From: Ignavibacteriae bacterium HGW-Ignavibacteriae-1
Lineage (GTDB): Bacteria > Bacteroidota > Ignavibacteria > Kapaibacteriales > UBA2268
Length of the DNA: 64,000 nucleotides
NCBI GenBank assembly: GCA_002839825.1
Contig: PGYU01000001.1
Span: forward strand, 186,001 to 250,000
Reading direction: 5' to 3'
This document shows, one piece after another, positions 1 through 64,000 of the stretch. The first letter of the stretch is position 1, and each line of letters starts with the position of its first letter. The translations under genes were made by a program, and so were the position numbers. The notes under the pieces are model-generated. The model ran no database searches. It was not told the origin of the DNA and was given only the letters and a program-made list of their open reading frames with translations.

Positions 1-3000
1 CGTGCCGCCTTCGTAGCAGATGCCGAGTAGTTTGAATGTGCCGGATTGTTTCTCAAAGTCATACTCGACATAATTCCCATTTTGGTCCTTTAATTTCATA
101 TCAAATATTTCAACCAAAGTTTCTTCGACGACGCCAAGCCCGGCGATTACAGGGATTTCAGCTAATTCGAGAGAATTCCCAAACGTGCCGTTGATTGTGA
201 CATAGATAGAATCGTTGATAAAATTGACTGAACTGAAATTTTCAGGGAATAAAATTGTGCGTTGGAAGCGAATTGTTGCCTCAAAATTGGATGCGATTGA
301 AGCTATTCCTTCAGGCTTCACCTTGCTCATCATCAAGCTCAAAGTGCGCTTTTCGCCTGCATAAGCTGAATCGTTAGAAACATAGACCAATCCACCGATT
401 CCGGTACCGAAAAGTTGAGCCACAGCTGGCGAACCTGTTCCGTCGTAAACAAAACCGAGTTGCCCGGAAGTTCGCCCACCGAAGATTGGCTGAAACATTA
501 AGGTCATTGCTCGTTCTTCGTTCGGCATCAGAGTAAAATTGCCGCCACCGCTAATAATTTTGAACTGAGCCATATCGGGACCCAATTGTACAACATCATC
601 AATGGTAATTGGCGAACTTGAGATGTTTTTGATTAAAACAGTGTCTGAAATTGTGCGCTCACTACCGATTTCAACCTGCCCGAAGTCAAGAAAATCAGTT
701 ATGACTTCAAGCCTTGGCTGAACGCCTTCGCCGATGATATTTTGTATAATCGTTTCAGCTTGTGTTACAATTACAATTTCAGCTCTATGTATTCCAACTC
801 TATTTGGAACAAATCTAAATTCCCCAAAATAGCTATCGTTCGGCTCAATTGTATATTCAGGAAAACCAGCTACAAGCGAGAAAGCTGATGCATCAGCGCC
901 TTGTATATAGATGGAATCCACTCTAAATTTCCAAGAGCCGACATTACTCACAAATTCGCTTATGACGGAATCCTTTGTAGAGCCCACCAAAACCTGCTCC
1001 ATATCAATATCTCTAGATGAGGCAATTGGCTCAACAATTGAAAAAACTGCATCAGAGACATCAGATTGCAAAACAGTTCCACCGGCAAGTTTTATCACCC
1101 AAACGTCTCTTAAACCAGAACCTCCTGATGATAATACGCTTAGTGCAGTCGAACCTGCAATTATATAGCCACCATCGCTTGTAACCTTAACTGATTTCGC
1201 AACTTCAGATTCACTTTCTCCAAATGTCTTTTGCCATTCAATACTCCCATCAGTTCTCAATTTCAACAACCATATGTCACTCGAGCCCTTGTTTTCTGTG
1301 ACATCTCCGTCTATTGAAAAAGAATGACCGGTTACAATGTAACCTCCATCTAATGCTTCTTGGATGGAGTAAGCACGATCAATATCACTTCCACCATATG
1401 TCTTTTGCCATTCAATACTTCCATCAATTCTTAATTTCAACACTAATAGGTCACTTTGTCCCTTATTCTCTGTTACGTCACCATCGTTTGAGGTAGAATA
1501 TCCTGCAACAATATAACCACCATCACTTGTAACTTGTATGGATTGTGCAGTATCAGAAAGACTTCCGCCATATGTCTTTTGCCATTCAATATTTCCATCA
1601 AATCCTAATTTCAACACCCATACGTCAAATATACCGTTTTTTTCTGTAACATCACCGTCATTGGAGCTTGTATAACCTGCAACAATATAGCCACCTTCAA
1701 TAGTCTGTAGGATAGATTGTGCATGATCTCTTCCACTTCCACCAAATGTTTTTTGCCATTCAAGAGTTCCATCAATACTTAATTTCAATACCCACATATC
1801 CCACCAACCTTTATTTTCAATTATATCGCCGTTTTTTGAACCAGTATAACCAGCCACAATATAACCACCGTCTCTCGTCTCTTGTATGCTATTTGCACCC
1901 TCCTGACCACTTCCACCATATGTTTTTTCCCATTCAATTTTTCCATCAGTACTTAATTTCAATACCCACAAATCCCAACTTCCATTTTTCTGCGATATAT
2001 CACCACCATATGATTCTGTTATTCCAGCAACAATATATCCACCATCACTAGTTTCTTGCATGGAATAAGCCCCATCTTGTTTGCTGCCTCCATACGTCTT
2101 TTGCCATTCAAGAGTTCCATCGAATTTCAGTTTTAATATCCATACATCACTCATACCTTTATTTTCTGTAATATCTCCGTCTTTAGACCAAGTCGAACCT
2201 GCAACGATATAACCAACATCACTCGTTTCTTGGATAGAATATGCAATATCAAAACCACTTCCACCGAATGTCTTTTGCCATTCGACTTGGGGACTATGAT
2301 CATTAGGGTCTGAATTTAATAAACCTCCTCCTTGGCTAACCCTGATTAAACATTGTTCACTTGTCGGTCTGGGAATATTTGTCCATTTGTGTTTAAATCC
2401 ATTTGCATTTCTTGTTATTAATTGCCAATTTTGACCGTTATCTATACTGTATTCTAAAACAACATTGTCTGATGGAGGAATACCTTCCCAAGTGATTATA
2501 GTATCGCTACCGACTACGAAAATTTCGCCACCGTTAGGGTGTGTCAGTTTTAATGTCTGAATTGTTGGTTTAATACCTTTATAACCACCAATTGCATAAT
2601 ATGCCATTTGACATGGGTCGCTCTCAATATTAAATGTGCAAAAGTTATAACTACTGTCTGTTGGAGTAAAACTTACAGTTAGCTCAGTGCTTTCACCTTC
2701 ATCCAAAACAAAACTTGTCGGTGTTATAGTAAATGCTACATTACTACTCGTTATATTCGTTACTGTAAAATCAGCATTTATTGCTGTTACTGTTACTTTT
2801 TCTTCAACTGTAACACCAATTTCAGAATTTAGGAATTTCACAGTGTTTGGATTGAATTCTAATTTTGCAACTGCTGAAATAGGATTTTGGTAGCTTGTTT
2901 TGGTATTTGATCCTAAATTCGGAATTTGTAATTCTACATTTGTTAATCCATATTTGCAAGATATTCCACTTTCCCATTCAATTTCACAGGGTTCTCCTCC

Positions 3001-3756
3001 TTTGGCTATATTCAGAATTGTTCGAATAATCTCATCTACCTGCTCTTTAGTCGTAACACTTCCATACCACAACCCACCGGTTTCTGTTGCAATGTTTCGT
3101 AATATGGCTGGGCAACCGAAACCTATAGTTACACAAAATACTGTTGCATTTATTGACTTTGCCTTTTGAATTATTTCTGATTCATTACCACCGGCTTGTC
3201 CATCAGTAATAAAAACCACAACTTTTTTATACAGGCCATTCTCAGCAGCAATTAATGCACCAGCCATAGGATATATAAAACCTGAATTAAAATCTGTACC
3301 TCCACCTGCATTTAATTTTTGAATAGCATTTAAAAGTTTATTTCTATCAGTTGTAAAATCTTGAATGAAATAGTTGGTAGAATTAAAAGTAGTTAAAGCA
3401 CATTCTGATTTCCCCAGAGAAAGTCCATCTACCCAAGTCCTGCTTGCTGCTTTAGCATTCTCTAATCTTTGACCTAGCATCGAACGACTTATATCAATTG
3501 TGAGTACACTTGATATTGCTATCGGTGGCTTCGGCGCGGGACACGATAAATTGGTCACTGCCCTTTGAACACCATTTTCCAATAATTCAAAATCCGATGG
3601 GGAAAGATTTCTAATCTGATTTCCATCAGCGTCAAAGGCATAAAACTTAGCTCGGATTCTAGGGAAATTTGATACATCTACATCAAAAAGGGACAGAGAC
3701 TGCGATAGCAATATCCCGGGGATGAAAAAGATTAGGAGTAGTAAACTTTTTTTCAT
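1..3756 (-). CDS. Large VWA / tandem-repeat / choice-of-anchor-D-like secreted protein, C-terminus cut by window edge
   Basis: An open frame of 1252 codons starts at ATG 3756 and runs without a stop to base 1, so the C-terminus lies outside the window. Order: signal peptide (residues 1-19, ending LLSQS); VWA domain about 80-250 with a MIDAS-like DISRS near 88-92 and an FITDG strand; an Ig-like part; an NGGEIF...ITWEG Ig/Fn3-like part near 430-490; six exact 58-residue repeats plus one degenerate unit (about 492-880); then an anchor-D-like region (about 895-1252). That last part closely matches the protein at 9949-11382, which continues into a T9SS sorting domain, so the missing tail is probably about 85 residues with the same signal. 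Likely a very large cell-surface adhesin or structural protein. No partner is identified. Confidence 0.85.
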   Translation of the reverse strand, partial: MKKSLLLLIFFIPGILLSQSLSLFDVDVSNFPRIRAKFYAFDADGNQIRNLSPSDFELLENGVQRAVTNLSCPAPKPPIAISSVLTIDISRSMLGQRLENAKAASRTWVDGLSLGKSECALTTFNSTNYFIQDFTTDRNKLLNAIQKLNAGGGTDFNSGFIYPMAGALIAAENGLYKKVVVFITDGQAGGNESEIIQKAKSINATVFCVTIGFGCPAILRNIATETGGLWYGSVTTKEQVDEIIRTILNIAKGGEPCEIEWESGISCKYGLTNVELQIPNLGSNTKTSYQNPISAVAKLEFNPNTVKFLNSEIGVTVEEKVTVTAINADFTVTNITSSNVAFTITPTSFVLDEGESTELTVSFTPTDSSYNFCTFNIESDPCQMAYYAIGGYKGIKPTIQTLKLTHPNGGEIFVVGSDTIITWEGIPPSDNVVLEYSIDNGQNWQLITRNANGFKHKWTNIPRPTSEQCLIRVSQGGGLLNSDPNDHSPQVEWQKTFGGSGFDIAYSIQETSDVGYIVAGSTWSKDGDITENKGMSDVWILKLKFDGTLEWQKTYGGSKQDGAYSMQETSDGGYIVAGITESYGGDISQKNGSWDLWVLKLSTDGKIEWEKTYGGSGQEGANSIQETRDGGYIVAGYTGSKNGDIIENKGWWDMWVLKLSIDGTLEWQKTFGGSGRDHAQSILQTIEGGYIVAGYTSSNDGDVTEKNGIFDVWVLKLGFDGNIEWQKTYGGSLSDTAQSIQVTSDGGYIVAGYSTSNDGDVTENKGQSDLLVLKLRIDGSIEWQKTYGGSDIDRAYSIQEALDGGYIVTGHSFSIDGDVTENKGSSDIWLLKLRTDGSIEWQKTFGESESEVAKSVKVTSDGGYIIAGSTALSVLSSGGSGLRDVWVIKLAGGTVLQSDVSDAVFSIVEPIASSRDIDMEQVLVGSTKDSVISEFVSNVGSWKFRVDSIYIQGADASAFSLVAGFPEYTIEPNDSYFGEFRFVPNRVGIHRAEIVIVTQAETIIQNIIGEGVQPRLEVITDFLDFGQVEIGSERTISDTVLIKNISSSPITIDDVVQLGPDMAQFKIISGGGNFTLMPNEERAMTLMFQPIFGGRTSGQLGFVYDGTGSPAVAQLFGTGIGGLVYVSNDSAYAGEKRTLSLMMSKVKPEGIASIASNFEATIRFQRTILFPENFSSVNFINDSIYVTINGTFGNSLELAEIPVIAGLGVVEETLVEIFDMKLKDQNGNYVEYDFEKQSGTFKLLGICYEGGT
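1100..2283 (-). repeat. Tandem 174-bp (58-codon) coding repeats
   Basis: The DNA for the motif EWQKTFGGS recurs with its plus-strand end at 1231, 1405, 1579, 1753, 1927, 2101 and 2275, exactly 174 bp apart each time. Each unit reads roughly EWQKT(F/Y)GGS, then SIQ.TSDGGYIVAG, then DGD(I/V)TENKG, then W(V/I)LKL..DG. The first six units are full length without indels and the last (1100-1231) is degenerate. The GGYIVAG/WVLKL pattern resembles the delta-60 or propeller-like repeats common in secreted Bacteroidota proteins. The repeat lies inside the large VWA gene. Confidence 0.9.
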
Positions 3757-3828
3757 TTTTCTGACTTCATTCATATAAAAATGCAAATTACAAAAAAAAT
3801 GTGATAGAGCAAAATAAACCGATACTTT

Positions 3829-3900
3829 GGAAAATTAGTCTTCCGAAGTCTTTAGTGTTATCTTTTGAAAATTAGACTTCGGAAGTCTTTAGTGTTTACC
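3829..3900. repeat. Two tandem ~37-bp copies with palindromic core in a divergent intergenic region
   Basis: Two adjacent copies of GAAAATTAG(T/A)CTTC(C/G)GAAGTCTTTAGTGTT lie at about 3829-3862 and 3866-3900. A fragment of a third (GGAAAAATTAGTG) begins at 3901. The second copy holds a perfect 15-nt palindrome, AGACTTCGGAAGTCT. The repeats sit in the 302-bp gap between the divergent VWA gene (start 3756) and the DUF1573 gene (start 4059). They could be regulator binding sites or a slippage product. Nothing else was recognised in this gap. Confidence 0.7.
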
Positions 3901-4058
3901 GGAAAAATTAGTGAAAATACTTACTTTAACCGATTGAGATTATTATTATTTGATTTTGCACCAACAAGTTACACAATTCGTCTCTAATAATTACCATTTT
4001 AAGATGAGAAACACCATCGAGATGTTGTTTATTTTTTTATATAATAATAGGATTTAAA

Positions 4059-4736
4059 ATGAAATATTTACTACTTTTTCTATTTCTACTGAGTTATTCA
4101 GTAGCTTTTTCCCAACCTCAAATAGAGATTGAAGGCGATGATATCTATGATTGGGGTCAAATTGACAATAAAGGCAAACCTTTAACTGCGACGGTTAAGA
4201 TTTACAACAAAGGCAATGAAACCCTTAATATCAGTCAAGTTAAACCCGACTGTGGCTGCACGATTGCACCTCTTGACAAAAACATCGTCGAGCCTAACGA
4301 TTTTGCAACACTTTCAATCACATTGCATGTCTATGGTGACGGACCCCTTTACAAATCAATAGTCTTTGAGTCAAACGACCCTAAAACTCCCCATAAGAAT
4401 TTGTCATTGACCGCAGATGTTCAACGTCCGATTGGAGTATCACCCACATATTTTAATTTTGGACTTTTAGAAATAAACAAGGAAGTTCAATCAAGTATCA
4501 GAATTAAGAATAATACTAATGAAAGTATCAAAATTAAAGATATTATCATGGAGCAGGTTGAATTGGTTCTGAATGTAGATGAAACAACCGTTCTCGAAGC
4601 AAAAAGCGACCTTATTATAGTTGCAAAATATACACCTAAGACTCCAACTAACATAACCGGTAAGGTAACTGTGAAAACCGACCTTAAGGAAATGGATGCA
4701 TTTGTAATTTCTGTTTATGGTAAATTTCAAGAATAG
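4059..4736 (+). CDS. DUF1573 domain secreted protein
   Basis: A 225-residue protein with a signal peptide (residues 1-18, cleavage after SVAFS). The mature part starts with an EGDDIYDWGQI strand and carries KPDCGCTIA near residue 66, the paired-Cys signature of DUF1573. A second beta-sandwich of similar type (RPIGVSPTYFNFGLLE...) fills about 125-225, so the protein is two Ig-like ASH/DUF1573 modules. ATG 4059 is preceded by AGGATTT. It has no T9SS sorting tail and is probably periplasmic or surface-exposed. It stands alone on its strand. Function beyond a structural Ig-like role is not known. Confidence 0.8.
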   Translation: MKYLLLFLFLLSYSVAFSQPQIEIEGDDIYDWGQIDNKGKPLTATVKIYNKGNETLNISQVKPDCGCTIAPLDKNIVEPNDFATLSITLHVYGDGPLYKSIVFESNDPKTPHKNLSLTADVQRPIGVSPTYFNFGLLEINKEVQSSIRIKNNTNESIKIKDIIMEQVELVLNVDETTVLEAKSDLIIVAKYTPKTPTNITGKVTVKTDLKEMDAFVISVYGKFQE

Positions 4737-4918
4737 CTTGTAAATTAATAATTAAAAATTAATGTACTTTTTATTTAGCTTGGAAAAACGAAATTAGCAA
4801 ATTTAAATAAGTTAATAGAAACAATAGGCTTATCAAAATATAAATAATATTAAAAATGGAATAATATGTAATGAAACCACAAAGTAATATTAATTATATC
4901 CTGATGTCAAATAGCCAA

Positions 4919-5569
4919 CTAATAAAATGCAGAGAAACTTCCCAAAAATTGGACGGTATGGATATAATCTATCAACTGGAAATCGAATACAAAATTCCCT
5001 GTGAGTTTCTTTTCTTCAGGAAAATAGTTGATTCTCATTCGGGTGATTAAATCCGAGCCCTCAAAACTATATTTTTTATTAACCTGATGATTGAATAATT
5101 CAATCCTCGAGTATCTGCCATCAGCTATGCTATTCAGACTGAAAGACTGATTTGGAATGATTTCGACAGAATCAATTTTGATTTTGAGATACTCTACTCG
5201 GTCAGCATTTTCGACCTTATCATCAACGCCACTTTGTCTAAAAAAGTTCGCCTTCATTTCAAGGTCTAACCAAATAAATACTCTGCCGTTGGAAGTATCA
5301 AGCTTTAGAGAATTATTTATATACGTAATTGAATTGGGCCACTCAGTAATCTGATTTGCTCTTGCAATCTCCTTAAATCTCCAGAGTAGTTCCTTAGCAA
5401 AAATTTGCTTATCAGGCTTGGTAGTATCAATTGGGTCAATTGGCACCTTTTTTACATATGGGTCCGTTCCGAATGTATCTTCACAAGAATTCAATGATAT
5501 TGATAGAAATATCAGGGCTGTCAAAAGTCCAAACTTGATAATATTTTCTTTAAAACTCAGCTTTTTCAT
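4919..5569 (-). CDS. Putative lipoprotein downstream of the ECF sigma operon
   Basis: A 216-residue protein not assignable to a named family. The N-terminus is basic, then hydrophobic, with a lipobox SLNSC at residues 25-29, so Cys29 is the likely lipidated residue. The rest looks like a small beta-rich periplasmic or outer-membrane-anchored domain. It starts 17 bp after the stop of the anti-sigma-like gene, on the same strand, and is probably the third gene of the sigma operon. It may be a surface or periplasmic partner of the barrel-like domain of its neighbour; that is inference from position only. Confidence 0.7.
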   Translation of the reverse strand: MKKLSFKENIIKFGLLTALIFLSISLNSCEDTFGTDPYVKKVPIDPIDTTKPDKQIFAKELLWRFKEIARANQITEWPNSITYINNSLKLDTSNGRVFIWLDLEMKANFFRQSGVDDKVENADRVEYLKIKIDSVEIIPNQSFSLNSIADGRYSRIELFNHQVNKKYSFEGSDLITRMRINYFPEEKKLTGNFVFDFQLIDYIHTVQFLGSFSAFY

Positions 5570-5586
5570 AAAGTAATTCCTTCATT

Positions 5587-6795
5587 TTATGGATTTAAAC
5601 GAATACCGTAATGGAATCCAACTTTAGGTGAATAGAATTTATTTCCCTGATGATTGAACTGAAGGACACTTCCTTCGAGTCCAAATACAACAGAAACCTG
5701 TTCAACGATTTTGTATTCTCCACCAATCATTACTCTTCCAACTCCACCAACCTGATTCAAAGATACAGTGGGTTGCACGAATAAACGTGTTTTTGAGCTG
5801 TTTATAAATGAATAACGTGCTAATATACCCCCACTGACATAATTAGTATGTTGATAATAGTTATAAGAAGTATTCTTTTCATCAACTCCATTATATTTCT
5901 GATAAAAATATTCCTGCCTCACATCTGCACCAACCTGAAAATTATCATTAATTTTATACAATAGTGCAGCAGATGTGTTATTGAAGACAGGATAACTCGA
6001 CCGAGGCATGTCTGCTTTTGGTACTGACCAATCCTCATTTGCTTTGATTTCAACCGAAAATTTTTCACCCAAGAAATTATACATTGAAAAAGGAGCCATT
6101 GGAGTATAAATACTTCCTGAATTGTCAATAAATCGTGCTCCTCTTGAGTACACATCTGAATGCTTATTCAAAGGATTATTAGAATTGCTATAATTCGCAT
6201 AAGTAATTTGATTGAATTTGTCGTTAGCATTTGTAGTTTCCTCCTCTTTTGTGAGATATACAATTCTTTCTGTACCCGGGAGATATTTTACAATTATTCT
6301 ATCTTTATATACTGTATCAATTATATAAGATTCAATTTTCGCGATATTATGATTTGCAGAGGCATCTGAAACTGCCGGCGACTGATGGTTTACAGACATG
6401 TTATTATCGGATGAAGTTATATTGGCACCACTGTCCGATAATCCATTCATCAAAAGAAATGTCAGTAATCCACCGAAAATAAGTGAACCAACACTCAGGA
6501 GAATAGGATTGAGATATTTTGCAATCCAACCACTATAAGTCAAAGCGGTAGTTGCAATAGCACCGCTTGTAACAGCGGCAGTCGTAATACCTAAAGCCCC
6601 GAAAATCTTATCCTGCGATTCAGGTGCAGGCTGAAATGCTTCAAAATCATTTCTGACAGCAAATTCCATATCAATGACTTGTTTGAACTCGGTTCTTAAT
6701 TCATCATTAGATGCCAGTTCCATGAAAAGTCTCTCTTCCTGATGAGAGTCCAAGCTCCTGTCAAATAAATTGTGTAATAATTCAGAATTGTTCAT
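5587..6795 (-). CDS. Anti-sigma-like inner-membrane protein with C-terminal beta-barrel-like domain
   Basis: ATG 6795 is preferred over an upstream in-frame ATG at 6822: it follows GAGGAAAA by five bases and begins 1 bp after the sigma stop. The product is 402 residues. Residues 1-75 are a helical cytoplasmic region (MNNSELLHNLFDRSL, EERLFMELASNDELR) typical of the N-terminus of anti-sigma factors. Hydrophobic segments at about 70-115 hold at least one membrane span. A Ser/Asn-rich linker follows. The last ~170 residues alternate polar and hydrophobic positions, with Gly/Tyr/Phe-rich strands (VGADVRQEYFYQKY, VMIGGEYKIV) as in outer-membrane beta-barrels. An inner-membrane anti-sigma head joined to a barrel-like tail is unusual. 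The tail could instead be a periplasmic beta domain. Confidence 0.7.
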   Translation of the reverse strand: MNNSELLHNLFDRSLDSHQEERLFMELASNDELRTEFKQVIDMEFAVRNDFEAFQPAPESQDKIFGALGITTAAVTSGAIATTALTYSGWIAKYLNPILLSVGSLIFGGLLTFLLMNGLSDSGANITSSDNNMSVNHQSPAVSDASANHNIAKIESYIIDTVYKDRIIVKYLPGTERIVYLTKEEETTNANDKFNQITYANYSNSNNPLNKHSDVYSRGARFIDNSGSIYTPMAPFSMYNFLGEKFSVEIKANEDWSVPKADMPRSSYPVFNNTSAALLYKINDNFQVGADVRQEYFYQKYNGVDEKNTSYNYYQHTNYVSGGILARYSFINSSKTRLFVQPTVSLNQVGGVGRVMIGGEYKIVEQVSVVFGLEGSVLQFNHQGNKFYSPKVGFHYGIRLNP

Positions 6796-6796
6796 T

Positions 6797-7381
6797 TCAG
6801 TTTTCCTCCAATTTAAGTTCACTTGATACTTTTATAGAATAGTAAGGCTTTAATATACTTTTCATTCTTTCTTTTGCTCTGTAAACCCGTTGTCTTGCTG
6901 TTTCGGCACTTATGTTACAAATCTCTGCAATTTCGTTATAACTGAGCCCATCATACATTCTTAATATAAGCGGCTCACGGTATTCAATATCAAGTAAATC
7001 CATTGCTATATGAATATATTTGTATGATTCTTCTTTCTCAACATCGTCGCGGTCAATATACAAATGACAGTCTTCGATTTGGGTTGTATTTTTTCTATCA
7101 CGCAAATAATTAAAACATAAGTTTCTAGCTATGGTAAATAAGAATCCGCTGATAGTGCTGTTTGTCTTCTTAGAATTTACATTCTGATAAAATTTGATAA
7201 AAGAATCCTGAAAAATATCTTCGGTAGCCTGTTTATCGCGCAGCAATTTATAACAATACGCATGCACAGAACCTGCATATCTTTTATATACTACCTTAAA
7301 CGCCTCATCACTGTCAGGCTTGCCGTTTGACAGTAAGTTTAAGAGTTCATTATCTGTTAAATTTTGATAATCCAATCTCAT
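6797..7381 (-). CDS. ECF-type RNA polymerase sigma factor
   Basis: A 194-residue sigma-70-family protein of ECF size. Region 2 spans about 28-95 (AFKVVYKRYAGSVHAYCYKL, EDIFQDSFIKFYQN, then SGFLFTIARNLCFNYLRDRK, which would bind the -10 element). Region 4 spans about 125-180, with a helix-turn-helix in GLSYNEIAEICNISAETARQ and VYRAKERMKSIL. No region 3, as expected for ECF. It is the first gene of a minus-strand operon with the anti-sigma-like gene (1 bp gap) and the lipoprotein. It is divergent from the secreted protein at 7572 across a 190-bp region carrying an inverted repeat, so self-regulation and control of that gene are both plausible. Confidence 0.92.
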   Translation of the reverse strand: MRLDYQNLTDNELLNLLSNGKPDSDEAFKVVYKRYAGSVHAYCYKLLRDKQATEDIFQDSFIKFYQNVNSKKTNSTISGFLFTIARNLCFNYLRDRKNTTQIEDCHLYIDRDDVEKEESYKYIHIAMDLLDIEYREPLILRMYDGLSYNEIAEICNISAETARQRVYRAKERMKSILKPYYSIKVSSELKLEEN

Positions 7382-7432
7382 ACATTTTACTTATTACTAT
7401 TTTAACAATATTATTACACTTGTACTTTGTTT

Positions 7433-7481
7433 TTGTGACAAAAGTAAAAAAAATATTTTTTTATAAATATTTTTGTCACAA
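7433..7481. promoter_or_regulatory. 11-bp inverted repeat between the ECF sigma gene and the divergent secreted-protein gene
   Basis: TTGTGACAAAA at 7433-7443 is the exact reverse complement of TTTTGTCACAA at 7471-7481, with a 27-bp AT-only or nearly AT-only spacer. Each arm overlaps a TAnnTTTG-like -7 sequence facing outward or inward (TATTTTTG at 7468-7475 on plus; TACTTTTG at 7446-7439 on minus). The symmetry suggests two promoters with the same recognition sequence, or a dimeric regulator site, serving both the sigma operon and the gene at 7572. The rest of the 190-bp gap shows an AGGAG ribosome site just before 7572. Confidence 0.55.
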
Positions 7482-7571
7482 TATTCAATACGTTGTGTAA
7501 TTGTTTATGTTACCGTTCACCGATGAGAAAAAGAAAATAAATTTTTTTAAAGTAATTTTAGGAGTTTCAAA

Positions 7572-9869
7572 ATGAAAAGGTTTCAAAATTCTATGCTAAT
7601 GCTTATCGCATTTAGTATGTTCGCACTACTGGCAGTAAAAATGACTGCACAACAGGCATCACCTCAGCCGCAAGAGGTATTCGCATTTTACTACTCACCG
7701 GATAAACTACTGGGAGTTGAATGGCAAATTTTCGAAAGGAATGATGAGATTACCGGATTTAGTTGCACTATTCAGAAATTTGAAAAGGATAGTACATTAA
7801 GTCATTTACTCGACTTTGAATTCGCTATAGACGATGAAAATCTTTTCTTCAAAGATATTGGAGAAAATATTGTCTATTACAACTTCTACAAATATGACCT
7901 TGATTTAGAACCCGGGATGTATGAACTGAAAGTGAAGTCCAAAAGTGAAAATGGAGAAAGCCAGCCATCAGCAAGTACTTATCTATGGTATGATAAAGAT
8001 GAGTACAAGAATGACATTTATTTTACCGAATATCCCGAAATGTACGCTTCTGTCGGTAAATTATATCAGTCTCACGTCAAAGCACAGTCATACGATAATG
8101 ACAAAACAATCAAATACTCTTTGACTGAAGCACCACAAGGCATGACCATTAACGAAGATTCAGGGCTAATAGAATTCACACCAACGGAAAGTGGAAATCC
8201 ATATTTCGTAGTTAGAGCAACTAATGCAGCTGATCCAACTGAATACCTGGAAATGTATTTTGTACTAACTGTTGTCGATTGCCAAAATCTCGCTAATATT
8301 ACCGGCAAAATCATCTATGATGAGTCGGTAGAAAACAAAATAGGAATCATTCTTGCTTATCAAATTGCGGCTGATGGTTCTATAAATCAGGCAGGCGGTA
8401 TGGATGTTTACGACCAAGGTGATTTCAACCTAACACTTGATAAGGGTTCATATTATATTTATTTCATGTTATTCGACAAATTCGATGACAATGAATTTTA
8501 TAATCAAGGAGAATGGTACAAGGATGCTTTAACAATGGAGCAAGCTGAGCTAATTACTGTTGATTGCGGCGAAACTGTATCAATTGAGATGTTGGTCGGT
8601 GACCAAATGGAATTCACGAAGTACAAAGTGTCAGGTACAGTTACTTTGAAAGACGGTACAGTTTTATCAAATTCGATTGTTGTATTCGAATCTGTAAATA
8701 ATGATAATGACTCTACATTTTGGGGTGGCTATCAAAAATCTGTAGAAACTGATGAAAATGGTTACTACGAAGTTCTTTTACCTGATTTATTCAATTATAC
8801 AGCTTTCTGCTTTGTAAGCGAAAGCAAAAATCCGGGTGTATACAGACCTCAGTACTGGAAAAATACTTATAATCCGTTTGAAGCAACAGTTATCGAACTG
8901 ACCGCAGATATAAGTGGTATTGATTTCGTATTTGATGAAGATGACATCAATTATCCTGATGGAAGTATCTCAGGCAAAGTTATGAGCTCGGATAATATAC
9001 CACTTGAAGGCGCTTTTGTCATAGCATTTTTGGTTAAATCATTCGACGGCGAACCCAATAGTGATTTATATCAGGGATTTGCTGCTATTACAGATGAAGA
9101 AGGCGAATATAAGTTCGAATATATGAACTATGGTGAATACATTGTGTTTGCTTACCCCAATGATATGAACTATACTCCCGGCTTTTACCGTGAAAATAAT
9201 GTAGCTGCTCTGACTTGGGAAGATGCTTCGATTATTAAGCATGATGGTTTTACTCCTTTGAAAGAAAGAAACATTATTCTTCCAGTAATCGAAGCAGTAC
9301 AAGGTATTGGTCTAATCGAAGGTGAAGTAACATCAACAGGTGGTGGAATCAGAAACGACGTAGTTGGTGAAGCAATTTCAGGTGCTTCAATATTCTTAGT
9401 GAATGAAAGCGGTGCAACAAACAAATACAACAAAAGCTCAAACAACGGAATTTATCGTTTAACAGGAATTGCAGCCGGCAACTATCAACTTATAGTTGAT
9501 AAAGTTGGTTACAAAAGTCATAAAGAATGGGTTGAAGTGGGCGAAGACGGTGTTATAGACGGACATGACATTCAATTATCACCCGAATCAGTTAGCTCTG
9601 TCGAAGATAATACCACCACATTAGGATTGAATGTATTTCCAAATCCTGCAAGCAGCGAAATTCAGTTGACAGTCAACTCGACTACAACCAATCTTACAGT
9701 TGAAGTTTACAACATGATAGGTGTTAAAATTCTGTACCAAAGTATCAATTCTGTAATCGGCAACGGTACTTATAGCTTGGATGTATCAGACCTGAATCCA
9801 GGAATGTATATAATTAAAGTAATTGATGGTCAGAAAAATACAATTGACAAAATCATAATTAACAGATAA
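7572..9869 (+). CDS. T9SS-secreted multidomain protein with carboxypeptidase-regulatory-like domains
   Basis: A 765-residue protein. Signal peptide 1-27 ends at VKMTAQQ. An Ig-like putative binding module lies at about 155-237 (YSLTEAPQGMTINEDSG, IEFTPTESGNPYFVVRA). Three or four CnaB/carboxypeptidase-regulatory-like beta-sandwiches fill about 240-675, each opening with a G-x-(I/V) strand and containing DENGYYEV, DEEGEYKFEY or NNGIYRLTGI turns. The last ~80 residues form a T9SS type A sorting domain (LNVFPNPASSEIQL ... GMYIIKV ... IIINR). ATG 7572 follows AGGAG. It is divergent from the ECF sigma operon and is the best candidate target of that sigma. A terminator follows. Confidence 0.85.
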   Translation: MKRFQNSMLMLIAFSMFALLAVKMTAQQASPQPQEVFAFYYSPDKLLGVEWQIFERNDEITGFSCTIQKFEKDSTLSHLLDFEFAIDDENLFFKDIGENIVYYNFYKYDLDLEPGMYELKVKSKSENGESQPSASTYLWYDKDEYKNDIYFTEYPEMYASVGKLYQSHVKAQSYDNDKTIKYSLTEAPQGMTINEDSGLIEFTPTESGNPYFVVRATNAADPTEYLEMYFVLTVVDCQNLANITGKIIYDESVENKIGIILAYQIAADGSINQAGGMDVYDQGDFNLTLDKGSYYIYFMLFDKFDDNEFYNQGEWYKDALTMEQAELITVDCGETVSIEMLVGDQMEFTKYKVSGTVTLKDGTVLSNSIVVFESVNNDNDSTFWGGYQKSVETDENGYYEVLLPDLFNYTAFCFVSESKNPGVYRPQYWKNTYNPFEATVIELTADISGIDFVFDEDDINYPDGSISGKVMSSDNIPLEGAFVIAFLVKSFDGEPNSDLYQGFAAITDEEGEYKFEYMNYGEYIVFAYPNDMNYTPGFYRENNVAALTWEDASIIKHDGFTPLKERNIILPVIEAVQGIGLIEGEVTSTGGGIRNDVVGEAISGASIFLVNESGATNKYNKSSNNGIYRLTGIAAGNYQLIVDKVGYKSHKEWVEVGEDGVIDGHDIQLSPESVSSVEDNTTTLGLNVFPNPASSEIQLTVNSTTTNLTVEVYNMIGVKILYQSINSVIGNGTYSLDVSDLNPGMYIIKVIDGQKNTIDKIIINR

Positions 9870-9890
9870 TTTTTCTCTCGGTAGAACGAT

Positions 9891-9928
9891 AGCCTGGTAG
9901 TAAGCAATTACTGCCAGGCTTTTTTTTG
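9891..9928 (+). terminator. Rho-independent terminator after the T9SS protein
   Basis: AGCCTGGTAG (9891-9900) pairs with CTGCCAGGCT (9911-9920) through one G-U pair and a 10-nt loop, followed by a run of eight T. It lies 22 bp after the stop of the gene ending at 9869, and in front of the 3' end of the convergent gene at 9949. Confidence 0.9.
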
Positions 9929-9948
9929 TTTCCAACATATTACCAAAA

Positions 9949-11382
9949 TTATTTCACAATCTTGATAATCTGATTTTCTATGTGTGTCGGAGTTCGCAGC
10001 TGAAGATAATATTGTCCGGTGCTTAGTAGTTTTGTGTCTATATAATGATTTTGGATGCCATTTAGGGGAGAGGCAGTGCTGAAAACAGTTAAAACTTTTT
10101 CTCCCATAGTGTTGTATATTACTAACTCAGTCATCCCGCTTTCGATTAAAGAGACTGCAATTTCAAGATTATCATCAGCGGGATTTGGTGCTATGCTCAA
10201 AATTCCAGCTTTTGAATATGGATTTAACAGTCGTGTACCGCCTTCGTAGCAGACTCCCAATAATCTGAAATGCCCACTTTGGAGCGTTATATCCGCATCG
10301 CCACCATTTGCAATAGGATTGACTAATGTGATATCACACGTTTCAGCATTACCCAAACCTACGATGAATGCAACTTCGCCCAATATTTCACCTGCTGATT
10401 TATTTGCAGGTAAATCTTTAATTAATACTTTTGCAAGATTCTCATTAATTATTTCCATATTTAAATTTTGCGGATAAAGTAATGTCGGATTAAATGTCAT
10501 CTCAACATCAATCGTATTTACCGAGGATAAACTCAAATCAACTTCGTAATCCAAAATTATTGGGATATTAATTAAATCGCCTGCATAAGCTTCAATTTCT
10601 ATAGTTTTTAATTGTGCTGAAGCAACTCCCATGAACTTACCTTCGCCGAAAAGTTGGACCACCGCCGGACTGCCGACGCCATCATAATGAAATTCGAGAG
10701 TACCGCTCGTTCTGCCGGGCGAATTAGCAGTAAATCTCAAATCCATCATTGCTTCCTGCCCGGGTTGAAGAATGAAATTCCCACCACCACTAAGTGTCGA
10801 AAAATCAACAACGTTCGGGTAATTATGCTTTGTATCTAATATTTCGAGCGGTGCATTTCCAATATTTTTGACAGTTACCGCTTGCAAGGAATCAATAAAA
10901 TCTCCAACTTGAATAGTTCCGAAATCCATAATGGAATTGACGATTTCTAACTTTGGTTCAACGCCTTCGCCGATAATATTTTGTACGATTGTCTCTGCTT
11001 GTGTGACGATTACAATCTCAGCCCTATGAATTCCAACTCTATTTGGAATGAATCTGAACTCTCCGAAATAACTATCGCTTGGTTCAATTGTATAAACAGG
11101 AAATCCGCCGACAAGGGAGAATGCAGAAGCATCAGCACCTTGGATATAGATGGAGTCAATCCTACAAGGGTATTTTCCAGGATTCTGAATAAAATCCGAT
11201 ACAACTGAATCCTTTGAGTTTGAAACTATCACTTTTTCCATATCTATGTTCTGGGCAGTAGCATAGGGCGCTACGATGGACCATACTGCATCAGATTCAT
11301 CTGATTGGAACTGTGTAAAGCTGAAATTGTAATTGAGAATAAATATAGTTGTAATAATTCCAAGTTTTATTATATTTTTCAT
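9949..11382 (-). CDS. T9SS-secreted anchor-D-like protein, paralogue of the C-terminal part of the gene at 1-3756
   Basis: ATG 11382 is preferred to 11397: AAAGG lies nine bases upstream, and the signal peptide (MKNIIKLGI...NFSFTQ) then has normal length. The product is 477 residues. From residue ~25 (QSDESDAV) it matches the large VWA protein nearly residue for residue (DSIYIQGADASAFSL, FGEFRF.PNRVGIHRAE, IIGEGV.P). The fold is a series of Ig-like beta-sandwiches of the choice-of-anchor-D type (GTIQVGDF, TSGTLEFHYDGVGSPAV). The last ~80 residues are a T9SS type A sorting domain (LSIAPNPADDNLEI ... GQYYLQL ... IIKIVK). It starts 88 bp after the stop of the VWA/FISUMP gene on the same strand and is probably cotranscribed with it. 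Confidence 0.85.
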   Translation of the reverse strand: MKNIIKLGIITTIFILNYNFSFTQFQSDESDAVWSIVAPYATAQNIDMEKVIVSNSKDSVVSDFIQNPGKYPCRIDSIYIQGADASAFSLVGGFPVYTIEPSDSYFGEFRFIPNRVGIHRAEIVIVTQAETIVQNIIGEGVEPKLEIVNSIMDFGTIQVGDFIDSLQAVTVKNIGNAPLEILDTKHNYPNVVDFSTLSGGGNFILQPGQEAMMDLRFTANSPGRTSGTLEFHYDGVGSPAVVQLFGEGKFMGVASAQLKTIEIEAYAGDLINIPIILDYEVDLSLSSVNTIDVEMTFNPTLLYPQNLNMEIINENLAKVLIKDLPANKSAGEILGEVAFIVGLGNAETCDITLVNPIANGGDADITLQSGHFRLLGVCYEGGTRLLNPYSKAGILSIAPNPADDNLEIAVSLIESGMTELVIYNTMGEKVLTVFSTASPLNGIQNHYIDTKLLSTGQYYLQLRTPTHIENQIIKIVK

Positions 11383-11470
11383 TCTAATACCTTTCATAGT
11401 TTGATTCTCTTTTTCAAATTCCTAATAATTCCTTAATAATAATTTTATATTCTTCACATAAACCAATATT

Positions 11471-13504
11471 CTAATTTTTAATACAACGAACCGAAAAACC
11501 GTATTCAAACTGGATTTCGACCTTGTCAAAATAGGCACTACTGTTGCTAATATAACGGCTCCAAGCTTCTGTAGCACTATACGTACTCGACCACCAATGA
11601 CAATAGTATCCTAAAAATGAAAAAGTACCATCGCTAAAGCGTAAACCGCCCGGAACTGCTGTAAACCAGCTCTCATTCGTTGCTCCATAGTTTGGGCTTT
11701 TCCACAATCCATCTTCTCCTTCAAATGTGCCAGTGGATTTCAGCTTTCCACCTGTTACTGCGTTGCCTCCAAGACAATTCTCCAACTCTGCAAAATCTCC
11801 TTGTGTTGGAATTCGCCAACCTTCAGGTACGAAACCACGCGGGTTAATTATTGCATACATGTTATATAGTTTACCGTATATTTGTCCTAATGAATCACTA
11901 TTTTCATAATAGCACCATGCACCTTCTTTTTTGTTTCCCGCATCTATCCATTCAGCATTGGTTCGGGCGTGTCTTATAGGTTCTCCGTTTTGATAATATT
12001 CAACATCTAAATTACATCCCATCCAGATTTTTCCGCATATCTCAACATCAGGATTATCACAGTATGAACTTGTCTGAGCTTTTGCCGTTACTCTTGCTAT
12101 GCAGTTATCGCTCGGTGTATTAGGTACACGCCAATTGTAACTGAGTCCTGAGGTTTTCTCGACAATAGTTGTCCAATCGCTACCATTATTTGTACTATAT
12201 TCAATTTTTACAGGCTCATCCGGAGGTATCCCGTCCCAAGTAATTAATGTATCTTTGCCAACTAAAAACACCTCACCACCATTTGGTTGAATTAGCTTAA
12301 GTGTTTTTACTGCCGGTCTGACTCCACGCCAACCTCCACTTGCGTGATATCGTGTTGAGCAAACATCATTTTCCAAGTCGAATCTTACATATATATAACC
12401 ACTATCTGCAGGAATGTAACTTACAGTTAATTCAGTACTTTGTCCATTATTTAATACAAAACTTTTTGGTGTGATAGTAAATGCCGCATTGTTGTCAGTA
12501 ATATTCGTTACTGTAAAATCTGCATTTCTTGCCGTTACTGTTACTATTTTTTCAATTTTAACACCTATTTCAGGATATGGGAATTTCACTGATGTCGGAT
12601 TAAATTCTAATTTTGCAATAGATGCATTAGGTCTTTGGTAGCTCGATGTTGCTTTTGCTCCCAAGTCCGTAATTTGTAATTCCACATTAGTTAAACCTGA
12701 AATGCAATTTAATCCACCTTCCCATTCTATTTCGCAAGGCTCTCCGCCTTGGGCTGTTTGCAGTATCAATTTATAAACATCTTCTGCTTGTTCTTTAGTA
12801 GTTACATTCTCAAACCATAGCCCATCCGTCTGTGTAGCAATATTACGCAATATCGGTGGACATATGAATCCTAAACTCACACAATAAACTGTTGCATTTA
12901 ATAATTTAGCATTTTGAATTATTGCTGATTCTGTGCCATCCCCTTCTCCATCAGTAATAAAAACCACAACCTTTTTAAATTTGCCATTCTTGGCGGCTAA
13001 TAAAGCACCTGCAATAGGATTTATAAAACCTGCATCAAAGTCTGTTCCTCCACCGACGCTTAATCTTTCTATTGCATATAGTAACTTATTTCTATCGGTA
13101 GTAAAATCTTGATGAAAATAATTTTTCAAATTAAATGTAGTCAATGCACATTCGGAATTCCCAAGTGGAAGTCCTTCAATCCATGCCCTGCTCGCTGCTT
13201 TTGCATACTCGATTCTCTGATCAATCATAGAGCCGCTTACATCAATTGTCAAGATACTTGATATTGCAGTCGGTGGCTTCGGTGGCGGACAACTTACAAA
13301 TGTTACATTCCGTTCTAATCCATTTTCCAACAATTCAAAATCTGATGGGGTGAGATTTCTAATTTGATTCCCATTCGCGTCTAAAGCATAAAACTTCGCT
13401 TTGATTGTCGGGAAATTGGACGCATCCACATCAAAAATAGACAGAGACTGCGATAGCAATATCTCCGGAATGAAAAGAATTAGGAGAAGCAAACTTTTTT
13501 TCAT
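11471..13504 (-). CDS. Secreted VWA protein with C-terminal FISUMP domain
   Basis: A 677-residue protein. Signal peptide 1-20; VWA domain about 80-250 with MIDAS DVSGS at 88-92, GGGTDF near 155 and FITDGEGDG near 185; Ig-like modules about 290-400; an NGGEVFLVGKDTLITWDG module near 405-470; then from about 490 a Fibrobacter succinogenes major paralogous (FISUMP) domain (GKIWMGCNLDV, YGKLYNMYAI, GWRIPTQGDF, WWSSTY, FSVRCIKN). No T9SS tail is present. The first ~480 residues are a close paralogue of the large VWA protein at 1-3756, but FISUMP replaces the 58-residue repeats and the anchor-D part is on a separate gene. Probably exported and surface-associated; ligand unknown. Confidence 0.85.
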   Translation of the reverse strand: MKKSLLLLILFIPEILLSQSLSIFDVDASNFPTIKAKFYALDANGNQIRNLTPSDFELLENGLERNVTFVSCPPPKPPTAISSILTIDVSGSMIDQRIEYAKAASRAWIEGLPLGNSECALTTFNLKNYFHQDFTTDRNKLLYAIERLSVGGGTDFDAGFINPIAGALLAAKNGKFKKVVVFITDGEGDGTESAIIQNAKLLNATVYCVSLGFICPPILRNIATQTDGLWFENVTTKEQAEDVYKLILQTAQGGEPCEIEWEGGLNCISGLTNVELQITDLGAKATSSYQRPNASIAKLEFNPTSVKFPYPEIGVKIEKIVTVTARNADFTVTNITDNNAAFTITPKSFVLNNGQSTELTVSYIPADSGYIYVRFDLENDVCSTRYHASGGWRGVRPAVKTLKLIQPNGGEVFLVGKDTLITWDGIPPDEPVKIEYSTNNGSDWTTIVEKTSGLSYNWRVPNTPSDNCIARVTAKAQTSSYCDNPDVEICGKIWMGCNLDVEYYQNGEPIRHARTNAEWIDAGNKKEGAWCYYENSDSLGQIYGKLYNMYAIINPRGFVPEGWRIPTQGDFAELENCLGGNAVTGGKLKSTGTFEGEDGLWKSPNYGATNESWFTAVPGGLRFSDGTFSFLGYYCHWWSSTYSATEAWSRYISNSSAYFDKVEIQFEYGFSVRCIKN

Positions 13505-13621
13505 AGTATCAACTCAAAAAAAATGTAAATTACAAAAAAAATTTGATAGAGCAACAAGATTCCTACATAAATTTACTAAATGCATTATTCAAAACAAACA
13601 AAATATAATAAAATTTTCCAC

Positions 13622-13652
13622 TTTGAATTGAATTTATTTTTCTTTATGTTTG
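13622..13652 (+). promoter_or_regulatory. Bacteroidota-type promoter upstream of the TPR gene
   Basis: TTTG (13622-13625), a 19-bp spacer and TATGTTTG (13645-13652) fit the Bacteroidota sigma-A pattern TTTG / TAnnTTTG. It lies in the 291-bp gap between the divergent VWA/FISUMP gene and the TPR gene and would give a leader of about 135 nt. No other feature was recognised in this gap apart from a 5' flank resembling that of the other VWA gene (13510-13555). Confidence 0.5.
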
Positions 13653-13795
13653 TAAATCACTTAATCAGAGTTTAAGGTAATTAGTAGTAGATGGAATATA
13701 GATTGAAGTTCAACAATGTTGAATAAATTTAGTAAATAGAGTAGTCTGAAATGCGCTGAGTTTTTTGTAAAATTAAACTTTCAGGACAGATGCGA

Positions 13796-15250
13796 ATGAA
13801 GTCTTTAAAATCAGTTGTACTTACGCTTGCAATTCTATTCATAACACCCTTGGTAATGAAAGCCCAAGACGCAGGTAAAGATTGGAATCTCCTTTATCGT
13901 GAGGCACGTAAGTTATTTCAATCAGGCAATTATGACCTTGCTGTAGAAGTCGCAGAGGAAGCACTCAAAGTTGCTGATAAGAAAGTCGGACCGGACCATT
14001 CAGATGTTGCGAAAAGTTTGGACATACTAGCTCTAATTTATGACACTCAAGGAAATTATCTTCAGGCAGAACCTCTATATAAACGAGCTTTGGATATTTG
14101 GGAAAAGTTGCTAGGACCAGACCATCCGTCTGTTGCAACATGCCTGAACAATCTTGCGGGTCTTTATGAAGCACAGAACGACTATGAAAATGCAGAGCCA
14201 TTAATTAAGCGATCTTTGAGGATTACTGAGAAATCTCTGGGACCCGATCATCCTGATGTAGCTACAATGCTGAATAATCTTGCTGTTATCAATCAAACAA
14301 AAGGCAACTATACCCAAGCGGAGCTTTTATTAAATCGGTCACTTAAAATATATGAGTTGTCTCTAAGTTCCGACCATATCAAAATAGCTTCAAGTCTGGA
14401 GAGTCTCGCTAATCTTTATTACGTTCAAGGTAAATATTCTCAAGCAGAGCCTTTGTACAATCGTGCCCTTGAAATAAAGGAAAAATCGCTCGGGGCGGAC
14501 CATTTTTATGTGGCAACAAGCCTGAACAATCTGGCATTGCTTTATGAAACTCAGGGATACTACACTAAAGCTGAAACGTTATACAAGCGCTCACTTGAAA
14601 TTAAAGAAAAATCGCTCGGAGCCGAACATCCTGCTATTGCAACAAGTCTGAACAATCTTGCCCAGCTTTATTTAGAATTGAAAGACTCTGCTAAAGCAGA
14701 ACTCTTATACAAACGCTCACTTGATATAAGAGAGAAGTCACTTGGTCCTAACCATCCAAAAGTTGCGACGTGTTTAAACAACCTCGCAATGCTCTTAAAA
14801 AGCTTTGGTGACTACACTCAGGCTGAGCATCTATTAAAGCGTTCATTGATGATTACTGAAAAATCTTTCGGTGATGTTCATCCTGAAGTAGCTACAAATC
14901 TTAATAATCTTGGAGCACTCTATAGTGACCAAGGCGATTACGCTCAAGCGGAACATTTTTACATGCGCTCGTTAGCTATAAGGGAGATTACTCTCAGTCA
15001 CGAACATCCAGATATTGCAACAAGCCTGAACAATCTGGCTTTGATTTATTATGAACAAGGCGACTACAACAAATCGGAGCTACTATATAAGCGTTCACTG
15101 GATATTTTTGAGAAAACGTTAGGTCCTTACCATCCTAATGTTGCATTAAATCTCGAAAATCTTGCTGTTTTATATCGAGCTATCGGGCGCGATACTGAGG
15201 CAGAGGAGTTAGAGAAACGTGCCACTAAAATTCGTAACTTCATCAGATAA
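13796..15250 (+). CDS. Secreted kinesin-light-chain-type tetratricopeptide repeat protein
   Basis: The start at 13796 is nine bases after AGGA; an ATG two codons upstream (13790) is possible. The 484-residue product has a signal peptide ending VMKAQDAG. About ten 42-residue TPR units of the TPR_12 type follow, each reading roughly LGPDHP.VATSLNNLA.LY..QGDY..AE.LYKRSL.I.EK. The solenoid fills the rest of the protein with no catalytic or sorting domain. Such proteins are protein-binding scaffolds; here it would be periplasmic. Neighbours give no clear partner. Near-identical units may vary in number between strains. Confidence 0.85.
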   Translation: MKSLKSVVLTLAILFITPLVMKAQDAGKDWNLLYREARKLFQSGNYDLAVEVAEEALKVADKKVGPDHSDVAKSLDILALIYDTQGNYLQAEPLYKRALDIWEKLLGPDHPSVATCLNNLAGLYEAQNDYENAEPLIKRSLRITEKSLGPDHPDVATMLNNLAVINQTKGNYTQAELLLNRSLKIYELSLSSDHIKIASSLESLANLYYVQGKYSQAEPLYNRALEIKEKSLGADHFYVATSLNNLALLYETQGYYTKAETLYKRSLEIKEKSLGAEHPAIATSLNNLAQLYLELKDSAKAELLYKRSLDIREKSLGPNHPKVATCLNNLAMLLKSFGDYTQAEHLLKRSLMITEKSFGDVHPEVATNLNNLGALYSDQGDYAQAEHFYMRSLAIREITLSHEHPDIATSLNNLALIYYEQGDYNKSELLYKRSLDIFEKTLGPYHPNVALNLENLAVLYRAIGRDTEAEELEKRATKIRNFIR

Positions 15251-15430
15251 GATGCCTGTAACTTAATTCTCTTGAAATTGCCCAAGTTTAAAAATAAATT
15301 TGGTATAATCCTTAGCTTTTCTTAATTTAAAGTTTATGTTTGGTGCAATTTATAATTTAATTTGACTGGACTAAATTTGAGTATTCTTATGTTGCTAATG
15401 GAGTTTTTTGAACTTTTAAGGGTAAATACA

Positions 15431-15850
15431 ATGAGAGATGTGATGTTGATAGTGCATTTTATTGGCTTGGCTATGGGTATCGGGACAAGCTTTGCTTTTA
15501 TGTTTCTGGGTATCGCAAGCGCCAAAATGGAAAAAAGCGAAGCTCTGAAATTCAGTATAAATTCGCTCGCTTTGAGCAGAATGGGACACATTGGCTTGGC
15601 ACTTTTGATTATTTCCGGCGGCTATCTGATGACTCCATATTGGAGCGTGCTATCTACAATGCCCTTGCTGATGGCGAAATTAGGCTTGGTGCTTGTTCTA
15701 ATCCTGCTAATCGTTATCATAACTATGAATGCGAAAAAAGCCAAAAAAGGCGACGCTGAAACACACTTGAAAAAAATCGAACCGCTTGGTAAAGTTAGTT
15801 TATTAGTCGGCTTGACAATAATTGTCTTAGCTGTTTATATTTTTCATTAA
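15431..15850 (+). CDS. Small four-helix integral membrane protein
   Basis: The start at ATG 15431 is chosen over an in-frame ATG at 15362: AAGGG lies 9 bases upstream, and the N-terminus (MRDVMLIVHFIGLAMGIGTS) then reads directly into a membrane helix. The product is 139 residues with four predicted spans (about 3-25, 47-68, 77-100, 118-138) and a conserved-looking His in the first helix. This layout resembles small CopD/DUF2269-type membrane proteins, but I cannot name a family with certainty. The C-terminal loop is Lys-rich (NAKKAKKGD). It is followed closely by the secreted cyclophilin gene. Confidence 0.65.
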   Translation: MRDVMLIVHFIGLAMGIGTSFAFMFLGIASAKMEKSEALKFSINSLALSRMGHIGLALLIISGGYLMTPYWSVLSTMPLLMAKLGLVLVLILLIVIITMNAKKAKKGDAETHLKKIEPLGKVSLLVGLTIIVLAVYIFH

Positions 15851-15937
15851 TTCGATTTAATTTGCTGTCTGAATTTTTTTAATTAATTTACGTCTCAATA
15901 AATTGTGTTTTTTTTATTGTTTATTAGGAGTTTGATT

Positions 15938-16810
15938 ATGTTGAGCAAAATTTCTACTCTTTTGATTTTCGCATTTGCATTCGTGAATTATACTTTCGCT
16001 ACGGATATTAAACAAATCAGTGAGAGCGAAAATCCGCGCTATTTAATGAAAGTCAAGCATGGAAGTACAAATTTGGGAGAAATCGAATTTGAATCTTTCC
16101 CCGAAATCGCACCTAAACACAGTCACAATCTGGATAGCTTGGTTTCAATACAATTCTACGACGGGACCGCTTTTCATAGAGTAATCCCGAATTTTATGAT
16201 TCAAGGTGGCGACCCGAATTCTAAGAACAAACCCAGAAATACTTGGGGCACGGGAGACCCTTCGCAAACTAAGGTTCCTGCTGAATTCAGTACCACAAAA
16301 AAGCATCTCAGAGGTACTCTATCGGCGGCAAGGACGAACGACCCGAATAGTGCCACGTCTCAATTTTTCATTTGTGTGGTCCCTACGCCTTGGTTAGATG
16401 GGCAATATTCGATTTACGGGCAAGTTTTAAGCGGAATGGATGTTGTAGATATGATTGTCAATGTGCAACGTGATGCTAACGACAACCCTATAGAAAAAGT
16501 TGAAATGACCATAGAACGATTAGCATCCGCCAGAGTTACTGAAAATTTATATAATTCCGGTAATATCAAAATCTACCCAAATCCGACTTCGACATCAATT
16601 GGTTTCCAATTGGAAAATGCAAATATTTTCGTGAAATCTGCGACTATCTCCGACATTTCCGGTAAGCAGTATTATTCGCAAGAATATGCTAATCCGACAA
16701 TCATTTCCGAGCTTTCAATTCCGGTTGCTGATTTTTACAGTGGAGTTTATATCGTAACGCTGACAGATGGTAACGGTGCAGAATATAAGCTAAGATTTGT
16801 GATTAATTAA
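15938..16810 (+). CDS. Secreted cyclophilin-type peptidyl-prolyl isomerase with T9SS sorting domain
   Basis: ATG 15938 follows AGGAG at the right spacing; an upstream in-frame ATG at 15905 has no such site. The product is 290 residues. Signal peptide 1-21 (ending YTFA). The cyclophilin domain spans about 32-190, with FHRVIPNFMIQGGDP (active-site Arg and Phe/Gln positions), GTLSAARTNDPNSATSQFFI and LDGQYSIYGQV, so the catalytic core is intact. From about 205 a T9SS type A sorting domain follows (IKIYPNPTSTSIGFQL ... FYSGVYIVTL ... LRFVIN). It should catalyse prolyl cis-trans isomerisation outside the outer membrane or on the surface, where it could help fold other T9SS cargo; the latter is inference. 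Confidence 0.9.
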   Translation: MLSKISTLLIFAFAFVNYTFATDIKQISESENPRYLMKVKHGSTNLGEIEFESFPEIAPKHSHNLDSLVSIQFYDGTAFHRVIPNFMIQGGDPNSKNKPRNTWGTGDPSQTKVPAEFSTTKKHLRGTLSAARTNDPNSATSQFFICVVPTPWLDGQYSIYGQVLSGMDVVDMIVNVQRDANDNPIEKVEMTIERLASARVTENLYNSGNIKIYPNPTSTSIGFQLENANIFVKSATISDISGKQYYSQEYANPTIISELSIPVADFYSGVYIVTLTDGNGAEYKLRFVIN

Positions 16811-16899
16811 GCACAAATAGCTCTTAAAGCAACAATTCGTCCATCGTTTCTTACCGAATCGAGTAAAATTCCTTATATTTGCCCTGTTTAAAAAGTATA

Positions 16900-17910
16900 A
16901 TGGCAAATATGAGATATCAGTTTAAAATTCCGATCTTCTTGCTTATGATTTTCTTTGCGAGAAATGCATATTCGCAATGTGGTTGCAGTTCCGCAGGTTC
17001 AATGGGAGGTGCAACACCTTTCAATTTAACCGATAACCGTGGTGTGTTGCAAAGTAAGAATCTTGAAATCAGCACATTCTATCGCTATTCTTATGCATCT
17101 CAATTTTACTATCAGGACAGTAAGGTTGGATTTGGCGACGAGGAAATCGTAAATTTTCACCTGCTGAATCTGTACTCGGCTTATGGCTTGACTCAGAATC
17201 TGACTTTAGAAGCTGATGCCGGGCATTTTTATTACACTACAAAAAATTTGTGCGATACTGTTTCGGGGAATAATTTCTCCAATCTCAATATTTCTGCAAA
17301 GTTGAATTTACTGAACCAAACGGAACATTCAATCAACTTCACATTGGGTATTGGAGGGAAAGTCCCTCTAACTACAGATAAAATTGAATCAATCGGCTAC
17401 AATATGCCTGTTACGGCTGGATATGGAGTTTTGCTCCAAATGTTCATCGGCAAAAGCGTCCTATCAGGTGATTTGAGCATCATGAACTACTCTCGCTACG
17501 AAATTAACAGCTTAGATGCACAAGATTACAAGTTTGGAAATTCCTTGACAAATTCCTTTTACTTCAGTTTGCCCGTTTCCAAGGATTTCATTTCTCACAT
17601 CGAACTTCGCAATTCATTCAGAAATTCGGACCATATCAATGATTCAACATTGAACAATTCGGGCTCTTATATGTTTTTAATATCTCCACAAGTTAGTTAC
17701 CACCACAAAACTTGGGCTTTTCGCTTAGGAGGCGAAATTCCGATTTACAAGTACGTGAATGGCACTCAACTCACAAATAGCTTTACTTTGCATGCAAATA
17801 TCTCGAAATCATTTGATTTCACACCGCGTGACGAAATATACGAAGAATACCTCAAGTACAAGGACGATTTCGAGAGCTACGACGATTTCAAGAAGCAATT
17901 TGGGCTTTGA
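16900..17910 (+). CDS. Unknown outer-membrane-like protein with N-terminal CGCSS motif
   Basis: ATG 16900 (or 16909) is chosen because a -7-like TATATTTG at 16874-16881 would start transcription just before it. The 336-residue product has a signal peptide ending NAYSQ, then immediately CGCSSAGSMGGATPF. The rest consists of amphipathic beta strands (LEISTFYRYSYASQFYY, LTLEADAGHFYYTT, HSINFTLGIGGKVPL) with spacing like an outer-membrane beta-barrel, then a charged tail (EIYEEYLKYKDDFESYDDF). I do not recognise a named family. The two closely spaced Cys just after the cleavage site could bind a metal or form a disulphide. It lies between the cyclophilin and lipB genes with no obvious functional link. 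Confidence 0.65.
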   Translation: MANMRYQFKIPIFLLMIFFARNAYSQCGCSSAGSMGGATPFNLTDNRGVLQSKNLEISTFYRYSYASQFYYQDSKVGFGDEEIVNFHLLNLYSAYGLTQNLTLEADAGHFYYTTKNLCDTVSGNNFSNLNISAKLNLLNQTEHSINFTLGIGGKVPLTTDKIESIGYNMPVTAGYGVLLQMFIGKSVLSGDLSIMNYSRYEINSLDAQDYKFGNSLTNSFYFSLPVSKDFISHIELRNSFRNSDHINDSTLNNSGSYMFLISPQVSYHHKTWAFRLGGEIPIYKYVNGTQLTNSFTLHANISKSFDFTPRDEIYEEYLKYKDDFESYDDFKKQFGL

Positions 17911-17983
17911 GACCGATTTCTCAATCCGCAAATGAACCTTTTTTCGTAATTTTGTAATGATTATTAATGATGAAATTTAAAAA

Positions 17984-18610
17984 ATGATAAAAATAGAAGA
18001 TTGGGGATTGATTGGATATATGGAGGCTTGGGAGCGTCAAAAGCAACTCGTAGCCAAGATTCAATCCGGTGAAGAGAGTAGCACATTTGTTGTTTGCGAG
18101 CACCCAACCGTGATTACCGCCGGTAGAGCAACCAAAGAGGGCAATATTAATGTGTCTGAAGATTTTCTAAAGAGCTTAGGTGTGGACGTTATTGCAAATG
18201 ATCGTGGGGGAGACGTCACTTTGCATAATCCCGGGCAATTAGTCGGCTATCCGATATTCGACCTGAAGCAATACAAGCAGGATTTGCACTGGTTTTTGCG
18301 CGAAATCGAGGACAGTATAATCCAAACAATTGCTTCTTATGGCATAGTCGGCGATAGGGTAGAAGGGCTGACAGGCGTATGGCTCGAATCAAAACGTAAG
18401 ATATGTGCGATTGGTATGCACTGCTCGCGATGGGTCACTTCTCACGGCTTTGCGTTGAATGTAAAAAACAATCTGAACGAATTTTTCTACATAATTCCAT
18501 GTGGAATTACCGACAAAGAAATCACTTCAATTTCTAAAGAAATTGGCACGGAAGTTGACTTTGATGAAGTGAAAAATAGATGTATTGAGATTTTTAAGAG
18601 CAAATTTTAA
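17984..18610 (+). CDS. lipB: Lipoyl(octanoyl) transferase
   Basis: A 208-residue cytoplasmic enzyme that moves octanoyl from acyl carrier protein to the lipoyl domains of 2-oxoacid dehydrogenases and GcvH, the first step of lipoate synthesis. Family motifs are present: RGGDVTLHNPGQLVGYP (74-90), RKICAIGMHCSRWVTSHG (138-155), FALNV and IIPCGI (170-175). The catalytic pair is Lys139 and Cys173. Length is normal for the family. A -7-like TAATTTTG lies at 17947-17954. lipA is not in this window, and the tRNA-Gly gene follows. Confidence 0.95.
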   Translation: MIKIEDWGLIGYMEAWERQKQLVAKIQSGEESSTFVVCEHPTVITAGRATKEGNINVSEDFLKSLGVDVIANDRGGDVTLHNPGQLVGYPIFDLKQYKQDLHWFLREIEDSIIQTIASYGIVGDRVEGLTGVWLESKRKICAIGMHCSRWVTSHGFALNVKNNLNEFFYIIPCGITDKEITSISKEIGTEVDFDEVKNRCIEIFKSKF

Positions 18611-18637
18611 GTTTTTTTTGATTTCTTTGAAAAAATA

Positions 18638-18669
18638 ATTGGGAATGTGAGAAATATTTCTTATTTTTG
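18638..18669 (+). promoter_or_regulatory. Promoter of tRNA-Gly
   Basis: ATTG (18638-18641), a 20-bp spacer and TATTTTTG (18662-18669), the latter an exact TAnnTTTG match, end 29 bases before the tRNA. This spacing suits the Bacteroidota housekeeping sigma factor. The -33 element is one base off consensus. Confidence 0.55.
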
Positions 18670-18698
18670 AATCCGCTTATGATTGAATAAGCGAGTAA

Positions 18699-18771
18699 GC
18701 GAAAGTAGCTCAGTTGGTAGAGCACAACCTTGCCAAGGTTGGGGTCGCGAGTTCGAGTCTCGTCTTTCGCT
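18699..18771 (+). tRNA. tRNA-Gly (GCC)
   Basis: A 73-nt cloverleaf. The acceptor stem GCGAAAG pairs with CTTTCGC (18764-18770), discriminator T. D-arm GCTC...GAGC; anticodon stem CAACC/GGTTG with loop TTGCCAA, so anticodon GCC; T-arm GCGAG-TTCGAGT-CTCGT. CCA is not encoded. It is followed at once by a small hairpin (GACAAC/GTTGTC, 18773-18788) and a terminator. Confidence 0.95.
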
Positions 18772-18806
18772 CGACAACGCAAGTTGTCACTTCCTCTTTA
18801 TGCTGC

Positions 18807-18850
18807 ATGCCTTGCTGTCAGTTCCCCCCGATAGTAAGGCATTTTTTTTG
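18807..18850 (+). terminator. Terminator after tRNA-Gly
   Basis: ATGCCTT (18807-18813) pairs with AAGGCAT (18836-18842), followed by eight T. The rest of the 345-bp gap up to 19116 holds only the hairpin repeat at 18970 and no recognisable gene. Confidence 0.75.
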
Positions 18851-18969
18851 CTAAATATAACACAGGAAGTCCTACAAGAAAAACAAATTGCTTAATAGAA
18901 AATTCACTTTAACCAAAACTTGTTCAAAGTAGAGGGATAAACACAATTGAAAATGCCCCAAAAGCCTTT

Positions 18970-18989
18970 CCCCCTCTTGCAAGAGGGGG
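18970..18989. repeat. Perfect 20-nt palindrome with G-rich tail (REP-like)
   Basis: CCCCCTCTTGCAAGAGGGGG is a perfect palindrome, followed by GTTAGGGGGTG. The same arrangement (CCCTCT hairpin, then a GTCGGGGTGAG tail) recurs at 22519-22550, so these look like copies of a dispersed intergenic hairpin repeat. No terminator T-run follows directly. Confidence 0.65.
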
Positions 18990-19116
18990 TTAGGGGGTGT
19001 TCTGTTTTATTTTCCAATTGGGTGTTTTGTGAATTTTTTAGGACTGGACAATATTTTATACAAAGTGAATAATTTTGAGATAGCCTCAAGCCATTTCTAC
19101 TTCTAAATCTCTAAAA

Positions 19117-19899
19117 TTAATTTCCGTCAAAATTCGCTTTGCGTTTTTCGATAAAAGCAAGCGTTCCTTCTTTAAAATCGCTTGTGCCGCAAGTTCTGCC
19201 AAATAAGCGAGACTCATAATCTAAGCCTTCTTTGGGCGAAAGCGTTTCCGAAGCATTGATTGCATCTACTGCCGCAGATAATGCCAATGTACCTTTGGAG
19301 AGCATTTTATTGACCAATTCAATAGTTTTTGGGAGTAATTCGCCCGCTTCAAAAACTTTGTTCACCAATCCAATTCTATAAGCTTCATCTGCGCCTATCA
19401 AATCACCTGTCAAAATCAGCTCCATAGCTCGTGCTTTGCCTATGATTTTCGGCAAACGCTGCGTGCCACCATATCCGGGAATTATACCAAGGTTTACTTC
19501 AGGCTGACCGAACTTCGCATTATTGCTCGCATAGCGAATATGACAGGCGAGAGTGAGTTCGCATCCGCCACCGAGAGCAAATCCATTGACAGCAGCAATC
19601 ACAGGAATGCTCAAATTTTCGAGTCTCGCCATAACGCCGGAACCAAATTCTGAGAACAATTTCCCGGTTCGCCCGTCACATTCGTGAAGTTCGGTGATGT
19701 CGGCTCCTGCTGCAAAAGCTTTTTCACCTGAGCCCGTCAGTATGATAGCTTTGATACCCGCATCTTTTTCGATTTCTGTGATGACTTGGTCTAATTCCGT
19801 GAAAAGTTGATTGTTGAGTGCGTTTAGTTTGTCCGGACGGTTTAGAGTGATAATTGCAAAATTCTCTTTTTTATCAAAGATTAATGTACTGAAATCCAT
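19117..19899 (-). CDS. Enoyl-CoA hydratase / crotonase-family enzyme
   Basis: A 260-residue crotonase. The oxyanion-hole region AFAAGADITEL is at 61-71, GGGCELTLA at 110-118 and GQPEVNLGIIPGYGGTQRL at 131-149. Both catalytic glutamates of true enoyl-CoA hydratases are present (Glu114 in GGGCEL, Glu134 in GQPEV), which favours hydratase or 3-hydroxybutyryl-CoA dehydratase over other crotonase activities. Length is normal. It stands alone on the minus strand, so fatty acid degradation versus butanoate metabolism cannot be decided from context. Confidence 0.92.
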   Translation of the reverse strand: MDFSTLIFDKKENFAIITLNRPDKLNALNNQLFTELDQVITEIEKDAGIKAIILTGSGEKAFAAGADITELHECDGRTGKLFSEFGSGVMARLENLSIPVIAAVNGFALGGGCELTLACHIRYASNNAKFGQPEVNLGIIPGYGGTQRLPKIIGKARAMELILTGDLIGADEAYRIGLVNKVFEAGELLPKTIELVNKMLSKGTLALSAAVDAINASETLSPKEGLDYESRLFGRTCGTSDFKEGTLAFIEKRKANFDGN

Positions 19900-19969
19900 T
19901 TTTTATCCCTTAAATTTGAAAAATGATTTTAACCAATAACGAACTTAAAAGATAATTATTCGCAACAAC

Positions 19970-21292
19970 ATGAGAATCCTATTTTTACTATATTTTTGCT
20001 TTTTGATGCTTACTGCTTCGATAGAAGTAGAAGCCCAAGTTCCATTAGCCTACAAGCACAATATCGAATCGGAAATTTCACTTGCAGATGGATTGAGCTA
20101 CAAAAAAATAATGATGGGCAATCAAAAGACAAAATTTGCAGTGCACGTAATCGAAGTGAATTTACTGAACCATTTACTTGTCCCAACCGTTTTGAAAGCC
20201 GGCAGCCATACCTTAGAACTTGCCAAATTGCATGATATTATCACCCATACTGATTCTATCACTGAAGGAAAAATTCTTGGAGCTATCAACGGCAGCTTTT
20301 GGAGGGCTTATACAAATAACCCGATAGGAGCTTGTTTCATAGATGGGGAAATCGTCGAGTTGAATCCATATAAGCAATGGTCCGGAATTTATTTCGATTC
20401 GCTGAGCAAACCATACATAGACAATTTCAAAATCACCGGAAAAATCGAACTCAAAAACGGTAATGAAATCATTCTCAATCGGGTAAACCGCAGACGCGAC
20501 TCGCTCGAGATTGTGCTCTATAACAAATATGGCGGAACGGAAGTGCCACACGTGCAAAAACAAAAAATTGAGGATGAAATTGCTACTCGAATGGCGGTGG
20601 CTATGAATGAAATGTTCGAAAATGATTCGACCGAGTTCGATATTGACCCTGAGACACTAAGGCAAGAATTACTCACCGAAAAACGAAGCAATTCCTTAGA
20701 AAATTCTCTAATCAAATGCAAGTTGAAATACCTTTCGCATCCAGCAATAAATAAATCAATTAAATGCGTTGTAATGGCTATTGATACAGGTTTGATGGCG
20801 ATTGATACTATGTCGGCAGTTTTGTCCTACGGTATCAATATTCCCTATGATTTGTTTCCTACCCTTGGCGATACTTTGACTTTATCTTACACAACTGACG
20901 TTCAGACAAAAGTTCAGTTCCGAAATGGTCTCACAGCCACACCGAGACTTGTAAGAGAAGGCAAAGCCCAACACGAAGCCTTGAAAGAAGGCTCAAAAGG
21001 GAAACGATTCATCAATCGTGCACTGTCGAGAACTGCTGTCGGATATAGCAAAGACAAGACAAAACTCTATTTAGTTACTGTACAAACGACTTCGCGAAGC
21101 AATTTCGTAAAGGGAGCAAATCTTGCAAATATGGCGATAATAATGAAATCGCTTGGATGCTATGAAGCTATGAATCTTGATGGCGGAGGCTCTACTGTGA
21201 TGGTGATTGATGGCAAAAACGTTATGAGCACACTGCGACCCGACGCATCACGGAGAATCTCTGTCGGATTGGGTGTACGGCTACTTCCGTAA
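19970..21292 (+). CDS. Secreted phosphodiester glycosidase (NAGPA-domain) protein
   Basis: A 440-residue protein with a signal peptide ending IEVEAQV. The C-terminal half has the hallmarks of the NAGPA/DUF2233 family: INRALSRTAVGYSKD, LYLVTVQTT and EAMNLDGGGSTVMVIDG near 405-421, followed by RRISVGLGVRLLP at the end. The N-terminal half has FAVHVIEVNLLN and GAINGSFWRAYTNNPIGACF, also typical. The family cleaves phosphodiester-linked sugars; the substrate here is unknown, and periplasmic or extracellular location is inferred from the signal peptide. It is divergent from the crotonase gene by 70 bp. Confidence 0.85.
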   Translation: MRILFLLYFCFLMLTASIEVEAQVPLAYKHNIESEISLADGLSYKKIMMGNQKTKFAVHVIEVNLLNHLLVPTVLKAGSHTLELAKLHDIITHTDSITEGKILGAINGSFWRAYTNNPIGACFIDGEIVELNPYKQWSGIYFDSLSKPYIDNFKITGKIELKNGNEIILNRVNRRRDSLEIVLYNKYGGTEVPHVQKQKIEDEIATRMAVAMNEMFENDSTEFDIDPETLRQELLTEKRSNSLENSLIKCKLKYLSHPAINKSIKCVVMAIDTGLMAIDTMSAVLSYGINIPYDLFPTLGDTLTLSYTTDVQTKVQFRNGLTATPRLVREGKAQHEALKEGSKGKRFINRALSRTAVGYSKDKTKLYLVTVQTTSRSNFVKGANLANMAIIMKSLGCYEAMNLDGGGSTVMVIDGKNVMSTLRPDASRRISVGLGVRLLP

Positions 21293-21319
21293 AATGAAAG
21301 ATTATGATAATGAATTTTT

Positions 21320-21352
21320 TTTGTGGCAATTCGTAGAAATTTCTTAGTTTTG
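21320..21352 (+). promoter_or_regulatory. Promoter of the DUF422 gene
   Basis: TTTG (21320-21323), a 21-bp spacer and TAGTTTTG (21345-21352) match the Bacteroidota TTTG / TAnnTTTG pattern. The gene starts at 21428 after AAGGAT. Confidence 0.55.
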
Positions 21353-21427
21353 TCTATGTTTTTGAATGTAATATTGAAATTTTTACATATGTTGGCATTT
21401 TTTGCTACTTAGAAGGATAAGATTTGT

Positions 21428-22162
21428 ATGGTAAGAAAGAAGAATTCGGCATTCATAAATTTCATAGATAACGACGTCTTTAAAATAATTGTTATTTACA
21501 TTGTGCTGATTTGCATGGCAATCTGTCAAGTAATTGATGTTTACTCCGAAATTACCAGACCGCTTTCGGGACCGATTTTGATTTTGCTTTCCATTTTGGC
21601 ATTTTGGGAAATCTTACGAAAATACAAATTACCGCAACCCAACAAAGCCGGCATTATAGACCAACCAAACCTCCGAAACAACTTCATCATATATTTTGTA
21701 ATCGTCGTCGTAGCGGCGTGGGCAATAGAACTTCTTGGAGTGCGGACGAAAATAATATTCGGTTCATACAACTATAACGATATTTTGCAACCCACACTTT
21801 CAAATATCCCGATTGCAATGGGTTTTATATGGTTTTTAGCCATAGTTTCATCGTACGCCATACTCCAAAAAACATCAAGAATCAACCTCAACGGCATCCC
21901 CACGCTAATCAAGTCCATCATAATTGGATTTACCATGATGTTTTTCGACTTCCTGATGGAACCAGCCGCGATTAGACTCTACTATTGGTCATGGCTCAAC
22001 GACATTGTGCCACTACAAAACTACTTCGTGTGGTTCTTCGTAGGAGCCTTATTCGCCTTTTTAGGCTTCAAAATGCGAGTCTTGAAAATCGTCTTCCCAA
22101 ATATCATCTACCACATTTTCTTAGCATTGCTCGTGTACTTCCTCATCATACAGTTTGGGTGA
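21428..22162 (+). CDS. DUF422 (CruF-like) carotenoid-biosynthesis membrane protein
   Basis: A 244-residue protein with about seven membrane helices. It shows the conserved DUF422 block: AIELLGVRTKIIFGSYNY near 101-118, NIPIAMGFIWFLAIVSS, then GFTMMFFDFLMEPAAIRLYYW (about 168-188) and QNYFVWFFVGALFAF. The family includes CruF-type hydratases that hydrate the ends of acyclic carotenoids. No other carotenoid genes are in the window, so the substrate cannot be stated. The start follows AAGGAT. Confidence 0.8.
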   Translation: MVRKKNSAFINFIDNDVFKIIVIYIVLICMAICQVIDVYSEITRPLSGPILILLSILAFWEILRKYKLPQPNKAGIIDQPNLRNNFIIYFVIVVVAAWAIELLGVRTKIIFGSYNYNDILQPTLSNIPIAMGFIWFLAIVSSYAILQKTSRINLNGIPTLIKSIIIGFTMMFFDFLMEPAAIRLYYWSWLNDIVPLQNYFVWFFVGALFAFLGFKMRVLKIVFPNIIYHIFLALLVYFLIIQFG

Positions 22163-22198
22163 TTGTCTTAGATGGGCTCCACCTACGAGCATCTGAAA

Positions 22199-22503
22199 GT
22201 AGGGACAGAACAGCGTTCTGTCCAAAACTTAGCCCATGAATTTATTCGTGTTGTTCCGTCAGTTGTTACAACTAATGGATATTGATGAATCTTTATTATA
22301 TTGTCAGAATTAAAAACTGACAATTCATTAACTATGGAACAACTGACGGGACGCGATTGACGATGTGAATATGATTAATTCATCCGATGACTCCAAGTTC
22401 ACAAGTGCGGCACATTTGTTAGAGATAATTCATCGGTTGATTCCAAGTCATCGGATGAATATCCAAATTGAAATAAATGGACAGAACGCTGTTCTGTCCC
22501 TAC
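22199..22503. repeat. 305-bp composite bounded by perfect 25-bp inverted repeats
   Basis: The 25 bases at 22199-22223 (GTAGGGACAGAAC...) are the exact reverse complement of 22479-22503. Each arm is also a hairpin (GGACAGAAC/GTTCTGTCC). Inside lie a palindromic repeat copy (22256-22349) and a second exact 15-bp inverted pair, ATTCATCCGATGACT (22378-22392) and its complement (22446-22460). ATGGGCT/AGCCCAT (22172-22178/22231-22237) brackets the left arm. There is no coding sequence and no clear target-site duplication. It fills most of the 496-bp gap before the beta-propeller gene. Confidence 0.75.
22256..22349. repeat. ~100-bp palindromic repeat, copy A
   Basis: CCGTCAGTTGTT (22256-22267) is the exact reverse complement of 22338-22349. 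An inner stem, TTGTCAG/CTGACAA, lies at 22301-22323. Read as reverse complement, it aligns at both ends and centre with copy B at 25235-25339: shared GTCCCGTCAGTTGTT at one end, TTGTCAGTT in the middle and GACGGAAC at the other. Confidence 0.7.
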
Positions 22504-22518
22504 GTTACGGGTCTTTCT

Positions 22519-22537
22519 CCCTCTCCTTCGGAGAGGG
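22519..22537. repeat. CCCTCT hairpin repeat
   Basis: CCCTCTCC-TTC-GGAGAGGG forms an 8-bp perfect stem, followed by TCGGGGTGAGG. The layout is the same as the palindrome at 18970-18989 plus its G-rich tail, so it is probably another copy of a dispersed REP-like hairpin. Confidence 0.65.
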
Positions 22538-22658
22538 TCGGGGTGAGGTGATTTAATTATTTTCCCCATTTCCCAACTTTTTTCCCTAATTTTGAGATAA
22601 ATTGCATATTCATGTGTCATAGAGTATATACGGAACATGTATTTCAGGGAGAATATTT

Positions 22659-23990
22659 ATGAAACGAGCATTTGTTTTATTCGTTGTTGCAATGCTGTAT
22701 TGCAACTTTACACTGGCTCAAGAGCCTGAACCAGACCCTTTGGTGTGGAAGAAGCATATTGGGGGAATTGTAAGAGCGGTGACATTCAGCCCTGACGGTG
22801 AATTTATTTATGTGGCAGCAACTGGCTTTAAGCCAATGAAACTATTGACGGAAACAGGTGATATTGTAATGGAATATGAAGGACTGGTGGTAAAGCGAGA
22901 TGTACAAGTTGAAATGCTTGATATATCAAGAGACGGCAGAAGGTTGTTCGTTGCAGACTCCGGGAATACACTTTTCGTGTGGGATACTCAAACCGGAGCA
23001 TTACTTCATACTTTAGATGCAGGATATGAGGAATGGCGAGCCAAATGGTATCATTCTATAACTGTTTCGGAGAATTACATTGCTGCTTTAGTTGCTTATA
23101 GTTTACAGCCGGAAACGACTTACCCGGTTGGTGGTGAAATACATATTTGGGATGTAAACACTTATGAGAAAGTCAAAGTGATTGAAAAAGCTTCTTCACT
23201 TATAAGGATCAAATTCTCTGATGACGACAGATTCTTGGCAATGCTTGTAGGTGAACCAGACCATAATGATGAAACAGGTACAGTTTTGTATAACTCCGGC
23301 ACTTGGGATACTTTCGGGAGATATTGGGGACATGAAAAACATGCTACGATGTACGTTGCTTTTACGCCTGATGGAACTAAGATGGCATCTTGCAGCCAAG
23401 GAAGTCAATTAAAAATTTGGGACTTGATTAACCAAAATTTATTCTCCACTATAATAACACCAATGAATATTGTTGAATCTGTAGTGTTTAGTGATAATAC
23501 ACATATTTTTGCAGGAAATGGAGTTTGGATTGACAATAGAATGGATGGGTGGGAATTACTAAACAATAAGAAAGTATATCATTTTGAAGGAATACGTCCT
23601 ACCTCAATTGATTTTAACACGTCAATTAATAAAATCTGTGCTAGTGGATATGTCAAGGTAGGTGATATGAATAGTTTAGAATATGTCTATTTATTAAATC
23701 CAACAAATTCTACAAGCATTTTTGAACTTTTCAAACAAAGCCTTCTGGCATCGCCTAATCCTACAAATAATTCAATAAAAATTAGTTTCAACTTACCCAA
23801 TTCGGGATTGACAAATGTTGAAATCAGCGATATTAACTCAAGAATCATTCGCAAACTTCATAAGGGATTTCTCGAATCCGGGCAACATTCTTTTGATTGG
23901 GACACGAAAGCAATCCCCACAGGTGTTTACTTTTGCAAAATTTCTTCAAAAGAATATAATGAATCAGTTAAAATTATTGTGGAGAAATAA
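22659..23990 (+). CDS. T9SS-secreted WD40-like beta-propeller protein
   Basis: A 443-residue protein. Signal peptide 1-20 (ending FTLAQ). Residues about 30-345 consist of WD40-like blades (VRAVTFSPDGEFIYVAAT, DISRDGRRLFVADSG, LFVWDTQTGALLHTL, VAFTPDGTKMASCS, LKIWDL). The last ~85 residues are a T9SS type A sorting domain (LLASPNPTNNSIKISFNL ... SDINSRIIRKL ... GVYFCKI ... VKIIVEK). Probably a surface-exposed binding protein of unknown ligand. It ends one base before the next gene, so the two form an operon, and the pair is flanked by inverted copies of a palindromic repeat. Confidence 0.85.
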   Translation: MKRAFVLFVVAMLYCNFTLAQEPEPDPLVWKKHIGGIVRAVTFSPDGEFIYVAATGFKPMKLLTETGDIVMEYEGLVVKRDVQVEMLDISRDGRRLFVADSGNTLFVWDTQTGALLHTLDAGYEEWRAKWYHSITVSENYIAALVAYSLQPETTYPVGGEIHIWDVNTYEKVKVIEKASSLIRIKFSDDDRFLAMLVGEPDHNDETGTVLYNSGTWDTFGRYWGHEKHATMYVAFTPDGTKMASCSQGSQLKIWDLINQNLFSTIITPMNIVESVVFSDNTHIFAGNGVWIDNRMDGWELLNNKKVYHFEGIRPTSIDFNTSINKICASGYVKVGDMNSLEYVYLLNPTNSTSIFELFKQSLLASPNPTNNSIKISFNLPNSGLTNVEISDINSRIIRKLHKGFLESGQHSFDWDTKAIPTGVYFCKISSKEYNESVKIIVEK

Positions 23991-23991
23991 T

Positions 23992-25266
23992 ATGAAAACA
24001 TTATTAATTTTATCAGCGTTACTTTTAGTTGCAATTAATTTGTCTGCACAAGACAGCGAACCAAGTCCCTTACATTTTTCATACATTGCAAATGGTCAGA
24101 ACTACACAAACCAAGCATTGAATAAAGAACATTTTCAACAAAATAATTTTATAATCAGTACGCAATGGGAAGGACATTCTCGAATGTTGCAAGCATTGAA
24201 ATTCAATATGAATCATGGCAAAAGACCAAGAAATGATTGGAGTTCTAATTCAGACAGAGTGAGTTCATTCCCGAATATATCTGATTCAGGTTATACGATG
24301 AAATATATATGGTCAGGTGACCAACACGAATGTCGTGGCTTTCAATATAGTCCAACTTTGTTCATACCTGAAAACCGGCAAGGAGAATTTATTTATCAAG
24401 CCGCTGATAACAGGCGTTCTGTTTTCGGCTTTAGCTATATTCGAGATTCGGCTCAAGTAATCAATAACCCGAGCAGTACAATTTACAAATTATATAATGA
24501 CTCGACTGATTACATTGATTCGGTAGTTCTTGGGAAAACGTGGATTAACAATAAATTCTATGTCTTTGGTAACCCGGGATTGCTAAACTACGACCATACA
24601 ACCGGAGGGACACGATGGATATTTTCAATCAATCTTCGTCGTTTGGATATAGAAGAAACGGCTAACAACGATGATTTGGTCTTGTCCATTAAGTTGCCCT
24701 ATATTAAAAGGTTAACGACAAAAACCACAATTAACGGTATAATAAATTTCAGTTTTCCTCCCAAAACAACTTTAAATGATACAGTTAGGTTGAAATATCT
24801 TGAGGACAGAGGATTTGCAATGAAAATGACAGATTTACCTGTCATTGGCAATACAATCTATATTACAAATAGAATGTTACCTGATAGAACATTCTTTGAA
24901 AACACAGGAAGGCAAGATATTACTATTAATGCTGAATTTATTTGTAATCAAATTATAAATCCTCAGTTAATTGCGAAAGGCGATACATTAGGTATTGAAA
25001 AAATTGATATAGAAGTGAAATATCACGGGAATCGAGACGTAGGAATCAATTATTGCCGTATAGCAACTCCGGCGGGTTATGACTTTGTAACAGGGAAAAG
25101 TGATAGCTTGATTCAAGCATTTTATCAGGCTCATATTAATTTAATCCAGAGTGAAAATTATGAAATATTCGGTTTTTATGGGAGTGATGAATTCCCTGAA
25201 CATTATTATTTGGAACAACGATACAAAACTCATGTCCCGTCAGTTGTTGTTATAATTGACGAATAG
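23992..25266 (+). CDS. Unknown secreted protein ending inside a palindromic repeat
   Basis: ATG 23992 follows GGAGAAATAAT, and the N-terminus MKTLLILSALLLVAINLSAQ is a clean signal peptide. The 424-residue product is not recognised as a named family. It is predicted to be beta-rich, with no T9SS tail. The last residues (VPSVVVIIDE) are encoded by the left end of repeat copy B (TCCCGT at 25235), so the original C-terminus may have been replaced or cut when the repeat arrived. It is translationally close to the propeller gene (1 bp gap). Function is unknown. Confidence 0.7.
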   Translation: MKTLLILSALLLVAINLSAQDSEPSPLHFSYIANGQNYTNQALNKEHFQQNNFIISTQWEGHSRMLQALKFNMNHGKRPRNDWSSNSDRVSSFPNISDSGYTMKYIWSGDQHECRGFQYSPTLFIPENRQGEFIYQAADNRRSVFGFSYIRDSAQVINNPSSTIYKLYNDSTDYIDSVVLGKTWINNKFYVFGNPGLLNYDHTTGGTRWIFSINLRRLDIEETANNDDLVLSIKLPYIKRLTTKTTINGIINFSFPPKTTLNDTVRLKYLEDRGFAMKMTDLPVIGNTIYITNRMLPDRTFFENTGRQDITINAEFICNQIINPQLIAKGDTLGIEKIDIEVKYHGNRDVGINYCRIATPAGYDFVTGKSDSLIQAFYQAHINLIQSENYEIFGFYGSDEFPEHYYLEQRYKTHVPSVVVIIDE

Positions 25267-25339
25267 GGATGAATCTGAATTACAGTTGTCAGTTCTAATT
25301 ATTGACGATACACTAAATTAGAACAAAGACGGAACGGGA
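25235..25339. repeat. ~100-bp palindromic repeat, copy B
   Basis: The outer ends are TCCCGT (25235-25240) and ACGGGA (25334-25339). The inner stem is GTTCTAATT/AATTAGAAC. CCGTCAGTTGTT at 25237-25248 is identical to the end of copy A at 22256-22267. The two copies are in opposite orientation. This copy starts inside the upstream reading frame and ends in a short AT-rich gap before the tRNA-Val terminator. Confidence 0.7.
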
Positions 25340-25382
25340 AATCTGAAAAATAATCCACGTATAATCCACGTTATTTTTGACA

Positions 25383-25413
25383 AAAAAAGAAAACCTTGAC
25401 TGTGTCAAGGTTT
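25383..25413 (-). terminator. Terminator of tRNA-Val
   Basis: AAACCTTGAC (25391-25400) pairs perfectly with GTCAAGGTTT (25404-25413) around a 3-nt loop. On the minus strand it is followed by TTCTTTTTTTG, a good T-run. It lies 25 bases after the tRNA end. Confidence 0.9.
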
Positions 25414-25437
25414 CAAAGGATGCAAGGTTGTATTTTG

Positions 25438-25511
25438 TGGGCTCTACAGGATTCGAACCGGCGACCTCTACGATGTCAACGTAGCGCTCTAACCAACTGA
25501 GCTAAGAGCCC
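25438..25511 (-). tRNA. tRNA-Val (GAC)
   Basis: A 74-nt cloverleaf on the minus strand. Acceptor GGGCTCT/AGAGCCC, discriminator A; D-arm GCTC...GAGC; anticodon stem CTACG/CGTAG with loop TTGACAT, so anticodon GAC; T-arm CCGG-TTCGAAT-CC. No CCA is encoded. It has its own promoter and terminator. Confidence 0.95.
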
Positions 25512-25523
25512 AAAATTCTGTTA

Positions 25524-25554
25524 CAAATATAACACATTTTGACGAGATAGCAAA
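25524..25554 (-). promoter_or_regulatory. Promoter of tRNA-Val
   Basis: On the minus strand TTTG (25554-25551), a 19-bp spacer and TATATTTG (25531-25524) match the Bacteroidota TTTG / TAnnTTTG consensus exactly, ending 12 bases before the tRNA. The rest of the gap up to wecB holds a possible plus-strand -7 element TATATTTG at 25652-25659. Confidence 0.65.
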
Positions 25555-25682
25555 TGATGTGTTAGCGATATTTTTGCTCTCATTTGATATTCCAAATTCA
25601 ATTCTACATCCTTTTTCAAATTCGTTTTCAGTTTTGTTCGCTTATAATCCTTATATTTGAATTTGTATAAAATTGAAAATTG

Positions 25683-26774
25683 ATGTCAAAAATTATTAAT
25701 ATTGTCGGGGCGCGCCCCAATTTCATGAAGATTGCTCCATTGATGAAAGCATACTCGGGCTCGACTTCCTTGGAGCCGATTTTGCTTCACACCGGGCAAC
25801 ATTACGATGCCAAAATGTCGTCTCTGTTTTTCGATGAGCTTGGCATTCCCAAGCCTGACATCAATCTCGAGGTCGGTTCGGATACACAAGCCAAACAAGT
25901 TGCCAAAATAATGGAACGCTTCGAAGATGTTTGCTTCAGCGTCAAACCTGACGCCATTCTCGTCGTGGGTGACGTCAATTCAACTATGGCTTGTAGTATA
26001 GTCGCCGCCAAACTCGGAATCAAGATTGTCCATCTCGAAGCAGGATTGCGTAGTTTCGACCGCACTATGCCGGAGGAAATCAACCGATTGGTTACCGATG
26101 CTCTTGCAGACTTGTTGTTGACACCATCGCTCGATGCAGACCAAAATTTATCGAATGAAGGCGTAAGCAATTCGAAAGTCTTTCGCGTGGGCAATATAAT
26201 GATTGATACATTATTTATGTTCTTGCCCAAGGCGGAACTTTCACCTATTCTTGATGATTTGAAACTCAGAACCGGGGAATTCAGCCTTGTGACTTTGCAC
26301 CGCCCATCGAATGTGGACGAGAAGGAAGGAATCCAAAGCATTATGAATACTTTGAATGAAATTTCTAAAGATATTGATATAATTTTCCCAATGCACCCTC
26401 GCACTAAGGAAAATTTGCGGAAGTTTGGTATAAATTTGAGCGCTCTGAACCCACGACTACAAATTTGCGAGCCGCTTGGATATCTTGATTTCCAGAAATT
26501 AATGTCTAACTCAAAATTTGTAATCACAGACAGCGGCGGAGTGCAAGAGGAGACTACTGCTCTGAAAATACCCTGCATCACATTACGCGAGAATACTGAA
26601 CGCCCAATCACGATATTGGAAGGCTCGAACGTCATTGCCGGAAAAGATATGCAAAAATTGTTGGTATATGCCAATCAAGCAATTGCCGGAAATTGGAAAC
26701 AAAGCCGAATCCCGGAAATGTGGGACGGCAAAACTGCCAAAAGAGTGATTGAAGTGTTGGAGAAAAATTTATAA
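25683..26774 (+). CDS. wecB: UDP-N-acetylglucosamine 2-epimerase (non-hydrolysing)
   Basis: The start is ATG 25683 rather than the overlapping TTG at 25680. The 363-residue product has the GT-B fold motifs of the non-hydrolysing epimerases: MSKIINIVGARPNFMKIAPL at the N-terminus, TGQHYDAKMS, VVGDVNSTMACS, VHLEAGLRSFDRTMPEEINR (catalytic Glu/Arg region), LVTLHRPSNVDEKEG and TDSGGVQEETTAL near the end. It converts UDP-GlcNAc to UDP-ManNAc for surface polysaccharide. It heads the operon with rfbC, rfbA, rfbB and rfbD (3-bp gap to rfbC), suggesting a joint role in a rhamnose- or ManNAc-containing glycan. Confidence 0.93.
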   Translation: MSKIINIVGARPNFMKIAPLMKAYSGSTSLEPILLHTGQHYDAKMSSLFFDELGIPKPDINLEVGSDTQAKQVAKIMERFEDVCFSVKPDAILVVGDVNSTMACSIVAAKLGIKIVHLEAGLRSFDRTMPEEINRLVTDALADLLLTPSLDADQNLSNEGVSNSKVFRVGNIMIDTLFMFLPKAELSPILDDLKLRTGEFSLVTLHRPSNVDEKEGIQSIMNTLNEISKDIDIIFPMHPRTKENLRKFGINLSALNPRLQICEPLGYLDFQKLMSNSKFVITDSGGVQEETTALKIPCITLRENTERPITILEGSNVIAGKDMQKLLVYANQAIAGNWKQSRIPEMWDGKTAKRVIEVLEKNL

Positions 26775-26777
26775 ATT

Positions 26778-27416
26778 ATGAAAATTACACAAGTCAATAG
26801 CCTTACTTTAAGCGAACTGAAGCTTATTCAATTCGCCCGATTTGGTGATGAACGCGGATATTTTACCGAGACTTTTCGTCAATCGGATTTCGAGAATAAT
26901 GCTAAAACTGAGTTCCTTGCCGAAAAGCAATTTAAACAAATAAACGAATCCTACACTAATGAAGGTTTTTTTCGCGGTTTGCATTTCCAATGGAATCCAT
27001 TTATGGACAAACTCGTAAGATGCGTTAACGGTCATATTATTGATTTTGCGCTGGATATTCGCCCCGAATCACCAAACTTTTGCAAAATCGTGGCTCAAGA
27101 ACTGAAATGCGACTATAAGAGCGAACTTGGTGAATGGTTTTGGGTGCCAAATGGATTCGCACACGGATTTTACGCTCTTGAAGATTCGCTTATCGAATAT
27201 ATGTGCACTTCCGAATGGTCGCAAGGACATGAGGCGTCATTGACAATTGCCGATGACCAAATTGATTGGTCAAATTGCGAACCTGATATAATTGATTTGA
27301 TGCACAAACGCATCAAAAATAAAACATTGAAAATGAGCAACAAGGACAAAATGGGGATGAATCTGAGCCAATGGGCTGATTCGATTGATGCAAGATTATT
27401 CAAATATGAGGCATAG
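26778..27416 (+). CDS. rfbC: dTDP-4-dehydrorhamnose 3,5-epimerase
   Basis: A 212-residue cupin-fold enzyme. ARFGDERGYFTETFR is at 20-34, FFRGLHFQ at 64-71 with catalytic His69, MDKLVRCVNGHIIDFALDIR at 76-95 with Lys78, and WVPNGFAHGFYALED at 122-136, all as in RfbC/RmlC. It is slightly longer at the C-terminus than the usual ~180 residues. It makes dTDP-4-keto-L-rhamnose from the RfbB product. A 3,4-ketoisomerase role is less likely given the RGLH motif. The stop is immediately followed by the rfbA start. Confidence 0.9.
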   Translation: MKITQVNSLTLSELKLIQFARFGDERGYFTETFRQSDFENNAKTEFLAEKQFKQINESYTNEGFFRGLHFQWNPFMDKLVRCVNGHIIDFALDIRPESPNFCKIVAQELKCDYKSELGEWFWVPNGFAHGFYALEDSLIEYMCTSEWSQGHEASLTIADDQIDWSNCEPDIIDLMHKRIKNKTLKMSNKDKMGMNLSQWADSIDARLFKYEA

Positions 27417-28292
27417 ATGAAAACTAAAGGTATCATTCTCGCCGGTGGTAAGGGGACAAGACTATACCCTATGACCAATATTTTTTCTAAGCAATTGCAG
27501 CCGGTTTATGATAAGCCGATGATTTATTATCCGCTTTCGACATTGATGCTGGCAGGTATTCGTGAAGTATTACTCATATCCACACCCGATGACACTCCAA
27601 ATTACAAAAAATTATTGGGCGACGGCTCGCAATTCGGAATTACAATCGAATATAAGATTCAAGATTCGCCGGGTGGATTGCCACAAGCATTCATCATTGG
27701 CGAACAATTTATCGGTGATTCACAGGTTTGCCTGATTCTGGGTGATAACCTTTTCTATGGCAAACTTGACTTCTTGCGAGATGGCATAAGCAACAATCAT
27801 GGCGGAACTATTTTTGCCTATCATGTGGATAATCCAACTGAATACGGCGTTGTGGAATTCGACCACAATCATAAAGTGTTGAGCATTGAAGAAAAGCCAA
27901 AGAATCCCAAATCCAAATACGCAATTCCCGGCTTGTACATTTTCAATTCTAAAGTTGCAGCTTATTCACGCGAACTCAAACCGAGTGTGCGAGGTGAAAT
28001 CGAAATCACTGACCTTCACAAGCACTATTTGCGTGATAATGAACTCGATGTGGTCACTATCGGCAGAGGAGTCGCATGGCTTGATACCGGAACACCTCAT
28101 TCCTTACTCGAAGCCGGTGTCTTTATTCAAACTATCGAAAAACGCCAAGGTACAAAAATCGCTTGTTTGGAAGAAATTGCTTTACAACAAGAGTTCATTG
28201 ATTTGGATTCATATCTTAAATTAATTGACAGCTTACCCGAATGCGATTACAAAAATTATTGCAAAAAAATTATAAACGAGTATAATAGATGA
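27417..28292 (+). CDS. rfbA: Glucose-1-phosphate thymidylyltransferase
   Basis: A 291-residue nucleotidyltransferase that makes dTDP-glucose from dTTP and glucose-1-phosphate. GGKGTRLYPMTNIFSKQLQP is at about 9-28 (nucleotide-binding signature and Lys), DKPMIYYPLSTLMLAGI follows, then ILGDNLFYG (metal-binding Asp) and RGVAWLDTGTPHSLLEA, all canonical for RfbA/RmlA. Length is normal. The start directly abuts the rfbC stop (TAGATG), and its stop overlaps the rfbB start by four bases (ATGA), so translation is probably coupled. Confidence 0.95.
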   Translation: MKTKGIILAGGKGTRLYPMTNIFSKQLQPVYDKPMIYYPLSTLMLAGIREVLLISTPDDTPNYKKLLGDGSQFGITIEYKIQDSPGGLPQAFIIGEQFIGDSQVCLILGDNLFYGKLDFLRDGISNNHGGTIFAYHVDNPTEYGVVEFDHNHKVLSIEEKPKNPKSKYAIPGLYIFNSKVAAYSRELKPSVRGEIEITDLHKHYLRDNELDVVTIGRGVAWLDTGTPHSLLEAGVFIQTIEKRQGTKIACLEEIALQQEFIDLDSYLKLIDSLPECDYKNYCKKIINEYNR

Positions 28293-29281
28293 AAATATTG
28301 ATTACCGGCGGTGCGGGTTTCATTGGAAGTGAATTTGTCAGACAAGCTGTAAGTGCAGGTCATCAAATTGCCGTGATTGACAATCTGACCTATGCCGCAG
28401 ATAAAAAGCGCTTGTCTGAAGTTTGGAATGATATTGAATTTTTCGAGGGCGACATCGCTTCAAATGATTTTGTAATGTCGGTCTTTTCGTCTTTTCGTCC
28501 TGAAAGTATTGTTCATTGGGCGGCTGAAAGTCATGTGGATAGAAGTATTTTAGAACCGACAATTTTTATGACAACTAACATACTTGGAACTCATAATTTG
28601 TTGGAAGCCGCAAAATCATTTGAAATCGAAAAATTCATCAATATTTCTACAGATGAAGTTTATGGCGAACTTGGCGAGTCCGGCTCATTTTTTGAAGATA
28701 CACCTCTCGCACCAAATTCACCTTATTCAGTGAGCAAAACCTCTGCTGATATGCTAGGGCGCGCTTATTTGCGCACATATGGCACTCCTGTAATCACAGT
28801 GAGACCATCGAACAACTACGGTCCATGGCAATATCCTGAAAAATTGGTGCCTGTAGTTATTTTAAAAGCGCTTGCCGATGAACGAATTCCCGTTTACGGT
28901 GCAGGTGAAAATATTCGCGAATGGCTCTACGTTGCCGATTGTGCTTCAGCTGTATTGGAAATCCTAAATCACGGTCGAGTGGGGGAGATTTACAATATCG
29001 GGAGTGGAAACGAAAAGCGAAATATTGATGTCGTCAAGGCAATTCTTGATTTGCTCGGTAAATCTCACGATTTGATAGAGTTTGTGAAGGACAGACCCGG
29101 ACACGATTTCCGGTATTCCTTGAATTATGACAAAATTGCAAATGAGCTATCTTGGTCTCCCAAAGTCAATTTTGAAATTGGAATTACCAATACCGTAAAT
29201 TGGTATCTTCAAAATATAGACTGGGCTAACGGAAAAATTCACGATTTGAAAAAATATTGGGCGAAGGTTTACAGCAAATGA
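28289..29281 (+). CDS. rfbB: dTDP-glucose 4,6-dehydratase
   Basis: A 330-residue extended short-chain dehydrogenase. It has NAD-binding GGAGFIGSEF at 7-16, HWAAESHVDRS at 76-86, the catalytic triad Asp122-Glu123 in STDEVYGE with Tyr146 and Lys150 in YSVSK, and RPSNNYGPWQYPEKL after that. These define RfbB/RmlB rather than a plain epimerase. It converts dTDP-glucose to dTDP-4-keto-6-deoxyglucose. It overlaps rfbA and rfbD by four bases at each end. Confidence 0.95.
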   Translation: MKILITGGAGFIGSEFVRQAVSAGHQIAVIDNLTYAADKKRLSEVWNDIEFFEGDIASNDFVMSVFSSFRPESIVHWAAESHVDRSILEPTIFMTTNILGTHNLLEAAKSFEIEKFINISTDEVYGELGESGSFFEDTPLAPNSPYSVSKTSADMLGRAYLRTYGTPVITVRPSNNYGPWQYPEKLVPVVILKALADERIPVYGAGENIREWLYVADCASAVLEILNHGRVGEIYNIGSGNEKRNIDVVKAILDLLGKSHDLIEFVKDRPGHDFRYSLNYDKIANELSWSPKVNFEIGITNTVNWYLQNIDWANGKIHDLKKYWAKVYSK

Positions 29282-30144
29282 AAGTGATAATATTTGGCGG
29301 TGCAGGACAACTTGGCAAAGAATTTGTCAAACTATTCTCCGCTGATGAGAATGTTCAATTATTCAAATACGACAAAGTTGATTTTGACATTTCCGATTTT
29401 GACGCTGTAGAAAAAGTATTTCACAAGATTGAACCTGCACTTGTTATCAATTGCGCTGCATATATTGAAACTGACTCAGATAATAAATTTTCGCCAAATT
29501 ATCCTGTCAATGCATTTGCACCTTATCTTTTGGCTTTGTTATCCAATAAATTTGGTGCTAAATATGTTCATTTCAGTTCGGATTATGTTTTTGACGGTTT
29601 AAAATTATCGCCATATACTGAAGATGACAAATGCAATCCACTTAATGATTACGGAAATGCAAAGCGAATTGGAGAACAAATTATCATGGAAAAACTCCCG
29701 AAATCATTAATTTTCCGAATCAGCTGGGTTTATGGGTTAGGACCGAATAATTTTATATATAAATTGTTGCAATGGTCACGTAAACAAAAAGTATTAAATA
29801 TTGTTGATGACGAGATTTCGGTTCCTTCGTCGGTAAGGTTTATTGCCGCAAACGTTTTGAAAGCATTAAGCAAAGATTTATCAGGAATATATCATTTAAC
29901 GCCAACCGGGAATTGTTCTCGCTACGAATGGGCATTGATGATAAAAAAGCATTTAGATTTAGATGTTGAAATCCATCCCGCTAAAATGATTGATTTCGAG
30001 CAAAATGTCAAAAGACCACAGTTTTCGGCTATGTCATCAGAAAAATTGTCGAGAGAATTAGGAATACAATTCAAAAGTTGGAATGAAGAACTTGATGAAT
30101 ATTTGCCTCAGGAGCGAGAATATTTCATCTCACCACCTAAGTAA
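29278..30144 (+). CDS. rfbD: dTDP-4-dehydrorhamnose reductase
   Basis: ATG 29278 in the ATGA overlap with rfbB is preferred over an earlier in-frame start. The 288-residue product has GGAGQLGKEF (7-16), INCAAYIETD (57-66), FSSDYVFDG (99-107) and the catalytic Tyr125/Lys129 (YGNAK), followed by FRISWVYGLG. It is the last enzyme of dTDP-L-rhamnose synthesis. It ends by overlapping the 3' end of the convergent amidohydrolase gene by 37 bp, with no terminator between them. Confidence 0.9.
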   Translation: MKVIIFGGAGQLGKEFVKLFSADENVQLFKYDKVDFDISDFDAVEKVFHKIEPALVINCAAYIETDSDNKFSPNYPVNAFAPYLLALLSNKFGAKYVHFSSDYVFDGLKLSPYTEDDKCNPLNDYGNAKRIGEQIIMEKLPKSLIFRISWVYGLGPNNFIYKLLQWSRKQKVLNIVDDEISVPSSVRFIAANVLKALSKDLSGIYHLTPTGNCSRYEWALMIKKHLDLDVEIHPAKMIDFEQNVKRPQFSAMSSEKLSRELGIQFKSWNEELDEYLPQEREYFISPPK

Positions 30145-31622
30145 ACTGCTTCAACCGATGTTTCATGTATTTGAGATTTCGAACTGATGTTGCTGTTTGT
30201 AATTACAAAATCAGCCTTATAACCAACTCTCAATAAACCTGTTGAAGAATTTACAACTTTTGCAGGTGTTAGGGTATATGATTTTATGGCGTCAAATAGA
30301 TTCAATCTTTCCGCCGGATTTTGAATTTCGCCACCGTCTAAATTTTGTCTTGTGAGAAAGGCTGAGAGCCCCAAAAATGGATTGTGTGATTCAATCGGGA
30401 AATCAGAACCTGCAATTATTTCGACACCATTTTTCAATAATTTTTGCCACGGGTATCCATGCTTATCGAATATTTCTCGACCGAGCCTTGCCAATGCCAT
30501 TTTCTCATCACCAATATAATGAATAGGCTGAACTGAAGCTATTACGTTCAGTTCTCTGAATCTTGGAATATCCTCTTCAGCAACTATTTGAGCATGCTCA
30601 ATTCTCAATTTATTACTGAATTTCCCGAATTTTTCCCGCAAAATTTGATAAGCATCCAATACTTCCCGATTTGCTCTATCGCCAATTGCATGAATTGCAA
30701 TATCAAAGCCTTGTTGGATGGCAATTTCAGCTTTTTCAGCCATTTGCATTTTGTCAAAAATCAACAAGCCTCTGTTGCCATCATCATCGGCGTAATCCGA
30801 CAACAATGCTGCACCTCTTGAGCCTAACGCACCATCTGAAAATAGTTTTATCCCAACGATATTGAAAAATTCGGAAATGATTGGCTTAATTCCGGCATCA
30901 ATGTATTCGTCATTTTGAGCTGAAACATGCGAAAAAACTCTAATCTTCAGCTCATTATTTGAATTCATTTTATGGAATATCTCAACTAATTTCGGCGAAA
31001 CATCCATATCATGGACTGCCGTAATGCCGGTTTCGATGCACAAATCTTGGGCAATTGAAATGAAATCTTGATACTGCTCATCGGAAAAATCGGGAATTAG
31101 CTTTTCTGCCAACAACATCGCCGAATCAACCAACACACCGTTAGGAGTGCCGTCATCATATCTCAAAATCGCCCCTCCGACAGGGTCTTTGGTATCTTTG
31201 CTTATTCCGGCAATTTCCAAAGCTTTTGAATTTACCCACGCAGCATGTCCGTCAACTCTGATGAAATAGCAAGGCTTATCGGGAAATGCTTTATCGAGGA
31301 GTTCTAAAGTTGGTAAACCGCTTTTTGACCAATTTTCCTGATTCCAGCCTCTGCCAAAAATCCAGTTGCTTCTGTAAAATGGCTGCGATTCAGCTTTTTC
31401 GATACAATCTTTTTCGGATTTGCAATCATCAAATGTCAGAATTTTCTGCATCATGCCCAATCCCCATAAGTGGCAATGCGAATCTGTAATGCCGGGCGAT
31501 ACATAAGCATTCCTGAAAACGGTTCCGGTGTCGCCAGTGACCACACAAACGCCTTCGTCAAAAGGTGTGATTGATTTAATCAACCCATCTTTCAATTCAA
31601 TTTTTATATTACTCAGTGTCAT
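30108..31622 (-). CDS. Amidohydrolase-3-family (YtcJ-like) metal-dependent hydrolase
   Basis: A 504-residue cytoplasmic protein (no signal peptide). VSPGITDSHCHLWGLG gives the HxH metal site near residue 49. WIFGRGWNQENW, IRVDGHAAWVNSKAL, ITAVHDMDV, IKLFSDGALGSRGAAL, IAIHAIGDRAN and AGSDFPIESHNPFLG are all typical of YtcJ/amidohydro_3 members. The family hydrolyses C-N bonds in varied substrates, so the real substrate is unknown. Its start overlaps the upstream ferredoxin gene by 14 bp, so the two are cotranscribed, although a ferredoxin has no evident role with this enzyme. Confidence 0.85.
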   Translation of the reverse strand: MTLSNIKIELKDGLIKSITPFDEGVCVVTGDTGTVFRNAYVSPGITDSHCHLWGLGMMQKILTFDDCKSEKDCIEKAESQPFYRSNWIFGRGWNQENWSKSGLPTLELLDKAFPDKPCYFIRVDGHAAWVNSKALEIAGISKDTKDPVGGAILRYDDGTPNGVLVDSAMLLAEKLIPDFSDEQYQDFISIAQDLCIETGITAVHDMDVSPKLVEIFHKMNSNNELKIRVFSHVSAQNDEYIDAGIKPIISEFFNIVGIKLFSDGALGSRGAALLSDYADDDGNRGLLIFDKMQMAEKAEIAIQQGFDIAIHAIGDRANREVLDAYQILREKFGKFSNKLRIEHAQIVAEEDIPRFRELNVIASVQPIHYIGDEKMALARLGREIFDKHGYPWQKLLKNGVEIIAGSDFPIESHNPFLGLSAFLTRQNLDGGEIQNPAERLNLFDAIKSYTLTPAKVVNSSTGLLRVGYKADFVITNSNISSKSQIHETSVEAVYLGGEMKYSRS

Positions 31623-31812
31623 TTTCTATCCTTTTTATTACATCTACCGGACAAACTGCATGACATTGAGGCTCGTCAAAATAACCGATACACTCAACGC
31701 ATTTATCCGGGTCAATTTCAAAAATGTCTTCGCCCAAAAAAATAGCTTCAGTCGGGCAAATTGGCTCACATTTGCCACAAATTATACAATCATCTAAAAT
31801 TTTAAGCGCCAT
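31609..31812 (-). CDS. 2[4Fe-4S] ferredoxin (YfhL/Alvin type)
   Basis: A 67-residue protein with two cluster motifs: Cys9, 12, 15, 19 (CxxCxxCxxxC) and Cys38, 41, 50, 54 (CxxC-x8-CxxxC). The 8-residue insertion in the second motif marks the Alvin-type (YfhL) ferredoxins of low potential. It shuttles electrons in the cytoplasm; the redox partner is unknown. It overlaps the genes on both sides (14 bp with the amidohydrolase, 11 bp with the glycosyltransferase), which indicates a tight minus-strand operon. Confidence 0.93.
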   Translation of the reverse strand: MALKILDDCIICGKCEPICPTEAIFLGEDIFEIDPDKCVECIGYFDEPQCHAVCPVDVIKRIENDTE

Positions 31813-32758
31813 ATTGTTGCTTCATCTTGGATTTTAAATAGTCGTAATTTTTCATCCAACTTATTAAGAATTCTAAGCTTTTATCACGAAAAACTTCTCT
31901 TTTGCTTTTTTTTTGGATTACGACAGCAAATGTTATTGAGTACAAATATGCCAAAAAAAATTTCAAAATTTGAGTCATTTTGAAAAATGATGATTCAAGC
32001 ATACTCAAGTGCTTTTTCATAAAAAGACGTTTTGTATAGATAAGCAGTGGGATATATCGGAAATTGAATGTTTCTCGAGTAGCACCACCGAAATGCGTTA
32101 CCAATACATTTCTCACTATATAATTCCGGTAAGTTGCTTTAGAAGCTCTCTTGCAAAAGTCGGCATCTTCTGTACCAAAAAAATACTCTTCACAGAAACC
32201 ATCCAATTCCTCAAACAGTTTCTTGGAAAATAACATAAGCGCCCCAATTGTATAATCAACTTCTAATGAAGGTAAATTATCTCGATGTCTTGCAAATTCC
32301 TTTGCATATCCCTTGTGAATGCATTTGCTAAGATAAGTCATTTCCCAAAACCCAAATTTGTAACTTGGGAAGTAGGAAAAAGTTTCTTGATATGTTCCAT
32401 CTGCATTCATTAATTGAGGAGCTACAACGCCGGGTTTATCCAACTCCAAATATGTTGAAAGTAGTTTTTGGACTGACTCGTCGGGATAAATGATATCGCT
32501 GTTGCTAATAATATAATAATCAGCTTCGGATGCTGAAACGCCACGATTGATAGCCTTAGCATAACCAAAATTTTTATCATTAGGGACAATTCTTACTTGA
32601 GGATAATTTTTTGTCAAAAACATAACGCTATCATCGCTTGAGGCATTATCAACAACGATAATATTGCCATCGCCGATTCCATTGGAACGCAGAGAATCAA
32701 TACAATCACAAGTCAACTGTCGAGTGTTTAGATTGATAATAATGACATCCAAATGCAT
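31802..32758 (-). CDS. Family 2 glycosyltransferase
   Basis: ATG 32758 is preferred, though a TTG at 32770, four bases after AGGA, is possible. The 318-residue product has a GT-A core: LDVIIINLNTRQLTCDCIDSL, IIVVDNASSDDSV, NFGYAKAINRGV and IISNSDI (DxD-equivalent metal site), then EYFFGTEDADFCKRA near residue 200, as in rhamnosyltransferase-like GT2 enzymes (WbbL type). A hydrophobic stretch near 275-290 may be membrane-associated. Its position beside the dTDP-rhamnose operon makes a rhamnosyl- or other sugar-transfer role likely, but the acceptor is unknown. A -7-like TATATTTG lies at 32809-32802. Confidence 0.85.
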   Translation of the reverse strand: MHLDVIIINLNTRQLTCDCIDSLRSNGIGDGNIIVVDNASSDDSVMFLTKNYPQVRIVPNDKNFGYAKAINRGVSASEADYYIISNSDIIYPDESVQKLLSTYLELDKPGVVAPQLMNADGTYQETFSYFPSYKFGFWEMTYLSKCIHKGYAKEFARHRDNLPSLEVDYTIGALMLFSKKLFEELDGFCEEYFFGTEDADFCKRASKATYRNYIVRNVLVTHFGGATRETFNFRYIPLLIYTKRLFMKKHLSMLESSFFKMTQILKFFLAYLYSITFAVVIQKKSKREVFRDKSLEFLISWMKNYDYLKSKMKQQYGA

Positions 32759-32833
32759 TTGGTTTGGCAAAGTTTCCTTACATTACAAGTTTTTCAAAAG
32801 ACAAATATAAATATATTGTTTTACTTAAGCTAA

Positions 32834-34333
32834 ATGAAAAAACTAATCGAATCAATCTTAGCCAAGGTCGAAAAGTCTGTGGACAGACTTCCTGACCCAT
32901 TCTTTCTATTTTTGGGTCTGGCTTTTTTGGTTGTTCTAATCTCGTATTTTGCATCTTTAGTTCAATTTAGTGCTATAAATCCCACATCCGGCGAACCAAT
33001 CAACGTTGTCAATCTGCTTTCCAAATCTGGAATTCAGAGAATGTTGACCAATGCAACGGCAAATTTCATAAATTTCCCGCCTTTGGGGATAGTTTTAATT
33101 ACAATTATTGGCATCGGAATCGCAGAAAAGTCTGGCTTTTTTAAGACTTCATTGCTCACATTGACAGCTTCAGTACCCAAAAAGTTGATAGCTCCCGTTC
33201 TAATATTGATTTCAGTCAACGCAAGTCTGATGGCTGATTCGGGAGTAGTTTTGTTGCCACCGCTTGGAGCTATGCTTTTTGCTTCGTATGGCAGACATCC
33301 GATTGCAGGCTTATTGGCAGCTTTTGCGGCAGTTTGCGGTGGATTTAGTGCATCATTTTTCATAACGGCACTCGACCCTTTGTTGTCCTCATTCACCGAT
33401 GCGGCTGCAAAAACTATTGACCCAAGCTACGATGTATTCCCGACTGCAAATTATTATTTCATGATAGCATCTGTGTTCGTTGTTACAGCCGTTTGTTGGT
33501 TTGTGACAGACAAAATCGTCGAACCTGCGCTCAAAAATACTGAAATTAAACCGGTAGAAAGTGATTCCGATACAACAAATCCAAATTCACGTAAGGCATT
33601 TTATTACGGAATCGGCAGTGTTGTAGTAATGTCATTGTTGATTCTATGGGCTGTTTTACCCGATGATGGCTTATTAAGAGACGAAGCAGGAACGATGAAA
33701 CCACTGTTTCGGAGTATTGTCACTATTTTGATGCTTATGTTTGCAGTATCAGGAATCGTTTATGGCTATGCCGCAAAGACAATCAACAATTCTAAAGACA
33801 TAGTCCGAATGAGCAATGATATGATGGGCTCGATGGGCTCCTACATCGTTTTAGTATTTGCCATAGGTCAATTCATAGCATATTTCAACGATTCAAATTT
33901 GGGCTTGATTATCGCCGTCAAAGGTGCTGAATTACTTCAAGAACTTGATTTAGGACGAGAATTGATACTTTTATCATTCTTGTTTTTCTCGATGATAGTG
34001 AATATTTTCATTTCGAGTGCGTCTGCCAAGTGGGCTTTATTGGCGTCAGTCTTTGTTCCGATGTTCATGTTGCTGGGAATAAGTCCCGAATCAACACAAA
34101 TGATGTATCGAATTGGCGATTCGGTAACAAATTTTATAACGCCACTTTTTCCATATTTCCCGATTTTAATAGTATTTGCAAAACAATTTGCACCTGAAAT
34201 CACTTTTGGCAAATTAATATCCTTACTTTTGCCATATTCATTTGCATTAGCTCTTATATGGGGTTTAATGGCGGCTATATGGGTGTTTGCGGGGATTCCA
34301 TTAGGACCCGATGCACCTGTTTTTTTAGATTAA
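32834..34333 (+). CDS. AbgT-family transporter
   Basis: A 499-residue membrane protein with about 11-13 helices. AbgT features include the N-terminal VEKSVDRLPDPFFLFLGLA, then LITIIGIGIAEKSGFF, SVNASLMADSGVVLLPPLGA, GRHPIAGLLAAFAAVCGGFS, and near the end SAKWALLASVFVPMFMLLG and DSVTNFITPLFPYFPI. Known members take up p-aminobenzoyl-glutamate or export sulphonamides; which applies here cannot be told. It is divergent from the glycosyltransferase by 75 bp. Confidence 0.9.
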   Translation: MKKLIESILAKVEKSVDRLPDPFFLFLGLAFLVVLISYFASLVQFSAINPTSGEPINVVNLLSKSGIQRMLTNATANFINFPPLGIVLITIIGIGIAEKSGFFKTSLLTLTASVPKKLIAPVLILISVNASLMADSGVVLLPPLGAMLFASYGRHPIAGLLAAFAAVCGGFSASFFITALDPLLSSFTDAAAKTIDPSYDVFPTANYYFMIASVFVVTAVCWFVTDKIVEPALKNTEIKPVESDSDTTNPNSRKAFYYGIGSVVVMSLLILWAVLPDDGLLRDEAGTMKPLFRSIVTILMLMFAVSGIVYGYAAKTINNSKDIVRMSNDMMGSMGSYIVLVFAIGQFIAYFNDSNLGLIIAVKGAELLQELDLGRELILLSFLFFSMIVNIFISSASAKWALLASVFVPMFMLLGISPESTQMMYRIGDSVTNFITPLFPYFPILIVFAKQFAPEITFGKLISLLLPYSFALALIWGLMAAIWVFAGIPLGPDAPVFLD

Positions 34334-34377
34334 TGCAGAAAAATATTAAGTTTAAGTGAACATGTTTATAAATTTCA

Positions 34378-34409
34378 TTTGAATAATCTATTAATTAAGC
34401 ATAAATTTG
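34378..34409 (+). promoter_or_regulatory. Promoter of the secD-secF operon
   Basis: TTTG (34378-34381), a 20-bp spacer and TAAATTTG (34402-34409) fit the Bacteroidota consensus exactly. It lies about 65 bases before the secD start and is the clearest housekeeping-type promoter before a protein gene in the window. Confidence 0.65.
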
Positions 34410-34473
34410 TACTTCGTATGGAATGCAATTAAAAAAAACAAAACTTATTAGAGATATAAACGGAGGCATTTAG

Positions 34474-36603
34474 TTGAAAAATAATTGGGGGAAACTTTTC
34501 CTTATTTTGATTCCGATAATAGCGGCTATCGCCGTTATGATACCCACTTATAGGGCATACCAATTGGAAGGTAAGTTGAAAGATTACCGTGCAAACGCTA
34601 ACGCTGCGGGTAATTCTGCTGATTCTTTGGCTATTATGGAAGAATTTAGAAACAAGTATGGCACAGACCTTGACGAAGCCAAGAAAAACCAACTCAAACT
34701 GGGTCTTGACTTACGAGGAGGCATGTACGTGACTCTCGAGGTTGATGTTGTTAAATTACTCGAAGAATCGGCTCAACGCGAAGCTGTAGACGAAGTATTT
34801 CTGACCGTGCTCGCTAAAACTCGTGAAGAGTTAGCCGAATCGGAAAGCGATGCTTTGGATGTTTTCTTGAAGCATTTCAACGAAATAGCTCGTCCAAAGG
34901 GCAAATCATTGATTTCATATTATGATATTGGTGATTTCCGCGAAGCTACCGAAGAGAACATTATCGAGCGTTTGAGAGAAAATGCCGATGATGCAATCAA
35001 TCAAGCCGCAGAGGTTATAAGACAACGTATTGACCAATATGGCGTTGCTGAACCAAATATCCAACAACAAGGAAATAATAGGATTATCCTTGAGTTACCC
35101 GGTGTGGAAAATGAAGACCAAATGCGTAGTTTGCTCGAAACAACTGCTCGTCTTGAATTCCATTTAGTTCGTAATAATGCTGATATTGTTCGTGCATTTG
35201 CTCGGATTGATAATTTGTTGGTAGAGCAAAATCGTAAAAGAGCAGGCATTGTTGACGAGCAACCGCTCGCACAAGATACTGCTGCTCCTGTAGCAGAAAC
35301 ACCTGCACCTGCTCCGGCAACTCAAACTGATACCATGCAGACTGCAAAGTTAGATGCAGATACCAGCCTTGCCGATACAAGTGGTGCTGATACTTCAAAA
35401 GCTAATGACCCATATGCAGGAATGTCCGAAAAAGAAATTATGGAAAAACATACATCCGAGCATCCCTTTACATCATTGTTTGCTTCATATTTTATGCAGC
35501 CGGGTGATGCGGGGCAAATGGTTCCATTCTATTACACAACCGATGAAATCCCTGATGGTGAATATTCTTTCCGTATAATTAAGGATTCGATTGCAAGATT
35601 TAATGAAATCTTGAATCGTCCGGAAATCAGACCATTAATTCCTGTAGATTTTAAAATTACAATTGAAGCAAAACCCGATTCGAGATTATTCAAACAATCA
35701 GGTATTGAAGTTTTTGAAATTTTCTCGCTCAATCGCGAACCGGAATTAACCGGTGAAGTAATCACAAATGCTCAACAATCATTCGACCCAACAACAAACG
35801 CACCTATGGTGAATATGACAATGAATGATGACGGCGCAGAAAGATGGGCAAGGATAACAGGTGCAAATATTGACAAAAGAGTCGCTATTGTACTTGATGA
35901 CAGAGTCTATTCCGCTCCTGTAGTTCGTGACAGAATTTTAGGAGGTCGTTCGCAAATTTCCGGTATGTCAAATGCTGACGAAGCTAGATTATTAGAAGTT
36001 GTATTGAAAGCCGGCGCTTTGAAAGCACCTGTTCAAATCATCGAAGAACGTGTGGTCGGACCTTCACTTGGTCAAGATTCGATTAATTCAGGTATCACTG
36101 CATCTCTTTTTGCGATGCTACTCGTAATTGCTTATATGGTGTTTTACTATAATAAAGGCGGGCTCGTAGCTGACTTTGCCGTATTGTTGAATGTATTTCT
36201 TGTTATTGCAGTATTGACTGCTCTGAAAGGTACTTTGACTTTACCGGGTATCGGCGGTATAATCCTAACAATAGGTATGGCAGTGGATGCGAATGTACTT
36301 ATATTTGAACGTATTCGTGAAGAAATAGCCAAAGGTCGTTCCTTAAGGTCTGCTATTGACGAAGGTTTCAGTAAGGCGTTAAGTGCCATCATAGACGGTA
36401 ACATCACAACCGGTATTACGGCATTTATCTTATTAACACTCGCAAGCGGTCCTATCCAAGGTTTTGCTACAACATTATTGATTGGTATCATAAGTACATT
36501 GTTTACAGGTATTTTGGTAACCAGAGCTTTAATCGAACTTTTACTTATCAAGGGTGGCAACGAGTTTAACTTTGGTCAACCAAAACAAATTCAATCAATA
36601 TAA
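34474..36603 (+). CDS. secD: Protein translocase subunit SecD
   Basis: The start is TTG 34474, seven bases after GGAGG; no ATG fits. The product is 709 residues. The N-terminal helix is at 9-28; the first periplasmic part includes LKLGLDLRGGMYVTLEVD near 70-88 and VIRQRIDQYGVAEPNIQQQG near 181-200. A low-complexity Ala/Pro/Thr/Asp insertion lies at about 262-310. The P1 head (PELTGEVITNAQQSFD) is followed by six-helix RND-type membrane modules near 530-700 (GIGGIILTIGMAVDANVLIFE, RIREE). With SecF it uses the proton gradient to complete Sec export. It is followed by secF after 30 bp. Confidence 0.95.
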   Translation: MKNNWGKLFLILIPIIAAIAVMIPTYRAYQLEGKLKDYRANANAAGNSADSLAIMEEFRNKYGTDLDEAKKNQLKLGLDLRGGMYVTLEVDVVKLLEESAQREAVDEVFLTVLAKTREELAESESDALDVFLKHFNEIARPKGKSLISYYDIGDFREATEENIIERLRENADDAINQAAEVIRQRIDQYGVAEPNIQQQGNNRIILELPGVENEDQMRSLLETTARLEFHLVRNNADIVRAFARIDNLLVEQNRKRAGIVDEQPLAQDTAAPVAETPAPAPATQTDTMQTAKLDADTSLADTSGADTSKANDPYAGMSEKEIMEKHTSEHPFTSLFASYFMQPGDAGQMVPFYYTTDEIPDGEYSFRIIKDSIARFNEILNRPEIRPLIPVDFKITIEAKPDSRLFKQSGIEVFEIFSLNREPELTGEVITNAQQSFDPTTNAPMVNMTMNDDGAERWARITGANIDKRVAIVLDDRVYSAPVVRDRILGGRSQISGMSNADEARLLEVVLKAGALKAPVQIIEERVVGPSLGQDSINSGITASLFAMLLVIAYMVFYYNKGGLVADFAVLLNVFLVIAVLTALKGTLTLPGIGGIILTIGMAVDANVLIFERIREEIAKGRSLRSAIDEGFSKALSAIIDGNITTGITAFILLTLASGPIQGFATTLLIGIISTLFTGILVTRALIELLLIKGGNEFNFGQPKQIQSI

Positions 36604-36633
36604 TTTAGAATAATAAAAATAGAGGTTAAATAA

Positions 36634-37575
36634 ATGCAATATTTTAAAAAAACGAATATCAATTTTACCGGTTATAGAAAACAATTTGCAATGTTCTCAA
36701 TTATACTTACAGTTGTGGGCTTGTTGGCAGTTTTCATTCTCAAACCGGTATTAGGAATTGACTTCAAAGGTGGCGCCGAAATTGGTCTTGCCTTCGAAAA
36801 TGATGTTGATATGGCAAAAGTTAGAAGCATAGTAAGTTCTTTGAATGTTGGTGGCAACGAAATCAAATCCTTTGGCAAAGCAAACCAAATTCTTATCAGA
36901 GTTACTGATGTCAACACAGGTCCGGATAAAATCCAAGAAGCACTGACCAAATCAATGCCCGATAATCCTTATACTGTGCTCAAAATTGACAAAATTGGAG
37001 CTAAAATCAGTAATGAGCTTTTTGTTGAAGCTATCTGGGCGGTTTTACTTGCAATAATTGCGATTTTGATTTACATAGCTTTCCGATTCGAATTTGATTT
37101 TGGAGTTGGAGCCGTTATAGCGCTTGTCCATGACGTAGTCATTACTTTTTCGGTTATCGTCATTACTCACCATCTCGGCATTTTGAATTTGGAACTCGAC
37201 CAAGCTTTACTTGCAGGTTTGCTGACCGTTATCGGTTACTCCATCAACGATACTGTGATTATATTCGACCGTATCCGCGAAAACATGGATAAACATAAAG
37301 GTATGGATTTTGAGAAAATGGCAAACATGAGTATAAATGAAACACTAAGCCGTACTGTTAATACTACTGCAACGACAACTTCAGTATTATTAATACTATT
37401 ATTATTTGGTGGTCCGGTTCTTCAAGGATTTGCGTTTACCATGTTCATAGGTATCGTATTTGGTACATATTCTTCAATTTACATCGCTAGCGGTTATGTA
37501 ATCTGGAATCACAATCGTACCAAAAAAACTGATGAAGCACACGGCAAAAAAACTTATAGTACTGCAAAAGCATAA
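36634..37575 (+). CDS. secF: Protein translocase subunit SecF
   Basis: A 313-residue membrane protein, usual size for SecF. It has an N-terminal helix at 16-38, GIDFKGGAEIGLAF near 41-54, a small periplasmic domain with DKIGAKISNELF at its end, and a five-helix membrane part with FRFEFDFGVGAVIALVHDVV, LTVIGYSINDTVIIFDRIRE and TTTSVLLILLLFGGPVLQGF. It works with SecD in the inner membrane. The STAS gene starts 6 bp after it, in the same operon. Confidence 0.95.
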   Translation: MQYFKKTNINFTGYRKQFAMFSIILTVVGLLAVFILKPVLGIDFKGGAEIGLAFENDVDMAKVRSIVSSLNVGGNEIKSFGKANQILIRVTDVNTGPDKIQEALTKSMPDNPYTVLKIDKIGAKISNELFVEAIWAVLLAIIAILIYIAFRFEFDFGVGAVIALVHDVVITFSVIVITHHLGILNLELDQALLAGLLTVIGYSINDTVIIFDRIRENMDKHKGMDFEKMANMSINETLSRTVNTTATTTSVLLILLLFGGPVLQGFAFTMFIGIVFGTYSSIYIASGYVIWNHNRTKKTDEAHGKKTYSTAKA

Positions 37576-37581
37576 TAGCTT

Positions 37582-37923
37582 ATGAATCAATATAAAATCA
37601 TAGACGAAATCAAAGGTATTGCTGTCGTAGAACTCAATGAAAGTGTTCTCGGCGGCAATACCGCTATTGAATTTACCGCATTGCTCGACAAATTAGTTGC
37701 CGAAAATTTCAAATCTCTTATTGTAGATTTTTCGGCTGTCCAAATTATGAATAGTACAGGGCTTGGTATGTTAGCCAATGCCCATGCTACTATGAACAAA
37801 AACAATTTGAATTTGGTATTAATCAACATACCCACCAAAATCAAGAAATTGTTCGATATAACTCATTTGACAAATGTCTTCAGAATCCATCCTAATTTGG
37901 AATCGGCACTTGCTGAATTATAA
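37582..37923 (+). CDS. STAS-domain protein (anti-anti-sigma / SpoIIAA-like)
   Basis: A 113-residue single STAS domain. It contains the phosphorylation motif MNSTGLGMLANAH with Ser58 at the usual position, preceded by SLIVDFSAVQI. Members bind anti-sigma kinases and switch them off when unphosphorylated. No SpoIIAB/RsbW kinase or PP2C phosphatase is nearby, so the partner lies elsewhere. It is encoded 6 bp after secF and 37 bp before purA, in the same direction, so it is likely cotranscribed. Confidence 0.88.
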   Translation: MNQYKIIDEIKGIAVVELNESVLGGNTAIEFTALLDKLVAENFKSLIVDFSAVQIMNSTGLGMLANAHATMNKNNLNLVLINIPTKIKKLFDITHLTNVFRIHPNLESALAEL

Positions 37924-37951
37924 TATTATAAGTATTACCAATCAAATTTAA

Positions 37952-39238
<1,287 letters not shown>

Positions 39239-39309
39239 TTCCAATAAAAAAACTTAATCAATGTCATAACATCTATAAATTTATTATTAATCAATTTTAT
39301 AGGTGTATT

Positions 39310-39987
39310 ATGAAGTATTTGGTTCTGATTTTCTTAGTATCTTTCGCTTTTTCTAATTCAAATTTGAACGCACGTGAATTTCGTCCGATGCAAGTTCCGA
39401 ACGGAAGCAGATTTGATTGCAATACATGCCATACTGCCGGTGGTGGAACCGCATTAAATCCGTTTGGAATAGATGTATTCAATACCTTTCTTTCTCCCAA
39501 AAATGCAACCGGAAACGTGAATTGGGTTTCAGAATTGGCATCAATTGATTCGGATGGTGACGGTTTCACAAATGGTCAAGAATTGCTCGACCCAAATGGC
39601 GAATGGGTAATCGGCAACCCTAATCCCGGCAATCCCGCAGATGCCGGCAACCCGGGTTTTGCAAATAGCACTCCCTCAAGCGTACATGACAATGTGTTCA
39701 ACAGAAAGCAGCAAATTATCTCCAATCTGAGTGTTGTCCCCAATCCGGTCATTTTCAGCTCGAACATTGAGTTTGAACTCAATCAAGCAGGTGAAATAAA
39801 TATTGAACTATTCACTGCTAACGGTGCACACGTTTCAAAAGTCTATACAGGATGGAAATCGGAAGGCAAATATTTGCTCGATTTCAAATCTGTTGATTCC
39901 CAAAACAATAAATTAGCCAAAGGCGTATATTTGCTTAACGTCCGACTTGGCGATGCATCGGTTATTTATAAGTTGATTATTGAATAA
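39310..39987 (+). CDS. T9SS-secreted single-haem-motif (CNTCH) protein
   Basis: A 225-residue protein. Signal peptide 1-21 (ending NLNA). One CxxCH haem-attachment motif, CNTCH, lies at 37-41, followed by TAGGGTALNPFGIDVFNT. A DSDGDGFTNGQELLDPNG calcium-binding thrombospondin-type repeat lies near 80-97. A Pro/Gly-rich linker leads to a T9SS type A sorting domain (LSVVPNPVIFSSNIEFEL ... GVYLLNVRLG ... KLIIE). Likely a surface-attached monohaem cytochrome-like protein. It precedes a TonB-dependent receptor and a HmuY-like lipoprotein, which makes a link to haem plausible. A terminator follows, so transcription may be separate. Confidence 0.8.
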   Translation: MKYLVLIFLVSFAFSNSNLNAREFRPMQVPNGSRFDCNTCHTAGGGTALNPFGIDVFNTFLSPKNATGNVNWVSELASIDSDGDGFTNGQELLDPNGEWVIGNPNPGNPADAGNPGFANSTPSSVHDNVFNRKQQIISNLSVVPNPVIFSSNIEFELNQAGEINIELFTANGAHVSKVYTGWKSEGKYLLDFKSVDSQNNKLAKGVYLLNVRLGDASVIYKLIIE

Positions 39988-40010
39988 GAAACGATTTTGC
40001 TATACTTTAC

Positions 40011-40042
40011 AAGGCTGACTACTCACAAAGTCAGCCTTTTTA
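40011..40042 (+). terminator. Terminator after the CNTCH protein gene
   Basis: AAGGCTGACT (40011-40020) pairs perfectly with AGTCAGCCTT (40029-40038) around an 8-nt loop, followed by a T-run. It lies 23 bp after the stop at 39987. Confidence 0.9.
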
Positions 40043-40161
40043 GTTACTATTATCTGCAACATTTTGGTTACACCTCAAATAAACTTTTTGTTCATGTAAC
40101 GCCGACATAGTATATTAGAATTTTGAAATCAAACAAAATAACAAACTTGTTTAAAAATCAT

Positions 40162-42378
40162 ATGAAATATATATACTTACTAATGATAATTTGGTTCGGA
40201 TTTTCATTAAATTTATTTGCCGAATCAATCATTGAGGTCGTGGACGAGGATACGAAAGCCCCTGTTCCGTACGTAAAAGTTACCACGAAATGTATCGGTG
40301 CCAATTGTGCTGATACACTAAACATCCAGCTTACGAGTAAAAACGGTCAAGTCAAGACTAAATTCGATTTCCCTTTCGACATCGAAGTCAATCATATTGG
40401 CTTCGAAACTTATGTTGCTCGAATAAATTCCAAAGCTGATTTGCAAATCGTATTGCGACACAAAGAATTTGTTCTCGACGAAATTGTGACAACGGGTCAA
40501 TACACTCCTCGTAGCGCCCAATCATCAGTCTATCAAGTGAAAACAGTAACTGCCGAGCGAATTGTAGCCCAAGGAGCGGTAAATCTTCGCGATTTGATGA
40601 CTAATGAAATGAATGTTCGATTGAGCCAAGACAATATTCTCGGCGCAAGCATGAGTATTAACGGCGTTTCAGGACAAAATGTCAAAATTATGATTGATGG
40701 CGTTCCTGTCGTCGGCAGACTTGGCGGAAACATTGACTTAAGTCAAATCAATCTTAATAATGCCCGACGTGTCGAAATCATCGAAGGACCGATGTCTGCA
40801 ATTTACGGCACTGATGCTTTGGGTGGTGTGATTAATATCATCACCGAAGACCATATCGAAGACGATATTAAAATCACAGGCAATACATTGTACGAATCAG
40901 TCGGAGTCTATAATGTTGATGGCTCTCTTGGCTATAAATTTGGCAAAAGTAATGTTATGGTTTCCGGTGGTAGAAATTTCTTTGCCGGTTATTCGGAAGT
41001 GGATACATCTCGCAATAAGCAATGGAAGCCAAAAGAGCAATATTTCACCGATTGGCAATTCAATCATTTTTTCAATAAGCATACTTTTCGTTATTCCGGA
41101 AATTATTACCAAGACCATATTCTAAATCGTGGTGCACCGCGTTTGCCGTATCGCGAAACTGCTTTCGATGACCATTTCAAAACTTTACGTCTGACAAATA
41201 GCCTGTTTTTCAGAGGCGAAGTTGCCAAAAATCGCTTTATTGACATCACCGGAAGTTACTCGTATTACGAAAGAAAGAAAAACACTTATTTCAAAGATTT
41301 AGTGACTCTCGAAGAAATTTTCACTTCCGACCCTGCAGACCAAGACACGAATTCATTCGATTCATGGGTATTACGCAGTACATATAGTCATGACAATGTT
41401 ATCAGTTGGGTCAGCTACCAAACGGGTTTTGATTTGAATATGAGTACTGCATCCGGCAGGAGAATTAACGATAATGAAAAGACTTTGGAAGATTACGCCG
41501 CTTTTGCAAGTATTCAAATCCGCCCAATAGACGAAATCACGATTCAACCTGCGTTGCGCGTTATTCATAATTCAAATTACGAAGCTCCACTCGTGCCTTC
41601 ATTAAATATCAAGTCCGATATTACTGATTTTCTGACGGTCAGAGCATCTTACGCTAGGGGATTCAGGGCGCCCTCAATCCAAGAATTGCACTTCATGTTT
41701 GTGGATATTAATCACAATATCACAGGCAATGAAGCGCTGACCGCTGAAACATCTCATAGTTATAGCTTTTTATTGAATTTCCATACTCAAACAAACAATT
41801 ACGCGTTCAAATTGGAGCCCGGATTCTATTACAATGATATTAAAGACTTGATTACTCTCGGAAATATAGAAAACGATTTGTGGTCTTATGTTAATATTGG
41901 AAAATTCCAATCTATTGGGGCAAATATGACACTTAGTTATATTCGTACCGATTTGAACTCTAAAATTGGAGTTTCATATATAGGTCGCTCGCATCAATTC
42001 GACCAGACTATTGCCGCATCACCTTTAGTATTTTCACCGGAACTTATGGCAAATGTGATATATAATTCGCAGCTATTCGGTATCACAGCATCCGTATTTT
42101 ACAAATATACAGGCGAGCAATCCGGTTTCAATGTTGATGAATCGGGTACCGAATATTCATCATATGAAATTGAGGACTATCACACGCTTGATTTGACATT
42201 TTCTAAGGACATTTTTGATAAATCTGTGAATCTGACTGTTGGAGCTAAGAATTTGTTCGATGTTAAGGACATTAAGCGTTCAAGCGCCGGTGTAGGTGGA
42301 GTGCACAGTGGCTCCGAGACCTCATCGCCTGTAGCTTGGGGTAGAACAATTTTCACTTCTATTCGTTTTAACTTTTAA
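40162..42378 (+). CDS. TonB-dependent outer-membrane receptor (HmuR-like by context)
   Basis: ATG 40162 is chosen because a normal signal peptide (MKYIYLLMIIWFGFSLNLFA) follows; a longer form from TTG 40123 would put 13 polar residues before it. The product is 738 residues. A carboxypeptidase-regulatory-like N-terminal domain fills about 25-110, then LDEIVTTGQYTPRSAQ begins the plug, with MIDGVPVVGRLGG and the plug signature IIEGPMSAIYGTDALGGVINII near 215. The barrel follows, ending TIFTSIRFNF with terminal Phe. The lipoprotein at 42398 is HmuY-like, which points to haem or another porphyrin as ligand. Recognition is by architecture and context only. Confidence 0.9.
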   Translation: MKYIYLLMIIWFGFSLNLFAESIIEVVDEDTKAPVPYVKVTTKCIGANCADTLNIQLTSKNGQVKTKFDFPFDIEVNHIGFETYVARINSKADLQIVLRHKEFVLDEIVTTGQYTPRSAQSSVYQVKTVTAERIVAQGAVNLRDLMTNEMNVRLSQDNILGASMSINGVSGQNVKIMIDGVPVVGRLGGNIDLSQINLNNARRVEIIEGPMSAIYGTDALGGVINIITEDHIEDDIKITGNTLYESVGVYNVDGSLGYKFGKSNVMVSGGRNFFAGYSEVDTSRNKQWKPKEQYFTDWQFNHFFNKHTFRYSGNYYQDHILNRGAPRLPYRETAFDDHFKTLRLTNSLFFRGEVAKNRFIDITGSYSYYERKKNTYFKDLVTLEEIFTSDPADQDTNSFDSWVLRSTYSHDNVISWVSYQTGFDLNMSTASGRRINDNEKTLEDYAAFASIQIRPIDEITIQPALRVIHNSNYEAPLVPSLNIKSDITDFLTVRASYARGFRAPSIQELHFMFVDINHNITGNEALTAETSHSYSFLLNFHTQTNNYAFKLEPGFYYNDIKDLITLGNIENDLWSYVNIGKFQSIGANMTLSYIRTDLNSKIGVSYIGRSHQFDQTIAASPLVFSPELMANVIYNSQLFGITASVFYKYTGEQSGFNVDESGTEYSSYEIEDYHTLDLTFSKDIFDKSVNLTVGAKNLFDVKDIKRSSAGVGGVHSGSETSSPVAWGRTIFTSIRFNF

Positions 42379-42397
42379 CAATAATTTGATTGAAATC

Positions 42398-43399
42398 ATG
42401 AAAAAAATAATAATATATATAGCATTCTTGGCAATTGGCTTAACATCTTGTTTCGAAGATGAAATCCCGGTCGCACCTTATCCGCGTGGCGATGAGCAAA
42501 TAGCTACTGTTGACCTGACAAGCAAATACATCTACCAAGTGTATTTCAATTTTGAAAAAGGTCAAACAATGAAATCCAATTTATACGATGTTTGGGATTT
42601 GGCTTTCCAATGCTATGGTGATGACTTTTACGTTTTGTTGAATGGCGCAAAATTCATGGAAGCCGCAGATATGGGTCCCGTTGATTTTGCATCTCTCACA
42701 AGCCAAGATAATGCTACATTCAGGTATGATTCGACTAATCTCGTATTTGAGGAATTTGCAATTGGCAAGTGGTGGTCTGAATCATCGGAAGGTATGGCAA
42801 TATCGAAAAACCATGTTTATATTGTCAATCGTGGGCGAGATGTTGACAATGGCAAGCAGGGCACCTTCAAAGTACAATTCCTCGGTTTTGAGGATGGTCA
42901 CTATAATGTGCGTTTTGCCAAACTACAATCTACAACTTACAAAGAAATTAAAGTTCCACGCAACGAAAATTTCAACTTCATTATGCTTTCGCTTTCCGAT
43001 GAGGGAGAAGTATTAGAGCTTGAACCCGCCAAAGATGATTGGGACATAGTTTATACCAAATATATAGCGTTTTTGCCATTCGAAGGTGGATTGCTGCCGT
43101 ATTCAGTAACGGGTATTTTGATTAATCATACTCACGTTGTAGCAGCGAGAGATTCGGGGAATGTTTTTAAAGATATAAGTTTCGAAATGATTGATGATTA
43201 CCAATTTTCAAACCAACCCGATATTATCGGGCACGATTGGAAATGGTTCGATTTAGAAAGCGAATCCTATTTAGCACGCCCAGATAAAAACTTCCTGATA
43301 CGCGATGGCAAAGGATTCTACTGGAAATTTCATATTATCGAATATTACAACCAAATGGGCGATCGTGGTTATCCGCAAATGGAATTCAAAAAACTTTAA
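42398..43399 (+). CDS. HmuY-like haem-binding lipoprotein
   Basis: ATG 42398 (MKKIIIYIAFLAIGLTSC) is chosen because it gives a lipobox with lipidated Cys18; an upstream TTG start would add four residues. The 333-residue product shows the HmuY-family start of the mature domain (IYQVYFNFEKG, YDVWDLAFQCYGDDFYVLLNG) and FKVQFLGFED in the middle. HmuY takes haem from host proteins in Porphyromonas and passes it to the HmuR receptor. It follows the TonB-dependent receptor by 19 bp, the same order as hmuR-hmuY. The usual haem ligands cannot be assigned without a structure-based alignment. Confidence 0.8.
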   Translation: MKKIIIYIAFLAIGLTSCFEDEIPVAPYPRGDEQIATVDLTSKYIYQVYFNFEKGQTMKSNLYDVWDLAFQCYGDDFYVLLNGAKFMEAADMGPVDFASLTSQDNATFRYDSTNLVFEEFAIGKWWSESSEGMAISKNHVYIVNRGRDVDNGKQGTFKVQFLGFEDGHYNVRFAKLQSTTYKEIKVPRNENFNFIMLSLSDEGEVLELEPAKDDWDIVYTKYIAFLPFEGGLLPYSVTGILINHTHVVAARDSGNVFKDISFEMIDDYQFSNQPDIIGHDWKWFDLESESYLARPDKNFLIRDGKGFYWKFHIIEYYNQMGDRGYPQMEFKKL

Positions 43400-43513
43400 G
43401 CCAAATTATAATAACTTTTACACATTTCCTTTAATGATTTTGTAGATTCTGCAATTAGCGGTAAATTGCAAGTCTGTAAATTGTAAAGAATAAAAAGTTA
43501 GCTTAAGTTAAAA

Positions 43514-44260
43514 ATGCAGGAAATCGTATATCACGAAAATTATAGGCTTGAAGAAAGCTATTGGTGGTTTATAGCTCGTAGCGCCATTTTACTCAAAATT
43601 ATCAACAAAGTATGCAAGTTCGACAAGAATGCAAATATTCTTGACGCGGGTTGCGGTACGGGTGGTTTTGCTGAAAAAATGTCGGCTCATGCAAATGTAA
43701 TTTGCTTAGATACCTCCGCTATTGCACTCGAATATTGCCATAAACGCGGATTGAAAGATACTCACCAATGTATCTTGTCTGAATTTGACAAATCTAATTG
43801 CCGAATTGACGGCATTACGATGCTTGATGTAATCGAACATATCGAAGATGATTACGGTGTTGTTCGCGATGCTTACGACCTCGTTGATAATGGCGGCTAC
43901 CTCATTGCAACAGTTCCGGCATATCAATGGCTATGGTGCAAGCATGACGAAATTCACATGCACTATCGCCGATATAACATGGAATCCATTAGCAAAGTTA
44001 TAGAAAGTGCGGGTTTCAAAATTCGTTACTCTTCGTACTTTAACACTTTCCTTTTCTTGCCCGCAATTTTGAAACGATTCCTCGATAAGTTGACCGGCGC
44101 TGACAAAAATAATACTAATCCTATCGAACCTGTTCCCGATATTTTAAATAAATGGTTTACAAAGATTTTTGGTTGGGAAAGCAAATTTTTACCCAATATC
44201 AAATTTCCTTTTGGATTATCAATTGTTATAATTGCTGAAAAAACGGACACAAAATCATGA
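43514..44260 (+). CDS. Class I SAM-dependent methyltransferase
   Basis: A 248-residue cytoplasmic methyltransferase. Motif I, ILDAGCGTGGFAEKM, is near 43-57; post-I ICLDTSAIALEYCHKRG, motif II GITMLDVIEHIEDDYGV near 97-113 and GGYLIATVPAYQWLWCKHDE near 130-149 fit type 11/23 SAM enzymes, often involved in lipid or polysaccharide modification. It overlaps the YfhO-like membrane gene by four bases (ATGA), so the two are translationally coupled and probably act in the same cell-envelope pathway. A short inverted repeat (TGCAATT/AATTGCA, 43450-43470) lies upstream. Confidence 0.85.
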   Translation: MQEIVYHENYRLEESYWWFIARSAILLKIINKVCKFDKNANILDAGCGTGGFAEKMSAHANVICLDTSAIALEYCHKRGLKDTHQCILSEFDKSNCRIDGITMLDVIEHIEDDYGVVRDAYDLVDNGGYLIATVPAYQWLWCKHDEIHMHYRRYNMESISKVIESAGFKIRYSSYFNTFLFLPAILKRFLDKLTGADKNNTNPIEPVPDILNKWFTKIFGWESKFLPNIKFPFGLSIVIIAEKTDTKS

Positions 44261-46575
44261 CTAAAACAACAAAAAGACCTGAGTTTGTCGGAGAAAAATC
44301 GAAAGTTGACTTCGACCAAAAGACTTCAATTATCATCGCAACGGTCATTTTTATCCTTACCACTTCGATATTTTTCGGAGACCAACTCTTCGGCGATAAA
44401 TTTTTCTGGGAAGATTTCTTAGAATATGTTTACCCGACACAAAATTTCGCGGCAGTAGAATCATCACAAGGCAAGATTCCCTTTTGGAACCCGTATATTT
44501 TCAATGGAATGCCATTCGTTGCAGACTTGCAGGTAGGATTTTTCTACCCATTAAACAGGCTTATGAATTTCTTCATAGCCGAAGATGGACATTTATCCGT
44601 CGGGGCTTTGCAATTTCTGGTGATATTCCACTTTTTCATAGCCCAAATGGCAATGTTTTTGCTTTTGAGGCATATTCGAGTGAGCCTCTACGGGGCATTG
44701 ATTGGTGCTATCACATACAGCTTTTCGATGATGATTGTATGCCATGTGATTCACCCAATGATTGTTTATCACTTTGCATGGTTTCCGTTGATTTTCATGC
44801 TTTTCAAGAAAGCAATTGATAGCGGCAATATCAGAGCCGGAGTAGGCGGTGGGCTAATTTTTGGTTTTACGATGCTCTCGGGGCATCCTCAATCATCGCT
44901 ATACTTAGGATTGCTATTAGGATTTTATTTGATTTACCGATTTATCATCAATTTCAAATCTAAATTTCAATTCAAATTGCCAAGTTTAGTTGCACCGATT
45001 TTGACCTTCGTGTTCGCCGCTGCAATTTTCCAAGTACAATTTTTGATGTCCGGCGAATTAGCCGAATTGTCTAATCGTGCCGAAATGACTTATGAAGATT
45101 CAATCGAAGGCTCATTGGCAATGTCACAACTGTTCCAAGCAGTCGTGCCTGATTTATTCGGAAAAGTGGACGGAATGGGGCAAAACGAATTCCCCTTTTA
45201 TATGAAAATTTCTCCAACTGAAGATGCTCCCTATTATGCGTATTGGGAGACAGCGTATTATTTCGGCTTAATGGCTTTAATTCTCGGTTTATTGACCTTA
45301 GTATATTTCCTCAAGGAACGCGACATAGCATTTTACCTATTCATAATAATATTTGGTGTATTGTTCGCACTTGGTCCTAACGGAATTATTCAGGGGCTCT
45401 TTTACAATCTACCATTTTTCGGGCAATTCCGAGTTCCTGCACGTATGATGTTTTTTGTAGTTTTTGCATTTTCAATTCTTTCGGCAATCGGATTCGATAA
45501 ATTGTTCTTTTCAAATCTTGCAAATAAATTCAAAAAATTGCTCTTAGTTTCCGCTGTACCAATATTTGTACTATTTTTAGGATTGACAGGCATCTTGACA
45601 TCAATGGTTGATGTTCCGGCTTCGTATATGCCACTCGCTGCTTCTAATTCGCTCATCGGGCTGTTTATCATTGTCGTTCTGCTCGGTTTATCGTATGTAA
45701 CAATCAAAAACAATGGTGCGCTGCATTTCAGCGGTGGTTTGTTAGTTTTACTTGTATTTCTCGATTTATACACTGTCGGCGGCAAATTCAATGATTCACC
45801 TCAAAGTCCTGCCCAAGCCTATGAATTAGACAATGCGACCTTAAATTTATTCCAATTTCAATCACCTGACAATCTTTTCCGAGTAAATACGCGCTCGTAC
45901 AATCCGCCGGTGATGTCTTTCAAACGAAATCAAGGCTATATGGATAATATCATGACAACTGAAGGCTATAACCCATTAGTATTAAAAAGAGTTAATCCGG
46001 CTGTAAGTGATGTCAATTTGATATATGATTTGCTCAATGTGAAATATAAAATCGCACTCGACCCGCAAACCCGCGTTCCTGTTTTTGTGGAAAATCCGAC
46101 TATGTTTCCGAGATTTTGGTATGTTTTCGATTGGGATGTCGTTGGCGAAAATGAAGTCGAATCTTTTATGAAATCGAATCAAATTGATTACAGAAAAAAA
46201 GTAATTCTCGAAGAACAACCAAAAATAGCACGAAATTTAGCATCTAATGATTCGTTATTAATTAATATAAAATGTATGGAATACTCGGGCAATTATCAGC
46301 GCTACGAAGTTATGAATCCCGAAGCTGATTTTATCTTAGTATTGAGCGAAATTTGGTATCCGGCATGGAAAGTTTTTGTTGACGGGATGCCGGCAAAATT
46401 ACACAAAGCAAATTACAGTCTGCGCGCGGTAGAAATCCCCAAAGGAGCTTCTAAAATCGAATTCAGATTTGCATCGCCATCATTTGCTATAGGTCAATGG
46501 ATTACGCTAATTGCTTTAATCATAGCAATTCCACTGTTGTTTTTTAAATTTTCCGGAAATAATAAGAATGAGTAA
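44257..46575 (+). CDS. YfhO-like multi-pass membrane protein
   Basis: A 772-residue protein with about 12 membrane helices between 25 and 490 and a soluble C-terminal part, ending with one more helix (WITLIALIIAIPLLFF). The first extracytoplasmic loop reads YPTQNFAAVESSQGKIPFWN and YIFNGMPFVADLQVGFFYP, the usual start of YfhO/GT-C-like proteins. These are implicated in glycosylating lipoteichoic acid or lipids using polyprenyl-phosphate sugars. ATGA overlap with the methyltransferase, and 8-bp overlap with carA. Enzymatic role here is inference. Confidence 0.8.
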   Translation: MTKTTKRPEFVGEKSKVDFDQKTSIIIATVIFILTTSIFFGDQLFGDKFFWEDFLEYVYPTQNFAAVESSQGKIPFWNPYIFNGMPFVADLQVGFFYPLNRLMNFFIAEDGHLSVGALQFLVIFHFFIAQMAMFLLLRHIRVSLYGALIGAITYSFSMMIVCHVIHPMIVYHFAWFPLIFMLFKKAIDSGNIRAGVGGGLIFGFTMLSGHPQSSLYLGLLLGFYLIYRFIINFKSKFQFKLPSLVAPILTFVFAAAIFQVQFLMSGELAELSNRAEMTYEDSIEGSLAMSQLFQAVVPDLFGKVDGMGQNEFPFYMKISPTEDAPYYAYWETAYYFGLMALILGLLTLVYFLKERDIAFYLFIIIFGVLFALGPNGIIQGLFYNLPFFGQFRVPARMMFFVVFAFSILSAIGFDKLFFSNLANKFKKLLLVSAVPIFVLFLGLTGILTSMVDVPASYMPLAASNSLIGLFIIVVLLGLSYVTIKNNGALHFSGGLLVLLVFLDLYTVGGKFNDSPQSPAQAYELDNATLNLFQFQSPDNLFRVNTRSYNPPVMSFKRNQGYMDNIMTTEGYNPLVLKRVNPAVSDVNLIYDLLNVKYKIALDPQTRVPVFVENPTMFPRFWYVFDWDVVGENEVESFMKSNQIDYRKKVILEEQPKIARNLASNDSLLINIKCMEYSGNYQRYEVMNPEADFILVLSEIWYPAWKVFVDGMPAKLHKANYSLRAVEIPKGASKIEFRFASPSFAIGQWITLIALIIAIPLLFFKFSGNNKNE

Positions 46576-47674
46576 AAAAGCATTAGTAATGCTCGAGAGT
46601 GGTTTCTATCTTTACGGTGAGACATTTTGCGGTTCAGGCGAATGTTTTGGCGAATTTGTCTTTAATACTGCCATGACAGGATATGAAGAAATAGTCACCG
46701 ACCCGTCCTATCGAGGGCAAATTGTGACTTTTACATATCCGCTTATTGGCAATTATGGCGTTACTTTCAATAATTTGCAATCCAACAGTATTCACAGCGA
46801 AGCCGTTATTATACGCGAAAATTCTGCAATTATTTCTAATCACGCTGCTAAAATGTCATTTGCCGATTTCCTTACTTCACACGGAAAAATGGGAATACAC
46901 AAACTCGATACTCGCGCCCTCACAACAAGGCTCAGAAAATATGGAGCTATCAAAGGCGGCATCAGCACTGATGAATTAGACCCCGAAAAATTTCTCCAAA
47001 AAATTACCGAAGCTCCCGACATATCGGATTTCAACCTTTATGAGGAAGTAATCGGCAACGAAGTTTTGACTTTTGAAGGAAACACTGCAAATGCACTAAA
47101 TTTGTTGGTCGTTGATTTCGGTATCAAACGCAGCATTTTGGAAAATCTCCGCAAATATTATAATCATATTTACTTAGTTCCATTTGATATTAATTTCGAT
47201 GCCAATATCGCAAACTTAGATTTCGATGCCGTTTTCTTGTCAAATGGTCCCGGCGACCCAAGAATAGTGCATAGTTTTGACAAATATTTGCACGAATTTG
47301 CCTATAATAATTTCCCGATAATCGGAATTTGCTTTGGTCATCAGCTAATCGGGAAAGCATTCGGACTAAAAATTGATAAGCTGATTTTCGGGCATCACGG
47401 TGGCAATCATCCCGTGAAAAATATTGAAACGGGGAAAGTTTTCATCACTTCGCAAAATCATAATTATGCAATTTCGCACCAAAGCATAATCGAATCAGTG
47501 GATTGGAATATGAATTGGTTGCATTTGTATGACAATACGGTAAGCGGAATCAAACACAAAACTCTGCCAATCAGTTCAGTACAATTCCATCCGGAAGCAT
47601 CGCCCGGACCTAACGATGCGGCTTTAGTAGTTTTCGACGACTTTTTCAAAATTGTAAAAGATTCAAATGCCTAA
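46568..47674 (+). CDS. carA: Carbamoyl-phosphate synthase small subunit
   Basis: A 368-residue glutaminase subunit, normal size. The N-terminal domain has [14 protein letters not shown] and [20 protein letters not shown] (about 32-51). The class I amidotransferase domain has LSNGPGDPR (224-232), [10 protein letters not shown] with nucleophile Cys255, and a [10 protein letters not shown] His/Glu near 340. It supplies ammonia to CarB. It overlaps both neighbours by 8 bp, so it is in one tight operon with the YfhO-like gene and carB. Confidence 0.97.
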
Positions 47675-50600
47675 AAGAAACGATATTCAGAGAATCCTTG
47701 TAATCGGCGCCGGACCAATTGTAATTGGTCAAGCCGGCGAATTTGACTATTCCGGCAGTCAAGCTGTCAAAGCTCTTAAAAATCTCGGTTATTATGTTGT
47801 CGTTCTCAACAGCAATCCGGCTACAATCATGACCGACCCGGAGCTTTCAGACCGTGTTTATATCGAGCCGATTAATACAGATATAATCGAGCAAATTATC
47901 CAGAAGGAAAAAATTGATGCCATTTTGCCGACTGTTGGCGGACAAACGGCTCTCAATGTGAGTTTGGAACTTCATGACAAGGGTTTGATTGACAAATACG
48001 GCGTCGAACTTCTGGGTGTAAGCGCTGAAAGCATTGCCAAAGCCGAGCACCGCGAATTATTCCGCCAATCAATCGAAAATATCGGCTTAGAATCTCCAAA
48101 AGGCAAAACTGTCAAAACTCTGAAAGATGCGATTGAATTTTACGATGAAGTAGGATTACCGCTGATTATCCGCCCATCGCTCACACTTGGTGGTTCGGGC
48201 GGTGGAGTAGCAAACACCTTAGATGAATTCAAATCCATCGTGATTAATGGTTTATCCCTATCGCCAATTACAGAAGTCTTGGTCGAAGAATCCCTGATAG
48301 GGTGGAAGGAGTACGAATTTGAGGTCATTCGTGATAATAATGATAACGCTATAATAATTGCCTCAATCGAAAATTTCGACCCGATGGGCGTTCATACCGG
48401 AGACAGCATTACCGTTGCTCCAGCCCAAACTTTAAGCGATGATGAATATCAAAAACTTCGTGATTATTCAATTGCTGTAATCCGTGAAATTGGAGTTGCT
48501 ACGGGTGGTTCCAATATACAATTTGCATTGAATCCCCAAAATGGCGATATTCGTGTGATTGAGATGAATCCGAGAGTCTCGCGAAGCTCGGCTCTAGTAT
48601 CCAAAGCAACAGGATTTCCGATTGCAAAAATTGCTGCAATGCTTGCAGTTGGGCTGAATCTTGATGAAATCACCAACGACATCACGAAATCTACTCCCGC
48701 ATCTTTCGAGCCGGTGCTTGACTATATTGTCGTAAAAATTCCCAGATGGGATTTCGAGAAATTCAAATCCGATAATTCACTCACTACGCAGATGAAGTCT
48801 GTCGGTGAGGTGATGGCAATAGGGTCTAATTTCCGCGAAGCTCTCCAAAAGGCTTATCGTTCGCTCGAAATCGGTTTATCAGGTTTTGAATCTGAAAAAT
48901 TTAACAAACTTTCAATTGATGAAATCAGAGCAGGACTTGGGAAATTCACTCCGGATTTGCCCTTTTTTATCAAATCGGCAATCATAAATGGTTTGAATAT
49001 TACTGAAATATCTCAACTTTCCAGAGTTGATATTTGGTTTGTAGAAAATATTAAAATGATTTGCGATTTTGAAAAGCAACTCACAAATGTTGGTTTCGCG
49101 GGATTGGATGAGGATTTACTTCGTGAAGCAAAATTGAACGGATTCTCGGATATTCAAATTGCAAAACTAACAGGCACGACTACTGAGATTATCAGAAAAA
49201 AGCGAATCGAACTCGGCGTATTGCCAACTTACAAAAAAGTTGATACTTGTGCCGCCGAATTTGAAGCCGTGACCCCATATTATTATTCGACATATTTGAC
49301 AGAAAATGAGTCTGAGCCATCGGACAAAACTAAAATTATTGTTCTTGGCGGCGGTCCTTTCCGAATAGGGCAGGGGCTCGAATTTGATTATTGTGCCTCG
49401 CAAGCAGCCATGAAGCTAAAGGAATTGGATTACGAAGTAATACTTATCAATTGCAATCCTGAAACTGTCAGCACGGACTACGACACGTCAAACAAGTTAT
49501 ATTTCGAGCCTGTCCATATCGAAGATGTGATGAATATAATCGAACTCGAAAAACCGTATGGTGTGGTGTTGCAATTGGGCGGGCAAACCCCTCTGAAATT
49601 ATCAAAAGAACTCATGGAAAATGGGGTTCGAATTCTTGGCACTGAGCAACAAAATATTGATTTAGCCGAGGACAGAGGCAAGCTGATGGAAATTTTGGAT
49701 AATCTCCACATTGAGTTTCCTCCCGGAGCAATGGCGAAAAACCGTGACGAAGCATTTGTTTTCGCTTCAAAAATTGGCTATCCGGTAATCGTCAGACCTT
49801 CTTACGTGCTCGGCGGACGTGGAATGGCGATTGTTTATGACGAGCATGATTTATCGCTCTTCATTGATGAAGCTACCCGAGTGAGCGAAAATAATCCCGT
49901 TTTGATTGATAAATTCCTCGAAAACGCTCTCGAAGCGGATGTTGACGCCGTTTCTGACGGTCAGGATATTATCATTGCCGGAATTATGGAGCACATCGAA
50001 GAAGCCGGAATTCACTCAGGTGACAGCTGCTCGGTTTTGCCCAGCTATAGTTTCTCTCCTTACGTTAAAGATAGAATTCGCGAAATCACTTATCAAATTG
50101 CAAGAAAGCTACAAATCAAAGGTTTCATAAATATTCAATTTGCAATTTCCGACGAAAAAATTTATCTAATCGAAGTTAATCCACGTGCCTCACGAACTGT
50201 GCCTTTCGTTTCCAAATCATCGGGCATTCCTATGAATGAAATCGCTGTTAGGGTAATGACCGGAGAAAAAATTGCAGATATGGACTTGCCCAAAAGTGGT
50301 TTCTACGGTCACTTTGCGGTCAAAACACCGGTCTTTTCATTTAGCAAATTCCCCGGAGTTGATACAGTCTTAGGACCTGAAATGAGAAGTACGGGCGAAG
50401 TAATGGGAATCAGTGAATTTTTTGGTGAAGCATATGTCAAATCTCAAATTGGTGCAGGAAATAATCTGCCTCTCGGTGGTAATGTTTTTATATCGGTAAA
50501 TGACCACGACAAGAGGTCAGTTGTGCCGATTGCTCAAAAGTTGCGATTACTCGGATTTGAAATTTACGCTACTCTCGGCACATTCAGCACTTTGCACGTA

Positions 50601-50876
50601 GAAGGCGTTCATGTTAATCTTATTCACAAAATAGGTGCTGGGCACCCAAATGTAGTCGAAATGATTCATAGCGGCAATATACAGATGATTATCAATACTC
50701 CTTTGGGCAGGAAAGCATATCAAGATGACTTGTTGATTCGCTCGGCAGCTTTACAAAATAAAGTGCTGTGCATCACAAATATTTCCGCTGCTCGTGCAAT
50801 TGCAGACGGCATGGAATGGCTTCAACGTCATAAAATTACAATTCATAACCCATTCGTTTCTAGGAAAGGCAATTAA
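47667..50876 (+). CDS. carB: Carbamoyl-phosphate synthase large subunit
   Basis: A 1069-residue protein of normal length. It has two homologous ATP-grasp halves ([20 protein letters not shown] near 14-33 and [20 protein letters not shown] near 562-581), each with a [11 protein letters not shown] or [11 protein letters not shown] loop, an oligomerisation region between, and a C-terminal MGS-like allosteric domain from about 935. It forms carbamoyl phosphate for arginine and pyrimidine synthesis. It overlaps carA by 8 bp and is followed by metH after 55 bp, where a -7-like TACTTTTG (50879-50886) may start a new transcript. Confidence 0.97.
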
Positions 50877-50931
50877 AATACTTTTGCTTTACTAACTTCA
50901 TTATTTCGATAATAAACACTTTATAAGCGAT

Positions 50932-53900
50932 ATGCGAAAGTATTACGGAAATAAAATAGTAGAAATTGCTGAATTACTCAAAAACCGCATCCTTGTTTTG
51001 GATGGTGCTATGGGTACAATGGTTCAGCGTTATAAATTGACCGAAGCCGATTACCGAGGCAAAAGATTTGCTGATTGGCACAAAGACCTCAAGGGCAATA
51101 ACGATTTGCTCGTTCTGACTCAACCCGATATAATTAAGGAAATTCACCTTAAATATCTTGAAGCGGGCAGCGATATAATCGAAACCAACACATTCAACGG
51201 TACATCAATTTCCCAATCTGATTATGATATGGGCGATTATGTCAATGAAATTAATTTCAATGCAGCAAAAATTGCTCGTGCAGCAGTGGACGAAATGCTC
51301 AAACGTGACCCATCGAAACCCAGATTTGTTGCCGGAGCGGTTGGTCCGACTAATCAAACTTTATCATTATCGCCTGATGTAAACAATTCGGGATATAGAG
51401 CTACTGACTTTGATACGATGAGCAATGCCTACTACGAACAAGTGAAATCACTTGTAGAAGGTGGCAGTGATATAATTTTGATTGAAACCATCTTCGATAC
51501 ACTGAATTCAAAAGCAGCAATTTTCGGAACTGCACAATATTTCCGAGAATCCGGAAATTACTTGCCTGTGATGATTTCGGGAACAATTGTTGACCAAAGC
51601 GGAAGAACGTTATCCGGTCAGACAAACGGAGCCTTTTGGGTCTCAATATCGCATACAATCAATTTGCTGAGTGTTGGATTCAATTGCGCCCTTGGTTCTG
51701 AGCAAATGCGTCCCTACATCGAAGAGCTCTCCTCCGAAGCTGATTGTTTCACAAGTTTATACCCAAATGCCGGACTGCCGAATGAATTTGGCGGTTATGA
51801 CGAATCACCGAAATTCATGGCAGAGGTCTCTCGCCAATATGCTGAAGAAGGCTTTGTCAATATTATAGGTGGCTGTTGTGGCACAACTCCTGACCATATC
51901 GAAGCCATTGCTGAGAGCGTCAAAGGTATAAAACCAAGAATCGTCCCTGCGGCTAAGACATTTATGCAATTAAGCGGACTTGAAAAATTAATCGCTTACG
52001 AAAATTCCAATTTCATCAACGTCGGGGAAAGAACGAACATTTCGGGTTCGACAAAATTCAAAGATTTGATTGTCAAAAATGATTTTGAATCCGCACTCGC
52101 TATTGCAAAGCAACAAGTGGAAAATGGTGCTCAAATAATTGACATCAACATGGACGAAGGGATGATTGATTCCGAATCAGCCATGACTACTTTCCTAAAT
52201 TTGATTGCTTCCGAGCCTGATATTGCCAAAGTGCCGATAATGATTGATTCATCAAAATGGACTGTCATCGAAGCAGGTTTGAAGTGCATCCAAGGCAAAG
52301 GTATTGTGAACTCGATTTCCATGAAAGAAGGCGAAGAGGAGTTCATTAGACATGCACGAAAAGTGCTTGACTATGGCGCTGCTGTCATCGTCATGGCATT
52401 TGATGAAAATGGGCAAGCTGATACTGAGCAAAGAAAAATTGACATTTGTAGCCGTGCATACAAAATTTTGACCGAAGAAGTTGGTTTTCCGCCTCATGAT
52501 ATTATTTTCGACCCGAACATTTTGACTTTGGCTACCGGAATGGATGAACACAACAATTACGCTGTTGATTACATCAATGCTGTTCGTTGGATTAAGCAAA
52601 ATCTTCCATACGCTAAAGTTAGTGGTGGTGTGAGTAATTTGTCATTTTCATTCCGTGGCAACAACAAGGTCCGCGAGGCAATGCACTCGGCATTTTTATA
52701 TCATGCTATCAAAGCGGGTATGGATATGGGAATCGTCAATGCCGGGCAAATTGAAGTCTATGACAGTATCGAACCACAACTTCTCGAGTTGGTCGAAGAC
52801 GTTATTTTAAACAGGCGCCAGGATTCAACTGATAGATTGCTCGCTTATGCTGAAAGCAACAAAGGCGAATCGGAAAAGAAAGAAAAAATTGAACTTTGGA
52901 GAGCTAATTCCGTCGAGGAACGGCTCAAATACTCTCTCATCAAGGGTATAGTTGATTATATAATTGATGATACCGAAGAAGCACGTTTGAAATTTGACAA
53001 TCCTTTAGAGGTAATCGAAGGTCCGCTGATGGACGGTATGAATGTCGTCGGTGAGCTTTTTGGAGAAGGTAAAATGTTTTTACCGCAGGTTGTGAAAAGT
53101 GCGAGAGTTATGAAAAAGTCAGTCGCTCACTTGATTCCATATATTGAGCAATCATTGAGCAAATCTGAAAGACAAAGCGCCGGAAAAATTTTGTTGGCTA
53201 CGGTCAAAGGTGACGTTCACGACATTGGGAAAAATATTGTTTCTGTGGTTTTGGCATGTAATAATTTTGAAGTCATTGACCTTGGAATTATGACTTCCAG
53301 CGACAAAATCATTGATGAAGCTCGCAAACAAAAGGTTGATATCATCGGCTTGAGCGGCTTGATTACGCCATCTTTGGACGAAATGGTTCACGTAGCAAAG
53401 GAACTCGAACGATTGAAATTCGATATTCCATTGATGATTGGCGGTGCAACAACATCGCGAGTACATACTGCAGTCAAAATTGCACCAAATTATTCTAAGC
53501 CTGTAATTCACGTTCTTGATGCCGGAAAAAGCGTGCCGGTGGCTTCAGCTTTGCTCAATGTGAAGATTTATGATACTTTCATCGAAAATTATAAATCCGA
53601 ATACGATGAGATTCGCTTGAATCATCAAAAATCTCAGATGTCGGGCAATATTATAAAATTTGCAGAAGCTAAGAAAAACAAAGCGATTTTATCCAAATCT
53701 TATGACCCGATGTTGCCAAACAATCTTGGAGTTTTCGATTTGCAGAATTTTTCATTATCCGAGATTCGCCAATACATTAATTGGACTCAATTCTTCATCA
53801 CTTGGGAATTGAAAGGACGCTATCCGCAGATTTTTGATAATCCTGAAAAAGGGGAAGAGGCGAGGAAATTATTCGATGATGCTAACGAATTGCTCGATAA

Positions 53901-54624
53901 AATTATCACAGAAAAACGAATCACAGCCAACGCTGTATTCGGGATTTTTGCGGCAAATACAATTGAAAATGAAGACATCGAAATCTATGAATCACTCGAC
54001 AAAAAAAGCACACTTCATACTTTTAGATTATTGAGACAGCAACAAGCAAAGAAATCAGGTGCAGAAAATCTTTCATTGTCTGATTTCATTTTTGATAAAG
54101 ATTCCGGAAAAAATGACTTTCTCGGAATGTTTGTTTGTTCGGCAGGGCATGGAGTCCATGAACTTGTTGACGAATTTGAAAAAGATAATGATGACTATAA
54201 TTCGATTATGGTGAAAGTATTAGCAGACCGCCTTGCTGAAGCATTTGCGGAATTGCTCCACGAAAAGGTTCGCAAGGAATATTGGGGCTATGCATCGGAA
54301 GAGCAACTCAACGCTGAAGATATGCTGAATGAAAGATACTCCGGAATCAGACCAGCGGCAGGGTATCCATCATTACCCGACCATACAGAAACGCAAAAGA
54401 TTTTTGATTTGCTGAATGCAAACGAGTCCACCTGCGTTCAATTGACTGAAAGTTTCATGATGAACCCGGGCGCATCTGTGTGCGGATTGTACTTTGCATC
54501 GCCCGAATCTAAGTATTTTGCAGTCGGCAAAATCGGCAAAGACCAAATCGAATCATACGCTAAACGCAAAGGTGTAAGCATAGAAATTGCCGAGAAATGG
54601 TTGTCTGCTAATTTGGGCTATTGA
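50932..54624 (+). CDS. metH: Cobalamin-dependent methionine synthase
   Basis: A 1230-residue protein, full-length. The homocysteine-binding barrel (about 1-330) opens with [12 protein letters not shown] and holds the zinc Cys in GFNCALG near 252 and [10 protein letters not shown] near 316. The pterin-binding barrel follows from [16 protein letters not shown] (~362). The B12 cap and binding domain has the DxHxxG motif ([10 protein letters not shown] near 761-770) and [12 protein letters not shown]. The C-terminal AdoMet activation domain ends with [20 protein letters not shown]. It methylates homocysteine using methyl-tetrahydrofolate. The 55-bp upstream gap is too short for a cobalamin riboswitch. 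It overlaps the next gene by four bases. Confidence 0.97.
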
Positions 54625-54974
54625 TGAAAGGGAATTTCCTGCATTGGCTTTTGGGTGTTCCGGCAGTAATATTCATATTGCTGTTCACGATATTGCCTTT
54701 GTATGAAGCCATTGACAAGATTTTCATGACGTCCGAGGTGTTTTTGAAAATTGTCTCTGAGAAGCATTTGCAACCTTGGTTCTTCGATTCTCGCGGAACC
54801 TACATTTTTGCAAACTTGGTTTATGGCATTTTGAACGCGGCAATTCTGACTTTTTCAACAATTTATTTGTACAAAAAAAAGTCTATTGACTTGCTAATTG
54901 CATTTATGATTTTTCTCGGATTTCATTTTCTCGTACTTTTTCTGGCGGGCAATTGGCTTGTACCCGGACAATGA
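54621..54974 (+). CDS. Unknown small membrane protein
   Basis: A 117-residue protein with three predicted membrane helices (about 6-27, 55-78 and 88-112). I do not recognise a family. Its ATG overlaps the metH stop by four bases (ATGA), so it is translated from the metH transcript, and the DUF454 gene follows after 18 bp. No catalytic residues stand out. Confidence 0.6.
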
Positions 54975-54992
54975 GACTAAGCGACTATAATA

Positions 54993-55427
54993 ATGACTGA
55001 ATTTAAAATTGAAAAAAATAGATTTAAAAGATACCTGTATTTAACCTTAGGTATAATAAATGTTGTCATGGGCTTTATCGGTATATTCGTACCGGTGTGG
55101 CCCACTACGATATTCTTGATACTTGCAGCATGGTTTTTTGTCCGCTCGTCCGAAAAGCATTATCAATGGCTCATCAAAAACAAAATGTTTGGGAAAATGA
55201 TAAGAAATTATCGCGAATTCAAAGGTATAACCCGCGAAAGCAGACGTAATTCAATTATTATTCTTTGGGTCACATTAGCGATTTCAGCTTTTTTTGTCGA
55301 GCTTTTATGGGTGAGAATACTTTTGGCTTGCGTAGGGATTGCTGTGACTTGGCACTTGTTAGCTTTGCATACTTTAACTAATGAAGAAATTGCGAAATTG
55401 AACGATGAAAACACTATTATTGAATGA
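54993..55427 (+). CDS. DUF454 (YbaN-like) inner-membrane protein
   Basis: A 144-residue membrane protein with the DUF454 signature: LGIINVVMGFIGIFVPVWPT near 17-36, LAAWFFVRSSEKHYQWLI near 43-60, then FGKMIRNYREFKGI and a pair of helices after residue 82. The family is widespread but without a firm function. It overlaps the cytidine deaminase start by 23 bp, so all genes from metH to the deaminase probably share a transcript. Confidence 0.85.
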   Translation: MTEFKIEKNRFKRYLYLTLGIINVVMGFIGIFVPVWPTTIFLILAAWFFVRSSEKHYQWLIKNKMFGKMIRNYREFKGITRESRRNSIIILWVTLAISAFFVELLWVRILLACVGIAVTWHLLALHTLTNEEIAKLNDENTIIE

Positions 55428-55857
55428 TTTTACTGAAATTGAGCTGCAAATGCTCGAGCTTGCTACAACAGTGCGTGAAAATGCTTACGCACCGTACTCG
55501 CATTTTAGAGTCGGAGCGGCTGTTTTAGGTATTGATGGAGAGATTTACACGGGTTGCAATGTCGAAAGTGCAGACTTTACGCTTACATCCCATGCCGAGT
55601 GCGTAGCAATTGACTCTATGGTCAAACATGGGTGTCATGAAATCAAATTACTTCTAATTGTATTGGAATCACTGCATGCGCCCTCATTCCCCTGTGGACT
55701 TTGCAGACAGAAAACTTCCGAGTTTACCGATAATAACGATTTAAAGATTATTTCTGTAAATTTAGATTCCGAATCTAAAATTTCAAAAATCTACGAAACA
55801 AGCCTCAACGAATTATTGCCGAATCGCTTCACATCCGAGAATTTTTTGAATCTTTAG
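55405..55857 (+). CDS. cdd: Cytidine deaminase
   Basis: A 150-residue homotetrameric-type enzyme. Zinc-site motifs: HAE at 63-65 (His63 ligand, Glu65 proton shuttle) and PCGLCRQ at 96-102 (Cys97 and Cys100 ligands). AYAPYSHFRVGAAVLG near 27-42 and GCNVESADFTLTSHAE complete the family pattern. It converts cytidine and deoxycytidine to uridine and deoxyuridine in salvage. It overlaps the DUF454 gene by 23 bp in a different frame, and converges on the tat gene at 55885. Confidence 0.93.
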   Translation: MKTLLLNDFTEIELQMLELATTVRENAYAPYSHFRVGAAVLGIDGEIYTGCNVESADFTLTSHAECVAIDSMVKHGCHEIKLLLIVLESLHAPSFPCGLCRQKTSEFTDNNDLKIISVNLDSESKISKIYETSLNELLPNRFTSENFLNL

Positions 55858-55884
55858 ATTGGGAGTAATAGGGGATAGTTAAGG

Positions 55885-56151
55885 TCAATTTTTATTGATG
55901 TAATCTTCTTTTATGACTTGCTTGGGTGGCTCTTTGACTTCATTTTCGATAGCATTTTTTATAGTATTGACAGGTTTTTGAACTTCTCGACTGATTTCGG
56001 TAACCTGCTCCGAGAATTGCCTTTGAGCATTCTTCATTTCGTTCACACCGCGTTTTATCATTTGGGCAAACTCGGGTAATTTCTTGGGTCCGAATAAAAT
56101 CAGAACCGCAAGAATGATTAGCATTAATTCACCCCCACCAACATCAAACAT
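55885..56151 (-). CDS. Twin-arginine translocase TatA/TatB-like subunit (second copy)
   Basis: An 88-residue protein with a short N-terminal helix (GGELMLIILAVLILFGPKKLPEFAQMI), the FG hinge at about 20-21 and an amphipathic helix after it. The C-terminal part is longer than in the upstream copy, which is more like TatB or TatE. It is 39 bp after the other TatA-like gene. tatC is not in the window. It is the last gene of the psd-pssA-purS-purQ operon. Confidence 0.85.
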   Translation of the reverse strand: MFDVGGGELMLIILAVLILFGPKKLPEFAQMIKRGVNEMKNAQRQFSEQVTEISREVQKPVNTIKNAIENEVKEPPKQVIKEDYINKN

Positions 56152-56190
56152 AGATCTGACCCGCTAAATGATATAAATGATTGATAAAAC

Positions 56191-56379
56191 TTATTTATCT
56201 AACTTATCGCCGGTTGGGTCGTTTGTAATATCGTTAGATGCTTTTTTAAATTCTTTTATACCACTTCCAAGCCCTTTCATAAGCTCAGGAATTTTCTTCG
56301 CACCGAACAATAGCAAAATTGCCAACAAAATGAGAACCCATTCCAAACCACCGGGCATTCCGAACATAATTAGGTTCAT
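56191..56379 (-). CDS. tatA: Twin-arginine translocase TatA subunit
   Basis: A 62-residue protein. The membrane helix [20 protein letters not shown] is followed by the FG hinge (24-25) and the amphipathic helix [17 protein letters not shown], the TatA pattern. Its ATG overlaps the purQ stop (ATGA), so it is translationally coupled to purQ. It forms the pore-like oligomer of the Tat export path for folded proteins; TatC lies elsewhere. Confidence 0.9.
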
Positions 56380-57068
56380 GATAGACTCCTTGCAATTGAT
56401 TTAAAAATACTAATACCGTCATCACAGCCGAGTTGAGTGTCACTGTATCTTTCGGGATGCGGCATCATACCCAAAATATTCCCCTTTTTGCTAATAATCC
56501 CGGCTATATTATTGACAGAACCATTTGGATTATATTGCTTTTCGATAATACCATCAGGTGAACTGTATTTGAAAACAATCAAATTTTCGTCTTCGAGCAT
56601 TTTCAATGTATCGTCATCTGCATAGTAATTCCCTTCGCCATGAGCGATTGGAATATTGATAATATCACCCTTGTTGTAAGCTGAAGTAAAGGCTGAATCA
56701 TTTGAAATCACTTTTAGATTTGTATCTTTACAAATGAAATTCAAATTTTCGTTTTTCAGTAAAGCCCCTGGCAACATTCCGGTTTCGGTAAGGATTTGGA
56801 ATCCGTTACAAATGCCAACGACGTATTTGCCGCTTTCGCCAAATTTTTTGACTTCTTTCATCAATGGTGAAAATTGTGCAACAGCACCGCATCTCAGATA
56901 ATCGCCGTAGGAAAATCCTCCGGGCAAAATTATGCAATCAATGTCATCGGGAATCAAAGTATCTTTGTGCCATAGATATTGTGCACCAAATCCGGCATTC
57001 ACCGAAGCCGCATGATATGCATCATGGTCACAATTTGAACCCGGGAAAACTACAATGCCAAACTTCAT
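56376..57068 (-). CDS. purQ: Phosphoribosylformylglycinamidine synthase glutaminase subunit
   Basis: A 230-residue class I glutamine amidotransferase. [14 protein letters not shown] starts the protein, [15 protein letters not shown] is at 48-62, and the nucleophile Cys87 lies in [13 protein letters not shown]. The catalytic His/Glu pair is in MMPHPER near 205. Together with PurS and PurL it forms the multi-subunit FGAM synthase. purL is not in this window. It follows purS by 2 bp. Confidence 0.96.
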
Positions 57069-57070
57069 TT

Positions 57071-57328
57071 TTATTCCGCCTTAGTGATTTCGATGGAATA
57101 GTCTTCAATTATCGGATTTGCGATAATTTGTTTGCATGCGTTTTCAATCTGATAGGTTGCAGCAGTTTCGCTTTCGGCTTTGATTTCCAGAGTAACAAAT
57201 TTTCCGATTCGAACCGCACTCATAGATTCAAATCCGATTGAATGTAATGCGTGCTCGACTGTTTTACCTTGAACGTCGAGAATGCCTTCGCGAAGTGTGA
57301 TCTTGATATTTGCTTTATACTTGTTCAT
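57071..57328 (-). CDS. purS: Phosphoribosylformylglycinamidine synthase subunit PurS
   Basis: An 85-residue protein of the PurS size and pattern: YKANIKITLREGILDVQGKT at the start, then ALHSIGFESMSAVRIGKFVTLE and ACKQIIANPIIEDYSIEI at the end. It is the small accessory subunit that bridges PurL and PurQ. It is followed by purQ after 2 bp; a 75-bp gap separates it from pssA upstream. Confidence 0.95.
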   Translation of the reverse strand: MNKYKANIKITLREGILDVQGKTVEHALHSIGFESMSAVRIGKFVTLEIKAESETAATYQIENACKQIIANPIIEDYSIEITKAE

Positions 57329-57403
57329 TTACTTGAAATTTTAATATTACTAATCTTCAAAAATACGAAAAAAAAGCCGTATTTGCTAAATTAAGAAATT
57401 TGC

Positions 57404-58165
57404 TTAATTCTCTTCGGCATCGTCAATTTCTTCTTCGGGCTCTACATCCATTTGGAAGAATCTTATGAGATGTCTGATGCCACTTACGACAATGTAGAAT
57501 ATCATAAATGGAAATACGAAAATCCCTTTACTGACAATAGATGCTACCAGTCCAATAGCGAAAATGATTGATACCACAGGTCTTTCGCGGAATGACTTTT
57601 TGTTTGGACGCGGAATATTATCGAATCTGATGTCGGAAATCATTGCATATGCAACAAAAATCACTAATGCAAAAGTTGCGATGACAGTCATTGATTCGTT
57701 CATGTAGTTATTCGGGAGAATAAAAATTATGTATGAAACGATTGTCAAAGCAGCTGATGGAATTGGCAAACCTTTGAAGTATAATTTGTCCTCAATCATG
57801 TCAGTCAATTGAATATTGAATCGTGCTAAGCGAGATGCACCCGCTAAAGCAGGCAATGCAGCGAATAAAATCCCAATATCGCTATAATTGATGAAGAATA
57901 CTTGGTAAAGCATAAACGAAGGTGCCACCCCGAATGAAACTACGTCACAAAGCGAGTCGAGTTCGGCGCCAAATTCGCTTGTGGCATTGATTAGCCTTGC
58001 CATCACACCGTCAAGCATATCAAAAATGGCAGCAATTAATATAAACAATGCTCCTCGCTCGATATCGCCTTTTGATATGTAAACGATAGCGGAGAAGCCT
58101 GCATATAAATTGACTAAAGTCAATAAATTTGGGACTAAAGATTTGGTGATTCTCAGTTTTGCCAT
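57404..58165 (-). CDS. pssA: CDP-diacylglycerol--serine O-phosphatidyltransferase
   Basis: A 253-residue membrane protein. The CDP-alcohol phosphotransferase motif is complete: Asp49, Asp52-Gly53, Ala56-Arg57, Gly66, Asp70 and Asp74. About seven helices, and an acidic C-terminal tail (VEPEEEIDDAEEN). It makes phosphatidylserine from CDP-diacylglycerol and serine. It is 6 bp after psd, so the two steps to phosphatidylethanolamine are encoded together. PurS follows after 75 bp. Confidence 0.93.
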   Translation of the reverse strand: MAKLRITKSLVPNLLTLVNLYAGFSAIVYISKGDIERGALFILIAAIFDMLDGVMARLINATSEFGAELDSLCDVVSFGVAPSFMLYQVFFINYSDIGILFAALPALAGASRLARFNIQLTDMIEDKLYFKGLPIPSAALTIVSYIIFILPNNYMNESMTVIATFALVIFVAYAMISDIRFDNIPRPNKKSFRERPVVSIIFAIGLVASIVSKGIFVFPFMIFYIVVSGIRHLIRFFQMDVEPEEEIDDAEEN

Positions 58166-58171
58166 TTCAAC

Positions 58172-58846
58172 TTATTTTTCATTTATTTGTTTCATTCTAC
58201 CTAAAATTGTTTCGCCGGCTACCACTTTGTCGTTAACTTTTGCGAAAAATTCACAATCTAATGGTACAAATATATCCATTCTTGAGCCAAATTTCATCAT
58301 TCCGAATCTATCTCCGACCACGACGCTATCTTTGACTTTGACATCGCATACAATTCTTCTTGCCAAAATACCAACAATTTGCTTGTACATCACTTTGCCA
58401 TGTCGAGTCATTACCCCAATTTTAGAGTGTTCGTTCAGTTCGGAAGATTTCGGATGATAAGCTACTAAATATTCTCCGGGAACGTATTGGTAGTATTCCA
58501 CAACCCCTGTAACGGGATTACGGTTTACATGCACATCAACCGGTGAGAGGAATATGCTCAATCGTTTTGCTCTTTGCTTCAAATAATCGTTTTCATCAAC
58601 TTCGATAATTTCTACCACTTTACCATCTGCAGGAGCTATAATGTACGAATCATCATTGATTGCTACCATAGGCAATGTTCTGTCAGGGTCCCTGAAGAAA
58701 ATAAACACCAATGCAATTATGGCAGCTCCAATGATATAAAGTGGAATGCTAAGAAATAATTTATCAACATAGTAACCAAGTGCCAAAATTAGCACTCCGG
58801 CAATAAGCATGATTACTATGTTATCCGTTCCATATTTAGTGAGCAT
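58172..58846 (-). CDS. psd: Phosphatidylserine decarboxylase (short, archaeal-type)
   Basis: A 224-residue protein, the short form. The N-terminal membrane helices are at about 10-50. APADGKVVEI and RLSIFLSPVDVHVNRNP are conserved. The self-cleavage site is KFGSRMD near 185-191, so the chain should cut between Gly187 and Ser188 and form a pyruvoyl group on the alpha subunit. It makes phosphatidylethanolamine. It is the first gene of a minus-strand operon, divergent from dnaN across 128 bp. Confidence 0.94.
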   Translation of the reverse strand: MLTKYGTDNIVIMLIAGVLILALGYYVDKLFLSIPLYIIGAAIIALVFIFFRDPDRTLPMVAINDDSYIIAPADGKVVEIIEVDENDYLKQRAKRLSIFLSPVDVHVNRNPVTGVVEYYQYVPGEYLVAYHPKSSELNEHSKIGVMTRHGKVMYKQIVGILARRIVCDVKVKDSVVVGDRFGMMKFGSRMDIFVPLDCEFFAKVNDKVVAGETILGRMKQINEK

Positions 58847-58974
58847 CTGTATTCCTGAAAATGTTGAAAACTTTTTTCTTATATTTTTTTAATCTATACT
58901 AATTTTGTATTTTGACAAAATAATTATGCAAAATAATAAAATGTTAAGTCATATCATAAATTTGGGGAAAAATC

Positions 58975-60165
58975 ATGAAATTTCGTGCATCATTGATTGA
59001 ATTTCAGCAGGCTTTATCTAAAACTTTGCCTGCCATTCCGCGTAAAGCTACTATTCCGATATTAGAACATCTATATTTTTCGATTGAGGATAATACTTTA
59101 AGTATAATAGGTACAGACCAGAATATTACCATAATGACTTCAATCAAAGTTGATGCTGAAGACGAAGGAAAAGTTCTTGTTCCGGCTAAAATGTTAGACG
59201 ATTTAGTGAAAACTTTGGGGCATTCCGGTGACCTCGAATTTATCACCGATACTAACAACTACGAAATCAAATTATTAGTCGAACGCGGCAAATACAACAT
59301 GAAAGGGCTCAATCCAATCGAATACCTTGATTTGCCGGAATTATTTGAATCTAAAAAACCTGACTTCGAAGCAGCTAAACAAGAGGGAACTATCGAAAGC
59401 GGTATTTCTACTGCCTTTTTTATCAAAGAGGACATTGTGCGATTGGCTGAAAAAACTCTCATTGCAGTCTCAGACGATGAGTATCGTCCGGCAATGACAG
59501 GGATTTTGCTCCAATTCAGAGAAAATTACGTCAATGCTGTTTCGACTGACAGCTATAGATTGGTAAAAGCTACTGTTCATGCCGATAAAGTGTCATTCCC
59601 ACAGAATTTCGATGTTATTTTGCCGTCAAAATCAATGGAATTATTAGTCAAAACTGATAGCGATTTGATTATGTCATTTATCGAATCCTTCGGAAAAGTC
59701 ACTCATGCTCGTTTTGATGCCGGAAACACGATTTTCATTACTCGCGTAATCAACGAAAAATTCCCGCCATACGAGTCTGTTATTCCTCAGAATAACGCTA
59801 TATTACTCACTGTTGACAGAAAGCAAGTGCTGTTGGCTATCAAGAGTGTGTCATTGTTTGCGAATAATATCACAAAGCAAATCAAACTCCATGCTGTCAA
59901 TAACACATTGACTCTGCATGCCGAAGACGAAGAAACAGGCAAAAGCGGCAAACGCGAATTGCCTTGCGATTTGAATCACGAATCATTCGAAATTGGTTTC
60001 AATTTCAAATATCTCGAGGAAGCATTCAACAACGTTGAAGAAAGCGAAACCGAAGATAATTTGGTCATTATGTCATTTTCAGAGCCAAATAAACCCGCTC
60101 TCATAAGACCAAAATCTGAAAAAGAAGAATTACTCATGCTTGTAATGCCTGTCAGAATATCATAA
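58975..60165 (+). CDS. dnaN: DNA polymerase III beta subunit (sliding clamp)
   Basis: A 396-residue protein with three clamp domains, slightly longer than the E. coli protein (366). MKFRASLIEFQQALSKTLPA, then AIPRKATIPILEHLYFSIED, SGISTAFFIKEDIVRLAEKT in the middle and LLMLVMPVRIS at the end are family features. It encircles DNA and holds the polymerase. GGGGA precedes the ATG and a -7-like TAATTTTG lies at 58900-58907. dnaA is not upstream; psd lies there instead, on the other strand. A terminator follows. Confidence 0.97.
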   Translation: MKFRASLIEFQQALSKTLPAIPRKATIPILEHLYFSIEDNTLSIIGTDQNITIMTSIKVDAEDEGKVLVPAKMLDDLVKTLGHSGDLEFITDTNNYEIKLLVERGKYNMKGLNPIEYLDLPELFESKKPDFEAAKQEGTIESGISTAFFIKEDIVRLAEKTLIAVSDDEYRPAMTGILLQFRENYVNAVSTDSYRLVKATVHADKVSFPQNFDVILPSKSMELLVKTDSDLIMSFIESFGKVTHARFDAGNTIFITRVINEKFPPYESVIPQNNAILLTVDRKQVLLAIKSVSLFANNITKQIKLHAVNNTLTLHAEDEETGKSGKRELPCDLNHESFEIGFNFKYLEEAFNNVEESETEDNLVIMSFSEPNKPALIRPKSEKEELLMLVMPVRIS

Positions 60166-60181
60166 TTTGTAATATTTGATT

Positions 60182-60223
60182 TGCCCCGAGGTTCATTTTC
60201 AAATTATCTCGGGGCATTTTTTA
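60182..60223 (+). terminator. Terminator between dnaN and recF
   Basis: TGCCCCGAG (60182-60190) pairs perfectly with CTCGGGGCA (60208-60216), followed by six T. The recF start at 60230 lies only seven bases after it, so recF may depend on read-through or on a promoter inside dnaN. Confidence 0.9.
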
Positions 60224-60229
60224 TTTTGA

Positions 60230-61366
60230 ATGAAAATCCATAAAATCCATATTGTAAATCTGAGAAATCATGCTGATAATTTGATTGAATTATCACCTTC
60301 GACCAATATTATTCATGGCTCAAACGGTTCCGGAAAGACTACAATTCTCGAGTCAGTGGCTTTGGCATCGCACTCGAAAAGCTTCCAACCTACTGATGAT
60401 AAAAATTTGATTCGATGGGCTGAAAATCGTTATTTTGTGAATGTTTTTGCTGATTACGATATGGATATAGCTTACGAAATCAGCATCAATTATAATCGTG
60501 GCAGCCGCAAGCAAATCAATTCATCGAAAGGTGAAAATTTATACCCGAAGGACATTATTGGTGAAATGCCAATTGTGATTTTGACACCCGATTATAAAGC
60601 AATCACTTTCGGTAGCCCTCAAGACCGCCGCCAATTCATTGATACAGTGCTTTCGCAAGCTTCCAAATATTATGTTGATGCCATTTTGAAGCAAAAAAAA
60701 TACCTAAAGCATCGCAACGCAATCTTAGGGCAATTTGCAAGGGAACATAGGATAGATGAAAAATTATTAGCTACAGCAACTGATTTTTTCATCAGCTATA
60801 GCAGCGACGTAATTTACAAACGATTCCAATTCATCAACGAATTCATTCCGTTTTTTAAGCAATCATATGCCGAAATTACCGATTCAGCCGAACTTGTAGA
60901 ATTGAAGTACAAGCCCGATAGTATCGAATTCAATCAATTTTCAAAGATGGAAAAATCCGAAATTTCAGAGCAACTCGTCAAAGCATCAAAAAATTTATAT
61001 CAAAACGAACTCAGACGCGGTACAACTTTGTTCGGACCTCAGAAAGATGATATTGACATATTCATCAATCAAGGATTGGCGAAAGATGCCGCATCGCAAG
61101 GACAGCATAAGAGTTTGTTGATTTCACTCAAATTTGCTGAATTTGAATTTCTCAAGACCGTAGTGAGGGAGACCCCAATCATTTTGCTCGATGATATTTT
61201 CAGTGAGCTTGATGCTGCAAGGTCACAAAAGGTGTTGGAGCTTTTGCTCACTAAAAATGCTCAAACATTGATAACAGTCACCGAGCCTGATAAATTCTTA
61301 AATTGGCAAAAGGATAAATCAAATTTCAAGATTATTTCATTATCGGAAGGTCGAATAGTGACATGA
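60230..61366 (+). CDS. recF: DNA replication and repair ATPase RecF
   Basis: A 378-residue SMC-like ATPase. Walker A is GSNGSGKTT (30-38). GSPQDRRQFIDTVLSQ is near 127-142. The ABC signature region SQGQHKSLLISLKFAEFE is near 288-305 and Walker B is PIILLDDIFSELD near 315-327. It loads RecA at gaps with RecO and RecR. The start lies directly after the dnaN terminator, with no clear ribosome site. Its stop overlaps the dciA start by four bases. Confidence 0.96.
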   Translation: MKIHKIHIVNLRNHADNLIELSPSTNIIHGSNGSGKTTILESVALASHSKSFQPTDDKNLIRWAENRYFVNVFADYDMDIAYEISINYNRGSRKQINSSKGENLYPKDIIGEMPIVILTPDYKAITFGSPQDRRQFIDTVLSQASKYYVDAILKQKKYLKHRNAILGQFAREHRIDEKLLATATDFFISYSSDVIYKRFQFINEFIPFFKQSYAEITDSAELVELKYKPDSIEFNQFSKMEKSEISEQLVKASKNLYQNELRRGTTLFGPQKDDIDIFINQGLAKDAASQGQHKSLLISLKFAEFEFLKTVVRETPIILLDDIFSELDAARSQKVLELLLTKNAQTLITVTEPDKFLNWQKDKSNFKIISLSEGRIVT

Positions 61367-61659
61367 GCAGTGATAAGAACATAAACCCACTCAATCAATT
61401 GGTCGAACAATTTGCCGCAAGCAGAGGGCTCACCGAGTTATATATTCTGGGCGAAATTCAATATTATTGGGAAGATTTGCTCGGCAAAGCATTCGCCAAG
61501 CAAGTCCAAGCCATCAGGCTTAAAGATAAGAAGCTCTATCTCACCACCCAATCAGCTTCTCACCGTATGGAATTAGAAATTCGTAAAAACGAAATAAAAG
61601 ATTTGATAAATGCGAAAATAGGCAAAGGAATTGTCGTTTCCGAAGTGGTTATCAGGTAA
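61363..61659 (+). CDS. DciA-like DUF721 protein (replicative helicase loader)
   Basis: A 98-residue protein. NPLNQLVEQFAASRGL, IQYYWEDLLGKAFAKQVQAI and LYLTTQSASHRMELEIRKNEI match the DUF721 core. DciA is the ancestral loader of DnaB in bacteria that lack DnaC or DnaI. The gene lies between recF and gyrB, a usual place for this family in the FCB group. ATGA-type overlap with recF. Confidence 0.9.
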   Translation: MSSDKNINPLNQLVEQFAASRGLTELYILGEIQYYWEDLLGKAFAKQVQAIRLKDKKLYLTTQSASHRMELEIRKNEIKDLINAKIGKGIVVSEVVIR

Positions 61660-61710
61660 AAATTTCGTAAATTTGTAAGTTTAGTATTAACACAAATTGC
61701 AGGAACTTTA

Positions 61711-63759
61711 ATGAAAGAGAATGAAATCTTGCCGGAAATGGCAAGCCGTAATGATTATAGTGAGGATAGTATTAAAGTATTGGAGGGGCTGGAAGCTGTT
61801 CGGAAGCGCCCCGCTATGTACATTGGCGATACAGGCGAAAGAGGCTTGCATCACCTTATTCAAGAAGTCGTAGATAATTCGATAGATGAGGCTTTAGCAG
61901 GTTTTTGCAAAAACATAACTGTTAAAATTCACAAAAATGGCGCTTGTTCCGTGCAAGATGATGGGCGTGGTATTCCGACAGGACCACACCCCATTAAGAA
62001 GATTTCAACACTGCAAGTCGTAATGTGCACACTTCATGCCGGTGGTAAGTTTGACAAAAACACATACAAAGTATCCGGTGGTTTGCATGGTGTCGGCGTT
62101 TCATGCGTAAACGCCTTGTCAGAATATGCAGAAGTCGTGGTTAAACGCGATGGTAAAGAATTCAGACAAACTTATTCAGAAGGTATCCCTACTTCGGAAG
62201 TAATCGAAGTCGGCAAAACCTCTGACAGAGGAACCTACGTTTACTTTCTTCCCGATAAGACTTTATTCAAAACTGTCGAATTCAAATATGACAAAACCTC
62301 AGAAAGATTGCGCGAACTTGCATTCCTGAATCCCGAAGTCACTATAACATTTATTGACGAAAGACCCGAAGATGGCAATCTTGAAGATGTGTTCCATTAC
62401 GAAGGCGGCATCGTTGATTTTGTGAAATATATTGACAGTCACAATTCGCAATTAGTTGATATAATTTATATCAAGGGCGTAGAGCCCGGTGAAACCGGAG
62501 CCGAAACAGTGGCTGAAATTGCTTTCCAGTACAATAATGCGTACAATGAAAATGTAATTTCGTATGTCAATAACATTAATACTATCGAAGGTGGCACGCA
62601 CGTTACAGGATTCAGGTCAGCACTAACGCGGACTTTGAATCAATATGCGGCTAATATCAACAAAAAAAATAACAAAGTTCAACTCGTTGGCGATGACTTC
62701 CGCGAAGGTTTGACTGCGATTATTTCAATCAAAGTTGCCGAACCTCAATTCGAAGGACAAACCAAGACAAAGCTCGGAAACGGCGAGGTCGAAGGAATTG
62801 TCAGGACAATCGTTAATGACAAACTAAACCAATATCTTGATTTAAATCCTGCTGCCGCAAAGCGAATAATCGAAAAGGCACAATTGGCTGCTGAAGCCAG
62901 AATTGCAGCGAAAAAGTCGCGTGAACTTGTTCGTCGCAAAAATGCACTCGAAAACTCTACATTGCCCGGCAAACTTGCTGATTGCTCTTTGAATTCGCCT
63001 GTTGATACTGAAATTTACATAGTCGAAGGTGATTCGGCAGGTGGCTCTGCAAAACAAGGGCGTGATAGACGTTTCCAAGCGATTTTACCTTTGAAAGGTA
63101 AGATTTTGAACGTCCAAAAAGCACGTATCAATAAAATTTTGGAAAATGAAGAAATCAGGACAATCATCACCGCACTCGGTTCGGGTTTTGGTGAAGATTT
63201 CGATCCGGAAAAATTACGCTACGGCAAAATCATTTTAATGGCGGATGCCGATGTTGACGGTTCGCATATTCGCACGCTGCTTCTGACCTTATTTTTCAAC
63301 TATATGAAAGATTTGATTCTGGACGGAAAGCTTTATATTGCTCAACCGCCACTTTATAAGCTCAAAAAGGGGAGACTCGAATATTACGCTTATAATGATG
63401 CCCAAAGAGACGAACTGTTAGACAGAATCCGCAAGGAATCATCAAAAAATAAAGTTGAAGAACCGGTAGTCGAACCCACAGGCGAAGACCAAGTAGAGGA
63501 AGACTCAGAAAATGAATTAATTTTGGAAGCCAAAAAAGACGGTATCCAAATTTCAAGATTTAAAGGTCTTGGCGAAATGAATCCTGACCAACTTTGGGAT
63601 ACAACAATGAATCCCGAAACACGGACTTTGCTCCAAGTAACCTTGGGCGAAGCAATTCAAGCATCTATGGTTTTCCAAACGCTTATGGGTGACAAAGTTG
63701 AACCCCGACGCGAATTTATAGAACGTAATGCACATTATGTCAAAAATTTGGATGTATAA
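61711..63759 (+). CDS. gyrB: DNA gyrase subunit B
   Basis: A 682-residue protein of the shorter Bacteroidota/FCB type. GHKL ATPase: LEAVRKRPAMYIGD, EVVDNSIDEAL, DDGRGIP and GGLHGVGVSCVNALS. Toprim: EGDSAGGSAKQGRDRRFQA near 431 and DADVDGSHIRTLLLT near 511. The end has SRFKGLGEMNPDQLWDTTMN and REFIERNAHYVKNLDV. An acidic insertion (about 573-605) sits before the Toprim end. A -7-like TAAATTTG is at 61668-61675, and AGGA precedes the ATG. With GyrA it supercoils DNA; gyrA is outside the window. Confidence 0.95.
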   Translation: MKENEILPEMASRNDYSEDSIKVLEGLEAVRKRPAMYIGDTGERGLHHLIQEVVDNSIDEALAGFCKNITVKIHKNGACSVQDDGRGIPTGPHPIKKISTLQVVMCTLHAGGKFDKNTYKVSGGLHGVGVSCVNALSEYAEVVVKRDGKEFRQTYSEGIPTSEVIEVGKTSDRGTYVYFLPDKTLFKTVEFKYDKTSERLRELAFLNPEVTITFIDERPEDGNLEDVFHYEGGIVDFVKYIDSHNSQLVDIIYIKGVEPGETGAETVAEIAFQYNNAYNENVISYVNNINTIEGGTHVTGFRSALTRTLNQYAANINKKNNKVQLVGDDFREGLTAIISIKVAEPQFEGQTKTKLGNGEVEGIVRTIVNDKLNQYLDLNPAAAKRIIEKAQLAAEARIAAKKSRELVRRKNALENSTLPGKLADCSLNSPVDTEIYIVEGDSAGGSAKQGRDRRFQAILPLKGKILNVQKARINKILENEEIRTIITALGSGFGEDFDPEKLRYGKIILMADADVDGSHIRTLLLTLFFNYMKDLILDGKLYIAQPPLYKLKKGRLEYYAYNDAQRDELLDRIRKESSKNKVEEPVVEPTGEDQVEEDSENELILEAKKDGIQISRFKGLGEMNPDQLWDTTMNPETRTLLQVTLGEAIQASMVFQTLMGDKVEPRREFIERNAHYVKNLDV

Positions 63760-64000
63760 TGAAAAAGTTTCAATTTTTAATTGCTTTGATGATATTTTTA
63801 TCGTCTTCGGCATTGATTGCACAGCCGCTTGAAAACGCGGAAGCCTTCATTGTGGATTATTTTGAAGGTAAAATCACCGAAACACACAGTAAGTTAGATT
63901 CTGCAGCCCGCACTCAAATCACCGTTGAGCAATTAACGATGATTAGAGGGCAGATTGATGCACAATTGGGTAAACTGAAATCCATAAATGAGCCTGCATA
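63759..64000 (+). CDS. Secreted protein, 5' part only (DUF3887-like), cut by window edge
   Basis: The start overlaps the gyrB stop (TAATG, ATG 63759), so it is translationally coupled. The visible 80 residues give a signal peptide (MKKFQFLIALMIFLSSSALIAQ) and the start of a helical domain (AEAFIVDYFEGKITETHSKL ... LTMIRGQIDAQLGKLKSINEP) that resembles DUF3887, a domain often placed before an alpha/beta hydrolase. The rest lies outside the window, so the class cannot be fixed. Confidence 0.6.
   Translation, partial: MKKFQFLIALMIFLSSSALIAQPLENAEAFIVDYFEGKITETHSKLDSAARTQITVEQLTMIRGQIDAQLGKLKSINEPA

Follow-up and report, generated by a model that had tools for sequence, protein, structure and literature searches.

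A predicted cytoplasm-to-outer-membrane anti-sigma protein paired with an ECF sigma factor in an Ignavibacteriae bacterium

The 64 000-nucleotide stretch analysed here (the window, from Ignavibacteriae bacterium HGW-Ignavibacteriae-1) encodes what, judged by sequence, is most readily seen as a second lineage of double-membrane-spanning anti-sigma proteins, which may have been assembled independently. Sequence and modelling suggest that the locus probably works as an autoregulated envelope-sensing switch built on one chain that reaches from the cytoplasm to the outer membrane. A preliminary description had proposed one chain with an anti-sigma head in the cytoplasm and a barrel tail in the outer membrane; the predicted structure, its conservation and the neighbouring sigma gene support this, but the architecture had already been published for Bacteroides and Phocaeicola. 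The idea of an anti-sigma linking inner to outer membrane is thus not new in kind. New here are a head and tail with no detectable homology to the same-plan Bacteroidia proteins, and partner sigma factors that fall into different clades. The architecture, barrel fold, conserved sigma linkage and shared promoter-like boxes are read from sequence or predicted.

The four open reading frames (ORFs) of the locus lie where they had been placed before (4919–5569, 5587–6795, 6797–7381 and 7572–9869). The gene at 6797–7381 (minus strand) encodes a 194-residue protein whose identity as an ECF sigma factor is borne out by matches to Pfam Sigma70_r2 (2e-14) and r4_2 (1e-13) and to NCBIfam sigma70-ECF (7e-26); we presume it to be the cognate sigma factor. 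Directly behind it is the anti-sigma ORF (5587–6795, minus strand), whose 402 residues comprise head, membrane span, linker and barrel. Its ATG, at 6795, is one base past the sigma stop codon, with an open alternative GTG start at 6822. A further 17 nt downstream, the gene at 4919–5569 (minus strand) had been called a lipoprotein and does carry a lipobox-like motif (LNSC-EDTFGTDP, Cys at residue 29). Across the family, 25 of 36 loci have a lipobox-like gene in this position; among ORFs of 190 residues or more from 20 larger loci, a comparison set not cleaned of such genes, 16 of 127 qualify. In the remaining family loci the following ORF fails the test (7/36, one a doubtful 94-residue ORF) or there is none (4/36). 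The divergent gene (7572–9869, plus strand) encodes a putative sigma target, a multidomain protein whose claimed secretion agrees with its type IX secretion (T9SS) sorting tail (Por_Secre_tail, 6e-14); it also has three CarboxypepD_reg stretches and a putative Ig match (He_PIG, 3e-5), and a promoter-like site lies upstream. Six window proteins (4059–11397) were scanned against Pfam and gave no FecR-domain or TonB-receptor match.

The anti-sigma-like head (residues 1–70; 6586–6795, minus strand) is predicted by AlphaFold2 to be helical (3–11, 17–29, 31–52 and 59–67), at low confidence. With pLDDT 40.8 and pTM 0.37, the poor full-length model supports the head fold weakly; this model and the tail-only model both derive from an alignment of two sequences. 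Searches of Pfam and NCBIfam with the window protein alone gave no match to a barrel or an anti-sigma family. Across the family, RseA_N is matched by two of 36 members (best 6e-6), the NCBIfam antisigma model by three and OMP_b-brl by four, the window protein being outside the first two groups. Unrelated families turn up as well, such as HMG-CoA_red in two of the 36 (4e-4). Distances between heads correlate with those between sigma factors (r 0.69, a value reached in none of 2000 permutations, maximum 0.31), while the tail–sigma and head–tail correlations are 0.39 and 0.37. The inner-membrane span that had been claimed is found at residues 98–116 (6448–6504, minus strand; hydropathy peak 2.31, within a predicted helix at 91–123), and a 19-residue stretch with hydropathy of at least 1.6 is present in all 36 members. 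It is followed by a variable, presumably periplasmic linker (residues 117–244; 6064–6447, minus strand) that is hardly conserved in A1 and is 127 residues long, close to the family median of 130.5 (range 106–184).

For the tail, modelling as the preliminary description had proposed gave an 8-stranded outer-membrane barrel (residues 246–400; 5596–6060, minus strand; tail-only AlphaFold2, pLDDT 79.5, pTM 0.73). The model has the eight antiparallel membrane strands of the OmpA/OprF/NspA-like fold, and its fold matches include OprF-N (Z 17.6), Legionella porin III (17.1), OmpA (up to 16.7) and NspA (16.2); by sequence, the family profile finds no solved relative (best E 0.23). The C-termini resemble those of outer-membrane proteins: the final residue is F or Y in 24 of 36 family proteins and F, Y or L in 33, and 32 fit the pattern [YFWLIV]-x-[FLYW]. 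A strict aromatic-x-aromatic end occurs in only 17, and the window protein ends in LNP. The suggestion that the tail is instead a soluble periplasmic β-barrel mimicking an outer-membrane protein draws on two designed soluble 8-stranded barrels at Z 13.5–13.6 and avidin-like folds at about Z 12 in the same list. We regard it as very improbable: the best natural matches are outer-membrane barrels, hydropathy at alternate positions differs by more than 1 in six of the eight strands, and the family C-termini point the same way. The prediction does not make the tail a soluble periplasmic domain.

The same head-plus-tail architecture was sought elsewhere, and a conserved family emerged, with matches in 55 of 60 relatives. 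We read 38 best-scoring loci rather than all matches (eight from this genome, 29 from the relatives' matches and one from a further relative), which reduce to 36 distinct proteins since L008 duplicates L003 and L013 duplicates L038; L001 is represented by the window, and L021 and L022 were kept in the counts though close to L003 and L002. An ECF sigma gene lies immediately upstream on the same strand in all 38 loci (gaps of −26 to 102 nt), so the pairing of sigma factor and fused protein is more than chance. The idea that head and tail might always lie on separate genes fails: every one of the 36 proteins read from this order carries both. Genes for a head without a barrel, encoding a protein of about 155 residues, are seen in other orders of the class. 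The family is multi-copy, with eight ORFs in this genome. One paralogous locus (L074) has as its divergent neighbour a gene whose product carries a TonB-receptor plug domain, so TonB-linked signalling may apply to some copies.

The sigma operon is preceded by an ECF-type promoter-like site, TTGTCAC-N15-GTGTAAT (7413–7441, minus strand), and the T9SS gene is faced by the same site on the opposite strand (7473–7501, plus strand), both boxes and their spacing being exactly repeated. Compared across all 29 bases, the two sites share no more identities than shuffled sequence does (best 19 in the region; 40 shuffles, mean 19.45, maximum 22). A repeated 7 + 7 pair with at least five G/C arose in four of 2000 shuffles, and in 400 of 2000 when the G/C condition, which was chosen afterwards, was dropped. 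Of 35 family sigma genes, 28 have a GTGT box in the 120 nt upstream (shuffles: mean 12, maximum 18), the boxes having been picked after inspection of those same upstream sequences and L005 left out for too little upstream sequence. Scanning the genome for the two-box pattern gave two exact copies, and 33 sites with up to two mismatches versus 13 for a reversed control; since the pattern was derived from those two sites, this speaks for the rarity of the boxes, not their function. The relaxed form TTGTNAC-N14-16-GTGTNAT has eight sites: the divergent pair, three that precede ORFs (one, at 6 nt, doubtful), one inside an ORF, one with no ORF within 260 nt and one at L131. At the closest ortholog locus (L072) neither a divergent T9SS gene nor any other divergent gene lies beside the sigma gene, and the shared-promoter reading therefore comes from one locus.

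We propose that the head would tether its sigma partner to the inner membrane, with one helix passing through that membrane, the ∼ 127-residue linker crossing the periplasm and the 8-stranded barrel seated in the outer membrane. A change there (a ligand, damage or failed barrel assembly) could be relayed down the same chain and free the head, most likely via regulated proteolysis within the membrane span or close to it. The released sigma factor would then transcribe both its own operon (sigma factor, anti-sigma and lipoprotein) and, from an identical promoter, the gene for the divergent T9SS protein. Outer-membrane insertion, sigma binding, proteolytic release and the regulon are the parts of this model that we infer. 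Against it, one protein would need inner-membrane anchoring as well as outer-membrane assembly. The genome has two M50 protease matches, which say little about proteolytic release because M50 is found in all 14 control genomes as well.

DegS is a protease that reads a C-terminal outer-membrane-protein signal. By analogy, the barrel might bind no ligand, its failed insertion exposing the C-terminal signal to a DegS-like protease able to cleave the very same polypeptide, which would unite RseA and its unfolded outer-membrane-protein trigger in one molecule. RseA-like matches in a few members and the outer-membrane-like C-termini of 32 of the 36 fit such a scheme, as does the toxin induction of the sigma partner of a same-plan Phocaeicola protein, ascribed by its authors to envelope stress (PMC9308784). 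We nevertheless consider it unlikely, given the strict aromatic-x-aromatic end of only 17 members and the LNP of the window protein.

Among known systems, RseA (sigma-E, DegS–RseP) likewise has a helical N-terminal anti-sigma domain and one membrane span, and two family members match RseA_N, although the window protein does not. RseA lacks an outer-membrane barrel; its C-terminal part is a periplasmic domain to which RseB binds. FecR-type signalling through a TonB-dependent transducer also couples a barrel in the outer membrane to the release of an ECF sigma factor; there, barrel and anti-sigma are separate proteins. The earlier statement that anti-sigma factors rely on separate TonB receptors holds for this cell-surface signalling only, not for RseA-type proteins. 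Closest is the Dma family of Bacteroides thetaiotaomicron (Dma1/Das1, Dma2/Das2), one polypeptide from cytosol to outer membrane with an adjacent ECF sigma factor, further operon genes and several copies per genome. Its plan of N-terminal anti-sigma domain, inner-membrane span and C-terminal outer-membrane barrel is matched here by prediction, weakly so for the head fold, and its adjacent sigma gene in 38 of 38 loci. The two differ in that the span lies at about residue 98 here (family median) versus 42–71 in 19 of 20 Bacteroidia proteins (94 in the other), in the T9SS cargo protein as divergent neighbour, and in NigD_N, which has no match in the window's genome. Proteins built this way in Bacteroides and Phocaeicola are reported to act as anti-sigmas; EcfO–Reo (B. 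fragilis) and the unusual pair M0N98_03760–61 (Phocaeicola vulgatus) are described as having an anti-sigma predicted, like ours, to cross the periplasm and end in an outer-membrane barrel, with changes that include NigD genes and longer O-antigen (PMC9308784). They otherwise differ from the window system as the Dma family does.

In our tentative reading, the double-membrane anti-sigma was invented at least twice in the phylum, here from an RseA-like head and a barrel without relation to those of the Bacteroidia Dma-like proteins, with the barrel reporting outer-membrane state and the switch feeding T9SS cargo. The window family may instead be true Dma members diverged beyond recognition, the fusion having been inherited through the phylum; order of parts and sigma adjacency are identical, linkers are similar (123–127 residues in four Bacteroidia proteins, tail starts set by eye, versus 127), all fall within the phylum sample, and 8-stranded barrels are short and diverge fast. 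We find this common origin plausible but doubtful. HHalign against same-plan Bacteroidia proteins (not the B. thetaiotaomicron Dma sequences themselves) gave 0.1–0.4% for the head and 2.1–15.5% for the tail, whereas positive controls, both found with this family's own profile, reached 98.4% (head versus barrel-less heads) and 96.7% (tail versus other fused tails). Bacteroidia tails scored 95.7–96.4% (57.4% with four sequences) against the OMP_b-brl_2 barrels of the window's genome; the window-family tails, despite their predicted outer-membrane-barrel fold, scored 7.7%. These comparisons drew on 22 Bacteroidia loci (20 of 30 with a sigma gene adjoining an ORF of at least 300 residues, plus L155 and L158), of which five were set aside by eye; 17 heads and 11 or 17 tails entered the comparison. 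The family head and tail HMMs had no match at E ≤ 10 among the ORFs of 30 Bacteroidia sigma loci. The sigma factors separate too. The Dma family is characterised by a cognate sigma of group ECF21; in a tree of 90 sigma factors, a 17-leaf group (support 0.99) holds all 16 from Bacteroidia Dma-like pairs and a separate 38-leaf group (support 0.66) all 36 of the window type. We have rated independent invention slightly lower because the controls came from the family's own profile and only four Bacteroidia linkers were measured.

If a single cytoplasm-to-outer-membrane chain did arise twice, spanning both membranes would be a recurrent solution to outer-membrane sensing and not a Bacteroides oddity. 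How one protein enters both membranes, and how the sigma factor is released, become testable. With a multi-copy family and an apparently autoregulated promoter, regulons might be predictable from sequence, and ECF sigma control may be tied to the expression of T9SS cargo in this poorly studied lineage.

The ECF sigma gene of the module (6797-7381, − strand) heads a minus-strand row in which it is followed directly by the 402-residue anti-sigma ORF (5587-6795, −) and then by a lipoprotein-like gene of 216 residues (4919-5569, −). Across 190 bases from the sigma start lies a divergent gene (7572-9869, +), in whose 765-residue product a type IX secretion (T9SS) sorting tail accompanies CarboxypepD_reg stretches and a putative Ig match. 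All four ORFs lie where the preliminary description had placed them. The module adjoins a gene at 9949-11397 (−) for a large secreted-looking protein in which HYDIN/ASH-like Ig matches occur together with a T9SS tail.

The 402-residue product alone gave no significant match in Pfam or NCBIfam. Its full-length AlphaFold2 model, for which only two sequences were aligned, is poor (pLDDT 40.8), yet eight C-terminal strands are present; the tail modelled by itself also has eight strands (pLDDT 79.5, pTM 0.73). Foldseek and VIA-align group this model with outer-membrane barrels, and the tail is thus a predicted outer-membrane barrel. Its matches include a designed transmembrane barrel (Z 18.3), OprF-N (Z 17.6, rmsd 2.4, 120 aligned), OmpA (Z 12.8-16.7, depending on the entry), NspA (Z 16.2) and, at up to Z 15.3, OmpW. 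Soluble barrels rank behind these, with Z 13.5-13.6 for two designed ones and ∼ 12 for avidin-like folds. In six of the eight strands, the two sets of alternate positions are more than 1 apart in mean hydropathy. The last residue is F, Y or L in 33 of 36 family members, the window protein, which ends in P, being an exception.

Eleven stretches in eight ORFs of its own genome match the window anti-sigma, and matches at E ≤ 0.01 occur in 55 of 60 genomes, a set made up of its own and of relatives from its genus, family or order. An ECF sigma gene lies directly upstream on the same strand in all 38 best-scoring loci, at a distance of −26 to 102 nt; the lowest value belongs to the window locus when counted from its GTG start, whereas from the ATG it is 1. 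Removal of duplicates left 36 proteins, every one of which carries head and tail in a single ORF. In their alignment the head and tail are conserved and the membrane span and linker variable; the span is present in all 36, and the linker has 127 residues in the window protein (family median 130.5, range 106-184). Pfam recognized OMP_b-brl in four members and RseA_N in two, besides scattered unrelated matches, and an NCBIfam antisigma model matched three. At E ≤ 1e-5 the profile matches 79 of 395 genomes sampled from the phylum; among the matches listed, all those of full length come from the family or order to which the window belongs. Elsewhere in the class, three loci in two genomes of a single further family (L089-L091) encode fused proteins of 442-480 residues adjoining a sigma gene. 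The window's genome holds seven further paralogous sigma plus fused anti-sigma loci (L073-L079), one divergent from a TonB-plug protein (L074) and another (L073) preceded by a T9SS protein that carries an N-glycanase-like domain.

In eight chosen loci from other orders of the class (L080-L087) the same head forms a protein of 153-159 residues that lacks the barrel; its gene adjoins the sigma gene or, in L080, lies one gene away. The downstream gene encodes a TonB_C protein in 6/6 cases tested, and an M50 (RseP-like) protease with PDZ domains was found 1-4 kb off in 3/3 loci tested (L081, L083, L087). The barrel-less heads and the nearby protease suggest that the head is part of an anti-sigma of the RseA-like kind, which intramembrane proteolysis would release, and that the window's lineage gained the barrel in a presumed transition from head-only to fused proteins. 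Pairwise distances correlate at 0.69 for head and sigma, 0.39 for tail and sigma and 0.37 for head and tail, values reached in none of 2000 permutations (maxima 0.31, 0.32 and 0.28, respectively); common descent adds to all three. The higher head-sigma value fits a head that binds sigma.

Upstream of the window sigma gene is a promoter-like TTGTCAC-N15-GTGTAAT (7441-7413, −), and these 14 bases recur, equally spaced, on the other strand toward the T9SS gene (7473-7501, +); the 3.2 Mb genome holds no further exact copy. The orthologous locus L009 has TTGTCAC-N14-GTGTAAT ahead of its sigma. Within 120 nt upstream of the 35 family sigma genes with enough upstream sequence, a GTGT box occurs in 28 (shuffles: mean 12, maximum 18) and the longer GTGT[ATC]A was found for 18 (shuffles: mean 3.8, maximum 9), the boxes having been picked after inspection of these same sequences. 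The degenerate TTGTNAC-N14-16-GTGTNAT has eight sites in the genome versus two for the reversed control. Three of the eight read TTGTAAC-N15-GTGTTAT and stand 48 nt (L104), 68 nt (L118) and 6 nt (L119) before ORFs with secretion-signal-like starts, as judged by eye; the L104 product has Por_Secre_tail and C-type lectin domains. These three sites may mark the regulon of a sigma paralog.

An ORF of at least 90 residues begins within 300 nt downstream of the anti-sigma gene in 32 of 36 loci. The next gene is lipoprotein-like in 25/36 loci versus 16/127 comparison ORFs (at least 190 residues, from 20 larger loci). C-[EKT]-D-x-[LF]-G often follows the lipobox. The window lipoprotein, which may be a surface or periplasmic partner, is matched by eight of these downstream products (E < 1e-5).

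Proteins of this plan are known from Bacteroides. According to Pardue and colleagues (PMC13088901), Dma1 is the first of an anti-sigma class whose domains reach from the cytosol to the outer membrane, its sigma partner is an ECF21, and Dma1 and Dma2 have roles in vesicle formation; Evans and colleagues (PMC9308784) describe a Phocaeicola anti-sigma predicted to span the periplasm and end in an outer-membrane barrel. Further papers refer to these systems as well. The idea of the preliminary description, that one polypeptide might link envelope state to sigma release, was therefore already in print; for the plan outside these groups, nothing on the window's lineage appeared among the papers that our literature searches listed (in one search, 15 of 60). 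A Bacteroidia comparison set was begun from the two genomes (of 296) with NigD genes. Both have a fused ORF of 409-425 residues behind an ECF sigma gene, which lies some hundreds of bases from NigD and is oriented away from it. A profile built on four proteins of this sort matches 65 of 395 genomes, and in 20 of 30 loci so obtained (L164-L193, mostly Bacteroidia) an ECF sigma gene adjoins an ORF of at least 300 residues. In these 20 the ORF follows the sigma gene, has 369-566 residues and contains a predicted membrane span, and many of the products have OMP-like C-termini, which suggests that the Dma plan is wider than Bacteroides.

HHalign between the window family and the Bacteroidia proteins gave 0.1-0.4% for heads and 2.1-15.5% for tails. 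Controls for the window family, all found with its own profile, gave 98.4% (head against barrel-less heads), 99.2% (head against L089-L091) and 96.7% (tail against the tails of the other fused proteins). The Bacteroidia tails scored 95.7-96.4% when compared with eight OMP_b-brl_2 stretches from the window's genome, a value that fell to 57.4% for a set of only four sequences. The Bacteroidia profile found nothing in the window's genome and a single match in its order (G052, 6e-4), covering span and linker; the partner sigmas fall into separate groups in the sigma tree. The window protein is therefore not filed as a Dma member. Undetectable homology does not prove a separate origin; barrels are short and diverge fast.

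Most likely, the head would hold sigma, the barrel would sense an outer-membrane event, the chain would be cut near the membrane, and the released sigma would induce its own operon and the T9SS gene. A bolder version takes the barrel's own assembly as the signal. Architecture, fold, sigma linkage and promoter-like boxes rest on sequence or prediction, and the remaining steps of this sequence from holding to induction are inferred. The window protein would work like a Dma member without detectable sequence homology to the Bacteroidia proteins of the same plan. Although some tests weaken or speak against it, we infer that the window sigma, and perhaps its paralogs, would drive secreted surface cargo.
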